40,607 nucleotides of DNA, from positions 1 through 40,607 of the IMG/VR virus record IMGVR_UViG_3300021437_000044; one strand, given 5' to 3'. Source of the stretch: a virus. Of the stretch, positions 1 through 40,607 are shown one piece after another. The translations under genes and the position numbers were made by a program. Positions within the stretch are counted from its first letter, which is position 1. Every line of letters starts with the position of its first letter. A model generated the notes under the pieces. The model was given only the letters and a program-made list of their open reading frames with translations. It searched no databases and was not told the DNA's origin.

Positions 1-1
1 T

Positions 2-193
2 GGTTACCAAGGCGCAGCATTAGCAACTGGCGAGCAAGGCGCAGCATTAGCAACTGGCGAGAAAGGCGCAGCATTAGCAACTGGCAACCAAGGCGCGGCC
101 TCCGCAACTGGTTACCAAGGCGCGGCCTCCGCAACTGGTTACCAAGGCGCAGCATTAGCAACTGGCATGAGAGGAGCAGCATCCGCAACTGGC
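2..193 (+). repeat. Tandem 27-bp coding repeat
   Basis: Seven consecutive 27-bp units with strong DNA identity (core GGCGCAGCATTAGCAACTGG or its GCGGCCTCC variant), in frame with the partial gene. The units alternate Leu and Ser versions. The period is a multiple of three, so gain or loss of units keeps the frame. Confidence 0.9.
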
Positions 194-391
194 ATGGCAT
201 CTATTGCTGTCGCAAATGGACAATATGGACGCGCTCAGGCCGACGAAGGATGTGCAATCTGTCTTGTCTATCGAGACAACGACGGCACCATCTTACATAT
301 ACGCTCAACCAAGGTCGGCGATAACGGAATTAAGGCCAATCACTGGTATACCTTGGGAGCAGATGGCGAATTTATTGAGAATGGAATCTAG
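2..391 (+). CDS. C-terminal part of a glycine/alanine 9-residue-repeat protein (5' truncated)
   Basis: The frame is open from the window edge to the TAG at 389-391, so this is the C-terminal 129 codons of a longer protein. It opens with seven tandem 9-residue units of consensus G-x-(Q/K/R)-G-A-A-(L/S)-A-T, followed by degenerate units and then a non-repeat tail of about 55 residues containing the motif NHWYTL-x-ADGEF. Proteins with such short Gly/Ala/Thr repeats and a similar tail occur in phages and bacteria (from memory), but I know of no proven function. The repeats suggest a beta-solenoid or fibrous structure. The true start lies outside the window. It is on the plus strand and just upstream of the next gene, so probably co-transcribed. 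Confidence 0.75.
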   Translation, partial: GYQGAALATGEQGAALATGEKGAALATGNQGAASATGYQGAASATGYQGAALATGMRGAASATGMASIAVANGQYGRAQADEGCAICLVYRDNDGTILHIRSTKVGDNGIKANHWYTLGADGEFIENGI

Positions 392-412
392 CCATGAACT
401 GGGGGACAAAAC

Positions 413-817
413 ATGCGCAAAAAATGCCATCGCCGCGCCCGTGAAATCAAAATTCCCATGACCCGCGACCTATGCGACCAGTTCGCGCAGGAGCTGCGCT
501 TCGGCTTAATGGCAGCAAAACTTGGGCATCTGGGGAAAACTAACTTTGACCGCATCGGAGCAGCGTTTAACGTGCTGTGGGCAGCCTTCTACCGCCGCCC
601 ACCCAAAGACGGCAGCGTCCTGCCCGTGCTAGAGGGAGCGATGCGTGCCATGAATCAAGTTGCGGCACGTGGTGATGCGACAGGAAAATGGATTTTGAAC
701 ACGCTCGAAATCGCCACTGTCACCGCCGCGATTGAGCGCGTCGAGAGTGCAATGCAGATGCTCACCGTGAACGATTTATACCGCGCCCGATGCGATGTGA
801 TGGAGCTGGCGCAATGA
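413..817 (+). CDS. Hypothetical phage protein, 134 aa
   Basis: The ATG start is preceded by a GGGGGA ribosome binding site at 401-406. The protein is basic at its N terminus and mostly helical-looking, with an Ala-rich central part and no membrane segment, signal peptide or catalytic motif that I recognise. It sits 21 bases after the repeat protein and overlaps a possible 8-codon ORF (814-840) that I do not call. Its position among small accessory genes beside a DNA methyltransferase suggests a non-structural role, but the function is unknown. Confidence 0.65.
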   Translation: MRKKCHRRAREIKIPMTRDLCDQFAQELRFGLMAAKLGHLGKTNFDRIGAAFNVLWAAFYRRPPKDGSVLPVLEGAMRAMNQVAARGDATGKWILNTLEIATVTAAIERVESAMQMLTVNDLYRARCDVMELAQ

Positions 818-843
818 CCGAAGTACTAACTAAGAGGTGAAAA

Positions 844-1284
844 ATGAAAGAAATGGACGAAAATAGACAACTTCAGCGCATACAGATGGAATCCGCAATC
901 TTGCTTGCCGAGGCAGTAGAAAAGGCAACAGCCCTAGATTTTACCCTTTTCATCAATGGGGGGACGGTAGATGTTTCGCCTTGGCGAGGCAAGCCTCTTG
1001 TTACTGGCATGATGGCGACCAGCGACACTCTGTTTGAGGCGGATTGTCTGACGAATTTAATTGATTGGCTCGATGGATTTTCTTGTGCAAAAACGGAATA
1101 CAAAAAAGAGCATGTCGTTTACAAGGGCAATGACATAGAGCTATCAAAGCAAGATAAAAAGCTGCTTAAAATGGTAAAGCAGGCAGTCGATTGGGGAATA
1201 GATGGTGCACCGCTAAAAGACACGTTCAGCGATGAATCAGAAATCATCGACGCTTTCAAGTTGCTCTTAAAATTGGTCGGTTAG
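844..1284 (+). CDS. Hypothetical phage protein, 146 aa
   Basis: An AAGAGGTGA ribosome binding site (832-840) precedes the ATG. The protein is soluble, with a charged helical N terminus, a middle part rich in Thr/Val/Gly, and a Lys/Asp-rich C-terminal half. No known domain is apparent. It lies directly upstream of the methyltransferase in the same direction, with 47 bases between them. The function is not recognisable from sequence. Confidence 0.65.
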   Translation: MKEMDENRQLQRIQMESAILLAEAVEKATALDFTLFINGGTVDVSPWRGKPLVTGMMATSDTLFEADCLTNLIDWLDGFSCAKTEYKKEHVVYKGNDIELSKQDKKLLKMVKQAVDWGIDGAPLKDTFSDESEIIDAFKLLLKLVG

Positions 1285-1331
1285 GGTAGTAAATAAGGTT
1301 AGCTGGTGCGGATTTTGAAACGAGGGGAAAA

Positions 1332-2312
1332 ATGAATGAGCTGGATATTCAGCGCAGCGATGATTCAGGCTTACGAGAACTCGCATTGTTCGCAGGCGCG
1401 GGCGGAGGAATCCTTGGGGGGACATTGCTCGGCTGGCGAACCGTATGCGCAGTTGAACGTGATGGCTACGCCGCACAAGTTTTGGCACAACGACAAAACG
1501 ATGGAATTCTCTCGCCTTTCCCAATTTGGTCTGACGTGTGCAATTTTGACGGAAGGCCATGGAGAGGAATTGTTGATGTCATTTCGGGCGGCTTTCCCTG
1601 CCAGGACATTAGTGTCGCAGGTAAAGGAGCTGGAATTACAGAGGCGCGCAGCGGACTCTGGAAAGAAATGGCAAGGATTATTGGCGAAGTTCAGCCTAGC
1701 TACGTCTTCGTGGAAAACAGCCCAATGCTCACTTCTCGCGGACTTGGAACAGTCCTTGGAGACTTGGCCTCGCTCAGGTTCGATGCGGAATGGGGAGTGT
1801 TATCAGCAGCCGATGTTGGCGCACCACACTTACGCGAAAGAATCTGGATTCTTGCCAAACAACGAGACATTTTTTCACACTCCGAACACCACGGGGATGG
1901 ATGGCGGAAGCAACAGCAGGAAGGCGTTGAAAAAAAGAATACAGACTTATCCGACACCATCAGCATCGGACGGGACGCGCGGCGGCGTGATGACCGAGAA
2001 TATGACTGGTCAATCACTGACACAGGTGGTCAACACAATGGCGAGATTTCCAACTCCTCAGGCATCGGACAACAGGGACAGGGGCAACCTATCCAGCAAA
2101 TGTGTCCAGCGGAGAATTGCAATAAACAAGCAAATATCCTTGAGCCAATCGGTCAGTCATCACAGTGGTCAGTTGAACCCGACGTGGGTCGAGTGGCTAA
2201 TAGGGTGGCCGCTAGGGTGGACAGACTTAAAGCCATTGGTAATGGACAAGTTCCTCTAGTTGCAGCAACGGCATTCAACTTATTGCTCGAAAGGATAAAA
2301 CAAAATGAATAA
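1332..2312 (+). CDS. C5-cytosine DNA methyltransferase (Dcm-like)
   Basis: This 326-aa protein transfers a methyl group from S-adenosylmethionine to C5 of cytosine in DNA. The family motifs appear in order: motif I FAGAGGG (residues 20-26), motif IV with the catalytic Pro-Cys-Gln (Cys90), motif VI ENS (128-130), motif VIII HLRER (166-170), then a variable target-recognition region, and motif X around AIGNGQVP near the C terminus. No partner restriction gene is seen, so self-protection against host restriction is the likely role (inference). The start is ATG 1332, with AGGGG at 1323-1327 only 4 bases upstream. Nearly the whole gene overlaps a second long ORF in the +1 frame (1336-2259). The C-terminal variable region is unusually rich in Gln, Asn, Gly and Asp. 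Its last bases overlap the start of the next gene. Confidence 0.93.
   Translation: MNELDIQRSDDSGLRELALFAGAGGGILGGTLLGWRTVCAVERDGYAAQVLAQRQNDGILSPFPIWSDVCNFDGRPWRGIVDVISGGFPCQDISVAGKGAGITEARSGLWKEMARIIGEVQPSYVFVENSPMLTSRGLGTVLGDLASLRFDAEWGVLSAADVGAPHLRERIWILAKQRDIFSHSEHHGDGWRKQQQEGVEKKNTDLSDTISIGRDARRRDDREYDWSITDTGGQHNGEISNSSGIGQQGQGQPIQQMCPAENCNKQANILEPIGQSSQWSVEPDVGRVANRVAARVDRLKAIGNGQVPLVAATAFNLLLERIKQNE
1336..2259 (+). CDS. Overprinted 307-aa protein in the +1 frame of the methyltransferase gene
   Basis: A 307-codon ORF runs inside the methyltransferase gene. Its ATG lies 4 bases after the methyltransferase ATG, and the shared AGGGG (1323-1327) is 8 bases from it, a better spacing than for the methyltransferase start. 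Recognisable segments are FPART near residue 87, WPRSGSMRNGE near the middle, two PTP-x-ASD motifs, and a C-terminal Trp-rich segment NPTWVEWLIGWPLGWTDLKP. From memory, proteins with this start (MSW-x-FS) and this ending are widely annotated as stand-alone hypothetical proteins next to phage cytosine methyltransferases. An ORF this long is unlikely by chance: about 4 in 10 million with uniform codon use, though the constraint of the other frame makes that figure only a guide. The function is unknown. The alternative is a non-translated shadow that is open because of methyltransferase codon bias. Confidence 0.55.
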   Translation: MSWIFSAAMIQAYENSHCSQARAEESLGGHCSAGEPYAQLNVMATPHKFWHNDKTMEFSRLSQFGLTCAILTEGHGEELLMSFRAAFPARTLVSQVKELELQRRAADSGKKWQGLLAKFSLATSSWKTAQCSLLADLEQSLETWPRSGSMRNGECYQQPMLAHHTYAKESGFLPNNETFFHTPNTTGMDGGSNSRKALKKRIQTYPTPSASDGTRGGVMTENMTGQSLTQVVNTMARFPTPQASDNRDRGNLSSKCVQRRIAINKQISLSQSVSHHSGQLNPTWVEWLIGWPLGWTDLKPLVMDKFL

Positions 2313-2637
2313 AAAATATCAATACGTCAACTGGCATGAAATGCTCTGCCTTGCCGTGAAACAAGTTGGGAAGTGTGCTATGTATGTTTCAGGAGATTTC
2401 GCTGAAATTGGCATAGCGCAAGAGATTGCACTGGATAAACATTTTGCTAGTCTTGGCTTAAATGAAATTGAACGAGCTAATGTCTATGCGGCATTCATTC
2501 ACAATGATGTGATATTTTTCGATAATGCAGATGATATGAATACCTTGTACCAACTGTTTGAGGACAAGGTTTATGCTTCAGTATTTTATGCTTGTACTTT
2601 TGATGCGCAAGGCAATCCAATTACTGAAAATACATGA
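2305..2637 (+). CDS. Hypothetical phage protein, 110 aa
   Basis: The ATG overlaps the 3' end of the methyltransferase by 8 bases, with AAGGA upstream at 2291-2295. The protein is acidic and soluble, with a WHEML motif near the N terminus and a C terminus ending ITENT. I recall similarly sized unnamed phage proteins with this pattern (a W-x-EM start, a GLN-x-x-E middle and a TENT end), but no function is known. The methyltransferase overlap points to translational coupling. Confidence 0.65.
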   Translation: MNKKYQYVNWHEMLCLAVKQVGKCAMYVSGDFAEIGIAQEIALDKHFASLGLNEIERANVYAAFIHNDVIFFDNADDMNTLYQLFEDKVYASVFYACTFDAQGNPITENT

Positions 2638-2707
2638 CATAACAGGTAATGTCGGCATGGCAGTTACAACTTCAAGCCATATGGCAACTTTAACTGAGGA
2701 GAATGAT

Positions 2708-2908
2708 ATGAATGACAAATTAAGCAATCTGATTGCGAAGTTCAATCAAGAATCAAGAGTATCAATAAAAATAGACGGCACGATAACACTGGCTGAAATT
2801 TTCAAGGCTGGCGATGATATTGCCAAGGCAATTAAACGCCTCCACAAGGCAAAGAAAACCCTTGATGTAATACACGCCGAATATACGTTATCGCTTGAAC
2901 GAGAATGA
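2708..2908 (+). CDS. Hypothetical small protein, 66 aa
   Basis: A GAGGAG ribosome binding site at 2696-2701 decides the start at ATG 2708. The frame is open upstream to about 2558 but without a ribosome binding site. The product is a highly charged, probably all-helical small protein with alternating Lys/Ala/Leu. No domain is recognised. It is the last gene before a 191-base intergenic stretch. Confidence 0.6.
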   Translation: MNDKLSNLIAKFNQESRVSIKIDGTITLAEIFKAGDDIAKAIKRLHKAKKTLDVIHAEYTLSLERE

Positions 2909-3099
2909 CATAACTAACACCCAAAAATAGTGGTTGATGCCACCTCCTCTGAAGATGACGAATAACCCGCGCCATAAACAGGTTGCCCACGCAAAATTAG
3001 CTGCGCCACAAGTGTCCATACACTAATCAAGCGCAACATATTGGCATCACTAAAAACTAGATATGATGGGCAGCAAAGGGTTTTTACTAAGGACTAAAC

Positions 3100-3297
3100 A
3101 TGAACATTCAACATGAAATAGAACGCTCAAGGCAATATCTAAATTCACATATTAACGTCATGGCGAATTACTGCGCGTTAGAGCGTATCAGGATGGTGCA
3201 ACATGCCAAGATACATATTAAAAATTATGCTGGCAAAGATAAATCAGATAGCGGATTGCAGATTTTTGCAGTTGATGGTGTACGCTATGACAGATAA
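3100..3297 (+). CDS. Hypothetical small protein, 65 aa
   Basis: The ATG follows AAGGACTAAAC. The product is basic, helical in its first half (Glu/Arg/Gln/His-rich) and ends with a Gly/Val/Tyr-rich tail. No motif is recognised. The preceding stretch 2909-3099 contains no convincing ORF or structure. Confidence 0.5.
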   Translation: MNIQHEIERSRQYLNSHINVMANYCALERIRMVQHAKIHIKNYAGKDKSDSGLQIFAVDGVRYDR

Positions 3298-3323
3298 ACA
3301 AAGAATGTAAACAGGAGAGTTAT

Positions 3324-3677
3324 ATGTCAGTTAAAACAACAGTAGCAGAGTGGCGTAAATTTTTATTTGACGATACAGCTTTGCCCTATGGCGCATGGAA
3401 TGGAAAATATATTGATGATGATGAGTATCTGCTAAATGGAGAGCCATGCGATTCAGATAATATCGACTTTGATAGACCAGCATCAAAACTGACAGTTCTA
3501 TGTGGCATGGTTCGTTATAATGATAGAGAATTAAGTGACTTAGATTGCCCACTAACGGATTACTTTAAACGCTGGCGTAAGCAGATGGATAGCGTCTATA
3601 TCTGTGCTGAGATACCAAAAGGAAAAGAGAAAGAACTCAAGGTATTTATTGCTAATCTAAAGGGCAAGGTAATCTAA
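3324..3677 (+). CDS. Hypothetical acidic protein, 117 aa
   Basis: An AGGAG ribosome binding site sits 9 bases before the ATG. The protein is acidic, with an Asp-rich centre (YIDDDEY, then DSDNIDFD) and a basic C-terminal Lys/Glu segment. It has no membrane segment and no recognisable catalytic motif. It is a member of the left plus-strand set of small accessory genes, 26 bases after the previous one. Confidence 0.6.
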   Translation: MSVKTTVAEWRKFLFDDTALPYGAWNGKYIDDDEYLLNGEPCDSDNIDFDRPASKLTVLCGMVRYNDRELSDLDCPLTDYFKRWRKQMDSVYICAEIPKGKEKELKVFIANLKGKVI

Positions 3678-3706
3678 CCCGTATCAAACAACACAAGGAG
3701 ATAAAA

Positions 3707-4057
3707 ATGAAAGATAAAATCTTGAACTGGCTTGCAAATGGGGAAACAGGAAGCTCCTCAAAAGCTATGGCATTTTGTTTTGCTGGCGTAGATTGCGATC
3801 TAAATGCACACCCGTATGACCCAGGCGATTTTAATCGTTGCCTATTGTTTCTGGACGCAGTGGCAGCAACACGTGCAGATATGTGCCTCCTGCGCAGCTT
3901 ATCATGCACGTGGAGTAGGTTGGTTGACCGATGGGACGAAATCGAAAACTGTTTCTTAGACGAGGCAGGATTTAATTGGTGCAAGGCAAAGAAAGCACCA
4001 AAAACCTACGCTTTAATTAAATCTGTTATTGCTCGACCTGCCCATTCATCCGAATAG
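3707..4057 (+). CDS. Conserved hypothetical phage protein, 116 aa
   Basis: An AAGGAG ribosome binding site precedes ATG 3707. The layout, with WLANGETG...SSKAMA at the start, a LLFLDAV centre, W-x-x-LVDRWDEIE and a closing KAPKTYALIKS, matches in my memory a small protein family found in many tailed phages and prophages; its function is not known to me. It is the last gene of the plus-strand left group. Its 3' end overlaps the convergent spanin gene by 32 bases, and no terminator is visible between them. Confidence 0.7.
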   Translation: MKDKILNWLANGETGSSSKAMAFCFAGVDCDLNAHPYDPGDFNRCLLFLDAVAATRADMCLLRSLSCTWSRLVDRWDEIENCFLDEAGFNWCKAKKAPKTYALIKSVIARPAHSSE

Positions 4058-4493
4058 CGTCAATGTTTAATTGCGCACAGGCTTGTCCGATTTGTTCAAT
4101 CTCTCGTTGAAGTTTATCCAACTCTGCTTCAACTCTGGTAGAGGCCACCCCACTGGATGGGTTGTTATCGGTGTTAAGGGTAACTTCTGACACGGCACAA
4201 TCACTGGCTGGGATGGTGATGCGCACCCTGTCAGAATTAGCAATGTCAGCAATGATGCGCTGATTTTTATCATGGATTACCTCGGCTTGTTGGTTGCGTT
4301 CTGCCTGTTGCGTCACTGCGTCAAGCTGCATTTGTGATGCAACTGTCACAGCTCGATTAAGCTCTAGTTCCCGTGCCTGCATGGCAACAGTGGCAGTCTT
4401 GTCGCGTATCCAGTAGCCAGACCATGCACTACCTGCGGATATGACAGCCGCACCGAATAGGGCAATGGCTAGGCGGATTTGGTTGATTGTCAT
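4026..4493 (-). CDS. Rz: Inner-membrane spanin (Rz-like)
   Basis: This 155-aa protein has one N-terminal transmembrane helix (about residues 7-28) followed by a long charged Gln/Glu/Arg-rich periplasmic region predicted to form coiled coil. That is the classic architecture of the i-spanin, which joins the o-spanin to fuse inner and outer membranes at the end of lysis. The strongest support is the lipoprotein gene nested in another frame inside it. The start ATG overlaps the stop of the preceding holin-like gene (ATGA). It is the last gene of the late operon. Confidence 0.88.
   Translation of the reverse strand: MTINQIRLAIALFGAAVISAGSAWSGYWIRDKTATVAMQARELELNRAVTVASQMQLDAVTQQAERNQQAEVIHDKNQRIIADIANSDRVRITIPASDCAVSEVTLNTDNNPSSGVASTRVEAELDKLQREIEQIGQACAQLNIDAIRMNGQVEQ
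4067..4273 (-). CDS. Rz1: Outer-membrane lipoprotein spanin (Rz1-like), nested in Rz
   Basis: A 68-aa ORF in a different frame, wholly inside the Rz gene. It starts with a hydrophobic signal sequence ending in the lipobox L-T-G-C (Cys17), which predicts lipoprotein processing and outer-membrane anchoring. The mature part is short and Pro-rich, as usual for Rz1. Together with Rz it forms the spanin complex for outer-membrane disruption. Nested Rz/Rz1 pairs are well established in lambda-like and P2-like phages. Confidence 0.88.
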   Translation of the reverse strand: MIKISASLLTLLILTGCASPSQPVIVPCQKLPLTPITTHPVGWPLPELKQSWINFNERLNKSDKPVRN

Positions 4494-4705
4494 TTGTCAG
4501 CCAACGCCGTCTTGGTCTTAACACGCAACATCATATTACCGACCAACGCGGCGAACATCAGCCACTTGTACACGTCAGCAGGCAAGTATTCCTGCAATGC
4601 TGGAAGAGATGCTTGCAGTTCTGGGACAGCGGCTAACAGACCGATTAGCGCGCCGTTAAACCACATCGTGTAGGACTTTGCCGTGCCTTTAAGTGTGCGT
4701 TTCAT
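4490..4705 (-). CDS. Small holin-like membrane protein, 71 aa
   Basis: I chose ATG 4705 because AAGGAA lies just upstream and the ATG overlaps the endolysin stop codon (ATGA). The frame extends further upstream without a ribosome binding site. The protein has two hydrophobic segments (about residues 16-30 and 46-62) separated by a Pro/Gln stretch, with a basic tail. Its position between the endolysin and the spanins and its size fit a holin or pinholin accessory protein. A second holin candidate lies upstream of the endolysin, so one of the two may be an antiholin. Confidence 0.6.
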   Translation of the reverse strand: MKRTLKGTAKSYTMWFNGALIGLLAAVPELQASLPALQEYLPADVYKWLMFAALVGNMMLRVKTKTALADK

Positions 4706-5175
4706 ATCGTTCCTTGTAAAAAAAGTTTTTTCTCGGCAGCGCGACGTGCGACAAGTCCAGCCGATACCTTGCCATCGCAATGCACCCATTTGTCCAATTC
4801 GTTAGCTGCTCCAACATTGTCGCCAGCATTTACCTTTTTCAGCAATGTACTGGTGCGTAGTGCGTTTGCGCCAAAATTATAAGCGAAGTCAACAAGCGCA
4901 TCAAACTGCCCTTGCGGTATCGGATGTAGCAGAAAAGCCGATACCTGCACCTCAAAACCTGCAACAATTTTGCATAGCAATGCCTCCGCTTGTGCCTCAG
5001 TAATCTGGCTATCAGTTAGTTTAACCTTTCGCCCATCGTCATAGTAAGTCGAACCATAGCCGATAGTCGGTATGCCTGCGGGACATAGGTAAGGCTTGGC
5101 ACTAAACCCTTCCGACCGTTTAATCAGCGCGATGCAATTGCGTGATGCTCTCATGCTAACCATCCCATCCTTCAT
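4702..5175 (-). CDS. Endolysin, T4-type lysozyme (GH24)
   Basis: This 157-aa muramidase cleaves peptidoglycan during lysis. The catalytic cluster is visible: Glu22 in RSEGF, Cys31 in YLCPAG (where many members have Asp) and Thr37 in GIPTIGYG, spaced E-8-C-5-T as in GH24 lysozymes. No signal or SAR membrane segment is apparent, so export probably depends on the holin. Three in-frame ATGs (5175, 5163, 5154) are possible starts. AAGGATGG lies 4-12 bases upstream of the second and third, so the true start may be one of those. Confidence 0.92.
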   Translation of the reverse strand: MKDGMVSMRASRNCIALIKRSEGFSAKPYLCPAGIPTIGYGSTYYDDGRKVKLTDSQITEAQAEALLCKIVAGFEVQVSAFLLHPIPQGQFDALVDFAYNFGANALRTSTLLKKVNAGDNVGAANELDKWVHCDGKVSAGLVARRAAEKKLFLQGTI

Positions 5176-5181
5176 GCAATT

Positions 5182-5508
5182 TCATTTCAGCCTTTTTGCT
5201 ACCTTCTTACCAGCAAGGTCAATCAACCCCTCGGCTTGGTAGAGCAATCGAGTAGCGAAGTGTGCGCACATACCCGCTGCAGCTGCTGATAGGCTTACAT
5301 TGTCAAAATACCAATCTGCGACAGCAAAGCCAACAAATCCCATCAATCCGCTAGTAGCGATTTCACCCATCAATTCAACCAAGTTAATTGCTCGCGGGTG
5401 TCCATCTTTTGCGCGCTTATACCAGCTTGAAATACCCCCAAAAATGCTCATCACCGTCACCAATAACCATGTAACTAAACTCCAATTAGACGGGTCTTTA
5501 TACGGCAT
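5182..5508 (-). CDS. Phage holin (LydA-like, superfamily III)
   Basis: This 108-aa protein has an N-terminal KDPSNWS motif, a first hydrophobic helix (about 11-27), a basic loop and one or two further hydrophobic stretches (about 50-66 and 70-85). The layout resembles LydA-type holins. A GGAGG ribosome binding site lies just before ATG 5508, and the gene overlaps the end of the upstream gene by 11 bases. Placement directly before the lysozyme supports a role in membrane permeabilisation. Confidence 0.75.
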   Translation of the reverse strand: MPYKDPSNWSLVTWLLVTVMSIFGGISSWYKRAKDGHPRAINLVELMGEIATSGLMGFVGFAVADWYFDNVSLSAAAAGMCAHFATRLLYQAEGLIDLAGKKVAKRLK

Positions 5509-6013
5509 TGCGTACCTCCAGCTTAACCTTGCCCATCAGTCCAACCAAGTCGCCTGGGCATGAATCTGGACGAATTAAATCAAATCGACTACGTGAACCC
5601 ATCGCGTCACGGTAAACCTGTACACAGAATGCTGTACATATCATCCCTTCTTTAGAGTGGCCTAAATCGAGGTTAATCAACTTGCGGATACCAGTTGTAG
5701 GCCAGTCTCTAAAACTATATGGAATATGCCTGCCGAGCAGTGAGAATGTTGACTGATAAGCAAGTACACGGTCTGCTGGACACGGGAAAATGTCGAAGTC
5801 TGTATCGGAATACTGGCTAAGTGGGACTAGGCAGTTCCCGCTGCCCAACATGCCAGCAGCGAATAGACGATTCTCGCTCCACACTGCGATTGCATCGTGT
5901 GTATAGTCTGTCTCCGACACAACACGAGTCAGGTTGGCAAAAAAACCCGTCTTACGCCGCACGGCGATTAAGTCACCATTCTCAATACTAGACCTTGCCT
6001 CGTCATATCGCAT
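5498..6013 (-). CDS. Permuted papain-like (NlpC/P60-superfamily) cysteine amidase or peptidase
   Basis: The start is ATG 6013, with AAGGAG 6 bases upstream; a GTG one codon earlier is less likely. The 171-aa protein shows the pattern of circularly permuted papain-fold enzymes such as YiiX: a GDLIAVR strand near residue 13, His39 in YTHDAIAVW, and a later Cys pair in CTAFC (Cys126, Cys130), with Cys126 the likely nucleophile. Because it is the first gene of the lysis cassette, a role in cell-wall cleavage is plausible but not proven. An alternative is a lipid or thioester hydrolase role, known for other members of this fold. Confidence 0.65.
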   Translation of the reverse strand: MRYDEARSSIENGDLIAVRRKTGFFANLTRVVSETDYTHDAIAVWSENRLFAAGMLGSGNCLVPLSQYSDTDFDIFPCPADRVLAYQSTFSLLGRHIPYSFRDWPTTGIRKLINLDLGHSKEGMICTAFCVQVYRDAMGSRSRFDLIRPDSCPGDLVGLMGKVKLEVRNAV

Positions 6014-6023
6014 CACAATCTCC

Positions 6024-6632
6024 TTACTTGGGAATAGCTGATAACGCTTGCATTGCTTGGGATAGCGCAGTCGTTGCTGCGGTCTTGGCAGTCACTAGGC
6101 AATTAGCCACTGTCGCATCATCGGGAGCAGATGCGACACAGGTCAGCGCATCTTTTTTGACTTTACCAGCCAAGCCAATGACAAACCAATATGCCTGTGA
6201 TTTTGCTTTGACTAGCTGGGCAAATGCCTGCTGCCCTGCCAAGGTAGTCTCACCCCGACCATTAAAAAATGCCACAGTCGGGAAGGAGTAAGGGACACCA
6301 TTAAGCACCTCTTCCGCCATTTCCACCTGCCCTTGCCATGTAGCAATTTCAATTGGCGTTTCACGTCCTGTGAGTTGGTCAATTAAATCAGCATGGAACT
6401 GCTTGATACGTATGATTGCATCTGCCTTTGAAGCGGATAGTTCCGCTGCAATCTCCGCTGGTGTAGCAGCATACGGCTCAACTACTGTTGCTGCTGGAAG
6501 GCTCGATACAAGTCGAGATTCGGTAACCCCGTCATGCGCCCAAGATGCGGACTGGCAGGCATTATCAGCACATTTCCAGCCTGCCGATGCTAGCGTTGGG
6601 AAGAGTAAAAGTGTAGCAAGTAATTTTTTCAT
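6024..6632 (-). CDS. Hypothetical protein with signal peptide, tail-fibre region, 202 aa
   Basis: The N terminus is a clear Sec signal peptide: two Lys, a Leu-rich core and an ASA-like cleavage site near residue 17. The mature part begins with a short segment holding two Cys, then a helical Ala-rich region containing TGRETPIEIATWQGQ and a C-terminal Ala/Thr/Val-rich helix with two more Cys. I do not recognise the family. It sits between the large fibre-like gene and the lysis cassette. A secreted protein here is unusual. The short Lys-Lys-Leu start is shared with the next two genes upstream in the operon. Confidence 0.7.
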   Translation of the reverse strand: MKKLLATLLLFPTLASAGWKCADNACQSASWAHDGVTESRLVSSLPAATVVEPYAATPAEIAAELSASKADAIIRIKQFHADLIDQLTGRETPIEIATWQGQVEMAEEVLNGVPYSFPTVAFFNGRGETTLAGQQAFAQLVKAKSQAYWFVIGLAGKVKKDALTCVASAPDDATVANCLVTAKTAATTALSQAMQALSAIPK

Positions 6633-6641
6633 GTTCGTTCC

Positions 6642-8732
6642 TTAGAATAGTTCTGCACCACTGACAAATAAAGTTGCAGCAGATGTTAACCCGCCAAAGA
6701 TACTTGCCTGCCCAACCGTTAACCCAGCCGCAACAGTTACTTGCAGCACTAAATAAGTATCTGTTGATGCAGAGTTATATGTTAATGCAGTAGCTGTTAC
6801 CGCCGCGCCAGAGCCATTGGTAGCAAAAAAGTTTGCTACTGCGGTACTGACAATGCCAGTCGGCTTTACTCGAAACGGGACAAGTGGTGTAATTCCAAAT
6901 GTTGCATTTGTTGTTGCAGTGGCCTGCCCATTGACGATATTAAAGCTAGCATTGGAACTGTACATACGACCATATCGCAGGCTTCGTTCTGTCTCGCCTG
7001 TGATATCCTTGGGGATATATGTCGGTGCCGTTGTTCCTTGCACAATTTGAAACTCGGTGAAGTCGAAGTTCTTTGTAGTAATCGCTGCTGCGTTCGTACA
7101 CTGGACTTCAATTTCAAGCCCGTTTGTACTGTCTCCGACCGCTACGTTTTCTAGCTTAACGGTAGTAGCCGTGCCAGTCGGTACATTGGTATTTGTTCCT
7201 GTAGCAATCAAAATTTCCGTTGTCCAAGTATCGACTGCACTTGCTTTGTTCAACACAATGTTACACACGGCAGTTGCACCAGTATTCTGCGCGACCGAGG
7301 CACTGACTGAAATCGTCATATTTTTGTACTTCACCGCGTCTAACGATTCCATCCGCATTGCACCAACAATCGTAGATGCAGTTGCTACTGTTACACCAGT
7401 GGCTTGCATAGCATAACCAGTCTGACCAGCCAGCGAGTTAGTGACCTGTGTAATTGTTCCAGTAGTAGGTGTTCCGCTGGATACTTTCGCTGCCATGTTG
7501 GCTACTTGTCCAATTTGATATGCCGCAGAGATTGTAGGCGCAACAATACGCTGCTTGACCATCGCACCAGAATTGACGAGCAGGTTGCCAAGCGTTATCG
7601 CCCCGCCCGCGCTAGGTGTCGCACAAGTTAAATCACCGTTTGCCGCAATCGCATTAGCGAACTGTCCTGTTGTGCAATCTGCTGGATTAGCAGCCAGTGC
7701 TGTAGCCGTACCAGCGTTACCTGTAATGGTTGTGATTGCAGCCGCCGCGCCAGCGGGGTCAAATGCCGTCGATGCTTGTGTGGCTGCTGTACCTAAACCA
7801 AGGTTTGTACGTGCTGTAGCTGCATTGGCTAAGTCCGATAGGTTGCTGGATTTTTGCAAAGATGCCGCTTGAGCAGTAGCAGCCGCGCCTGCCGCATCAA
7901 ATGCAGTGGTGTTCTGGGCTGCTGCTGTACCTAGCGTTGGCTGGTTGATTAAGTCGGTGTACGAACCTGTAGTAGCAACCGCAGATAAAGAAGAGATATT
8001 TGCCTTTAGGTTCAGCGCATTCTGTGTGGCTGTTGATATAGGCTTTGATACGTCTGTCGTATTATCAACGTTGCCTAGCCCAACATCACCTTTTACTAAT
8101 GATACCGCACCAACTTTTCCAGCGACCGAAGTTACAGGAGCTGTAGGTAGTACAGAATTAACCCATGCCGTTCCATTGTAAGTAAGTGCCTCACCAGATG
8201 CTGGCGAAGCAATACTGACCCCGCCAAGCTGAGTAATAGTTGTTGCATGTGGATTTGAGGTATTACTGGTATGCGTGTTTAGATTTGACTGCACAGTGGC
8301 AGCAGCACCAGACGCATCAAAAGCCGTGGTGTTCTGCGCTGCTGCTGTACCTAGCGTTGGTGTACCTGACAAGTCAGCATAAGCACCTGTGGCTGCCACT
8401 GTTGCCAGTCCTAGCGCACTCCGTGCCGCCGATGCTGTTGTTGCGCCTGTACCGCCGCTTCCGATAGCCACTACACCACTTTGCGCGGGGGTATATCCCA
8501 ATGCGCCTGTAATATCTGCGCTAGTTTGCGTGACAGCACCTGCGCGACCATTAAATGTAGATACGCCAGCCACACTAGATGATGCAATAGATTGCACATA
8601 TCCGACTGTGGCAATAGATGCGCTATTTGCACCACTTGGCGTAGTTGCCATGCCGCTAACTATCATAGGCGATGGGATTACCTCAGCACGGGCAAGTGAC
8701 ACACACAGCATCAATGCGAGTAGTTTTTTCAT
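6642..8732 (-). CDS. Tail fibre protein with N-terminal signal-peptide-like segment, 696 aa
   Basis: The body is a typical fibre: low-complexity Ala/Thr/Gly/Asn repeats, including several copies of LGTAA-x-Q-x-T-x-AFD, phage-fibre phrases such as GALGYTPA, GSGGTGATTA-x-AAR-x-x-LGL and NPHATTI-x-QLGG, then a beta-rich C-terminal receptor-binding-like region after about residue 390. The ribosome binding site AAGGGGAT precedes ATG 8732. The oddity is residues 1-16, which look like a secretion signal ending in ARA, followed by mature-like sequence. Tail fibres are normally assembled in the cytoplasm, so this is unexpected. It is the largest fibre gene in the window. Confidence 0.82.
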   Translation of the reverse strand: MKKLLALMLCVSLARAEVIPSPMIVSGMATTPSGANSASIATVGYVQSIASSSVAGVSTFNGRAGAVTQTSADITGALGYTPAQSGVVAIGSGGTGATTASAARSALGLATVAATGAYADLSGTPTLGTAAAQNTTAFDASGAAATVQSNLNTHTSNTSNPHATTITQLGGVSIASPASGEALTYNGTAWVNSVLPTAPVTSVAGKVGAVSLVKGDVGLGNVDNTTDVSKPISTATQNALNLKANISSLSAVATTGSYTDLINQPTLGTAAAQNTTAFDAAGAAATAQAASLQKSSNLSDLANAATARTNLGLGTAATQASTAFDPAGAAAAITTITGNAGTATALAANPADCTTGQFANAIAANGDLTCATPSAGGAITLGNLLVNSGAMVKQRIVAPTISAAYQIGQVANMAAKVSSGTPTTGTITQVTNSLAGQTGYAMQATGVTVATASTIVGAMRMESLDAVKYKNMTISVSASVAQNTGATAVCNIVLNKASAVDTWTTEILIATGTNTNVPTGTATTVKLENVAVGDSTNGLEIEVQCTNAAAITTKNFDFTEFQIVQGTTAPTYIPKDITGETERSLRYGRMYSSNASFNIVNGQATATTNATFGITPLVPFRVKPTGIVSTAVANFFATNGSGAAVTATALTYNSASTDTYLVLQVTVAAGLTVGQASIFGGLTSAATLFVSGAELF
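7906..8360. repeat. Direct repeat inside the tail fibre gene
   Basis: A 35-base block at 7906-7940 recurs at 8326-8360 with one mismatch; both encode part of the LGTAAAQNTTAFD unit. It is a possible site for recombination that changes fibre length. Confidence 0.85.
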
Positions 8733-8741
8733 GTTATCCCC

Positions 8742-9029
8742 TTATTGTTTCTGCGCGCAGGAAACGGTAACGGTTCCGCCGTTTGTAACAACGGTAGAGA
8801 CCCATGTATTCACTCCGTCCGTTTCGGTGATGGTTACAGTGTTTCCAGCGGTGACGATGGTGGAAGTAGTCCCGTATGGCTTACCGTAACCATCGCAATC
8901 GCGTGAGTAGTTAATCGTTCCAAGCGGCGCGGTATGCTTAAATTCCGAATCGCTCTTTAGTGTTGAACCATTGGAAGCCGCCAAGGAAAGTGAGCTATAA
9001 AACGCTAAAATAATTAGTATTTTTTTCAT
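8742..9029 (-). CDS. Small secreted hypothetical protein, 95 aa
   Basis: AGAGGT precedes the ATG, which overlaps the stop of the upstream chaperone gene (ATGA). Residues 1-18 form a signal peptide: Lys-Lys-Ile, an Ile/Leu/Ala core and an SLA-like cleavage site. The mature part of about 77 residues is Thr/Val/Gly-rich and probably beta-stranded, with two Cys (in the DCDGYG segment and near the end in VSCAQ) that could form a disulfide in the periplasm. I do not recognise the family. Confidence 0.65.
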   Translation of the reverse strand: MKKILIILAFYSSLSLAASNGSTLKSDSEFKHTAPLGTINYSRDCDGYGKPYGTTSTIVTAGNTVTITETDGVNTWVSTVVTNGGTVTVSCAQKQ

Positions 9030-9385
9030 TTTTTTACCTCTGGGAAAATAACATTTTCAGGGAATCCATCTTGATTTGGCACGTCACGCAAGGCTTGCCG
9101 ATACTCAATCCATGCCATTTTTTGCGTTTTGGATAGCGGCGAATCAGTCAACACAGACCAGTCGCTTGCTGCAAGTAATTGGTCACGCTTGAAACGTACC
9201 ATTGCGCCATAATCTGGCAATGGCGCAGGCTTATTACTTGGGGGGGTTGTGTCAAAATCAATCTCCCCTCCACTCAATAATTGAGAATGAAGTTCTTTTG
9301 AGATTTCAACCGCATCATTGGGCAATGTTTTATGAATAGCAGAATCATAAAACCCTTTATTTGTTTTTGAGTAGTAGATTGTCAT
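9026..9385 (-). CDS. Tail fibre assembly / tail assembly chaperone-type protein, 119 aa
   Basis: The N-terminal half begins MTIYYSKTNKGFYD, as in fibre assembly proteins. The C-terminal half has the motif RDQLLAASDW-x-x-L-x-DSPL, W-x-x-YRQALRD-x-P and FP, which is typical of the phage tail assembly chaperone domain (Phage_tail_APC-like). Such proteins fold or trimerise the fibre encoded next to them. It lies between two fibre genes. The start ATG has AGGAT about 10 bases upstream. Confidence 0.8.
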   Translation of the reverse strand: MTIYYSKTNKGFYDSAIHKTLPNDAVEISKELHSQLLSGGEIDFDTTPPSNKPAPLPDYGAMVRFKRDQLLAASDWSVLTDSPLSKTQKMAWIEYRQALRDVPNQDGFPENVIFPEVKK

Positions 9386-9388
9386 TTT

Positions 9389-10348
9389 TTAATATCCTAT
9401 CGCTCGCCACATAACAGTATTTGCAGTTCGTCCAGATGTTGCCATTGCGTTCATTGTAAATCCAGTGAGCAGTTCTGACTCTGTAGTAAATACCAGTATT
9501 ACATTATTCGGATTATTTATTACTTGCCCTGTTATCGAAAATAAAGCATTAGGGAATGCAATAGGGAACACTACGGCAGTATCTGCCGAAATTGAGGCAG
9601 TAACAGTACCCCATTGCTCGATGAAACCATCTGAATTTATCCGATACCCATTTGTCGTGAGCGATTGACTGGTAACAGACGGTGAAGAAGCGACGATATT
9701 CGCCCCATCGCCATAAACCTGAGAGTGCGTAGCAGTCGCAATGGCAACCCCCGTGCCAGTTGCCGTTTTAGCCGTTACCGTGAATGCACCAGTCGCATCG
9801 TTGATAATCAACCATTCGCCCAAAATAGCTGGGAAAAACAATTGCAGGTTAGTGGTCAACGTACCAGTAATTCGGATAATCGGATGCGCTGCTTGCAATG
9901 CCGTCAGCGTGACGTTAGCACCAGACATCGCCACAGTCGCTTCGCCCATCGCGAAATCAGATACCCAGCCCGTTCCACCAGATTCTGGGTCGGTGGAATT
10001 GTTATCAACCGTATTCAGCCAATATCCTACCCCATCGCTGCGTAAGATTTTCGCACCTTTGGGGTATCCACCAACATCTGCGACAAATGCAGAATCAAAC
10101 GGGAAACCGCCGCCTGCCGATTGCCAGCGAGATAGTGATGTAGCGTCAAAAAGCACCCCATTCATATCCAGGCCACTAGGAGGTATTCCGCCGATATATA
10201 AGTCTGTTCGTGTCAGCGGCGGGAAGCCGTCGGTGAACGAAGCCGCGCCTGCTACAACTCCAATTTGTGACGCGACTGGAATAGTTCGTTTACCGCCCGC
10301 ATTCGCGAATGGCAATGCTATCTTTGATGGTTTATCAGTAAGCTGCAT
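9389..10348 (-). CDS. Tail fibre or collar protein with gp53-like C-terminal domain, 319 aa
   Basis: The N terminus (LPFA..GG.R.IP.ASQIG...AS.TDGFPPLT) is the attachment domain common to many myovirus fibres, including PPSG-x-DMNGVLF. The C terminus shows INSDGFIEQWG, later FPIAFPNA and a closing W-x-AIGY, the signature of the gp53-like receptor-binding tip. AAGGAG lies 7 bases upstream of ATG 10348. It follows DUF2612 with a 14-base overlap, so it probably attaches to the baseplate through that protein. Confidence 0.85.
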   Translation of the reverse strand: MQLTDKPSKIALPFANAGGKRTIPVASQIGVVAGAASFTDGFPPLTRTDLYIGGIPPSGLDMNGVLFDATSLSRWQSAGGGFPFDSAFVADVGGYPKGAKILRSDGVGYWLNTVDNNSTDPESGGTGWVSDFAMGEATVAMSGANVTLTALQAAHPIIRITGTLTTNLQLFFPAILGEWLIINDATGAFTVTAKTATGTGVAIATATHSQVYGDGANIVASSPSVTSQSLTTNGYRINSDGFIEQWGTVTASISADTAVVFPIAFPNALFSITGQVINNPNNVILVFTTESELLTGFTMNAMATSGRTANTVMWRAIGY

Positions 10349-10994
10349 AAATTGCTCCTTCTCCTAAAAATGTTCCTTGCCCGAATGGGTACACTCCAGC
10401 CCCAGCTTCGCTAAATCCGAATGGCATTGTTGGTGGATTGAAAATGTAATCCATTACGCCAGCGGGACAAGGCAAAATGCCCGATTGCGACAAAATGGCT
10501 TTTTCGTATGGCAACAATGGAAAGCTAAACGTATAACGTAGCTGCATTGCGCCCAAGTCGCTCACATAACACACGCCGCGCCCAGCAAATAAATTTTGCA
10601 ACAGTGCGTTAATGGATTGCGCTGTCGAATCTGAGATATTCGCAGCGGCTTTAACGAGCAGCAAGGTACGATAAGCATCATCGCTTAAACCGAATGACTG
10701 AGTGCTTGCGTCAACATAAAACGGACGTTGCCCAAAAGGGAAGTATCCAGCACCTTCGGAAAATCCTAAAAATTCCCCGATTGGGGCAGGCACTTTTAAC
10801 GTGCGCGATACGCCGATTATTTCGCCCCATAAATCCAAACCAAAGCCTTGCGCGGTGTCGATATTAAACACATCATCATAGAATTTTTGAATATCCGCAT
10901 CGGGGGATATGCAATCATTCATTGTTTCAATCAATCCACGCAAAATTGGCGAATTGGCGTATTGGCTGATAATTGTGCGTTCTACGTTATTCAT
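10335..10994 (-). CDS. DUF2612 baseplate protein, 219 aa
   Basis: The N-terminal region with QYANSP, LRGLIETMNDCI and the segment GFGLDLWGEIIGV is the hallmark of DUF2612, found next to baseplate J genes. The middle and C-terminal parts contain repeated FGFSEAG...PFGQ phrases. It likely forms the end of the baseplate wedge that holds the fibres (inference from gene order). Its ATG overlaps the stop of the J-like gene. Confidence 0.78.
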   Translation of the reverse strand: MNNVERTIISQYANSPILRGLIETMNDCISPDADIQKFYDDVFNIDTAQGFGLDLWGEIIGVSRTLKVPAPIGEFLGFSEGAGYFPFGQRPFYVDASTQSFGLSDDAYRTLLLVKAAANISDSTAQSINALLQNLFAGRGVCYVSDLGAMQLRYTFSFPLLPYEKAILSQSGILPCPAGVMDYIFNPPTMPFGFSEAGAGVYPFGQGTFLGEGAIYAAY

Positions 10995-12208
10995 ATCAGC
11001 GTTACCGATATGTCTGCGTCTGTAATTGTCGGTGATTGGTCAATTCCCACACCAACGGATAAGAGCGTTGGTAAAGTCGTGCCTACCAGTACCGAGATAA
11101 TTGACATAGCAGGCGATAATGCGGCGATTGCGCCATAGTAATTTGATGCGTAGATAGTCGCACCAATACGCTCTCTGGTAGCTGCTGTAGTGCCGTTAAA
11201 CCGTCCTACAATCGCCGCCTTGACTTGAGCGACAATATCGCTAGGGAGTAGCGAATTATTGACAATCTGCACATCAAACTTGATTGCTAAAGCTGAAGGA
11301 CGCTCGAATTTTACGGCGTATGCGGGGTAAGGGAAGGCGTACCCTACCGTGTCATAAACAGTAACGGTTGTATTGCCGTTGTAGTCACAGCCAAGGTTCT
11401 TTTTTGCCCATATTGCGGCGGCTACATCCGCATCCGTGCCACCTACCGCTGCCACAAAAACAGAATGCGGAGCTAATGCGTAATTGGTCGCGCCATAATT
11501 CAGCGTTGTTCCCGATGCGTTTTCTACCACAAATACATCCAACACATTGCTCACTGCAAACACGTTGGAATAAATTGAGCCGACCGTGCCATGCGCGTTG
11601 ATTGATACAGAATTTTTGCGGCGGAATTCAAACTCTGCGCGGCTTTCAATTGGCGAGCCAATAACGCCAGCCGAAGGATTATTGATTGTGTCCCATCCTG
11701 AAATCACCTGCGTGATTTTCGTCAGCGTGTTTGCTTCGCATGGTATCGAGCCAGTCACGACATTCTGGAATTGCGCTGTTACAAAGCCACTCGCCCCGAT
11801 AGTCACTGTACCAGTGCATGAATAGGTATTGCCTGCCGTATCTTGTGCCAAAGTGCCAGCGGGAATAACCACGCCTGATAGCCCATTCAACAAGCATTCA
11901 ACTGCTGTGGCAACGGCTGGCTTGCGAGTTAAAAGATAGATGCGAGCGATAGCATCTTGCCAGATACCATCTGAAAAACGCGGGTCAAATTGATTAACAA
12001 GCAACGCAATCTGCTGATTTTTGTCCGCCACAATCGCCGCTTGACTTGATGCAAGTTGCCCTTGTGGCGTGTCGAGATTGGGGGAAAGAGTAGTGCCGAA
12101 TGCAAGGTTATAGTCGGCTTGAACGCCCGCTACGATAGCAGCGTCCGTGGGCAAAACCACACCCGATGGTGTCCACTGTATCTTTGGAACGCTAGAAGTT
12201 AACGCCAT
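10991..12208 (-). CDS. Baseplate J-like protein, 405 aa
   Basis: I chose ATG 12208, which has GGGGG 6 bases upstream; the frame also permits a TTG two codons earlier. The sequence matches baseplate J-like proteins: TPQGQLASSQAAIVADKN near residue 50, FDPRFSDG-x-WQDAIA, VVIPAGTLAQD, ESRAEFE-x-RRK and a conserved late repeat RIGATIYASNYYGAI. J proteins form the wedges of contractile tail baseplates. It lies between the gp25/W-like and DUF2612 genes. Confidence 0.9.
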   Translation of the reverse strand: MALTSSVPKIQWTPSGVVLPTDAAIVAGVQADYNLAFGTTLSPNLDTPQGQLASSQAAIVADKNQQIALLVNQFDPRFSDGIWQDAIARIYLLTRKPAVATAVECLLNGLSGVVIPAGTLAQDTAGNTYSCTGTVTIGASGFVTAQFQNVVTGSIPCEANTLTKITQVISGWDTINNPSAGVIGSPIESRAEFEFRRKNSVSINAHGTVGSIYSNVFAVSNVLDVFVVENASGTTLNYGATNYALAPHSVFVAAVGGTDADVAAAIWAKKNLGCDYNGNTTVTVYDTVGYAFPYPAYAVKFERPSALAIKFDVQIVNNSLLPSDIVAQVKAAIVGRFNGTTAATRERIGATIYASNYYGAIAALSPAMSIISVLVGTTLPTLLSVGVGIDQSPTITDADISVTLI

Positions 12209-12539
12209 GCACAACCCCCGCTTCGTCTATAAATCGTACTTCACCGATTACTTTCCTATTATTGAGAGAGTTTATCACACATTTGACTTTCACCACACCT
12301 TGCACGGTTAGCGCGGCTTTTTCCACTTGCGTGACCAGATACGAAACGGGCGGCATTTTGCCGAGTATATCGTCAAAATATGGCACCCCTTTCCCCGTGT
12401 CGTACCATAACTCGCCAAGGAATAACGCAACAGCACTGGCTACGTCCTGAGCTAATGCAAAAGGCGGCTGAACAACGGCTATATTGCCATTGCTAAGGGT
12501 TAAATCGCCATTGGTTAGTTGAAGAGTAGGGTATCTCAT
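12192..12539 (-). CDS. gp25/W-like baseplate wedge protein, 115 aa
   Basis: A short protein with LANGDL-type beta strands at the start, the helix ALAQDVASAVALFLGELWYD, then GVPYFDDILGK and a C-terminal strand ending RFIDEAGVVHGV. This layout matches the lysozyme-like wedge proteins (T4 gp25, P2 W and relatives), which start sheath polymerisation. The ATG overlaps the spike stop codon (ATGA), and the 3' end overlaps the J-like gene by 17 bases. Confidence 0.8.
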   Translation of the reverse strand: MRYPTLQLTNGDLTLSNGNIAVVQPPFALAQDVASAVALFLGELWYDTGKGVPYFDDILGKMPPVSYLVTQVEKAALTVQGVVKVKCVINSLNNRKVIGEVRFIDEAGVVHGVNF

Positions 12540-13192
12540 AGCGGCGTTCCTGTATTGCTTGCACCTGCGACAACTCCACCATGAACGTGCGCATCTAGGC
12601 TTATTCCATTAGCCACTACATCGCCCGTTGAAGTCATGCTGCCGTTTAGCGTCAACGTGCCGTTCAGCGTCATACTAGGGGCGGTGATAGTGATTGCGTT
12701 GGGCGATAATAACTCAATTCCTGATTCTGAGAAACGCATATATTGCGTTGGGGCGTTGTTCAAAAATCCGCCCACATATAGCCCATCCGAGTAGTGGTAC
12801 TTCCTATGACTGGCAGGCGCGGATTGTTTTTTGCTACGCTTGACACGGGTAATGTCTCGACTTGCAAAAATGCACAATCCAATATCTCCGACTTGCGGGT
12901 CAATGATTATCGCATTGCTTCCGCCCTGAATTCGAAAATAAGGAATATTCGAGATGCTGCTATGCGGGATAGATTTTCCAGCCCCGTCCACCATATCAAC
13001 CAACGGCGTGACGCTCACATATCCAACGGCTTCAACGCCGCCAGAATTGGTAACAGAATCCACCCGCACCAGCATGGCGGTCTGAACCTTGTTAATCATC
13101 TGCGCTACAACGAAGGCGACATTATTAAACTCGCCTAATGCGCTGGTAGGTTTAATCTGCCCATTGCTAACGCCTTGCGATTGTAATCTCAC
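12536..13192 (-). CDS. Baseplate spike protein (Gp138-like OB-fold), 218 aa
   Basis: The start is GTG 13192, with GAGGAG 6 bases upstream. The N-terminal part reads as an OB-fold typical of Gp138/gpV spikes (VSVTPLVDMVDG, PYFRIQGG-x-NAI, DPQVGDIGLCIFASRDI). The C-terminal part is a short beta-helix with LNGTLTLNGSM repeats ending in HVHGGV, a His-x-His element known to bind iron at the tip of contractile-tail spikes. It probably punctures the outer membrane. Confidence 0.88.
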   Translation of the reverse strand: MRLQSQGVSNGQIKPTSALGEFNNVAFVVAQMINKVQTAMLVRVDSVTNSGGVEAVGYVSVTPLVDMVDGAGKSIPHSSISNIPYFRIQGGSNAIIIDPQVGDIGLCIFASRDITRVKRSKKQSAPASHRKYHYSDGLYVGGFLNNAPTQYMRFSESGIELLSPNAITITAPSMTLNGTLTLNGSMTSTGDVVANGISLDAHVHGGVVAGASNTGTPL

Positions 13193-14039
13193 TGACTACT
13201 CCTCTTATTTGTGAGAACCATTGCCCATCTGGCTTTTCGCTTTCCAGTATATGGTTAATACCCGCCACAATCCAATCGCCGCGAGCGTGCATTAAATCGG
13301 TCTCAAGTTGTATCGCTCCACCGTACAAAATGGCAGGATTGAATAGTGTCCGTACGTTAATACCTACGCCATCGAAAGTTGGGTAACCGACCATGCCAGT
13401 TGAAGCAGATACAATCGCAGCTTGCGAGCCACGAGCGACAAATGCGGGAGTGATTGCCACAATGTCATTCTCGATATACATATTCACGCCAGCGGCGTGC
13501 GCTAACTCTTTGGCTTGCATCAAGTTGGTATTGCTTAGGTACATATCCGACATTTTGACCTTAACGCCATTATTCTCAAACTTCATGCCCATATCACGGG
13601 CGATTTGTGCCATCACGGTTGCCACATCAAACTCACCCACTAAAGAGCGCGGAGGTACTGGGCGGATGCGTTCGTAGTATGCTGAGTATGCTTGTATGTG
13701 CAAAAATACATCGGGCATACCTTGATAATCACCCCAAGCGTTCACCACGTTGCCGACAAAAATCAACGTCTCTTCAGAGCCGTCTATGGCGTAGATTTCG
13801 AGCGTATTTTTGAGCAACGAATTATTGCGCCACGCCAGTGTAGTCACTGAATCCATATCGGACGACTTAACACCGTAGATTCGTACCTTTGCCTCGCCCG
13901 ATTGCATAAAGCCAGCGTTGCTAATTTCAGTAGTCGAACGGAAGCCATCAAAAATGATTTGATTTTTACCATTTTGAAACGTAGTTGTCCCAAGTGTCAA
14001 AACGTACCGCAACTGTTTTTTGTTGTTAAAGCTGGGCAA
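13167..14039 (-). CDS. Baseplate hub protein (gp44/gp27-like), 290 aa
   Basis: The start is TTG 14039, with GGAG 6 bases upstream, overlapping the preceding gene by 14 bases; no suitable ATG is near. The 290-aa protein has the hub pattern: an N-terminal strand region, ERIRPVPPRSL in the middle, a Lys/Met-rich segment and a C-terminal domain with INVRTLFNP and W-x-SQIRGVVSEI. Hub proteins connect tail tube to spike. Position between plug and spike genes supports this. The family is known from phages with simple contractile baseplates. Confidence 0.8.
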   Translation of the reverse strand: MPSFNNKKQLRYVLTLGTTTFQNGKNQIIFDGFRSTTEISNAGFMQSGEAKVRIYGVKSSDMDSVTTLAWRNNSLLKNTLEIYAIDGSEETLIFVGNVVNAWGDYQGMPDVFLHIQAYSAYYERIRPVPPRSLVGEFDVATVMAQIARDMGMKFENNGVKVKMSDMYLSNTNLMQAKELAHAAGVNMYIENDIVAITPAFVARGSQAAIVSASTGMVGYPTFDGVGINVRTLFNPAILYGGAIQLETDLMHARGDWIVAGINHILESEKPDGQWFSQIRGVVSEITIARR

Positions 14040-14331
14040 GTTCCGCTCCAGTCATATAAACCAAAAAATAACGAGTGTCGAAGCCCGTATAATCAGGGTC
14101 GGATTGCCCGTGCATATCCACAAATAGCAGATTGCCTTGCCCTGAGTAATCCAGCTTGATTAGAGGCACTCCGTTGCGCGCAATCGCGGCAAGTGATACA
14201 TCCACCCCATCTACGTTAATATCGCAGAATAACCCGTTAGATTTTTGATTAAGCGCAATCACAAAATTACGGTTGTCAATCACCGTGCTAAATGACTGCG
14301 AAGGAATAGGACGGATGGGGATGGTTATCAT
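14026..14331 (-). CDS. Baseplate plug protein (Pam3 gp18-like), 101 aa
   Basis: The protein starts with MITIPIRPIPSQSF, followed by strands ending in D-x-TGFDTRYFLVY, a pattern I associate with the plug or hub-adaptor protein first named in cyanophage Pam3. It is placed between the Dit-like and hub genes, as in that phage. Its ATG overlaps the Dit-like gene stop (ATGA). Confidence 0.72.
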   Translation of the reverse strand: MITIPIRPIPSQSFSTVIDNRNFVIALNQKSNGLFCDINVDGVDVSLAAIARNGVPLIKLDYSGQGNLLFVDMHGQSDPDYTGFDTRYFLVYMTGAELAQL

Positions 14332-14903
14332 TTAGCTTTTTTCCCTAGCGCGGAAAATATGGCGTTTGCGGTTTCCTGTAAGACAGATTTACCTTGCACA
14401 CTACCACCTTTGACTTGTGGGATTGCCCCAACATCTTGAGCTTTAGGTGTCACGGTCGCAAAACGTGCCGTTACACTTCTGACTTCCTGTAAATACAATT
14501 CAATCACCAGCATAGACGCGCCATTCTCGCTCTTACGTTGGTAGTTGTAACGCTCGATTGCATAATCTAAATACGTTACTTCTGGCGTGAGAATAGTGTA
14601 AAGCTCGGTCGATTTACATGCTGCGTCAATTTCAGCTAAGAACAAAATTCTATCTTCGTTCGTGCCAGACATTGCCAGTGTGACAATCGGCGTGGCAGGC
14701 ATTTCAACTTTATTGAAACTGGCAAAAGAGCCGCGTTCAATCGGGAAGCTGCTTACTTTGGTTTCCTTGTGGAATTCCAGCGCGTTAAACGATATATTTA
14801 TCCCGTCGGTAGGTATAAACAATGCCGAATCTGCCAAGGCGCGCCCGATGCTATCGAACACGCCCCACTGTATCGCCGCGCCTGCTGAGTGCCATGCTTC
14901 CAT
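14328..14903 (-). CDS. Dit-like tail protein, N-terminal type, 191 aa
   Basis: The central segment FPIERGSFASFNKVEMPATPIVTLAMSG, followed by ...LYTILTPEVTYLDYAIERYNYQRKSENGASMLVIELYLQEVR, fits Dit-like distal tail proteins of myoviruses, which form the ring between tube and hub. The C-terminal 50 residues are low-complexity and helical. The start overlaps the tape-measure stop by one base (TAATG). Confidence 0.75.
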   Translation of the reverse strand: MEAWHSAGAAIQWGVFDSIGRALADSALFIPTDGINISFNALEFHKETKVSSFPIERGSFASFNKVEMPATPIVTLAMSGTNEDRILFLAEIDAACKSTELYTILTPEVTYLDYAIERYNYQRKSENGASMLVIELYLQEVRSVTARFATVTPKAQDVGAIPQVKGGSVQGKSVLQETANAIFSALGKKAK

Positions 14904-16633
14904 TATTCCATCCCTGCATTAGCTTGAGCTGCAAAAGAATAGCTCAACGATGATGATAAATCACGTGCAATGCCTGCCGCATCGGTCGCCGCAGTATAAA
15001 CCTTCACCTCGCCCACGTTGGTTGATATTTGGCTGCTGTTTCCAGCCTTAGCTACTCCTCCCATGCGGTCGGAATTGCGGAAGCTGTTATATTGCGACAA
15101 GATACCCTCTGCCAGTTGTCCGCGCTTGATTGCTTCTTGATTGCTCTTTGCTGGTCGTTCAAATAGGCGAGATAGGATATTGCCAGATTCATTCGCTGAA
15201 TTCGCTGCTGATAATTTATTCCCAGCATTGCGTTCGGTGTTTTTCAGCTCCCATGCAGCAAACTTAACTTGTTCTGCAAAACTGGATTGCTGTATTGGCT
15301 TGCCGAATTGTTGCGCAAAATCTGCTTGACGTTTTGGATGCCATTGTGCAATCCCAAACGCATCTCCGTTGTCTCCAATGGCTTGCGGGTTGAATTTTGA
15401 TTCCGCCGCAAACTGTGCCGCCATGCCAGCCGCCTGCATTGGGCTTAATCCTTCCTTGAGCAATAAATCCATTGCTTGCATGGCATTACCTTGCCCATTT
15501 TGGCGGATTTTGCCAGATGTTTGATTAACCGCTGGTGCATTATTCTCAATCCCAAACAATACTCGCGCAGGCTTGCCAATAAATAAATCAAAAAGCCATC
15601 CGATAGCTTTAGACAAGCTACGCACAGCCTCTATCGTGGCATTGATAGACGGCATCCAACTAGACCACGGCAATAGTGCATCGCCACCATCCTGCCACGT
15701 TTTAAAATCGTCATAAAGCGCGCCAATAGCCGCCGCAAGTGCAGCGATTGCCATCACAGTTACACTAATTGGCAATGCTGCAATTGCCATCGCGCCAACA
15801 GCCACCGCAATCGCGCCCAGCGTACCAGTGACAAAGTTGCCATGCTCGCGCGCCCATTGCGAGATGTTTGTCAGCCACTCTGCGAGCTTAACCAGCGCAG
15901 GAGTAGCAGTCTCAAGCAATTCCCTGCCTAACGAGCCGAACGATTGTTTTAGTTCGTCATAACGTAATTTCAACTCTGCTGAAGTCTGCGCTTGATGTTG
16001 TGTAACGATGCCCAGTTCTTTTGAGCGCGCTAGATATTGCTCGACTTCCTTGCGCGTTTTGAGTAACAGGTTAGCAGTACCTTGGTCGATACCCATGCTC
16101 AGCAACACGTTGTTTTGTGTTGACCTGTCTTTGTACATGCGTTTCACTGAATCAGATACGCCAAGCAGCATATCATCGAGCGAGCGAGCTTTGCCGCTTG
16201 CGTCGCTGAACCCTTGCCCCATCATGGAAAAATAAGGAACGAGCGCAGTATTGCCAGTGAGCATCATTTCAGTCTGCGCTTTGGATAGCATCTGCATTGT
16301 GCTTTGCAGACCTTCAGCGTTTCCCCCCGCCAAGGTTGCCGCGCCACCCCATTGCGATAAACCATTAGCACTTAAGCCAAGGTTTTGCGCCATCCTGCCC
16401 AGCGCGGCATTGCTTTCGGTTACATCACGAATGAATTGCTTGATTGCGTAGCTACCGCCAAGAACAGCTACGAATCCAGCTAATGACTTGGCGGTGTCGC
16501 TAAATCCCTTTTGCAACCCATCGCCAGACTTGCCTAGTTCCTCAAGCCCTTTGCGCGCCTCGTTTTTTCCCTTAGTGAAGCCGCTACTATCGAAACCTAA
16601 GCGCATCACCAGCGAATCAATTACTGTTGCCAT
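14903..16633 (-). CDS. Tail tape measure protein with C-terminal lysozyme-like domain, 576 aa
   Basis: Residues 1-260 are helical tape-measure sequence with RLGFDSSGFTKG at the start. A hydrophobic stretch at about 268-305 could insert in membranes during DNA ejection. From about 383 to 520 follows a phage-tail-lysozyme-like domain (EGLSPMQAAGMAAQFAAESKFNPQAIGD...GIAQWHPKR), with Glu411 as the likely catalytic acid. Tape length sets tail length; 576 residues suggest a tail under about 90 nm by the usual 0.15 nm per residue rule. AGGAG precedes ATG 16633. It lies just after the chaperone frameshift ORF. Confidence 0.88.
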   Translation of the reverse strand: MATVIDSLVMRLGFDSSGFTKGKNEARKGLEELGKSGDGLQKGFSDTAKSLAGFVAVLGGSYAIKQFIRDVTESNAALGRMAQNLGLSANGLSQWGGAATLAGGNAEGLQSTMQMLSKAQTEMMLTGNTALVPYFSMMGQGFSDASGKARSLDDMLLGVSDSVKRMYKDRSTQNNVLLSMGIDQGTANLLLKTRKEVEQYLARSKELGIVTQHQAQTSAELKLRYDELKQSFGSLGRELLETATPALVKLAEWLTNISQWAREHGNFVTGTLGAIAVAVGAMAIAALPISVTVMAIAALAAAIGALYDDFKTWQDGGDALLPWSSWMPSINATIEAVRSLSKAIGWLFDLFIGKPARVLFGIENNAPAVNQTSGKIRQNGQGNAMQAMDLLLKEGLSPMQAAGMAAQFAAESKFNPQAIGDNGDAFGIAQWHPKRQADFAQQFGKPIQQSSFAEQVKFAAWELKNTERNAGNKLSAANSANESGNILSRLFERPAKSNQEAIKRGQLAEGILSQYNSFRNSDRMGGVAKAGNSSQISTNVGEVKVYTAATDAAGIARDLSSSLSYSFAAQANAGME

Positions 16634-16637
16634 GCCG

Positions 16638-17236
16638 TCACTCCTGATTTGCTAGGTTTCGATTGTAAGCATCCACTTGCACTATCTCAAACAAGTTATA
16701 CACATCTTCCGTGCCGTAAATCGTTTGTATTTCGTGCAACGATGCAAGCCTCGATGAAATTACCGTACCGATTATCTGATTAACATTAACATAATCGGCA
16801 TACGGCTTATCGCTGCCGCCTAGCCTTCTTATTTTGAGGGATTGGCGGCTTTGAAAAAATCCACGTGCAACTTAAACGCCTCCATACGGAGCTTGCCATG
16901 CGTCATGGGGTCTTCAATATCCTCAGCGAATATCTTCCGCACCACTTCCAATTTGTTAGGGTCGGGCGCGAATTTTACGCAGCCCATCAATTCGTCCAGC
17001 AATACTTTGGCGGTGTCAAAGTCTAATGACGAAATCGCTTTTAATCCAACGGTCGCCACACCTGCCATGCCCGAATTCTCGAAACCTTCGGGCATATCAA
17101 TGCCAGATTTCATCACCGCTAACAATGCCTTCATCCCCCAGTGAAAGGCTTGTTCAGATGGCATTTCAGTGATAACAAACAACTTGCCGCTATCTCGCCC
17201 GTCGCCATCAATTCTATATTCGATTACCTTACGCAT
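16638..17236 (-). CDS. Tail assembly chaperone, -1 frameshift product, about 199 aa
   Basis: Reading in the -1 frame after the slippery site at 16853-16859 stays open for 71 codons to a TGA at 16638-16640, just before the tape measure start. The product keeps residues 1-128 of the chaperone and gains a tail containing DKPYADYVNVNQIIG and EIQTIYGTEDVYNLFEIVQVDAYN. That tail resembles the T extension of lambda-like G-GT chaperones in its helical character and place. No independent start codon with a ribosome binding site serves the second ORF, so a programmed shift is the simplest explanation. The extension has no ATG of its own. Confidence 0.8.
16829..17236 (-). CDS. Tail assembly chaperone, unshifted product, 135 aa
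   Basis: The gene lies between the tail tube and tape measure, the universal position for the tail assembly chaperone. The 135-aa product has a strand-rich N terminus (EYRIDGDGRDSGKLFVITEMP) and a helical C terminus. Near its end it passes through the slippery heptamer T-TTT-TTC. It would bind the tape measure protein while the tube polymerises. GGGG precedes ATG 17236. Confidence 0.82.
   Translation of the reverse strand: MRKVIEYRIDGDGRDSGKLFVITEMPSEQAFHWGMKALLAVMKSGIDMPEGFENSGMAGVATVGLKAISSLDFDTAKVLLDELMGCVKFAPDPNKLEVVRKIFAEDIEDPMTHGKLRMEAFKLHVDFFKAANPSK
16853..16859 (-). promoter_or_regulatory. Slippery heptamer T TTT TTC for -1 ribosomal frameshift
   Basis: On the minus strand the sequence reads TTTTTTC, with the zero-frame codons TTT and TTC (Phe127-Phe128 of the chaperone). 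It fits the X-XXY-YYZ rule exactly. The zero frame stops 22 bases later, and the -1 frame continues to 16638. Confidence 0.8.
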
Positions 17237-17265
17237 GATTACCCCTTGTCATACCCCAAAAGGAT

Positions 17266-17318
17266 GAAGCTGGAAGGCTGTGGGGCGCAGCGGTTTGGGG
17301 GCTACCCTATCCAGCTTC
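17266..17318 (-). repeat. Inverted repeat between tail tube and chaperone genes
   Basis: GAAGCTGGA at 17266-17274 pairs with TCCAGCTTC at 17310-17318 (9 perfect base pairs), with a smaller GCTG/CAGC stem inside. It fills most of the 88-base gap. Only a short run of four T follows on the minus strand, so it may be an attenuator or a processing or stability hairpin. Confidence 0.6.
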
Positions 17319-17324
17319 AAAACA

Positions 17325-17762
17325 TTACAGCGATGCGTTCAGCACACTTTCCCAAGTGATTTCAAAGTCCAGCCCTTGCAAGGTCTTTTGACCGTCTGGC
17401 ATTAACTTGGCGCGAGTGAGTACACCACGCGACATTACATAGTTGTTGCCAGTTGACGGGATAGATAAAACGCCAGTCAAATAGTAGATGTCTTTTTTCA
17501 AGTCCTGCGCTTGAATCAGCACTCGGAAAAATTCAAGGCTTGGGCTATCTGGCTGAAGCGTCAGCGTTTGCTTGCGGACGGTCGGCGTGTAACCCGCCAC
17601 CATGTGACCGTCAACACCGATACGCGCTTCCGCCACGTCAACGGTATCCATTGCCCACATCTTATCCGTTTCATACCCGTGCATTGTGACAGGCACGGGG
17701 AACAATCCGATTGCGCCCAACGCAAAAACACTGTTTGCACTTGTAATGGTCTTTTGAGCCAT
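17325..17762 (-). CDS. Tail tube protein, 145 aa
   Basis: The layout matches the tube proteins that accompany DUF3383 sheaths: SVFALGAIGLFPVPVTMHGY at the start, VDVAEARIGVDGHMVAGYTP, LTLQPDSPSLEFF, and the closing LQGLDFEITWESV. Polymerised rings form the inner tube that the DNA passes through. AGGAG precedes ATG 17762. It follows the sheath gene by 11 bases, which is the standard order. Confidence 0.8.
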   Translation of the reverse strand: MAQKTITSANSVFALGAIGLFPVPVTMHGYETDKMWAMDTVDVAEARIGVDGHMVAGYTPTVRKQTLTLQPDSPSLEFFRVLIQAQDLKKDIYYLTGVLSIPSTGNNYVMSRGVLTRAKLMPDGQKTLQGLDFEITWESVLNASL

Positions 17763-17773
17763 GTTAATACTCC

Positions 17774-19252
17774 TTAGAGGATGTTGATTGAGTTAATGGT
17801 AAGCGACTGGATAACGCCGCCGTCCATGTACCAAAGATTGATAATCGGGCTGCCACGTTGTCCGCGAACTTGTGCGCCAGGGTCTTTGATTTGCAGGTAG
17901 TAGCCAAAGTTTGCCAGTTCGTTTGAAATATCTAAGCCAGCCGCAGCATTAACTGTGGCTTTTTGCACTTCGGACAATGCCACACCTGCGCGGATTGCAC
18001 CAAAATTCACCGACTGATTAACAGGGTCAAGCAATGCCGAGTAAAGGATGCTGTAGCCTGCTTGGCTATACGGCATTGAATTGAGCTGTAGCACGTTAAA
18101 TGCAGCAAGCTCGATTTGCGAGTTTAAATACACCTCGTTGATAAAGGTATCAAGCCACAACCAACGCCCCGTGATTGCCCCATTTTGGCACGATTTGAAG
18201 CTGTTGTTAGCATTGGCATACGCACCATAGAACGTGTACCCATTGTTGAGTAGCGTGTTCGCATCCAATTGAGTTGTGACGTTAGTCACTAAGCCAGATT
18301 GAGTGCGGAATGCTAACGACTTGCGCCCGTTCTGTTGGTTGAAATCCAAGCACCCAGCATATCCAAGCACAAAGCCTGCGTGTGTCAGACCGCCATAGAC
18401 ACAGATGACAGCATCGTAAGCTGCTGCCTTGGCAATCGCCGCAAAGCAAGTTGTGGAATTAGCAACCAATGCCTGAGCCTCGGTTCCCCATTGCACATAG
18501 CAATAGCGATTATTTTGCGTTGATACCCATGCGCCATAAGCCGCATCCATCACGATGTTGCCGCCGATTAAGGTAGTTAAGCACACCCAATTGGTCGTGA
18601 TGTTGGTTACCATTGTCATGTTTTCAATCACAGTAAGAGCGTCTGAACCCTGCGAAATGACACCGCCAGTAGCTTGCGTAAATCCGATTGCATCTGCAAA
18701 AGTGCCAGAACCGTAGCTAATGGTGGATGCCGCCCCAAGAGTTGGCGAGTTAATCGAGAACGCATGGATTTGTGCGTTATAAGTCACTGTAACCCCTAGC
18801 GCAGCGATTGCAGTCTGGATAAGAGTTGCCGCATTGCTAAAGCTGGTCGCACTTGCCAGATTTACGCCTTCTGTCACGTGTTGAACACCATCAATAGTGA
18901 TAGTGAATGTACCTTGCATCGCCTGCAATTGCGCCAATGTAGTGTTGGTCAAATATGTAGACCGCAACCATGCAGAGCGCGCATTTTGATACAGTTCGGG
19001 AGCGAACAATAAAGCCGCTGGCTTTTGTTGGCTATTGTCGAAGCCCTGAAAGTACGTCGCGGCCAATACTGCCTCGTTGGAGTTTGAGCCAAAAAAGTTA
19101 GCCACCGAAGTCGATGTAAAAAAACGCAGGACAGAACCAACAGGAATTTGTGGCGAATCGGACATTACCAGCCCGTTCAATTGCAGTGGATTTCCACCAG
19201 TGCCGATTACTTGAGGATTTACTTTAACTATGTCTGAAATAGGGATGCTCAT
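17774..19252 (-). CDS. Tail sheath protein (DUF3383-like), 492 aa
   Basis: This 492-aa protein shows the DUF3383 pattern: PISDIVKVNPQVI at the N terminus, LRFFTSTSVANFFG, YVQWGTEAQAL in the centre and the C-terminal segment YLQIKDPGAQVRGQRGSPIINLWYMDGGVIQ. The sheath contracts around the tube to drive it through the host envelope; its presence makes this a myovirus. The ribosome binding site is AAGGAG. The central insertion at about residues 110-230 is Thr/Ser/Ala-rich and may be an exposed domain. Confidence 0.9.
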   Translation of the reverse strand: MSIPISDIVKVNPQVIGTGGNPLQLNGLVMSDSPQIPVGSVLRFFTSTSVANFFGSNSNEAVLAATYFQGFDNSQQKPAALLFAPELYQNARSAWLRSTYLTNTTLAQLQAMQGTFTITIDGVQHVTEGVNLASATSFSNAATLIQTAIAALGVTVTYNAQIHAFSINSPTLGAASTISYGSGTFADAIGFTQATGGVISQGSDALTVIENMTMVTNITTNWVCLTTLIGGNIVMDAAYGAWVSTQNNRYCYVQWGTEAQALVANSTTCFAAIAKAAAYDAVICVYGGLTHAGFVLGYAGCLDFNQQNGRKSLAFRTQSGLVTNVTTQLDANTLLNNGYTFYGAYANANNSFKSCQNGAITGRWLWLDTFINEVYLNSQIELAAFNVLQLNSMPYSQAGYSILYSALLDPVNQSVNFGAIRAGVALSEVQKATVNAAAGLDISNELANFGYYLQIKDPGAQVRGQRGSPIINLWYMDGGVIQSLTINSINIL

Positions 19253-19266
19253 TTGATACTCCTTGG

Positions 19267-19761
19267 TTAAACTGCGATTAAGGTGGCTGATGCTTGGTTG
19301 AAAAATTGCATAGGAACATCTACAGGCGCGACATATTGCAGGCTCAGGGTAATCGTCCAGCGCGCCTCATACTGTTGCTCTCCCGTAATCAGTGGCGATT
19401 GTGTGCCGTCTGAACTGTATAGAGGCACTAACCATTCAGGCAATGAAGATACGGCATACGACGTGCGGAATACATCAACAATGGCGCGGCATTGGTCTCC
19501 AGATGCCCCCCCGTATAAGTCAACTTGCACATCAATCTGCACATCCGTACCGATGCTTTGCTTTGAGTTTGCCGCGTCGTCAATAGTGAACGGCGTGGAC
19601 AGTATTTTATGAAATAGCGGGGTCAATACAACGCATGGATTAGCGGGCATAGCTACACGATTAGCTTGAGCCTGTACGATGGTTGCACCACCCACAAATG
19701 GCTGTAGATACGTTGCAACCGCATCAATTACATCATCAACAGTATGCGCTACTGTAAACAT
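19267..19761 (-). CDS. Tail terminator / neck protein, 164 aa
   Basis: I chose ATG 19761 over 19779 because AAGG lies about 7 bases before it. The protein begins MFTVAHTVDDVIDAVATYLQPFV and holds strands with VDLYGG, then a late TITLSLQYVAPV. This is the pattern of neck terminator proteins of DUF3383-sheath phages (gp12-like). It caps the tail and joins it to the connector. It lies between a connector protein and the sheath. Confidence 0.72.
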   Translation of the reverse strand: MFTVAHTVDDVIDAVATYLQPFVGGATIVQAQANRVAMPANPCVVLTPLFHKILSTPFTIDDAANSKQSIGTDVQIDVQVDLYGGASGDQCRAIVDVFRTSYAVSSLPEWLVPLYSSDGTQSPLITGEQQYEARWTITLSLQYVAPVDVPMQFFNQASATLIAV

Positions 19762-20108
19762 ATCGCCGCCTTTGTCCAAGTTGCCCAGTGTTCCAGCACT
19801 TTAACTACTAACCATTCTTTGCCGTCGATGATAATCACATCACCGCCCTTGTCGTCATGCCGTATCACGCCAGCCAAGTTGCCACGCAGGTAAATGGCGC
19901 GTAGTGTTCCCGTGATGTTTAATCCATCCAATTGACGCAGGTCACCACCATCCAACGCTTGCACCTGCGCGAATCCGCTTGTCTCGGTGTAGAGAGGCAC
20001 TTGCTTACGCCCGCCACCAACGGAATAGCCAGCCGATGTTTTGATTGTGACCGCAACATTCGGGTTGACCACATTCGCCGTGGCATTAGCGATTGAGCGC
20101 AAGTCCAT
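19749..20108 (-). CDS. Head-tail connector/neck protein, 119 aa
   Basis: A small beta-rich protein with VNPNVAVTIKTSAGY, a QALDGGDLRQLDGLNITGTLRAIYLRGNL core and DGKEWLVVKVLEHWATWTKAAI at the end. I recall the same layout in unnamed neck proteins beside DUF4054 adaptors. It overlaps the gp10-like gene by one base (TAATG), and its 3' end overlaps the terminator gene by 13 bases. Confidence 0.65.
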   Translation of the reverse strand: MDLRSIANATANVVNPNVAVTIKTSAGYSVGGGRKQVPLYTETSGFAQVQALDGGDLRQLDGLNITGTLRAIYLRGNLAGVIRHDDKGGDVIIIDGKEWLVVKVLEHWATWTKAAICLQ

Positions 20109-20578
20109 TATGAATGAACCTCGCTAGTGATTGAATTGAGCATGTGTCCTGTGTCTATCAATGGCTTATCAAATCCAGCCTTTGCAGACTTTTTGCGAGT
20201 ATTGGGCGAAAGCGCAGGGGAAACAAAATCGTTAATACTTTTTTGAAGCTCACGCTCTATTTTCGCACCAATCGCTTCAAGCGTTTTTTTGCCATTGCCT
20301 TGATGAATAGATGACAACACAGTTACATCTTTTGCCCAATGATTTTGTTCGGCAGCTATCATGCGTCGGAAAAATGGGCGCGGTGGAGATGTTGCTGTGC
20401 CGAACTCGTTCCAAAATGCGACTTGCGCGACTGGTAACGGTTTATCGCCTTCCTTTGTGGCAGGATAGGTTGCGCCTTCCATAAATCCAATATCAACATG
20501 CCCATTGCCCAGCTTCGCAATCGTGTTGTTGATTGCGCGCATTACGTCAGCTTGACCTGTCAATACACTGTTGGACAT
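20108..20578 (-). CDS. HK97 gp10-like neck/minor tail protein, 156 aa
   Basis: The start is uncertain: the frame opens at 20620, but MSNSVLTG at ATG 20578 gives a smaller overlap with the upstream gene. Neither has a strong ribosome binding site. The protein has VDIGFMEGA-x-YP, VAFWNEFGTATSPPRPFFRRMI and a C-terminal PLIDTGHMLNSI, a signature of the HK97 gp10 family that links head and tail. Confidence 0.78.
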   Translation of the reverse strand: MSNSVLTGQADVMRAINNTIAKLGNGHVDIGFMEGATYPATKEGDKPLPVAQVAFWNEFGTATSPPRPFFRRMIAAEQNHWAKDVTVLSSIHQGNGKKTLEAIGAKIERELQKSINDFVSPALSPNTRKKSAKAGFDKPLIDTGHMLNSITSEVHS

Positions 20579-20961
20579 GATACATATTGGAACGAACGAT
20601 AAGGCAATGTTGCTTGCCAAAATGCCGCGCCGTATTGCGTCTGACTAAACCATAAGCCAGAGCCAGCGGGCAATGTGTAATCGAATGATGCAGACACACT
20701 TCCTTCGGATGCGCTTGATACGCGCCCAACTGGTGAAGGCTTACCGTCTGCATTCAGAACGCCGCCGAGAGTAGCGATATGCGCCGTTACCATATTGAGC
20801 AACATGGCACGGCGCGTTATATCTTGCACAGGGCTTGCGTCAGCGTTCGACAAATACAATCCAGCCTCATCAAAACACGCTTGCAAGGACGCATCCGCTA
20901 CAGATGCGAACTCTGGATAGCGCGTTTTAAATAAAGCCGCGTCGAACGTGACAATCGCCAT
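20560..20961 (-). CDS. DUF4054 head-tail adaptor, 133 aa
   Basis: The N terminus FDAALFKTRYPEFASVADASLQACFDEAGLYL and the helix MLLNMVTAHIATL, followed by GRVSSASEGSVSASFDY, are classic DUF4054 (gp6-like connector adaptor). It sits on the portal ring and receives the neck proteins. The gene begins two bases after the preceding stop codon. Confidence 0.88.
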   Translation of the reverse strand: MAIVTFDAALFKTRYPEFASVADASLQACFDEAGLYLSNADASPVQDITRRAMLLNMVTAHIATLGGVLNADGKPSPVGRVSSASEGSVSASFDYTLPAGSGLWFSQTQYGAAFWQATLPYRSFQYVSCPTVY

Positions 20962-20963
20962 GA

Positions 20964-21302
20964 TTACAATTCAGCCTTTTCCACACCGCCGCCTTCTTGT
21001 GGCAATGGCTCAAAGCCCGTCTTTACTTTCTTACGTTCTTTTGCGATTGCGTTCAAATCTGCGGTATTTTTAGCCTCAAAGATTGCGCCCGAAGTCAGCG
21101 GGGCAAAGTCTTTGTGTGCGGCTTTCCATGTTTCGTAGAACTCAGCGTCAACTTCAGTTGTCGCGTGTTCAATAACTGTCGGGCTGATTAGAAACGCGCT
21201 TGCATGTGCGTTAATGCCCTTGATTTCAACATTTTCACCAGTCTTTGGGTGAGTAAGAACAATCCCGTGTGGGAGTTTGCATCCGATAAGTACTTTTGCC
21301 AT
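20964..21302 (-). CDS. Hypothetical protein following the major capsid gene, 112 aa
   Basis: A short protein beginning MAKVLIGCKLPHGIVL, with a Lys/Glu-rich C-terminal half. Small proteins with this IGCKLPHG-type start commonly follow DUF2184 capsid genes (from memory), without a known role. The ribosome binding site AAAGGGG precedes the ATG. It is separated from the capsid gene by a 52-base gap holding a terminator-like hairpin. Confidence 0.65.
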   Translation of the reverse strand: MAKVLIGCKLPHGIVLTHPKTGENVEIKGINAHASAFLISPTVIEHATTEVDAEFYETWKAAHKDFAPLTSGAIFEAKNTADLNAIAKERKKVKTGFEPLPQEGGGVEKAEL

Positions 21303-21321
21303 GTTATGCCCCTTTAATTTG

Positions 21322-21348
21322 AAAAATATGGGGGGAAGCTATCCCCCC
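21322..21348 (-). terminator. Intrinsic terminator after the major capsid gene
   Basis: A 7-bp GC stem (GGGGGGA / TCCCCCC, 21330-21348) with a 5-base loop is followed on the minus strand by ATATTTTT. It lies right after the capsid stop codon, so it probably lowers transcription of genes downstream of the abundantly needed capsid. Confidence 0.75.
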
Positions 21349-21354
21349 GTTGTA

Positions 21355-22386
21355 TTACACGCCCAACATCTGACCAATCAACGCAGGGCGATAAATCACC
21401 GCGCCCCAGCTACCGCAAGCCTTTTTCTGCTTGAATGAAGATGACCCAACGATGACAGGGAAGGCGCGCAACTTCTCAGTAAATGCACATTCAACAGTGC
21501 GCTGACCTTGCACCTCGTCAACAATCAATTGTACCAGCTCACCCGATGCGGTGGAGTATTCTGGGGCAACCTTGATGGTCAGGTTAGGGTAATTGCGTTT
21601 AATCATGTCAAACGCATTCACGTTGAACTGCGTGGTCTTTGTCATATTCGCTTGAGCGACTGGCGACATTGCCAAAGTCATAGGCGAAGTCAATTCAACC
21701 ACGCCATTCGCACGACCTTGGATGTTTTTGTACAAGCGAGATACGTCTTCCAAAATCTCTTCAGCGGTAGCCGCAGACCACAGCACACCACCAGCCGCTT
21801 TCGTCGCAGGTGAAATTGCAGTAGGCAATGACGGGTCATTCAGCAAGCCGTAATTTAGCAAGCCAGCAGTGCCAAAGAAGTTGTTCTTATTCATCCACTT
21901 GTTCAGCGTGAGAATAGAAGCGGCATTGATTTTAGAAGCCCAGTCGAGCTTTACTTCACCCGCTTTCTCAAGCTCAATTTGCCCCCAGTTAGTCATGGTC
22001 TGCACGTTGAACGCTTGGCGATAAACGTAGTTCAGGTTAGCACCAGAAGTGCCGTTTTCGCTGTAATCACCATACGCAGTTGCTTCACCTGTTGCCTCAA
22101 TCATGTTGAATTGAGTGGTTGCAGTGGTCATATCGCCACGCTTAACTTCTGCGCCTGCGATTTCAGCAGATGCCATCGGTGCGAAAATAATATCAATCAC
22201 TTTCGGGTCGATATAATTCAGCAGGTAAGCTGGAATACCAGAGTTGCTAACCGTACCCAAAGCTGGCTGCGCATCGAATGCCATGCGTACAGAGTGAGAT
22301 ACACCGTCAGGGATGAAGCCAGTCACGCCCTGCAAAACAACGCCCTTGCTTGCAAGGAACGCGCTATCAAATGCCAATGTTGTCAT
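21355..22386 (-). CDS. Major capsid protein (DUF2184 type), 343 aa
   Basis: The 343-aa product has the DUF2184 capsid pattern: PAYLLNYIDPKVIDIIFAPM, a YGDYSENG-x-SGANLNYVYR segment, a helix with LDWASKINAA, and a C-terminal FPVIVGSSSFKQKKACGSWGAVIYRP. It forms the HK97-fold shell. AAGGAG precedes the ATG. It is flanked by the cement gene upstream and a terminator downstream. Confidence 0.9.
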   Translation of the reverse strand: MTTLAFDSAFLASKGVVLQGVTGFIPDGVSHSVRMAFDAQPALGTVSNSGIPAYLLNYIDPKVIDIIFAPMASAEIAGAEVKRGDMTTATTQFNMIEATGEATAYGDYSENGTSGANLNYVYRQAFNVQTMTNWGQIELEKAGEVKLDWASKINAASILTLNKWMNKNNFFGTAGLLNYGLLNDPSLPTAISPATKAAGGVLWSAATAEEILEDVSRLYKNIQGRANGVVELTSPMTLAMSPVAQANMTKTTQFNVNAFDMIKRNYPNLTIKVAPEYSTASGELVQLIVDEVQGQRTVECAFTEKLRAFPVIVGSSSFKQKKACGSWGAVIYRPALIGQMLGV

Positions 22387-22397
22387 GTTAATACTCC

Positions 22398-22877
22398 TTA
22401 CAGTGAGATTGTTGTCAATTCGCCAACTGCACAGGTGCGCGCAATGACGAAATCGGTTTCTACGAATCCTGCAATTGTTGCACCTGCCGCGCCTGCCTGA
22501 ACCGTTCCATCTGCTAGCTTGGCAAAGGCTTTTTGACGCAAGGTCGCACCCGTTACGGTAGCTGTAACGCGGTAATCGCCATTACGCATCAAGGTCACTG
22601 GCTGACCTGCTGGGATAGTGTTGCCAGACGTTGCAAGGAAGGTGTTAATCAGTGCTTGCTGTTCGCGGTGTACAAAACCATCGGGCTTGCCAGTGCCAGT
22701 GCTGTTAACGGTTACGCCATCCGAACTCAGCCAAGCGAAACAGCCAACAGTTACGCCAGCCGAGCCAGCGATAAAGCCACCATCTGGCGATACAACGGCA
22801 GCGCGTGGATTTTGTGATGCGAAATCGCCTGCTACGCCTAAGGCTGGGGTGATTGCTACGGTTGCTTGAAATCCCAT
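22398..22877 (-). CDS. Capsid cement/decoration protein (Gp24-like), 159 aa
   Basis: A beta-rich protein containing ALGVAGDFASQNPRA, GFIAGSAGVTVGCFAW, GFVHREQQALINTFL and a C-terminal AGATIAGFVETDFVI. This matches the structural cement proteins encoded just before DUF2184 capsids. It stabilises the shell from outside. AAGGAG precedes ATG 22877. Confidence 0.82.
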   Translation of the reverse strand: MGFQATVAITPALGVAGDFASQNPRAAVVSPDGGFIAGSAGVTVGCFAWLSSDGVTVNSTGTGKPDGFVHREQQALINTFLATSGNTIPAGQPVTLMRNGDYRVTATVTGATLRQKAFAKLADGTVQAGAAGATIAGFVETDFVIARTCAVGELTTISL

Positions 22878-22888
22878 GATGATTCTCC

Positions 22889-24154
22889 TTAAATTTGTTT
22901 AATGCGGTTTGCGGCGGGGAAACGCTCAGTCATGCCCTTGGCACTATCCTGCGCGATTTTAATGCTTGCCGATTGCGTAGGCTTGGTAGAGGCGACTTTG
23001 AACAATGCGCGAAGTGCCACAACATCATCAACGCCTTCGTGGTCAACAGTCATGTGGTCAAGAGCGAACTTGTACACATCAGCAGCCTGTTCGATTTCAA
23101 CATCACCAACAATGCCGCGAACGTCACGCCGTGCTTTTTCAGCATCACGCAACTCTTTACGCAGCGAATCCATCGCATGTTTCATCTCTTCTTCCTTGCC
23201 CCCCTTGTCGTCTTTCTCAGGGAATTCGTCGGTAGCAGCGGGGGCAATCAACGCAACCAACTTTTGCACTGTTTCAGCGTCCAACTTATCGCCACACAAT
23301 GCTGCAACCTGCGCGGCAACATCATCATCTTCCGCCACTTTAGGTTGTTCTGGCTCAACCGCTTCAGGGCTTTCACCCGCGCCTGCAATTGCCTCGATAA
23401 TATCGCCCAACGTGCCAGCGTCGATATTGCCATCAAGAGCCAGCACTGCTTTGATTAGAGCGTCCTTATTCAGCGTCTTAATCTCAGCGTCCTTAACCAA
23501 TGGTGGCAATGAATCTTGAGCCAAAATTGGGAAGGCTGCCGAAATAGACACTGACAATGCTTTACCTAGCTTTGTCATTTTCATGTCGGTGATTCCTTGT
23601 TTAATAAATGGGTTACGGTCGGCGACAATTACATCACTTCCAGCCCTGCCGACCTCCACTAGGGCAAGATGGTTTCCTTGAATCTCGGTCATTACACCGT
23701 CATACTTTTGACCTTCATACTCCCCCGAATTCATAACCGCAACGTAACGATATGCGCAGGACAATTCGCGCACGGTGTCGGTTTCAATCGCTGCGATGTA
23801 TTCAGCATCCCAAAAGGACACTGTGGCAACTAGGTACGGGGAGTTGAACTCTACGTCTGTACCAATCGAGCCGATGGTTAAATCTTTGCGCGGTTTCTCA
23901 GAACTGATTGGTTCGTGTTCGGATAAGATGGGGAGGTTTGCGAAAGTGGGCGCGGCTTTCTCAAGCTCTTTAGGGTCGCGCAGTAACTTGTAAATCCCAT
24001 CAGGATTTAACCCTAACGCTTTGTAATTGGGTATCTCGCGCCCGTAGTATTTGTTGACCGTTGCCTTTGATATATTGCAATTTTCAACGTGCATCATCCC
24101 GTTCGCATCAATGCGACGGTTTGACTTGTCAAAAGCAAAAAGGTTATCTGTCAT
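22889..24154 (-). CDS. Prohead protease fused to scaffold (DUF2213), 421 aa
   Basis: The start is placed at ATG 24154 (AGGAAA about 10 bases upstream); a TTG at 24178 is also in frame. Residues 1-190 are DUF2213, with YYGREIPNYKALGL, LPILSEHEP and a late GNHLALVEVGRAG, where the conserved His and Ser-type residues of this protease class lie. The rest is acidic and helical (Asp/Glu/Lys-rich around residues 280-350), as expected for a scaffold removed during capsid maturation. It follows the MuF-like gene and precedes cement and capsid. Confidence 0.85.
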   Translation of the reverse strand: MTDNLFAFDKSNRRIDANGMMHVENCNISKATVNKYYGREIPNYKALGLNPDGIYKLLRDPKELEKAAPTFANLPILSEHEPISSEKPRKDLTIGSIGTDVEFNSPYLVATVSFWDAEYIAAIETDTVRELSCAYRYVAVMNSGEYEGQKYDGVMTEIQGNHLALVEVGRAGSDVIVADRNPFIKQGITDMKMTKLGKALSVSISAAFPILAQDSLPPLVKDAEIKTLNKDALIKAVLALDGNIDAGTLGDIIEAIAGAGESPEAVEPEQPKVAEDDDVAAQVAALCGDKLDAETVQKLVALIAPAATDEFPEKDDKGGKEEEMKHAMDSLRKELRDAEKARRDVRGIVGDVEIEQAADVYKFALDHMTVDHEGVDDVVALRALFKVASTKPTQSASIKIAQDSAKGMTERFPAANRIKQI

Positions 24155-24199
24155 TTCTGCATTGTTTCCTATTTTCAAGAATGGTGCAACATATTTTCT

Positions 24200-24964
24200 T
24201 TAATTTGGCAAAATAAACCGATAAGTGCATCTGCAATTGATTTTTTCAGACGGCAAAATGTATTCGCCGCTGATTAAACAGCCTTTTGAGATTTCAAACT
24301 CTTTGCCATTAGCCGCTTGATGGTCTGGGCGTGGTGTCGCGCCTGCGTGGGAGTGCATCCACACGGCATGGGTAAAACCAAGCTCTTTGGCGCGTGCCTG
24401 CTGAACGACTGCACCAGCCTTGTTGCATTGGTCGCGAGCAATGAATCCAGCGCGCTTAACCGTTGCACCTGTGCGTCGGCGTAGCTCAGTAGATAATGTG
24501 TGCAGGTCGCGCCCAGCCGAATAAGAGCGCATGACAATGCCTTCAATATCGTCAAAGTATTTACTTGGGATAGATTTAATCAGGCTTACATTGCCTGCGA
24601 TGCTAGATGCTAGAGCGTCCTGCATTGGGCGCGTCATGGTAAATTTAACAGCCATTCCAGCGTCACGCATTGCAGACATAAACGCATCATCGGACGCTTT
24701 AAATACTCGCCCCATGTACATCTTGGCGATGTTCTCTGCCATCTTGTTGAAGCGTTTATTCCAACGCTTTGATAGCGTCTTTATCTGGTCTTGCATCTCC
24801 CGCGATGGTAGCGCGTCCTGTGCCATTGCGGGCGGGTTAGCCTTATATTCGGCGGCTATCCAATACTCCACGCTATTCAGCATCTCAGCTATCAATGCAC
24901 GCAGACGCTTGGCATAAGCGGCCTCGATACCTCGGTTAGCGTGCATTGCGCGGAGTGTTTTCAT
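24200..24964 (-). CDS. MuF-like minor head protein, 254 aa
   Basis: The C-terminal half carries the MuF / SPP1 gp7 signature: IARDQCNKAGAVVQQARAKELGFTHAVW, then PRPDHQAANGKEFEI and GEYILPSEKINCRC. The N-terminal half is helical with HANRGIEAAYAKRL. Such proteins are packed inside the head near the portal and help its assembly. The start overlaps the portal stop (ATGA). Confidence 0.85.
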   Translation of the reverse strand: MKTLRAMHANRGIEAAYAKRLRALIAEMLNSVEYWIAAEYKANPPAMAQDALPSREMQDQIKTLSKRWNKRFNKMAENIAKMYMGRVFKASDDAFMSAMRDAGMAVKFTMTRPMQDALASSIAGNVSLIKSIPSKYFDDIEGIVMRSYSAGRDLHTLSTELRRRTGATVKRAGFIARDQCNKAGAVVQQARAKELGFTHAVWMHSHAGATPRPDHQAANGKEFEISKGCLISGEYILPSEKINCRCTYRFILPN

Positions 24965-27900
24965 TCTATGCCGTTCATGTAATCCAGGCCTTCGTTCTCT
25001 TCGTCAAGTGCCATATCAACCGCCAAACCATGCTCGCGCATTTTTTGCTTGATTGTTTCGGTTTTCATCATTGAACGAACGCCCTTTACACCAGCCGCTT
25101 TAGCTTGAGCCAATAACTCATTGTAACGAGATTTACCAGCCTCGAAAGCTTCCGCCCTGCGCGATTCTGTCTCGTGCGTACTGTAGCCACGCTTTTGAGC
25201 GAACCATGAAGGCATAGATACTACTACCCCCTCGTGCGCGCCAACTTGGGATTTGGGCAACCAATGCACCTTGTCATTGTCGAATTGTTCACCCTTAGCG
25301 GCACGATGCCGCCCATAATATCCGCTTGGTTGTGGGTTGTAATTCGGATTTGTAACGCCATAAGCCTTTTCTGTTTCAATCTCAATCGGAAGGTGTTCCG
25401 CTACACGTTCGTGTCCTTGCGGCATGACGTACTCACCAATTGATTGTGGTGCGACGTATTTATGGGCTTTAGGCTCTGGCTTAGGCTCTTCTGGTTTGGG
25501 TTGCTCAATTACTGGCTGAGGTTGCGGATTTTCAACCTGCATTAACCTTGCCACGGCTTCAGCACTCTTTGCAGAATTCTGATTAGCATCAAGCAATAGG
25601 TCTTTCTTGGCTTGAATTGCATCAACGCCAGTTTCTTTGGCATGATGCTCTATCGCATGTTGTGGCAATGCGTTCACTGCAGCTTGAGCGGCTTTCTGCG
25701 CAGCACGATGCTCAGCGGAGTATTCGCGCTTGACGGGCTGGGATGATTGCTTTTTCTGCATTTCAGCATCAATTATTTTTGATACTTCCTCATTCGCCGC
25801 AATTGCACTATTAACATCGCCAGCAGTATATTTAGTTACGCCAGACTCTTTAATCTTGGCTACAATAGATTTCGCAAAGTCATCGCCATGCTCTTTTGCG
25901 ATTTCATTCAATCGCTTTTGGTTAGCTTGGCTTGATTCAAAAATAGCATTTTGAGTGCGCAGATGTTCCTCATGCCTTGCTTTTTGCTCGGTTTCAATTC
26001 GAGATTTTTCGGAATTTTTTACAGCGGCTTTTTCTGTTACACCTTGAACTTCGCCGTGCGTTTCGGCACCTATCCGCTTTGCAATATCAGGGTGCATCCC
26101 GATTACTTTGCCATTTTTGATAGTTAGATGCTTTGCGTCCACATATTCGCCGCTTGGTAAGCCTTCTACGGAATAATCGCCGAACGATGTTTTAGTCGCA
26201 TTAAGTGGCGTTTTAATGCTGATATTGCCCTGCTTAAGCTTGGGCGTTTTTTTACCTTGCGATGGTTGCGCGATTTGCTCTTTAGGCGTTTCGTCGCTTA
26301 GCGATGATTTATCATGGAGTGGGGAATTGCCATTTTCAACCGCCCCAAACCTAATATCCTCATATTCTGCAGCATTAGAGTCTTTTTCTGGAATGCCAAG
26401 AGTGCGCATAACCTCTTTGGCTACTTTCCGTTGCGTTTCGTCGCCGTGATTAGCAAGTCGGCGCAATGTCTTTTGATACCGCTCTTGTGAATTGGGGTTT
26501 TTGTGATATGACGTTACAGTGTCTTTCATCAGCCCGAAGTCATCATCACTAAAGCCTTCTGGTTTTTTCAGGCTTTCACCAGACTCCAATGCTCTATTAG
26601 CTTCTGACAACAGAGAATCATGCTCTTTTTTCGCTGACTCCTCCTTATTCCGCTCCGCAGTCTCCGCATTAGTCTCGCCACTGGTAAATTGCTTTGTGCC
26701 GTGAGCGTCTTTGATATTCTTCCCGTTAAACTTCCCGCCCATCCCCGCTTTAACTTCGCCATTCTCACCAATAAGCGCGGGTTGCCCCTTCGCGTCTTTG
26801 CCATTAGGATGTACTGTAATCCATCTATCAGCGTCTTGAGCAAGGTCATCATCTTCATCGCCCTGTTGACCGACTTCGATGTTTAAGTCCAGCCCGTTGT
26901 AGCCGCTGTGTTTATCACGTGCTAGGCGTTCGCGCTCTTCCTGTGGGTCGAGTACGCCTCGGTCAATCATCGCGCCTGCCACTTGGCTATCAATCATGCG
27001 GATGTCGGCACGCTCTTTTTCACTCATCTCTTCAATTGGCGCGAACTCCCAACGAATATCAGGATTGATTTCACCAAACTCAGACAACTGAATTATTTTG
27101 ATGCAAGTGTCCAGAATGTCACGGTAATGCGCTTGTTGTTGCGCCGCTACCCAGTCATACCATGCTTTGAATTCACCATCACTGGATGCGTTTAATCCGC
27201 TTGGTGATATGCCTGTCAGCTTGATAGCGGGGATATGTGACACGCTGCACATCTGCTCTTGTGCCTGAGCTTGCAATTCGTGCAGTCCACCCAATGGCGT
27301 GTTGGTCTGTACTATCTCTTCCATATTCTTGTCGAGAATCATTAAGCCACGGTTTGAGCGCGTCTTAGTGAACAAGTCAGCCCGTGCCATGATAGACGCA
27401 CCATCGCCACCGCTAAGGACGCTTGCCATATCGGTGCGTAGTGCGGTGATGCTGAAATTGTTTATCAGGTCGGCGACACTTTGACGTGTGCGCAACCAGT
27501 TTTCAACGTATGGTTCAGCCAACTGTGTAAGGCTCAATCCACCAAAATTAAACGCAGGCTTGAGCATGTCTGGCACTGGGCGGGTGATTAACGTCATCAA
27601 TCGGCTGGCGTGAATCTCCTCGCCGAGCATAAACCACGAATTAGGCTTGTAAAAGTCGGGTGCATCAGGCTGTGTGGAGTTGTAAGCCTGTGGAGTTGTC
27701 CACATCGGCTCAATCACAGCGAAACCAGTGAGCGACTTTCGTTTGATTGTCACTGGCGACAACACCAGCGGCGTTTTACGGTCTTGGTCACGCAAGTTTG
27801 CGATAATCTGTGCGCGACCGAATAGCGCATCCAGCATGGATAGTTGCTTGATATGCCCACGCAGCTTGAATTTTTCGCACGCCTTTTCTAGTTCGTTAAT

Positions 27901-28251
27901 GCGCTTTTCTATTCCCTCATCGTCGCCGTTGTCCGAAGTAAATCGAATCCATTTGCGCGTAATTTCGGTGGAGATTGCTTCGGCGAAGGCGCGATATTCC
28001 GAGCGGGTAGATAAGGCGGCCAAGGCAGGATAACCACTGAAGCCATAGCCTCCCTGATTAGCCATCAGGTTAGCGTATGCGTATGACACGTTATCCATTG
28101 CGATTGCAGGATTCGCACCGTCAGGCACTACGTTGGCAGGTAGCACGGGCGGCGCATAAGCTGGCTTGCTGATTGTTTCAGTGCTGTAATTGGGCGTATT
28201 GGCGTAAGCAATCGCGCTGGATGATATTTTCATAGGCTCTTTTGCTGGCAT
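24961..28251 (-). CDS. Portal protein (DUF1073) with a 620-residue C-terminal extension, 1096 aa
   Basis: Residues 60-450 are a DUF1073-type portal (WIRFTSDNGDD, GRAQIIANLRD, SHIPAIKLTGISPSGLNASSDGEFKAWYDWV), the ring through which DNA enters and leaves. After the portal comes WITVHPNG (477-484) and GGKFNGKNI (505-513), a module often seen in large phage head proteins (from memory), then about 380 charged, coiled-coil-like residues, a Pro/Glu/Lys linker (about 906-928) and a final 168-residue region with WLPKSQV and VSMPSWFAQKRGYS. Usual DUF1073 portals are about 400-500 aa, so the extension is large and its job unknown. It might be an internal or ejected protein. Confidence 0.85.
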   Translation of the reverse strand: MPAKEPMKISSSAIAYANTPNYSTETISKPAYAPPVLPANVVPDGANPAIAMDNVSYAYANLMANQGGYGFSGYPALAALSTRSEYRAFAEAISTEITRKWIRFTSDNGDDEGIEKRINELEKACEKFKLRGHIKQLSMLDALFGRAQIIANLRDQDRKTPLVLSPVTIKRKSLTGFAVIEPMWTTPQAYNSTQPDAPDFYKPNSWFMLGEEIHASRLMTLITRPVPDMLKPAFNFGGLSLTQLAEPYVENWLRTRQSVADLINNFSITALRTDMASVLSGGDGASIMARADLFTKTRSNRGLMILDKNMEEIVQTNTPLGGLHELQAQAQEQMCSVSHIPAIKLTGISPSGLNASSDGEFKAWYDWVAAQQQAHYRDILDTCIKIIQLSEFGEINPDIRWEFAPIEEMSEKERADIRMIDSQVAGAMIDRGVLDPQEERERLARDKHSGYNGLDLNIEVGQQGDEDDDLAQDADRWITVHPNGKDAKGQPALIGENGEVKAGMGGKFNGKNIKDAHGTKQFTSGETNAETAERNKEESAKKEHDSLLSEANRALESGESLKKPEGFSDDDFGLMKDTVTSYHKNPNSQERYQKTLRRLANHGDETQRKVAKEVMRTLGIPEKDSNAAEYEDIRFGAVENGNSPLHDKSSLSDETPKEQIAQPSQGKKTPKLKQGNISIKTPLNATKTSFGDYSVEGLPSGEYVDAKHLTIKNGKVIGMHPDIAKRIGAETHGEVQGVTEKAAVKNSEKSRIETEQKARHEEHLRTQNAIFESSQANQKRLNEIAKEHGDDFAKSIVAKIKESGVTKYTAGDVNSAIAANEEVSKIIDAEMQKKQSSQPVKREYSAEHRAAQKAAQAAVNALPQHAIEHHAKETGVDAIQAKKDLLLDANQNSAKSAEAVARLMQVENPQPQPVIEQPKPEEPKPEPKAHKYVAPQSIGEYVMPQGHERVAEHLPIEIETEKAYGVTNPNYNPQPSGYYGRHRAAKGEQFDNDKVHWLPKSQVGAHEGVVVSMPSWFAQKRGYSTHETESRRAEAFEAGKSRYNELLAQAKAAGVKGVRSMMKTETIKQKMREHGLAVDMALDEENEGLDYMNGIE

Positions 28252-28280
28252 ATTGCTTACTCCGTGAATGATTTTCTTGA

Positions 28281-29672
28281 TTATACCCTACCTGCTAGAT
28301 TTAACGCATCTGCGCTGATTATCATCGCTTTTGTGGCAGGCGCAAAGCATATTACAAACGCATCTGCAAGGTTTGGGCTGGGTACATCGCGGCGCGCTAA
28401 GTCCTTTTTGCTTTCAACTTTCACTTTCCCGTTCGCGTCAAAATCTCGCTTGGGGGTGGATAGTTCCGCCTTGAGTTTTGCAAGCATAGGCATATCGCTT
28501 GAGATACTGATTAACTCATCCTGCGCGTATTTTGTGCCGTTGTTGATAGCGTCATAAGTGTTACGGAAGCGGTCGGCGATTAACCACCACGACTGCGATT
28601 TCAGGTTGCTGAAATGGTCACGATTAGTAATGCGCTGCCCGATTGATTGCAGATAATACGCATCAGGCTGGAATACAGAATCACCCGCATTAAATTTTGA
28701 GTATTTGAGCCGCAAGCCACGCGCTTGGTTTAGTTCGTCAAACTTGCTACCGCATCCAGCTCCTACGCCGATACAGTCATAACGGATAGATGCGCTGCGC
28801 TCTAAGGCATTGTTATAGGTGCGTGAGCAGGATTGCATCAGCTTATCCTCGCCACCTTTCCACTCATCGCACCACAACGCCACAGAGCCATGCGTGTACA
28901 CATTAGCGCATTTGTCCGCACCATCATCTGCCACGTCAAAGCCTATACGCTTCTCGCCCTCTGGTGCGAATCCTAGCTTGATATGCGCGTCAACAGCGGC
29001 TTCAATCCATGACATTTTGATTACCGAGCCTTCGGTATCAACTTTAGGCACTCCAAGATAGATATTCTCGAAGCCTTCGGGGTCGCGTTTTTTTTCGTCC
29101 TCGATTAAGTCGAGCGCAGTTTGCGAAAGGAACGGATTGTCAACATAGTTAATCAGCTTAACAACGGTCTTGTCGGGCGGATTAGCGACAAAGTTTTGAT
29201 ATACAAAGTCATTGGCATAGCGCGGGTTAAAAATCAACCAGTGCTGGCTTCCATCACCGCGCAGGGTCGGGTTAATTATCTCCCATTGTGCAGCCGTCAT
29301 AAGGTGGCACTCTTCATGCCATCCAATATCTATGCTCTCTGTAGATTTAATCTCGTCTATGTTGCGAGCGATGCCGTAAAAGACAAACTCAGAACCCGTA
29401 GTACGGTGGATGACCGACGATTCGGTAAATTTGAATTGCGCCGCCATGCCGAAGCGTTCGGCTTGGATTTTGAGCAAGGTGTACACAGATTCGGCAATCT
29501 TATTTTGAAATTGCCTTGTACACAAGAAGCGTACTTTGTAATTACTAGCTAGGAAAATAGCAAAGCCCGCCGCATCCCATGACTTGCTGGACATGCGCCC
29601 ACCGTACAGCACACGGTTACGCGCTGGTGTTGTCCAGAAATCACGAAGCGCAGGGTTAAGCGTTGCCGCCAT
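28281..29672 (-). CDS. terL: Terminase large subunit
   Basis: This 463-aa DNA packaging motor has a Walker-A-like GGRMSSKS (24-31), Walker B IDIGWHEE (about 114-121) with the catalytic Glu, the coupling and nuclease region with GFDVADDGADK (Asp246 first metal ligand) and a late NLADAF. The pattern fits the PBSX/Terminase_3 type. It hydrolyses ATP to pump DNA and cuts it. It overlaps the small subunit gene and is followed by the portal gene, which is the normal order. Confidence 0.93.
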   Translation of the reverse strand: MAATLNPALRDFWTTPARNRVLYGGRMSSKSWDAAGFAIFLASNYKVRFLCTRQFQNKIAESVYTLLKIQAERFGMAAQFKFTESSVIHRTTGSEFVFYGIARNIDEIKSTESIDIGWHEECHLMTAAQWEIINPTLRGDGSQHWLIFNPRYANDFVYQNFVANPPDKTVVKLINYVDNPFLSQTALDLIEDEKKRDPEGFENIYLGVPKVDTEGSVIKMSWIEAAVDAHIKLGFAPEGEKRIGFDVADDGADKCANVYTHGSVALWCDEWKGGEDKLMQSCSRTYNNALERSASIRYDCIGVGAGCGSKFDELNQARGLRLKYSKFNAGDSVFQPDAYYLQSIGQRITNRDHFSNLKSQSWWLIADRFRNTYDAINNGTKYAQDELISISSDMPMLAKLKAELSTPKRDFDANGKVKVESKKDLARRDVPSPNLADAFVICFAPATKAMIISADALNLAGRV

Positions 29673-30123
29673 AGAACGAGCTTAGACTACGTGGCGCGGA
29701 TTCGTTGTTAATCTGGATTGCAGTATCAGGCGTTTTGCCAAGCACAACGTCTTTGGCTTTGGAGATTGTGTCGGCTCTAGCGCGGTAATCGTTTTGGTTC
29801 GCACATTCCGCACTCATTGCTTCCTGAACGTTTTTTAAGGCTTGGCAATTAAGCCATTCTGCGCGCTTGACTGCTGCGCTCACAACGTCCTCTACTGCGC
29901 TCACGATGCGCTCATCATGCGCATGTAAGGCTTGCTGGTATTGTATTCCCGCGCTCACAATGCTGCTCACGTCACGCTCCACGCCCTTGGTGAGCTTGGC
30001 TACCATGCCATTGCTAACACCATGCTTATCTGCAATCTCGCGCTGGCTTAATTGCCCTATGCGCCAATCAACAATAATTGCATCAGCGATGGATTTATCT
30101 AGTGCCTTGGCTGCCACAGTCAC
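29656..30123 (-). CDS. terS: Terminase small subunit, 155 aa
   Basis: The start is GTG 30123 (or GTG 30117, with GAGGG upstream). Residues 15-45 form a helix-turn-helix (DWRIGQLSQREIADKHGVSNGMVAKL), and the rest is helical, as in phage small terminases that recognise pac or cos DNA. It lies directly before terL, overlapping by 17 bases. Confidence 0.82.
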   Translation of the reverse strand: MTVAAKALDKSIADAIIVDWRIGQLSQREIADKHGVSNGMVAKLTKGVERDVSSIVSAGIQYQQALHAHDERIVSAVEDVVSAAVKRAEWLNCQALKNVQEAMSAECANQNDYRARADTISKAKDVVLGKTPDTAIQINNESAPRSLSSFYGGNA

Positions 30124-30352
30124 CCTCTACCATCTCAATCAACTTGTCCAAGTAATGTTGCGCCTTGCGTAAATCCTCAACGCCTCCCTTGCCACTTAGG
30201 CACATATCCTGCGCACGAGCCACATACTTGATTACGTTGCCGCGCAGGAAGCCGAGGAATTGCTCATCTGTCATCCACGACCGCATCGCATCCCACGGCT
30301 GGACAGATAGGTTAATGTAATGGTCGCCGCCGACTTGATGCTTATCGCTCAT
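30095..30352 (-). CDS. DUF3310 protein (SaV-like), 85 aa
   Basis: This small protein shows the DUF3310 signature: VGGDHYINL, then QPWD, then FLRGNVIKYVARA and GGVEDLRKAQHYLDKLIE. The family is frequent in phage nucleotide-metabolism neighbourhoods, but its role is unknown. The start overlaps the MazG-like stop codon (ATGA). Confidence 0.85.
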   Translation of the reverse strand: MSDKHQVGGDHYINLSVQPWDAMRSWMTDEQFLGFLRGNVIKYVARAQDMCLSGKGGVEDLRKAQHYLDKLIEMVEGDCGSQGTR

Positions 30353-30648
30353 ACATCAATATCCAGCTCTTTGATAAAGACCCCATTCACCATGCGCCCT
30401 TTGCGGTCTTTGATTTCGTTGTATGCCGCCTCGATGCACTCTTCAATATCTACGCCACGCTGCGCTGCGATGATTGTCAACACAACAATCATATCGCCGA
30501 TTCCATCAACCACGCCATCCTGATTGTTTCGAGCGAGAGCAGCTCCTAGTTCACCCATCTCCTCGACCAGCTTGAGCATTTGACGCTCTGGTGTACTGCC
30601 GTCAATTAAATTTCGATCACCCGCCCACATTCTGATTTTGTTAATCAT
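30349..30648 (-). CDS. MazG-like nucleotide pyrophosphohydrolase, 99 aa
   Basis: This 99-aa protein carries the MazG-type metal motif E-E-x-x-E (Glu29, Glu30, Glu33 in KLVEEMGELGAAL) and a later D-x-x-x-D (Asp48, Asp52 in VDGIGDMIVVL). These enzymes hydrolyse NTPs or dNTPs to NMPs and pyrophosphate. In phages they may tune nucleotide or alarmone pools. It is coupled to DUF3310 by an ATGA overlap. Confidence 0.85.
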   Translation of the reverse strand: MINKIRMWAGDRNLIDGSTPERQMLKLVEEMGELGAALARNNQDGVVDGIGDMIVVLTIIAAQRGVDIEECIEAAYNEIKDRKGRMVNGVFIKELDIDV

Positions 30649-30862
30649 CTTTTACCCCGTATTTTCTTTCAAGTTTAATCTGTAGCAATTCCCAATCGCT
30701 TTGGCGCATACGATTTTTTCCAAGCTCGTACAGGCTGATAGTGCATACACTGTGATATATCAACGCTCCTGCCTCGGTCTGTGATACGCCGTACTTTGCG
30801 CGCAAGCATCGTATCTGCTCTGGCGTTGGGTTGCCGCCGAAATGTTTTCGTTTTTTATCCAT
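30641..30862 (-). CDS. Helix-turn-helix protein, 73 aa (Cro/C1-like)
   Basis: ATG 30862 is preferred over GTG 30877, since MDKKRK is a natural start; no ribosome binding site is obvious. The helices TPEQIRCLRAKYGVSQTEAGALIYHSVCTISLYELGKNRM fit an XRE-type DNA-binding domain, and the end matches a phage group with a W-E-L-x-x-I-K tail. It is the first gene of the late operon and is divergent from the 30988 operon, with the promoter region between them, so it may regulate either. Confidence 0.75.
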   Translation of the reverse strand: MDKKRKHFGGNPTPEQIRCLRAKYGVSQTEAGALIYHSVCTISLYELGKNRMRQSDWELLQIKLERKYGVKDD

Positions 30863-30920
30863 GCGGCATAATAGCACATTACAGCAATTAAAAAATATAT
30901 TTTTTATTTTAAAAAAGGGC

Positions 30921-30948
30921 TTGCATTTAGTTTAATAAGCTATATAAT
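30921..30948 (+). promoter_or_regulatory. Sigma70-like promoter for the small plus-strand operon
   Basis: TTGCAT at 30921-30926 and TATAAT at 30943-30948 with a 16-base spacer. The start site would be about 30955, with a 33-base leader before the gene at 30988. An AT-rich stretch lies upstream (30884-30915). Confidence 0.75.
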
Positions 30949-30987
30949 GACAGTTATCGAAGCACAACAACAACGAAGGAGAGCGAA

Positions 30988-31200
30988 ATGGAAAATTTTA
31001 CCAAAGAACAAAAGGCAACAATCCGTGCAATTGTGTTAGCTCACTATTCCGAGCGAGGTGGTCGTAATGTGCGGATTATGAGTAATGGCGGGGTATCGGT
31101 CACCGTTGATAAGGAGTATGGCTCAATTCGCTACTACCGCAATCCGAAGGCTATATTTGCTGGATATGCCACAGACATATTGCGTACAGGACATTGCTAA
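30988..31200 (+). CDS. Hypothetical small protein, 70 aa
   Basis: First gene after the promoter at 30921-30948, with the ribosome binding site GAAGGAGAGCGAA before the ATG. The product is basic and mixed alpha/beta, with GGRNVRIMSNGGVSVTVD in the centre. No family is recognised. The leader is nearly repeated at the next two genes. Confidence 0.65.
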   Translation: MENFTKEQKATIRAIVLAHYSERGGRNVRIMSNGGVSVTVDKEYGSIRYYRNPKAIFAGYATDILRTGHC

Positions 31201-31219
31201 ACAAACGAAGGAGAATGAA

Positions 31220-31474
31220 ATGGAAATCTCAATCAAACAATTCGCGGAACAATTCAAATTAGTTGTTGATGAATTTGATGTTAAGAACGTGGCAGAAGCC
31301 GCTGCGCGTCGCATTAAATATATCAACCTTCGCGCTTCTCGCTTGAGCGTAAAGCAAGCAAAACGAGGGATGATGGATGCTCTGCCAACAGAGGGAGATA
31401 TGATTGCTGCACGATGCGCGCTTGAGTGTGGATTGTCTTTTCGGCAAGCCATAAATTTTGTGGTGTATGGCTAA
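31220..31474 (+). CDS. Hypothetical small protein, 84 aa
   Basis: I chose ATG 31220 because GAAGGAGAATGAA lies before it; the frame is open further upstream in overlap with the previous gene. The product is helical, with VAEAAARRIKYINLRASRLSVKQAKRGMMDALPTEGDMIAAR, which resembles a DNA-binding or regulatory helix bundle but no known family. It is a member of the six-gene operon. Confidence 0.6.
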   Translation: MEISIKQFAEQFKLVVDEFDVKNVAEAAARRIKYINLRASRLSVKQAKRGMMDALPTEGDMIAARCALECGLSFRQAINFVVYG

Positions 31475-31492
31475 ACAACAAAGGAGAGCGAA

Positions 31493-31696
31493 ATGGGAAT
31501 AACCATGATTGTCTGGAACGGATGCGACAGCTACATCGAAAGTGGCGAAAGTGTTTTTACGGAACGAGAAGAGTTCGCGCCATTTGAGGTAGTTGAAATC
31601 CCCTTGTCTGCAATCAAAATTGGCGAGGATGGGGATTATGAAATGGATGGGATTTTCGGAACTGAATCAGGAAAATTTTACAGGGTGGCGAAATGA
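31493..31696 (+). CDS. Hypothetical small acidic protein, 67 aa
   Basis: The ribosome binding site AAAGGAGAGCGAA precedes the ATG. The product is acidic and beta-rich, with FEVVEIPLSAIKIGEDGDYEMDG. No family is recognised. Its stop overlaps the start of the next gene (ATGA). Confidence 0.6.
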   Translation: MGITMIVWNGCDSYIESGESVFTEREEFAPFEVVEIPLSAIKIGEDGDYEMDGIFGTESGKFYRVAK

Positions 31697-32010
31697 GCGC
31701 GAACGACTACTACCTGAATGCACATCTAGCCGCTGAAGAGTTAAACGACATCGCTTGTGCGCAGGTTGAAGAATCTGCAAAACAGCGGTTAGCGGATATG
31801 AAGCCACGTGTGCTTGCAGAATTCGCCCATGATTACGGGCTGGAATTTACAGGCTCTGAAATGGATAGGATGCTGAGTAACCTGAAAGATGCTTGCCATG
31901 GTAAGCAATATGCAATCGACGCGATTTTGACCTGTGTGAGCGAGTTTGAAAAGCGTTGTTTAACCGAATGCGAGAGTATCGAACGCGATTTATTTGACAG
32001 GAGGCTATGA
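31693..32010 (+). CDS. Hypothetical acidic protein, 105 aa
   Basis: Starts by an ATGA overlap with the preceding gene, so translation is probably coupled. The product is helical and acidic, with four Cys spread through the chain. No domain is recognised. It ends in an overlap with the next small ORF. Confidence 0.6.
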   Translation: MSANDYYLNAHLAAEELNDIACAQVEESAKQRLADMKPRVLAEFAHDYGLEFTGSEMDRMLSNLKDACHGKQYAIDAILTCVSEFEKRCLTECESIERDLFDRRL

Positions 32011-32171
32011 TGATAAGTATGTCTTATTGCCGCTTTGAAAATACCTATCTTGCGCTCAAAGAGTGCCACGAGATGTGGTGGGATTCTGAAACGCTCAGTG
32101 ACAAAGAGGCTGAGTATGAAAAAAAGTTGATTGAGTTAATGAAACAAATACTGAAGGAGCATCAACCATGA
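32007..32171 (+). CDS. Hypothetical small phage protein, 54 aa (MSYCRF family)
   Basis: Two ATGs in a row (32007, 32010) follow AGGAGG at 31999-32004 in an ATGA overlap. The sequence contains MSYCRFENTYLALKECHE, then a Glu/Lys-rich helical end. I recall short phage proteins with MSYCRF-x-NT-x-x-DLRDC near the N terminus followed by a charged helix, of unknown function. Confidence 0.65.
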   Translation: MMISMSYCRFENTYLALKECHEMWWDSETLSDKEAEYEKKLIELMKQILKEHQP

Positions 32172-32305
32172 CACACATTATGCGCAATCGCCACGAACCG
32201 CTGGCACACTACATCGCCCGTCGTATGTGGCATAGGTATGGGGCTTATGCTATCGGGACAATTTTTGGGATTTTTATTGCTGCGATGTTTGTTATGGCAA
32301 TTTGA
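32168..32305 (+). CDS. Small single-span membrane protein, 45 aa
   Basis: The ATG overlaps the end of the previous gene (ATGA), and AAGGAG lies 11 bases upstream. The first 24 residues are basic (His/Arg-rich) and the last 20 form one transmembrane helix (GTIFGIFIAAMFVMAI). No family is recognised. It is the last gene of the operon and meets the minus-strand VRR-NUC gene 32 bases on. Confidence 0.55.
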   Translation: MTHIMRNRHEPLAHYIARRMWHRYGAYAIGTIFGIFIAAMFVMAI

Positions 32306-32337
32306 CGATGTATCAATTTGTATTGCCTGGCTAAGAT

Positions 32338-32673
32338 TCACAGCGTCGCCCCTATCGTTTCCCTAACCACATCTTTTGCTTCATCGAAGCCTTTACATAC
32401 GGCGCATCGGTAACCATGCTCGCGTAAGTATGTAATCCATTCTTGTTGTTCAGCACTGACCACACCGCCCTTGATGCGTTTCATTTCGATAAATAGCCGC
32501 AACGAGGGGATAAATAAATCTGGGAAGCCTGCGCTAACGCCCTCTTTTTTAAGCCGCGCCGCAGTGACGATATTCCTGACACCGCCGTTAGGGCTGGCGT
32601 GTACCCAGTGCTGCGGATATTGCAAGCGCATCCATTGGACAAAATTTATCTGCTCTTGGCTTTCAGTTAGCAT
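32338..32673 (-). CDS. VRR-NUC nuclease, 111 aa
   Basis: A compact stand-alone VRR-NUC domain with the catalytic cluster Asp52 (GFPDLFI), Glu63 and Lys65 (FIEMKR), preceded by ASPNGGVR. Related single-domain phage proteins act as structure-specific DNA nucleases. It closes the minus-strand set led by the promoter at 33746-33774, overlapping the pseudogene end by one base. Confidence 0.88.
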   Translation of the reverse strand: MLTESQEQINFVQWMRLQYPQHWVHASPNGGVRNIVTAARLKKEGVSAGFPDLFIPSLRLFIEMKRIKGGVVSAEQQEWITYLREHGYRCAVCKGFDEAKDVVRETIGATL

Positions 32674-32898
32674 TAAAAGTTGACCTTCGCCTCTTCTTTG
32701 TTGTTAATCCGCAACCAGCACTTTGTGCAGATAAACTCGCCCTGTGCTTGCGCGCTTGCCTGCCAAACAGACCACGCAAAGACAGCTTCCATGAACTTGT
32801 AACTGTCACCGCTGCGCTCAATACTTCGGCATTTTGGATTTTGGATTGTCGCCAGAGAACCATTTTGCAAACGCCATGCGTTCCTGTTCGTTACCCAT
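32673..32898 (-). pseudogene. Frameshifted small gene (7-bp tandem duplication), about 72 codons originally
   Basis: An ORF begins at ATG 32898 after AGGAG but runs off frame and stops at 32818-32820 after 26 codons. The rest of the likely original protein (CRSIERSGDSYKF...GEFICTKCWLRINNKEE) continues in another frame to 32673. Between them lies an exact tandem duplication of the 7-base unit ATTTTGG (plus strand, 32831-32837 and 32838-32844). Removing one copy restores a single 72-codon frame. The C-terminal part has a CTKC element. The original function is unknown. It overlaps the HNH gene end. It could instead be a real frameshift gene or a sequencing or assembly slip. Confidence 0.65.
32831..32844. 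repeat. 7-bp tandem duplication causing the frameshift
   Basis: ATTTTGG occurs twice head to tail. Seven is not a multiple of three, so the reading frame of the minus-strand gene changes here. Confidence 0.85.
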
Positions 32899-33151
32899 TT
32901 TGCAATCTCCTAAAAGTTATGCACAGAGCGTCTAGCTCATCCATCTTTTTAATTTTCCACATCGCTTTTAACCCATGGTGACCATTGTGGTGTCCCCTAT
33001 GGCAATCTGCACAAACTGCAACACAGCTATATGGCTGGTCTTGCTTGATGTGATGCGCCTCACTTGGAGCTAGTGCATCACATACCGAGCATGGTAACGA
33101 TTTAACCCGCTCGATATGGGCGCGTTCAGATTTTGTGTAGGATTGGTTCAC
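32891..33151 (-). CDS. HNH-type nuclease, Ref-like, 86 aa
   Basis: The start is GTG 33151, overlapping the upstream stop (GTGA). The 86-aa protein has CSVCDALAPSEAHHIKQ (metal/zinc Cys pair and His pair) and CADCHRGHHNGHHG, giving an HNH-type core like the P1 Ref / RecA-dependent nuclease group and DUF968. It probably acts on DNA during recombination or repair; exact specificity cannot be read. Confidence 0.8.
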   Translation of the reverse strand: MNQSYTKSERAHIERVKSLPCSVCDALAPSEAHHIKQDQPYSCVAVCADCHRGHHNGHHGLKAMWKIKKMDELDALCITFRRLQNG

Positions 33152-33288
33152 TTTTTGAGCTTAAGCAAAATAACGCTCACAGACGTACCCGCGAACTCGT
33201 CTTTGTACTCCCTGCCATATTCATGCGTCATGCCGTCCACCAACGTCTTGCCCTTCGCGCTGGCTGGCATATTATTTTCGACTAGCAT
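33148..33288 (-). CDS. Hypothetical small protein, 46 aa
   Basis: GGAG lies about 8 bases before ATG 33288, and the ORF ends in an overlap with the HNH gene start. The product is basic, with KGKTLVDGMTHEYGREYKDEFAGTSVSVILLKLKK. I recognise no family. The start lies inside the end of the upstream gene, consistent with coupled translation. Confidence 0.5.
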   Translation of the reverse strand: MLVENNMPASAKGKTLVDGMTHEYGREYKDEFAGTSVSVILLKLKK

Positions 33289-33461
33289 ATTGATAACTCC
33301 GCGACTTTGCTGTGCATTTCATTCATTTCAGCTTTTTTTTGCTCGATTAGCTCTGTGACTAGATAGCTATATCCAGCCTCAAAAAACTCTTTGCTTTTGC
33401 TATCTTGAGCTAGATTATTGGTTGAGCGATAATCTTCCCATGCTTGGCGTGCTGTTTTCAT
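33282..33461 (-). CDS. Hypothetical small protein, 59 aa
   Basis: ATG 33461 overlaps the preceding stop (ATGA). The product is helical and charged, with TARQAWEDYRST at the start and a Lys/Glu-rich coiled-coil-like end. No family is recognised. It is tightly coupled to genes on both sides. Confidence 0.5.
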   Translation of the reverse strand: MKTARQAWEDYRSTNNLAQDSKSKEFFEAGYSYLVTELIEQKKAEMNEMHSKVAELSIC

Positions 33462-33685
33462 TTTACATCCTCCGCTGGGTTTTCATTTTTAGTATCATTT
33501 TTAACTGCCTTTCTGATTACTTCATCATGTAATAGTCTAATCAAATCATTAAGCGCAATCATGTTGCTGCTAATATGGAATATGCCACAATCAACCTCTC
33601 TAACTAGGCAGTAGTGTTCACAACCGTTCTCGTCTGTCCCTATGAACTCATAGCCGCCGCTGTATGTTTTCCCAACATATTTCAT
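33458..33685 (-). CDS. Hypothetical small protein, 75 aa
   Basis: ATG 33685 is preferred, since AAAGGG lies a few bases upstream; ATG 33700 is also in frame. The product begins MKYVGKTYSGGYEFIGTDENGCEHYCLV and ends in a charged Lys/Asp/Glu tail. No family is recognised. It is the first gene after the promoter at 33746-33774. Confidence 0.5.
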   Translation of the reverse strand: MKYVGKTYSGGYEFIGTDENGCEHYCLVREVDCGIFHISSNMIALNDLIRLLHDEVIRKAVKNDTKNENPAEDVK

Positions 33686-33745
33686 ACCATGCCCTTTCAT
33701 TCAAAATTTCAAGAACTACGCTAAAATTTTATTGTTCATGGCTTC

Positions 33746-33774
33746 ATTATATTGGCTTATTTGCTTAATGTAAA
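33746..33774 (-). promoter_or_regulatory. Sigma70-like promoter (TTTACA-N17-TATAAT)
   Basis: On the minus strand TTTACA (33769-33774) and TATAAT (33746-33751) are spaced by exactly 17 bases in an AT-rich 77-base gap. It would drive the leftward genes from 33685 down to 32338. Confidence 0.8.
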
Positions 33775-33777
33775 TAA

Positions 33778-34152
33778 CTAAATCTTGAATTTAACATCAT
33801 GCTGCGCGCCGAATGCTTCGATTAGTTCTATAAGTTCGATTAGTTCTTTTTTTGTCATTTTGCTGGTGGATAGCCCAAGCGCGACGAAGCCAGTGCCGTC
33901 AATATTTGGCACAACATCCATGCGCTTTAGGCTTGATGTAAATACATGCTTCCAAGATTCTGCGTCTAGTTTGCGACCGTGCCATATAACCTGTGCCGCA
34001 ATCTCGCTTAACATGCTCCACAGCTTGGCATTCTGCTCTAATGTGCGTGTTGGTGGAGTAATACGAACATGCCAGCCATCTGGTGCAATGCGACACTGTT
34101 CGGCTGCAAGCTGGCGCGCTTGCTGGTGAGCCAGGATGTAATGCTTATTCAC
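33778..34152 (-). CDS. ninB: NinB-like recombination protein, 124 aa
   Basis: Starts at GTG 34152, overlapping the stop of the preceding gene. The layout APDGWHVRITPPTRTLEQNAKLWSMLSEIAAQVIWHGRKLDAESWKHVF, followed by GLSTSKMTKKELIELIELIEAFGAQ, matches lambda NinB (Orf), a recombination mediator that binds single-stranded DNA and can replace RecFOR. It lies at the downstream end of the replication operon. Confidence 0.9.
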   Translation of the reverse strand: MNKHYILAHQQARQLAAEQCRIAPDGWHVRITPPTRTLEQNAKLWSMLSEIAAQVIWHGRKLDAESWKHVFTSSLKRMDVVPNIDGTGFVALGLSTSKMTKKELIELIELIEAFGAQHDVKFKI

Positions 34153-34303
34153 GAATCAAACCACGCCATGCCATGATAAATGCGGCTGGAATTGTCCAAG
34201 CACCTTGCCAATTCATTAGCTCAATTTCGCCATTCCAATACTGAACTTCGTAATAACCGTTACGCACGGGAACATCTGGCGCGGTGAAAAATTGCGTTTT
34301 CAT
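34145..34303 (-). CDS. Hypothetical small protein, 52 aa
   Basis: ATG 34303 overlaps the end of the preceding gene by 4 bases. The product is Trp/Tyr-rich (NGYYEVQYWNGEIELMNWQGAW), like small beta-sheet proteins found between nin-region genes. No function is known. Its stop overlaps the NinB start. Confidence 0.55.
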   Translation of the reverse strand: MKTQFFTAPDVPVRNGYYEVQYWNGEIELMNWQGAWTIPAAFIMAWRGLIRE

Positions 34304-34665
34304 GGCTTGTCTCCACCGTATAGAGCTATAGCTAGAGCATCATCAATGCACTTAGACAATTCAACCTTGGATTTCTCAGCTTGAGAAATAGCCGCTGCCA
34401 AGCAATCGGTACTTGAAATACACTCAAGGATTGCCGCATTTTCTGAACCAGCAGAACAGTCGCCGCTGTCCACCCATTCGATGGCTTTCAATGCCTTGGC
34501 TATCTTCGCCAGATGCTTTTTGAATGCTATCCGCTCAATAGTATTTAGTTCAAATTTTGCATCTTCGACAAGGCTGTATAATAATTCATGCTTCCGCCAC
34601 TCATTTTTTAATCCTTTCAATCCACTTGCATGGTTGTGAGCCACGAAAAAAAGTTGCTTGCTCAA
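34300..34665 (-). CDS. Hypothetical helical protein, 121 aa or shorter
   Basis: The frame opens at TTG 34665, but the first part overlaps the 55-aa gene in another frame. A later TTG at 34620 (LKGLKNEWRKHELLYSLVED) is an equally possible start, and neither has a good ribosome binding site. The rest is helical with Lys/Glu/Ala. No family is recognised. The 3' end overlaps the next gene (ATGA). Confidence 0.5.
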   Translation of the reverse strand: MSKQLFFVAHNHASGLKGLKNEWRKHELLYSLVEDAKFELNTIERIAFKKHLAKIAKALKAIEWVDSGDCSAGSENAAILECISSTDCLAAAISQAEKSKVELSKCIDDALAIALYGGDKP

Positions 34666-34768
34666 CTGGTGTTTTAGCTAGGCTGCACGTCCGATAGCCT
34701 AGCTTTTTCATTGCCTCGTCTTGTTGCGTTGTGCCAACTACTGAGTGCTTACAGTTGCGGCAAATCAT
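34601..34768 (-). CDS. Small Cys-rich protein, 55 aa
   Basis: ATG 34768 lies inside the end of the upstream gene. The product has CRNC near the start, then Cys28 and Cys47 (YRTCS, QPCKW), a spacing typical of small phage zinc-binding proteins. I recognise no named family. It overlaps the TTG-started gene, so the two may be coupled or only one may be real. Confidence 0.5.
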   Translation of the reverse strand: MICRNCKHSVVGTTQQDEAMKKLGYRTCSLAKTPVEQATFFRGSQPCKWIERIKK

Positions 34769-34943
34769 TTAATGCGCAATCTGTGTTGTAGCGAGATACA
34801 TAATATGCGCGAGATTCTGCGGCTGTGAATAGGTCAGTGCCATGCGCGCAGGCGTTGAATACTTCGTCGCGTAGTTCGCTGTCGGTTTCGCCGATATGGT
34901 CAAGCCATGCCGTAACTTTTTGGCGGTCAGTGAGCGGCTTCAT
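34749..34943 (-). CDS. Hypothetical small protein, 64 aa
   Basis: ATG 34943 overlaps the stop of the HNH gene (ATGA). The product has KVTAWLDHIGETDSELRDEVFNACAH, a helical acidic protein with no recognised family. It is small and closely coupled. Confidence 0.5.
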   Translation of the reverse strand: MKPLTDRQKVTAWLDHIGETDSELRDEVFNACAHGTDLFTAAESRAYYVSRYNTDCALNDLPQL

Positions 34944-35494
34944 TTTCTAAAGTCCGTGGTGTCCCAATTGCCTTTTCCATGATTGCATTCGTGACACAAC
35001 ACCTGCAAATTGTTAATGTCTAAAGCCAATGATGGGTGCGTCTTCCTTGGTTTAATATGGTCAACATTCATAACCGCGCCTGTTTCTGGAGTTGCGCCAC
35101 AACATAGACACCTCCTGCCATGCAGCTTTAATGCAACAAGCCTAATTTTTCTCCATTCATAACTTTGCAGAAAATCTGCGGTCTTAACGAACTCTAAATC
35201 TGGAATTAGGCTAGGAATAGGAGGCTTAATTACGCGAGCTTTTGTTATTGAGACTGTCTTCTTTTTGGCTTTAACATTTCTTTTGCGCTTTATTTTTCCA
35301 CTCTCTCCAGACAGTTGAAAGTAATCTACAAGATAGTCAATACTTGCCTTCAGCCCACCGCCACTTGGCTTGCCAAGAGCAATCGCAATTCCTACATAGT
35401 CTTTTTGTTCAAATGATATTGCTACGCCAGCCATCTTTTTAGCCGCCAACTCTCGAATCTGGTTAATTTTTAATCCGCCGCATCTGTATGCCAT
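34940..35494 (-). CDS. HNH endonuclease, 184 aa
   Basis: The perfect AAGGAG before ATG 35494 decides the start, though the frame extends to 35653. The C-terminal part holds a classic HNH: LHGRRCLCCGATPETGAVMNVDHIKP (His146), then the second Cys pair CHECNHGKGN. The N-terminal 100 residues are a basic, Lys-rich region. It could be a free-standing homing-type nuclease or a packaging-type HNH, but the terminase genes are far away. It sits inside the replication operon. Confidence 0.85.
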   Translation of the reverse strand: MAYRCGGLKINQIRELAAKKMAGVAISFEQKDYVGIAIALGKPSGGGLKASIDYLVDYFQLSGESGKIKRKRNVKAKKKTVSITKARVIKPPIPSLIPDLEFVKTADFLQSYEWRKIRLVALKLHGRRCLCCGATPETGAVMNVDHIKPRKTHPSLALDINNLQVLCHECNHGKGNWDTTDFRK

Positions 35495-35642
35495 TTTATT
35501 CTCCTTTTTATGGGCGTAGGTATCACTAGAAGGGTCTGCCTGTAACCCTAGCAGGAATGCACACCTGCTGTTATTGTTGCTTCGCGTACCGCCAACTTGT
35601 CCAATAACGAAATCATGTGAACCTATCATTTCAGTGGCTGCC

Positions 35643-35771
35643 TTAATTTCCACCTAAGCCTGACCAGAGCTCCCTACGGTTACATACACAGTTCGATTCC
35701 TTTAATAGATACCCAGTTGCGTGAATATCTATTGAGCCGCCTTCTAACAATGGCTCTTCGTTATTGCCCAT
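35643..35771 (-). CDS. Possible small ORF, 42 aa
   Basis: A 42-codon ORF with an acidic start (MGNNEEPLLEGGSIDIHATGYLL) and three Cys/Arg-rich residues near its end. Its stop overlaps a GTG that opens the frame leading into the HNH gene. There is no clear ribosome binding site. I report it only because the surrounding 500 bases otherwise have no gene. Confidence 0.25.
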   Translation of the reverse strand: MGNNEEPLLEGGSIDIHATGYLLKESNCVCNRRELWSGLGGN

Positions 35772-35826
35772 CTATTTTGAGTTCACCCGATGCTAGGCAA
35801 TTAGCTAACGCGCTCTGACGTGGAAT

Positions 35827-35858
35827 AAAAAAACCGACTAAGTTTTGCTTAGTCGGTT
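35827..35858 (-). terminator. Intrinsic terminator after the primase gene
   Basis: An 11-bp perfect stem (35832-35842 with 35848-35858, 5-base loop) is followed by seven T on the minus strand. It ends the ParB-helicase-primase transcript, so genes from HNH to NinB need read-through or their own promoter. Confidence 0.85.
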
Positions 35859-36002
35859 TAGTTGAATTTTCAACATTCAATCGGCTTAGGCAATCTTAGA
35901 TAAACAATAATCGTCAGATTGGGCTACGCTCTCCGTAACCTCCGATTGTTTGTCGTGATGGATTCCAAGCCCATCATTAAAACGAATCATGCCATAACAA
36001 AA

Positions 36003-36830
36003 TCAACTTTGCAACAACTTTTGCATAATCATTCCAGACTTCAAGCTACCCGCATTCATCCACATATCGCAAAAATCCTGCCCTTGAATTGGCGGCATGA
36101 AATATGGCAATCCCGATTCCTTGGCTACACGCTCTCCCGTTCCGCTTGCGTCGTTATCCGCCACGACAAACCCGCTTTTAGCCACGTTTAGCAGATTTCC
36201 TGCGCTAAAGCAGGCGTGTACCTTAGCCGATAATCGAAACGCCGCGCAAGCCGCATAAATTGCCTTCGCTGTGGCATATCCTTCGCACCATACATCATGC
36301 CTACCGCCCCCGATGGTGAACGTGGCATGTTTGCACTGTTGACCAGTCAAAAACTTTTTATCGCCGTCGCGTGTTATCAGTTGCACACCAACTACACTAT
36401 CCGAAACCTTCATGGGTACGCATAGCAGGTTATCTTCACCACGATGCCACACTAAGCCCATATCGTCCTTCATACTATGCGCGTCTAAGTACGCATGTTT
36501 TTCAAGGACGCATTGCGATAATATCCAACGTGCTTTTCGAGCCGCTTCCTCGCGCATTCGCTTGCGTTCCGTGAGCTGCAATTTATGCGACGCAGCCATG
36601 CGCTTGCGTATTTCGTCTTGCTCAAATGGAGTTCGTGGCGTTTTATCCTGCCACGTTTCTGGACTATCCATAATCGCCCAATTTTGGACGTGCGCGTAGG
36701 TGTCCTCAAAAAAATACGCCCCGTTGCGGCTATGCGGATGCGTAACTGTTGGAACTCTCGCCCACTTACCGCGAACGATTGATTTAATGATTAAGCCGCG
36801 CTCACTGGCGAATTGGATAAAGTCATTCAT
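36003..36830 (-). CDS. Toprim-domain DNA primase-like protein, 275 aa
   Basis: The C-terminal part is a Toprim fold: Glu183 in WCEGYATAKAIYAA, and Asp225/Asp227 in FVVADNDASGTGE. The middle contains KRMREEAARKARWILSQC, as in the linker of P4-alpha-type primases. A zinc-binding primase N terminus and a helicase part are missing, so it probably works with the separate helicase upstream. Its start overlaps the helicase stop (ATGA). Confidence 0.85.
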   Translation of the reverse strand: MNDFIQFASERGLIIKSIVRGKWARVPTVTHPHSRNGAYFFEDTYAHVQNWAIMDSPETWQDKTPRTPFEQDEIRKRMAASHKLQLTERKRMREEAARKARWILSQCVLEKHAYLDAHSMKDDMGLVWHRGEDNLLCVPMKVSDSVVGVQLITRDGDKKFLTGQQCKHATFTIGGGRHDVWCEGYATAKAIYAACAAFRLSAKVHACFSAGNLLNVAKSGFVVADNDASGTGERVAKESGLPYFMPPIQGQDFCDMWMNAGSLKSGMIMQKLLQS

Positions 36831-38314
36831 TTGATTTTCGACTTCCCTTGGCGGATATTTTGCGAAATGATAAAGCTCAATACGTCAGGCGATGGTGGTG
36901 TGGCGATTTTTTCCCAAGCAGGCTTGATATTGAATTTTTCCTGATATTTGAAAAACGCCCAGCTATCCTTCATGCCTTTTGACCGAGCATAAAACACAAG
37001 CCCTTGGTAAAACGCTTTTTTGTATTCGCTTGTGTGTACTCCAACAGCTTTTTTCTTTCCGTCGCTGTTTAGCTCTTCCATCTTGCCCGCGACCGTTACG
37101 ACCTCGTTCCGTAATGGCTTAACGTGTCCACATTGTACGCATGGATTGCCACCGTTTATACGCCCACACTTCGGGCATTTTGCGTCCTCTTTTTCTTTTT
37201 TGCTTGGCTCTTTTTTGCTTGCTTTATCTGGCGCGCTGGTCAATTCAGTCACGCCAGAACCGTAAAGCTCGTTCCATTGTTCAGAAAAACGAATCCAATT
37301 GTTGCCGTGGTCTTGGATTACAGCGAACTCCTTAGATTGGTGTAATCTTGCGCCGCGCCCTATCATCTGCACAAACTTGGAAAATGACTTTTTGACCGCT
37401 TTTGCGAGTATCACAAAATCAATATCTGACTGGTCAAAGCCGCGCTCCAATATCTCCGAGCTAATGACTAGCTTGATTTGAGTATCTGGCTTCTTAAATT
37501 CAGCCAACACTTCAGATTTGAATTCGTCGCTATCATTGGATGAAATCTGAACTGCCATTACTCCAGCTTCATTGAATTTTTGCATTAAGTCCTGCCCGTG
37601 CGCAATGCCTGAGCTAAACACAATGCCCTTGCGTTGTTCGCCGTAAATCTGATTAGTCAGCCGAATGTAATCAGCAACTACATCGCCAGTGATACGGCGG
37701 GCTCGGTCTTCCATGCCCTTCTTTTCAAACTCGCCCGTGTTATCAATCTTCAGTCCATCCACATCAATCTCACTAGCCGCGAATACCCTGAATGGCACAA
37801 GATGACCATCATCTACCAACTCGCGCATGGTGATGACATTGGTGACCGAGCTAAAATGTTCCGCGAGTTTTGGATTAAATGGCGTAGCAGTCGCGCCGAT
37901 GATTTTCATGCTAGGGAAGAGCTTAATCATTTCAACCACGCTCTTACGCATCGAAGCATGAACCTCGTCGATAAAGCAAATATCAAACTTTGGTAGCCCG
38001 TCCATGCGTTCAAGCGTCTGTGCGCTGGCTACTTGGATTCGTCTATCTGGTCTCCACCGCCAGTGCTGCGCCATGATTACGCCGTGGTCAATTCCAGCAT
38101 GGTCAAGGTGTGCAGAAAATTGCTCTACCAATACCCGACGCTCACAAACAAACAGTACACGAGAGTCTTTTTCCATCGCCAGCTTAATCATTTCCAGCAT
38201 GATTATCGACTTGCCCGCACCAGTGGCAGCGCATAGCACTTGGCGCGTATGACCATTTCTAAACCCTTCGCGTAGGGATTGGATGGAATTTTCTTGATAT
38301 GGGCGGAGTTTCAT
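36827..38314 (-). CDS. SF2 DEAD/DEAH-type helicase, 495 aa
   Basis: The motor motifs are clear: Walker A ATGAGKS (30-36), DEVH (116-119), the SAT-like ATATP (141-145), and a C-terminal RecA domain with IGRGAR (motif VI). After about residue 375 comes a Lys-rich linker and a zinc ribbon CPKCGRINGGNPCVQCG, then a C-terminal helical part. It is a UvsW/RecG-like remodeller by fold; its likely role is phage DNA replication or repair. It is coupled to the primase and ParB genes by ATGA overlaps. Confidence 0.92.
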   Translation of the reverse strand: MKLRPYQENSIQSLREGFRNGHTRQVLCAATGAGKSIIMLEMIKLAMEKDSRVLFVCERRVLVEQFSAHLDHAGIDHGVIMAQHWRWRPDRRIQVASAQTLERMDGLPKFDICFIDEVHASMRKSVVEMIKLFPSMKIIGATATPFNPKLAEHFSSVTNVITMRELVDDGHLVPFRVFAASEIDVDGLKIDNTGEFEKKGMEDRARRITGDVVADYIRLTNQIYGEQRKGIVFSSGIAHGQDLMQKFNEAGVMAVQISSNDSDEFKSEVLAEFKKPDTQIKLVISSEILERGFDQSDIDFVILAKAVKKSFSKFVQMIGRGARLHQSKEFAVIQDHGNNWIRFSEQWNELYGSGVTELTSAPDKASKKEPSKKEKEDAKCPKCGRINGGNPCVQCGHVKPLRNEVVTVAGKMEELNSDGKKKAVGVHTSEYKKAFYQGLVFYARSKGMKDSWAFFKYQEKFNIKPAWEKIATPPSPDVLSFIISQNIRQGKSKIK

Positions 38315-39138
38315 TTTTTAGATAACAAAGCGCGTTGTGATGCGCATTGTTTTTTGAGTTCTGCGTTTTCACGCATCAAGATATCCCTGCTAGACGTTAC
38401 CGCTGCAAGGTTGATTTTTAATTGCGCATTTTCATGTCGCAACTCCTCCAGCAACAATTTAGCAGATGCGCGTTCCTCATCGCTTACGCCAAGCGATACC
38501 ACGGCAAGCCTATCTTGTAGCTCGATAATCGTATCGTGCGCCGCATCAAGTTCAGTGTATTCATCCTCTGGTTCGGCTTTCGGCTGTTGATTTTCAACTG
38601 CGGGAATATCGTCAGAGTGCGCACGGGGCGCACTTTTAAAGTCGTTTGTTACAACATCTTCATTACTATTTGATTGTAATGCGATTTTCTTGTTTTTTGC
38701 TGTTTTATCCTGTGCCGACCACCCATTTCTTACTTCACCGACTAGCTTATCGCCAACTGCGCACATCTTGGCAATGTCTCGATTGCTAAAACACGACCAC
38801 TCTTCATCTGCTAATGCAATTTCAACTGACTTGCGTTTATCGGCATTAGTGCGCGGTAAGCCATGCGCGCTATTGGCACTAAGGCTGTATCTCTGCGCGT
38901 CGCGTTTAGTGCCTACTCGCACATCCTCTAGGATGGTAAGCGCACCAATTAAACGATGCGCGTGGAAGCGATGCCAGCCATCAGCGATATAGTAGGACGT
39001 ACCATCAAAAAACAACACAATCGGCGGCAACTCTACGCCATTGGTTAATGCTTCTGCATATTCAGCGACCACTTGCTGGTTGATTACTACGCGAGATTGT
39101 GTACCTTCAGTGATTGTTATTTTGTTTAACTCGATCAT
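38311..39138 (-). CDS. ParB/Srx-domain DNA-binding protein with coiled-coil tail, 275 aa
   Basis: The N-terminal ParB-like nuclease domain shows ADGWHRFHAHRLIGA (G-x-H-R-x-x-A, about 52-66) after ELPPIVLFFDG. A middle HTH-like part (NADKRKSVEIALADEEWSCFSNRDIAKMC) follows, then a charged linker and a long C-terminal coiled coil (about 195-275). ParB-like phage proteins can act as replication or partition regulators. AAAGGA precedes the ATG. It is the first gene after the hairpin-rich leader. Confidence 0.85.
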   Translation of the reverse strand: MIELNKITITEGTQSRVVINQQVVAEYAEALTNGVELPPIVLFFDGTSYYIADGWHRFHAHRLIGALTILEDVRVGTKRDAQRYSLSANSAHGLPRTNADKRKSVEIALADEEWSCFSNRDIAKMCAVGDKLVGEVRNGWSAQDKTAKNKKIALQSNSNEDVVTNDFKSAPRAHSDDIPAVENQQPKAEPEDEYTELDAAHDTIIELQDRLAVVSLGVSDEERASAKLLLEELRHENAQLKINLAAVTSSRDILMRENAELKKQCASQRALLSKK

Positions 39139-39155
39139 AATTTTCCTTTAGACGT

Positions 39156-39234
39156 AAAAAAGCCGCTTTAGTCTCGAATCTACCTCTGGCAGGAGTGTGG
39201 ATGACCACCAAAAGAATCGAGATTAAAACGGCTT
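39156..39234 (-). terminator. Long-stem terminator/attenuator before the ParB-like gene
   Basis: Arms 39160-39181 and 39213-39234 pair over 22 positions (19 Watson-Crick, one G-U, two mismatches), and six T follow on the minus strand (39156-39161). The 31-base loop can form two smaller stems (GTGG/CCAC and CCT/AGG). It lies between a promoter and the replication operon, so it is either the end of a small RNA or a regulated attenuator. Confidence 0.7.
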
Positions 39235-39251
39235 GAGTGACTGCCATCACC
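39156..39251 (-). ncRNA. Candidate structured small RNA, about 95 nt
   Basis: A transcript from the promoter at 39258-39286 would start near 39251 and end in the T run at 39156-39161, so nearly all of it is the long hairpin. This compact promoter-hairpin-terminator layout before replication genes recalls RNA immunity of P4 (CI RNA) and P1/P7 (C4 antisense RNA). I recall sequence resemblance of the loop to C4-type RNAs, but cannot test it here. A 46-codon ORF (39107-39247) also reads through it. Confidence 0.5.
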
Positions 39252-39257
39252 GTGCGA

Positions 39258-39286
39258 ATTATGCCAAAAAAAATCCACCCCGTCAA
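39258..39286 (-). promoter_or_regulatory. Sigma70-like promoter (TTGACG-N17-CATAAT)
   Basis: On the minus strand the -35 TTGACG (39281-39286) lies in the loop of the upstream terminator hairpin, and the -10 CATAAT is at 39258-39263, 17 bases apart. It is the best candidate for driving the small RNA and, through read-through, the ParB-helicase-primase operon. Confidence 0.75.
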
Positions 39287-39296
39287 GAGGTGGATT
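39266..39296 (-). terminator. Intrinsic terminator downstream of the tRNA genes
   Basis: An 8-bp perfect stem (AATCCACC / GGTGGATT) with a 9-base loop is followed by eight T on the minus strand. The promoter -35 box for the next transcript is inside its loop. Confidence 0.8.
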
Positions 39297-39300
39297 AAAA

Positions 39301-39317
39301 CGCGCTATTGCAGCGCG
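39301..39317 (-). repeat. Hairpin just upstream of the terminator
   Basis: CGCGCT and AGCGCG form a perfect 6-bp stem with a 5-base loop. TTTT follows on the minus strand, so it may be a weak terminator of its own. Confidence 0.6.
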
Positions 39318-39370
39318 AGGAGGGAAAAGTAACCAGACGGTTTGAGCATCGACCGCTACGCAGTCCAGCA

Positions 39371-39393
39371 TTTACGATACAGAGCCACGTAAA
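39371..39393. repeat. Hairpin TTTACG/CGTAAA
   Basis: A 6-bp inverted repeat with an 11-base loop, part of the hairpin chain between tRNA and terminator. Confidence 0.4.
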
Positions 39394-39416
39394 CTCTAGG
39401 CTTGCCTGGTGTTAAT

Positions 39417-39447
39417 TAGGTGGGGCGAACCCCGTCACGCTTACCTA
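39417..39447. repeat. Hairpin with GGGG/CCCC inner stem
   Basis: GGGG (39422-39425) and CCCC (39430-39433) close a CGAA loop (TTCG on the minus strand). The flanking TAGGT and ACCTA can extend the structure across a 9-base bulge. Confidence 0.45.
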
Positions 39448-39451
39448 CTGA

Positions 39452-39485
39452 CCATGATGATGCTCGTTAGATACATACATCATGG
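39452..39485. repeat. Hairpin CCATGATG/CATCATGG
   Basis: An 8-bp perfect inverted repeat with an 18-base loop, starting 9 bases after the tRNA-Met 3' end. It may serve in tRNA 3' processing or be a weak terminator. Confidence 0.55.
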
Positions 39486-39494
39486 TGGTGAAAC

Positions 39495-39571
39495 TGGTGG
39501 GACAAGCAGGAATTGAACCTGCGACCGAGGCATTATGAGTACCCTGCTCTAACCATCTGAGCTATCGTCCC
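39495..39571 (-). tRNA. tRNA-Met (CAT anticodon)
   Basis: A full cloverleaf can be drawn: acceptor GGGACGA/TTGTCCC (one G-U), D arm GCTC...GAGC, anticodon loop CTCATAA on a 5-bp stem with two G-U pairs, T arm GCAGG TTCAATT CCTGC, discriminator A and an encoded CCA. The CAT anticodon means Met, or Ile if the C is changed to lysidine. Phage tRNAs often supplement host decoding. Confidence 0.92.
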
Positions 39572-39576
39572 GTAAT

Positions 39577-39652
39577 TGGTTGCGAATGACTGGATTTGAA
39601 CCAGCGACCTTGAGATTATGAATCTCCTGCTCTACCACTGAGCTACATCGCA
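39577..39652 (-). tRNA. tRNA-like gene with CAT anticodon and bulged acceptor stem
   Basis: D arm (GCTC...GAGC), anticodon loop TTCATAA and T arm (GCTGG TTCAAAT CCAGT) are present, and CCA is encoded. The acceptor stem pairs only if one T on the 3' side is bulged, and the top anticodon-stem pair is G-A. So this may be a degraded tRNA, a specialised one, or a sequence with a one-base error. Confidence 0.7.
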
Positions 39653-39799
39653 ATTGTGAACAGATACAGCAAGTGAGATTTAGACACCTTCCAGCTTGGC
39701 ACTCACACACTCGACGCTACTCGACCTTGTCTATTCCGTTCCTTCTAGCTTTTCAGGAAGCCGTATTGGCTGGCTATCGCCGCATCTATTCATGGAATG

Positions 39800-39829
39800 A
39801 TTATAGCTTATTAAAGGCAATCAGCGCAA
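39800..39829 (-). promoter_or_regulatory. Promoter-like TTGCGC-N18-TATAAT for the tRNA genes
   Basis: On the minus strand TTGCGC (39824-39829) and TATAAT (39800-39805) lie upstream of the two tRNA genes and overlap the end of the zinc-ribbon ORF. The stretch 39653-39799 between it and the tRNAs holds nothing else I recognise. Confidence 0.55.
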
Positions 39830-39987
39830 GTGAAAAATCTACGCTTCCCAACATAAACATGCTTTCCGCCATTACGCCGCTTGCTTAGTTTGCATTTATT
39901 ACACAAGGTATTCCATAGCATAATACCAGCGGTTTTTTGATGCGATTTGGTCTCTGTGCGGAATTTTGCGAGTTCATTTGGTGTCAT
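39811..39987 (-). CDS. Small zinc-ribbon protein, 58 aa
   Basis: The ATG overlaps the end of the upstream HTH gene by 14 bases, so the pair is probably translated together. The product has a helical start (MTPNELAKFRTETKSHQK) and two CxxC knuckles (CNKC and CADC) separated by a 21-residue basic Gly/Arg/Lys loop, which predicts a zinc ribbon that binds nucleic acid. I know no named family. Confidence 0.6.
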   Translation of the reverse strand: MTPNELAKFRTETKSHQKTAGIMLWNTLCNKCKLSKRRNGGKHVYVGKRRFFTCADCL

Positions 39988-40162
39988 GTTTGGCTACCAT
40001 TAAATCAAATTTACGCTTGTGAGTTAATAGCCACTTAGCAGGTATTCCAGACTTGCGCCATTTTTGCACCCGTGGACGACCAACGCCCAGCAATGCGGCT
40101 AACTTAGCCACGCCACCATAAGCGTCAATCACTTTGTTTGAGTATTCAGTATTTTTTAGCAT
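39974..40162 (-). CDS. YdaS/Cro-like helix-turn-helix regulator, 62 aa
   Basis: A short HTH protein: YSNKVIDAYGGVAKLAALLGVGRPRVQKWRKSGIPAKWLL is the pattern of YdaS-like antitoxin/Cro-type regulators. It is divergent from the plus-strand operon at 40213 and next to a palindrome, as expected for an early repressor. The gene has only a weak ribosome binding site. Confidence 0.82.
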   Translation of the reverse strand: MLKNTEYSNKVIDAYGGVAKLAALLGVGRPRVQKWRKSGIPAKWLLTHKRKFDLMVAKHDTK

Positions 40163-40170
40163 AGGTTAAT

Positions 40171-40197
40171 TTTACTTAATTACTAAATGTAAGTAAA
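40171..40197. promoter_or_regulatory. Operator-like palindrome between the divergent genes
   Basis: TTTACTTA (40171-40178) and TAAGTAAA (40190-40197) are perfect inverted 8-base arms with an 11-base spacer, just upstream of the HTH gene. It is a likely binding site for that regulator. Confidence 0.65.
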
Positions 40198-40212
40198 GAA
40201 CAGAAAAAACGC

Positions 40213-40241
40213 TTGCTTTTTGTCCGCATCGCGATTAAGAT
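40213..40241 (+). promoter_or_regulatory. Sigma70-like promoter (TTGCTT-N17-TAAGAT)
   Basis: TTGCTT (40213-40218) and TAAGAT (40236-40241) spaced by 17 bases, pointing to the 40374 gene and ERF. It begins 16 bases after the operator-like palindrome. The roughly 125-base leader before the first gene holds nothing I recognise. Confidence 0.65.
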
Positions 40242-40373
40242 GCAACCACTCGCCGAAATGATAGTACGCGATAAATAACCCCTCTCTTCAGGCAATGTGG
40301 CAGCAAGCGCGAAGAGTGAAGCCAAGGACTTCGGTGAATGGCAAGGGAGCGCGAAATAATTAAGGAGAATGAA

Positions 40374-40496
40374 ATGCGTGACGACAATGGACAGCAGCAG
40401 CAGGAGCATGAAGCGCAGGAATATGCAGAATCACAAGCTCCTACTTTTGTGCTTAGTGATGAAGAGATTCACGAAAATTACGAGTTAAAAGACTAG
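40374..40496 (+). CDS. Small acidic protein, 40 aa
   Basis: A TAAGGAGAATGAA ribosome binding site precedes ATG 40374. The product is very acidic and Gln/Glu-rich (MRDDNGQQQQEHEAQEYAES), ending in Glu/Asp. No family is recognised. It is the first gene of the early plus-strand operon, followed by the ERF gene. Confidence 0.6.
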   Translation: MRDDNGQQQQEHEAQEYAESQAPTFVLSDEEIHENYELKD

Positions 40497-40506
40497 GGGG
40501 GCTAAA

Positions 40507-40607
40507 GTGAAAAATATATCAACGGCATTTGTTGCGGCGCAAAAAGAGTTTGCGCCAGCACTTAAAACCAGCACTAACCCGCATTTCAAAAGTAAATACG
40601 CATCACT
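40507..40607 (+). CDS. erf: ERF-family single-strand annealing protein, N-terminal part (3' truncated)
   Basis: Starts at GTG 40507 after AGGGGGG (40495-40500). The first 33 codons read ISTAFVAAQKEFAPALKTSTNPHFKSKYASL, the signature N terminus of the ERF superfamily, which anneals single-stranded DNA in phage recombination. The window ends inside the gene. Confidence 0.85.
   Translation, partial: MKNISTAFVAAQKEFAPALKTSTNPHFKSKYAS

Follow-up and report, generated by a model that had tools for sequence, protein, structure and literature searches.

A predicted promoter-driven small RNA with mutually complementary loops ahead of a phage ParB-helicase-primase operon: a probable member of a phage RNA family

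Does the hairpin in front of the replication genes of an environmental phage simply end transcription, or is it part of a regulatory RNA? We studied this in the window, by which we mean the whole 40.6-kb IMG/VR phage record analysed. On its minus strand, a Cro/YdaS-like regulator gene (39974-40162, phrog_8008) is followed by two tRNA-like genes, noncoding DNA, the hairpin RNA (named RNA1 below), a ParB-like gene (38311-39138, ATG at 39138, phrog_1033), a ResIII helicase gene, a primase-like gene and, further on, NinB. This order resembles that of lambda pR, and the regulator gene lies upstream in the same operon of this type, which reads leftward. The ParB-like gene is the first of the ParB-helicase-primase operon that the initial annotation had placed behind the hairpin, an assignment that PHROGs and Pfam confirmed. 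In the DNA between the regulator and the hairpin, Rfam reported two tandem tRNA genes (39498-39651, minus strand) and ARAGORN found one (39495-39571, tRNA-Met, CAT). The stretch 39460-39320 was of ordinary folding stability (z = -0.10), and a weak abiF-RNA-like match was seen in noncoding DNA at 39332-39409 on the minus strand (22.9 bits versus a gathering threshold of 37), with no abiF gene noticed.

Promoter and hairpins of the window element

A sigma70-type promoter was identified on the minus strand at 39286-39258, as had been proposed. It consists of a -35 box TTGACG (39286-39281), a 17-nt spacer and a -10 box CATAAT with TG in front (39263-39258), and it agrees with the consensus at 10 of 12 positions, which makes it one of only three sites this good in the 12.6 kb scanned. 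The -35 box sits within the loop of an intrinsic terminator further upstream, AATCCACCTC-TTGAC-GGGGTGGATT followed by a T run (39296-39272, minus strand); terminator and promoter are fused. This is a second strong terminator, with a T8 tail and a fold z-score of -4.45, and the same fusion was found in at least six relatives (L265, L271, L278, L285, L289 and L312). Tandem hairpins with a CCTCC stretch at 39265-39325 (minus strand) bore a weak likeness to the Betaproteobacteria toxic sRNA (23.5 bits versus a gathering threshold of 50); this and abiF were permissive Rfam near-matches, both far under gathering.

From this promoter, transcription is predicted to start at about 39251 and to end in the T run at 39161-39156, giving an RNA of about 96 nt (RNA1, 39251-39156, minus strand), close to the 95-nt hairpin RNA first suggested. 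Read from the sequence, its 5′ end forms a hairpin, P0 (39251-39236, minus strand), in which GGTGA and TCACT enclose the loop TGGCAG. Behind it stands the long hairpin P2, an intrinsic terminator at 39234-39160 (minus strand). The 22-position stem and the six T's described earlier were both confirmed, with arms at 39234-39213 and 39181-39160, few mismatches and a 31-nt loop; the stem begins 23 nt past the -10 box and 17 nt past the predicted start, rather than about 15 bases after the promoter as originally stated. The P0 loop (39246-39241, minus strand), which begins at +6, is complementary to CTGCCA at 39192-39187 (minus strand) in the P2 loop, and the two may form a 6-bp kissing or pseudoknot contact, P1. 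Folding of 39251-39150 gave -38.5 kcal/mol (z = -5.05), and none of 200 shuffled sequences folded equally well; in the fold of the window, CTGCCA had an alternative pairing within the P2 loop, as a competing inner stem. The 23 nt at 39142-39164 (minus strand), around the T run and the ribosome-binding site, exactly matched Acinetobacter phages (E 0.04), and these were rejected as relatives, since there the match is part of an ordinary terminator plus ribosome-binding site.

A covarying RNA family in phages

Relatives of the ParB-like protein (L002-L010, L094-L235) were often preceded, on the same strand, by a long-stem, long-loop, T-tailed hairpin of unrelated sequence. There were 39 such hairpins in 1.07 Mb of ParB-relative loci, and terminase control loci contained 6 in 0.92 Mb. 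In most of the 39, the 5′ leader was complementary to the loop, usually beside the 3′ arm, whereas this arrangement was found in 0 of the 6 controls. MW202674 (L237) contains the hairpin closest in sequence to that of the window. A search pattern for the outer stem, designed partly on that of the window, then matched at least 120 IMG/VR stretches, and 102 distinct sequences among the matches listed showed complementarity between leader and loop (P1) over 6 bp or more. As an independent control, we used a second pattern, the inner stem of another subfamily, which gave 80 distinct matches. Sixty of these carried a P1 of at least 7 bp, representing 20 distinct P1 sequences, and a T run was found in all 60, versus 2 of the 20 matches lacking P1.

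The RNA1 family comprises more than 150 sequences in IMG/VR. It was present in 36 of the 44 phage records searched, with one sense copy per record, and the roughly 690 bacterial genomes searched yielded no convincing copy. Three of the four bacterial candidates (L358-L361), namely L359-L361, were ordinary terminators as judged by eye. RNA1 appears to be phage-bound, and the coding genes near it vary, being replication genes in some phages and capsid or scaffold genes in others, in both orientations.

To describe the common structure, we aligned 56 nonredundant RNAs, with the window excluded. The combined P0, P1 and P2 structure paired in 93.1% of cells versus 73.3% after shuffling, with a covariation score of 0.540 versus 0.180 (reached in 0 of 500 shuffles), and slid versions of the structure scored at most 0.107. 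P1 alone was paired in 95.1% of cells, with double changes at 6 of 7 pairs; across the alignment one P1 pair read GC in 31 RNAs, AU in 11, CG in 8 and UA in 3. The members had been selected to have a P1 of 6 bp or longer, which somewhat inflates the paired percentage of P1, although 102 of the distinct sequences among the 120 stretches listed qualified; the invariant outer pairs stem from the search pattern and are of no evidential value. P0 also covaries in the family. The frequent G-U pairs in P0 and P2 suggest an RNA rather than a DNA structure.

In the 92 members measured, P0 has at least 4 bp in 80, P2 is 18-22 long and P1 is mostly 6-9 bp, chiefly 7-8 bp. P1 starts most often at +6 or +7, and its distance to P2 has modes at 7-8 and 12-14. 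A promoter agreeing at 9 or more of 12 positions precedes 72% of members versus 2.7% of random segments. Judged by sequence comparison, RNA1 is thus a unit of promoter, P0 hairpin, P1 between the P0 and P2 loops, and a P2 ending in U's.

The window hairpin is probably a divergent member of this family. Its predicted start lies 6 nt ahead of P1, and its spacings match those of the family, with a P1-to-P2 distance of 8 and a P2 of 22. The P0 and P2 loops are complementary, though P1 is only 6 bp and lies 5-6 nt away from P2, shorter and less adjacent than the typical P1, which usually adjoins P2. The chance that P0 would present a loop-complementary 6-mer near the 3′ end of the loop was estimated at p of about 0.003-0.007. 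With a covariance model of P0 and P2 built without the window, the window matched at 39261-39154 with 33.7 bits (E 9.6e-6), a score within the 30-41 bits that ordinary AAGCCG..CGGCTTTTTT terminators of bacterial genomes reach under the same model. The model found L237, L005, L011, L099, L137 and L160 at 52-88 bits and had zero matches in 841 kb of other loci.

A second structured RNA and proposed read-through of RNA1

Directly downstream of RNA1 in many relatives, we identified a second conserved and structured RNA of about 250 nt, RNA2, with compensating changes and the motifs GCCUGCAUGGGCUGC, CCUGUCAGCGAGGGAC, GGUGGGACAAG and CACCCUUGGG. It lies just downstream of RNA1 at L237:2540-2785, L106:1471-1740, L113:417-681, L005:5685-5955 and about 80 other loci. 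RNA1 was found just upstream in 79 of 87 RNA2 profile matches, mostly 22-38 nt away, and in 12 of the 15 that lie in loci fetched through ParB and picked regardless of RNA1. The order RNA1-RNA2-ParB was seen in L005, L007 and L156, and the window has RNA1-ParB, with no RNA2 profile match anywhere, noncoding 39497-39318 included. In other members, such as L241, a gene also follows RNA1 directly, and RNA2, being common rather than universal, was not taken as a defining feature of the family. Several loci lacking an RNA2 profile match carry, by eye, similar noncoding sequence behind the T tail, and a conserved noncoding stretch of about 230 nt between RNA1 and ParB (L109:2740-2960 and the same stretch in L122, L125 and L169) is possibly a diverged RNA2.

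Comparison at the sequence level establishes the promoter, P0, P1, P2 and terminator within the family, as well as the coupling to RNA2. Given that RNA2 begins about 30 nt past the T tail of a strong terminator, with no visible room for a promoter of its own, it would most simply be supplied by read-through of transcripts begun at the RNA1 promoter, and RNA1 would then be a self-terminating leader. We propose, with a probability of roughly 0.55, that the window element is a small-RNA gene of the RNA1 family acting as such a self-terminating promoter/leader. The promoter, fused with the upstream terminator, would yield the RNA of about 96 nt, which would fold into P0 and the long terminator hairpin P2 with their mutually complementary loops. 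The majority of transcripts would end at the U-tract of P2 and be released as small RNA, and transcription would continue only to a limited or regulated extent into the downstream sequence, which is RNA2 in most relatives and directly the ParB-helicase-primase operon in the window phage. Going beyond the comparison, we infer a functional window copy, regulated read-through and tuning of termination by P1, either within one molecule or between released and nascent RNA. More tentatively, RNA1 and RNA2 could constitute one RNA system, in which RNA1 is a phage-specific, self-complementary attenuator or feedback regulator of RNA2, kissing in cis or between copies, and in which the window phage wires the switch to the ParB-helicase-primase operon instead.

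The main rival to the leader reading is that RNA1 acts purely in trans, as a stand-alone RNA which, away from its locus, binds a host or phage protein or assembles with other copies through loop-loop pairing in the manner of phi29 pRNA or GOLLD/ROOL RNAs, its terminator merely ending its own transcript. The separate promoter and terminator, the single copy per phage record and the variable coding neighbours and orientations fit such an RNA. In many members the linker between P0 and P2 is only 1-4 nt with a P2 of 20 bp, so that loop-loop contact inside one molecule may be strained and pairing between molecules favoured. However, RNA2 follows at a tight, conserved distance that leaves no obvious space for another promoter, which points to a leader in cis, and we consider the purely trans-acting RNA rather unlikely. 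The loop-loop contact is hypervariable yet strictly self-complementary, suggesting self-recognition in feedback, immunity or assembly. Control of termination before RNA2 or replication genes would make RNA1 an RNA switch in phage development; as an assembling RNA, it would be a small addition to the few RNAs known to have that property. Either reading is directly testable with an RNA of about 100 nt.

Ordinary terminators and known phage RNAs

Could the window hairpin be an ordinary intrinsic terminator before parB, its promoter and 6-nt loop complementarity having arisen by chance? Terminators sharing this outer stem and T tail are frequent and have similar model scores, about 9-11% of comparable sequences show a 6-nt complementarity between leader and loop on its own, and P1 is short. 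Moreover, no close DNA relative of the window was found via the helicase, the stem pattern, terminase contigs or blastn in the collections searched. Nevertheless, terminators seldom have a loop as long as 31 nt, comparable long-loop hairpins were rare in the terminase control loci, and promoter position, P0, P1, spacing and the fused upstream terminator match the family simultaneously, which makes this explanation improbable. The window element is probably more than a terminator, as the initial annotation had supposed: the recurring architecture and the strong covariation in more than 150 phage sequences speak for this view; Rfam yielded no match.

A C4- or P4 CI-type immunity RNA, whose antisense loops block a downstream gene via its leader, is suggested by the position ahead of the replication genes and by hypervariable loops that remain complementary to a leader sequence, recalling P4 seqA/seqB, but it is very unlikely. 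C4 is missing from the Rfam matches of the window at E ≤ 10, and RNA1 has two hairpins rather than three, with its own predicted promoter and terminator instead of release from a longer RNA by processing. Neither the P1 sequence nor its complement shows enrichment in the rest of the relatives' contigs (47/40 observed versus 47 ± 7/45 ± 7), and neither TGGCAG nor CTGCCA lies near the parB start. The C4-type resemblance once noted for the loop, like membership in the P4 CI type, therefore found no support: the Rfam scan lacked C4 at gathering as well, and the fold differs. Of the broader suggestion of RNA-based control of replication genes, termination-based control remains the leading candidate mechanism, whereas C4-like antisense action is disfavoured, the lack of P1 enrichment leaving no antisense target visible.

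P4 CI RNA brings about transcription termination by pairing with leader sites. The C4 RNA of phages P1/P7 has three stem-loops, with a′ and b′ loops complementary to the leader of the target mRNA, and is processed by RNase P from a longer transcript (PMC5320573). Like C4 and P4 CI, RNA1 is a small structured phage RNA before early or replication genes, with variable loops that have a complementary partner and with possible termination control; unlike them, it has its own promoter and terminator and two putatively kissing hairpins, and the partner lies inside the same RNA. C4/P4 CI, pRNA, tmRNA and other Rfam families gave no accepted matches at gathering or in permissive scans. ARAGORN found no tmRNA in the first relatives, and pRNA was not among the Rfam matches for the window at E ≤ 10 or for L239 at E ≤ 5. 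An HDV-like topology was dropped, as no catalytic core was recognized in the sequence.

The phi29 prohead or packaging RNA (pRNA) carries two mutually complementary loops, which vary between phages while the structure is kept (compare PMC12670572). RNA1 shares this feature and a similar length, but it shows no three-way junction or paired ends, and it ends in an intrinsic terminator. Kissing contacts are found in GOLLD and ROOL, large phage RNAs whose function is unknown and which often lie near tRNAs (PMC12286853). RNA1 (about 100-135 nt in this comparison) and RNA2 (about 250 nt) differ from them in size, sequence and fold and have no match in Rfam. Neither RNA1 nor RNA2 belongs to a family in Rfam 15, and no description was found in the open-licence PMC papers searched. 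They are previously undescribed phage RNA families and occur as neighbours in many environmental phages; the newness concerns the families and not a proven mechanism.

In the window, as at lambda tR1, a Cro-like gene and replication genes are separated by an intrinsic terminator, and the window also has NinB downstream. Unlike tR1, RNA1 has its own promoter, a conserved 5′ hairpin and predicted loop-loop pairing.
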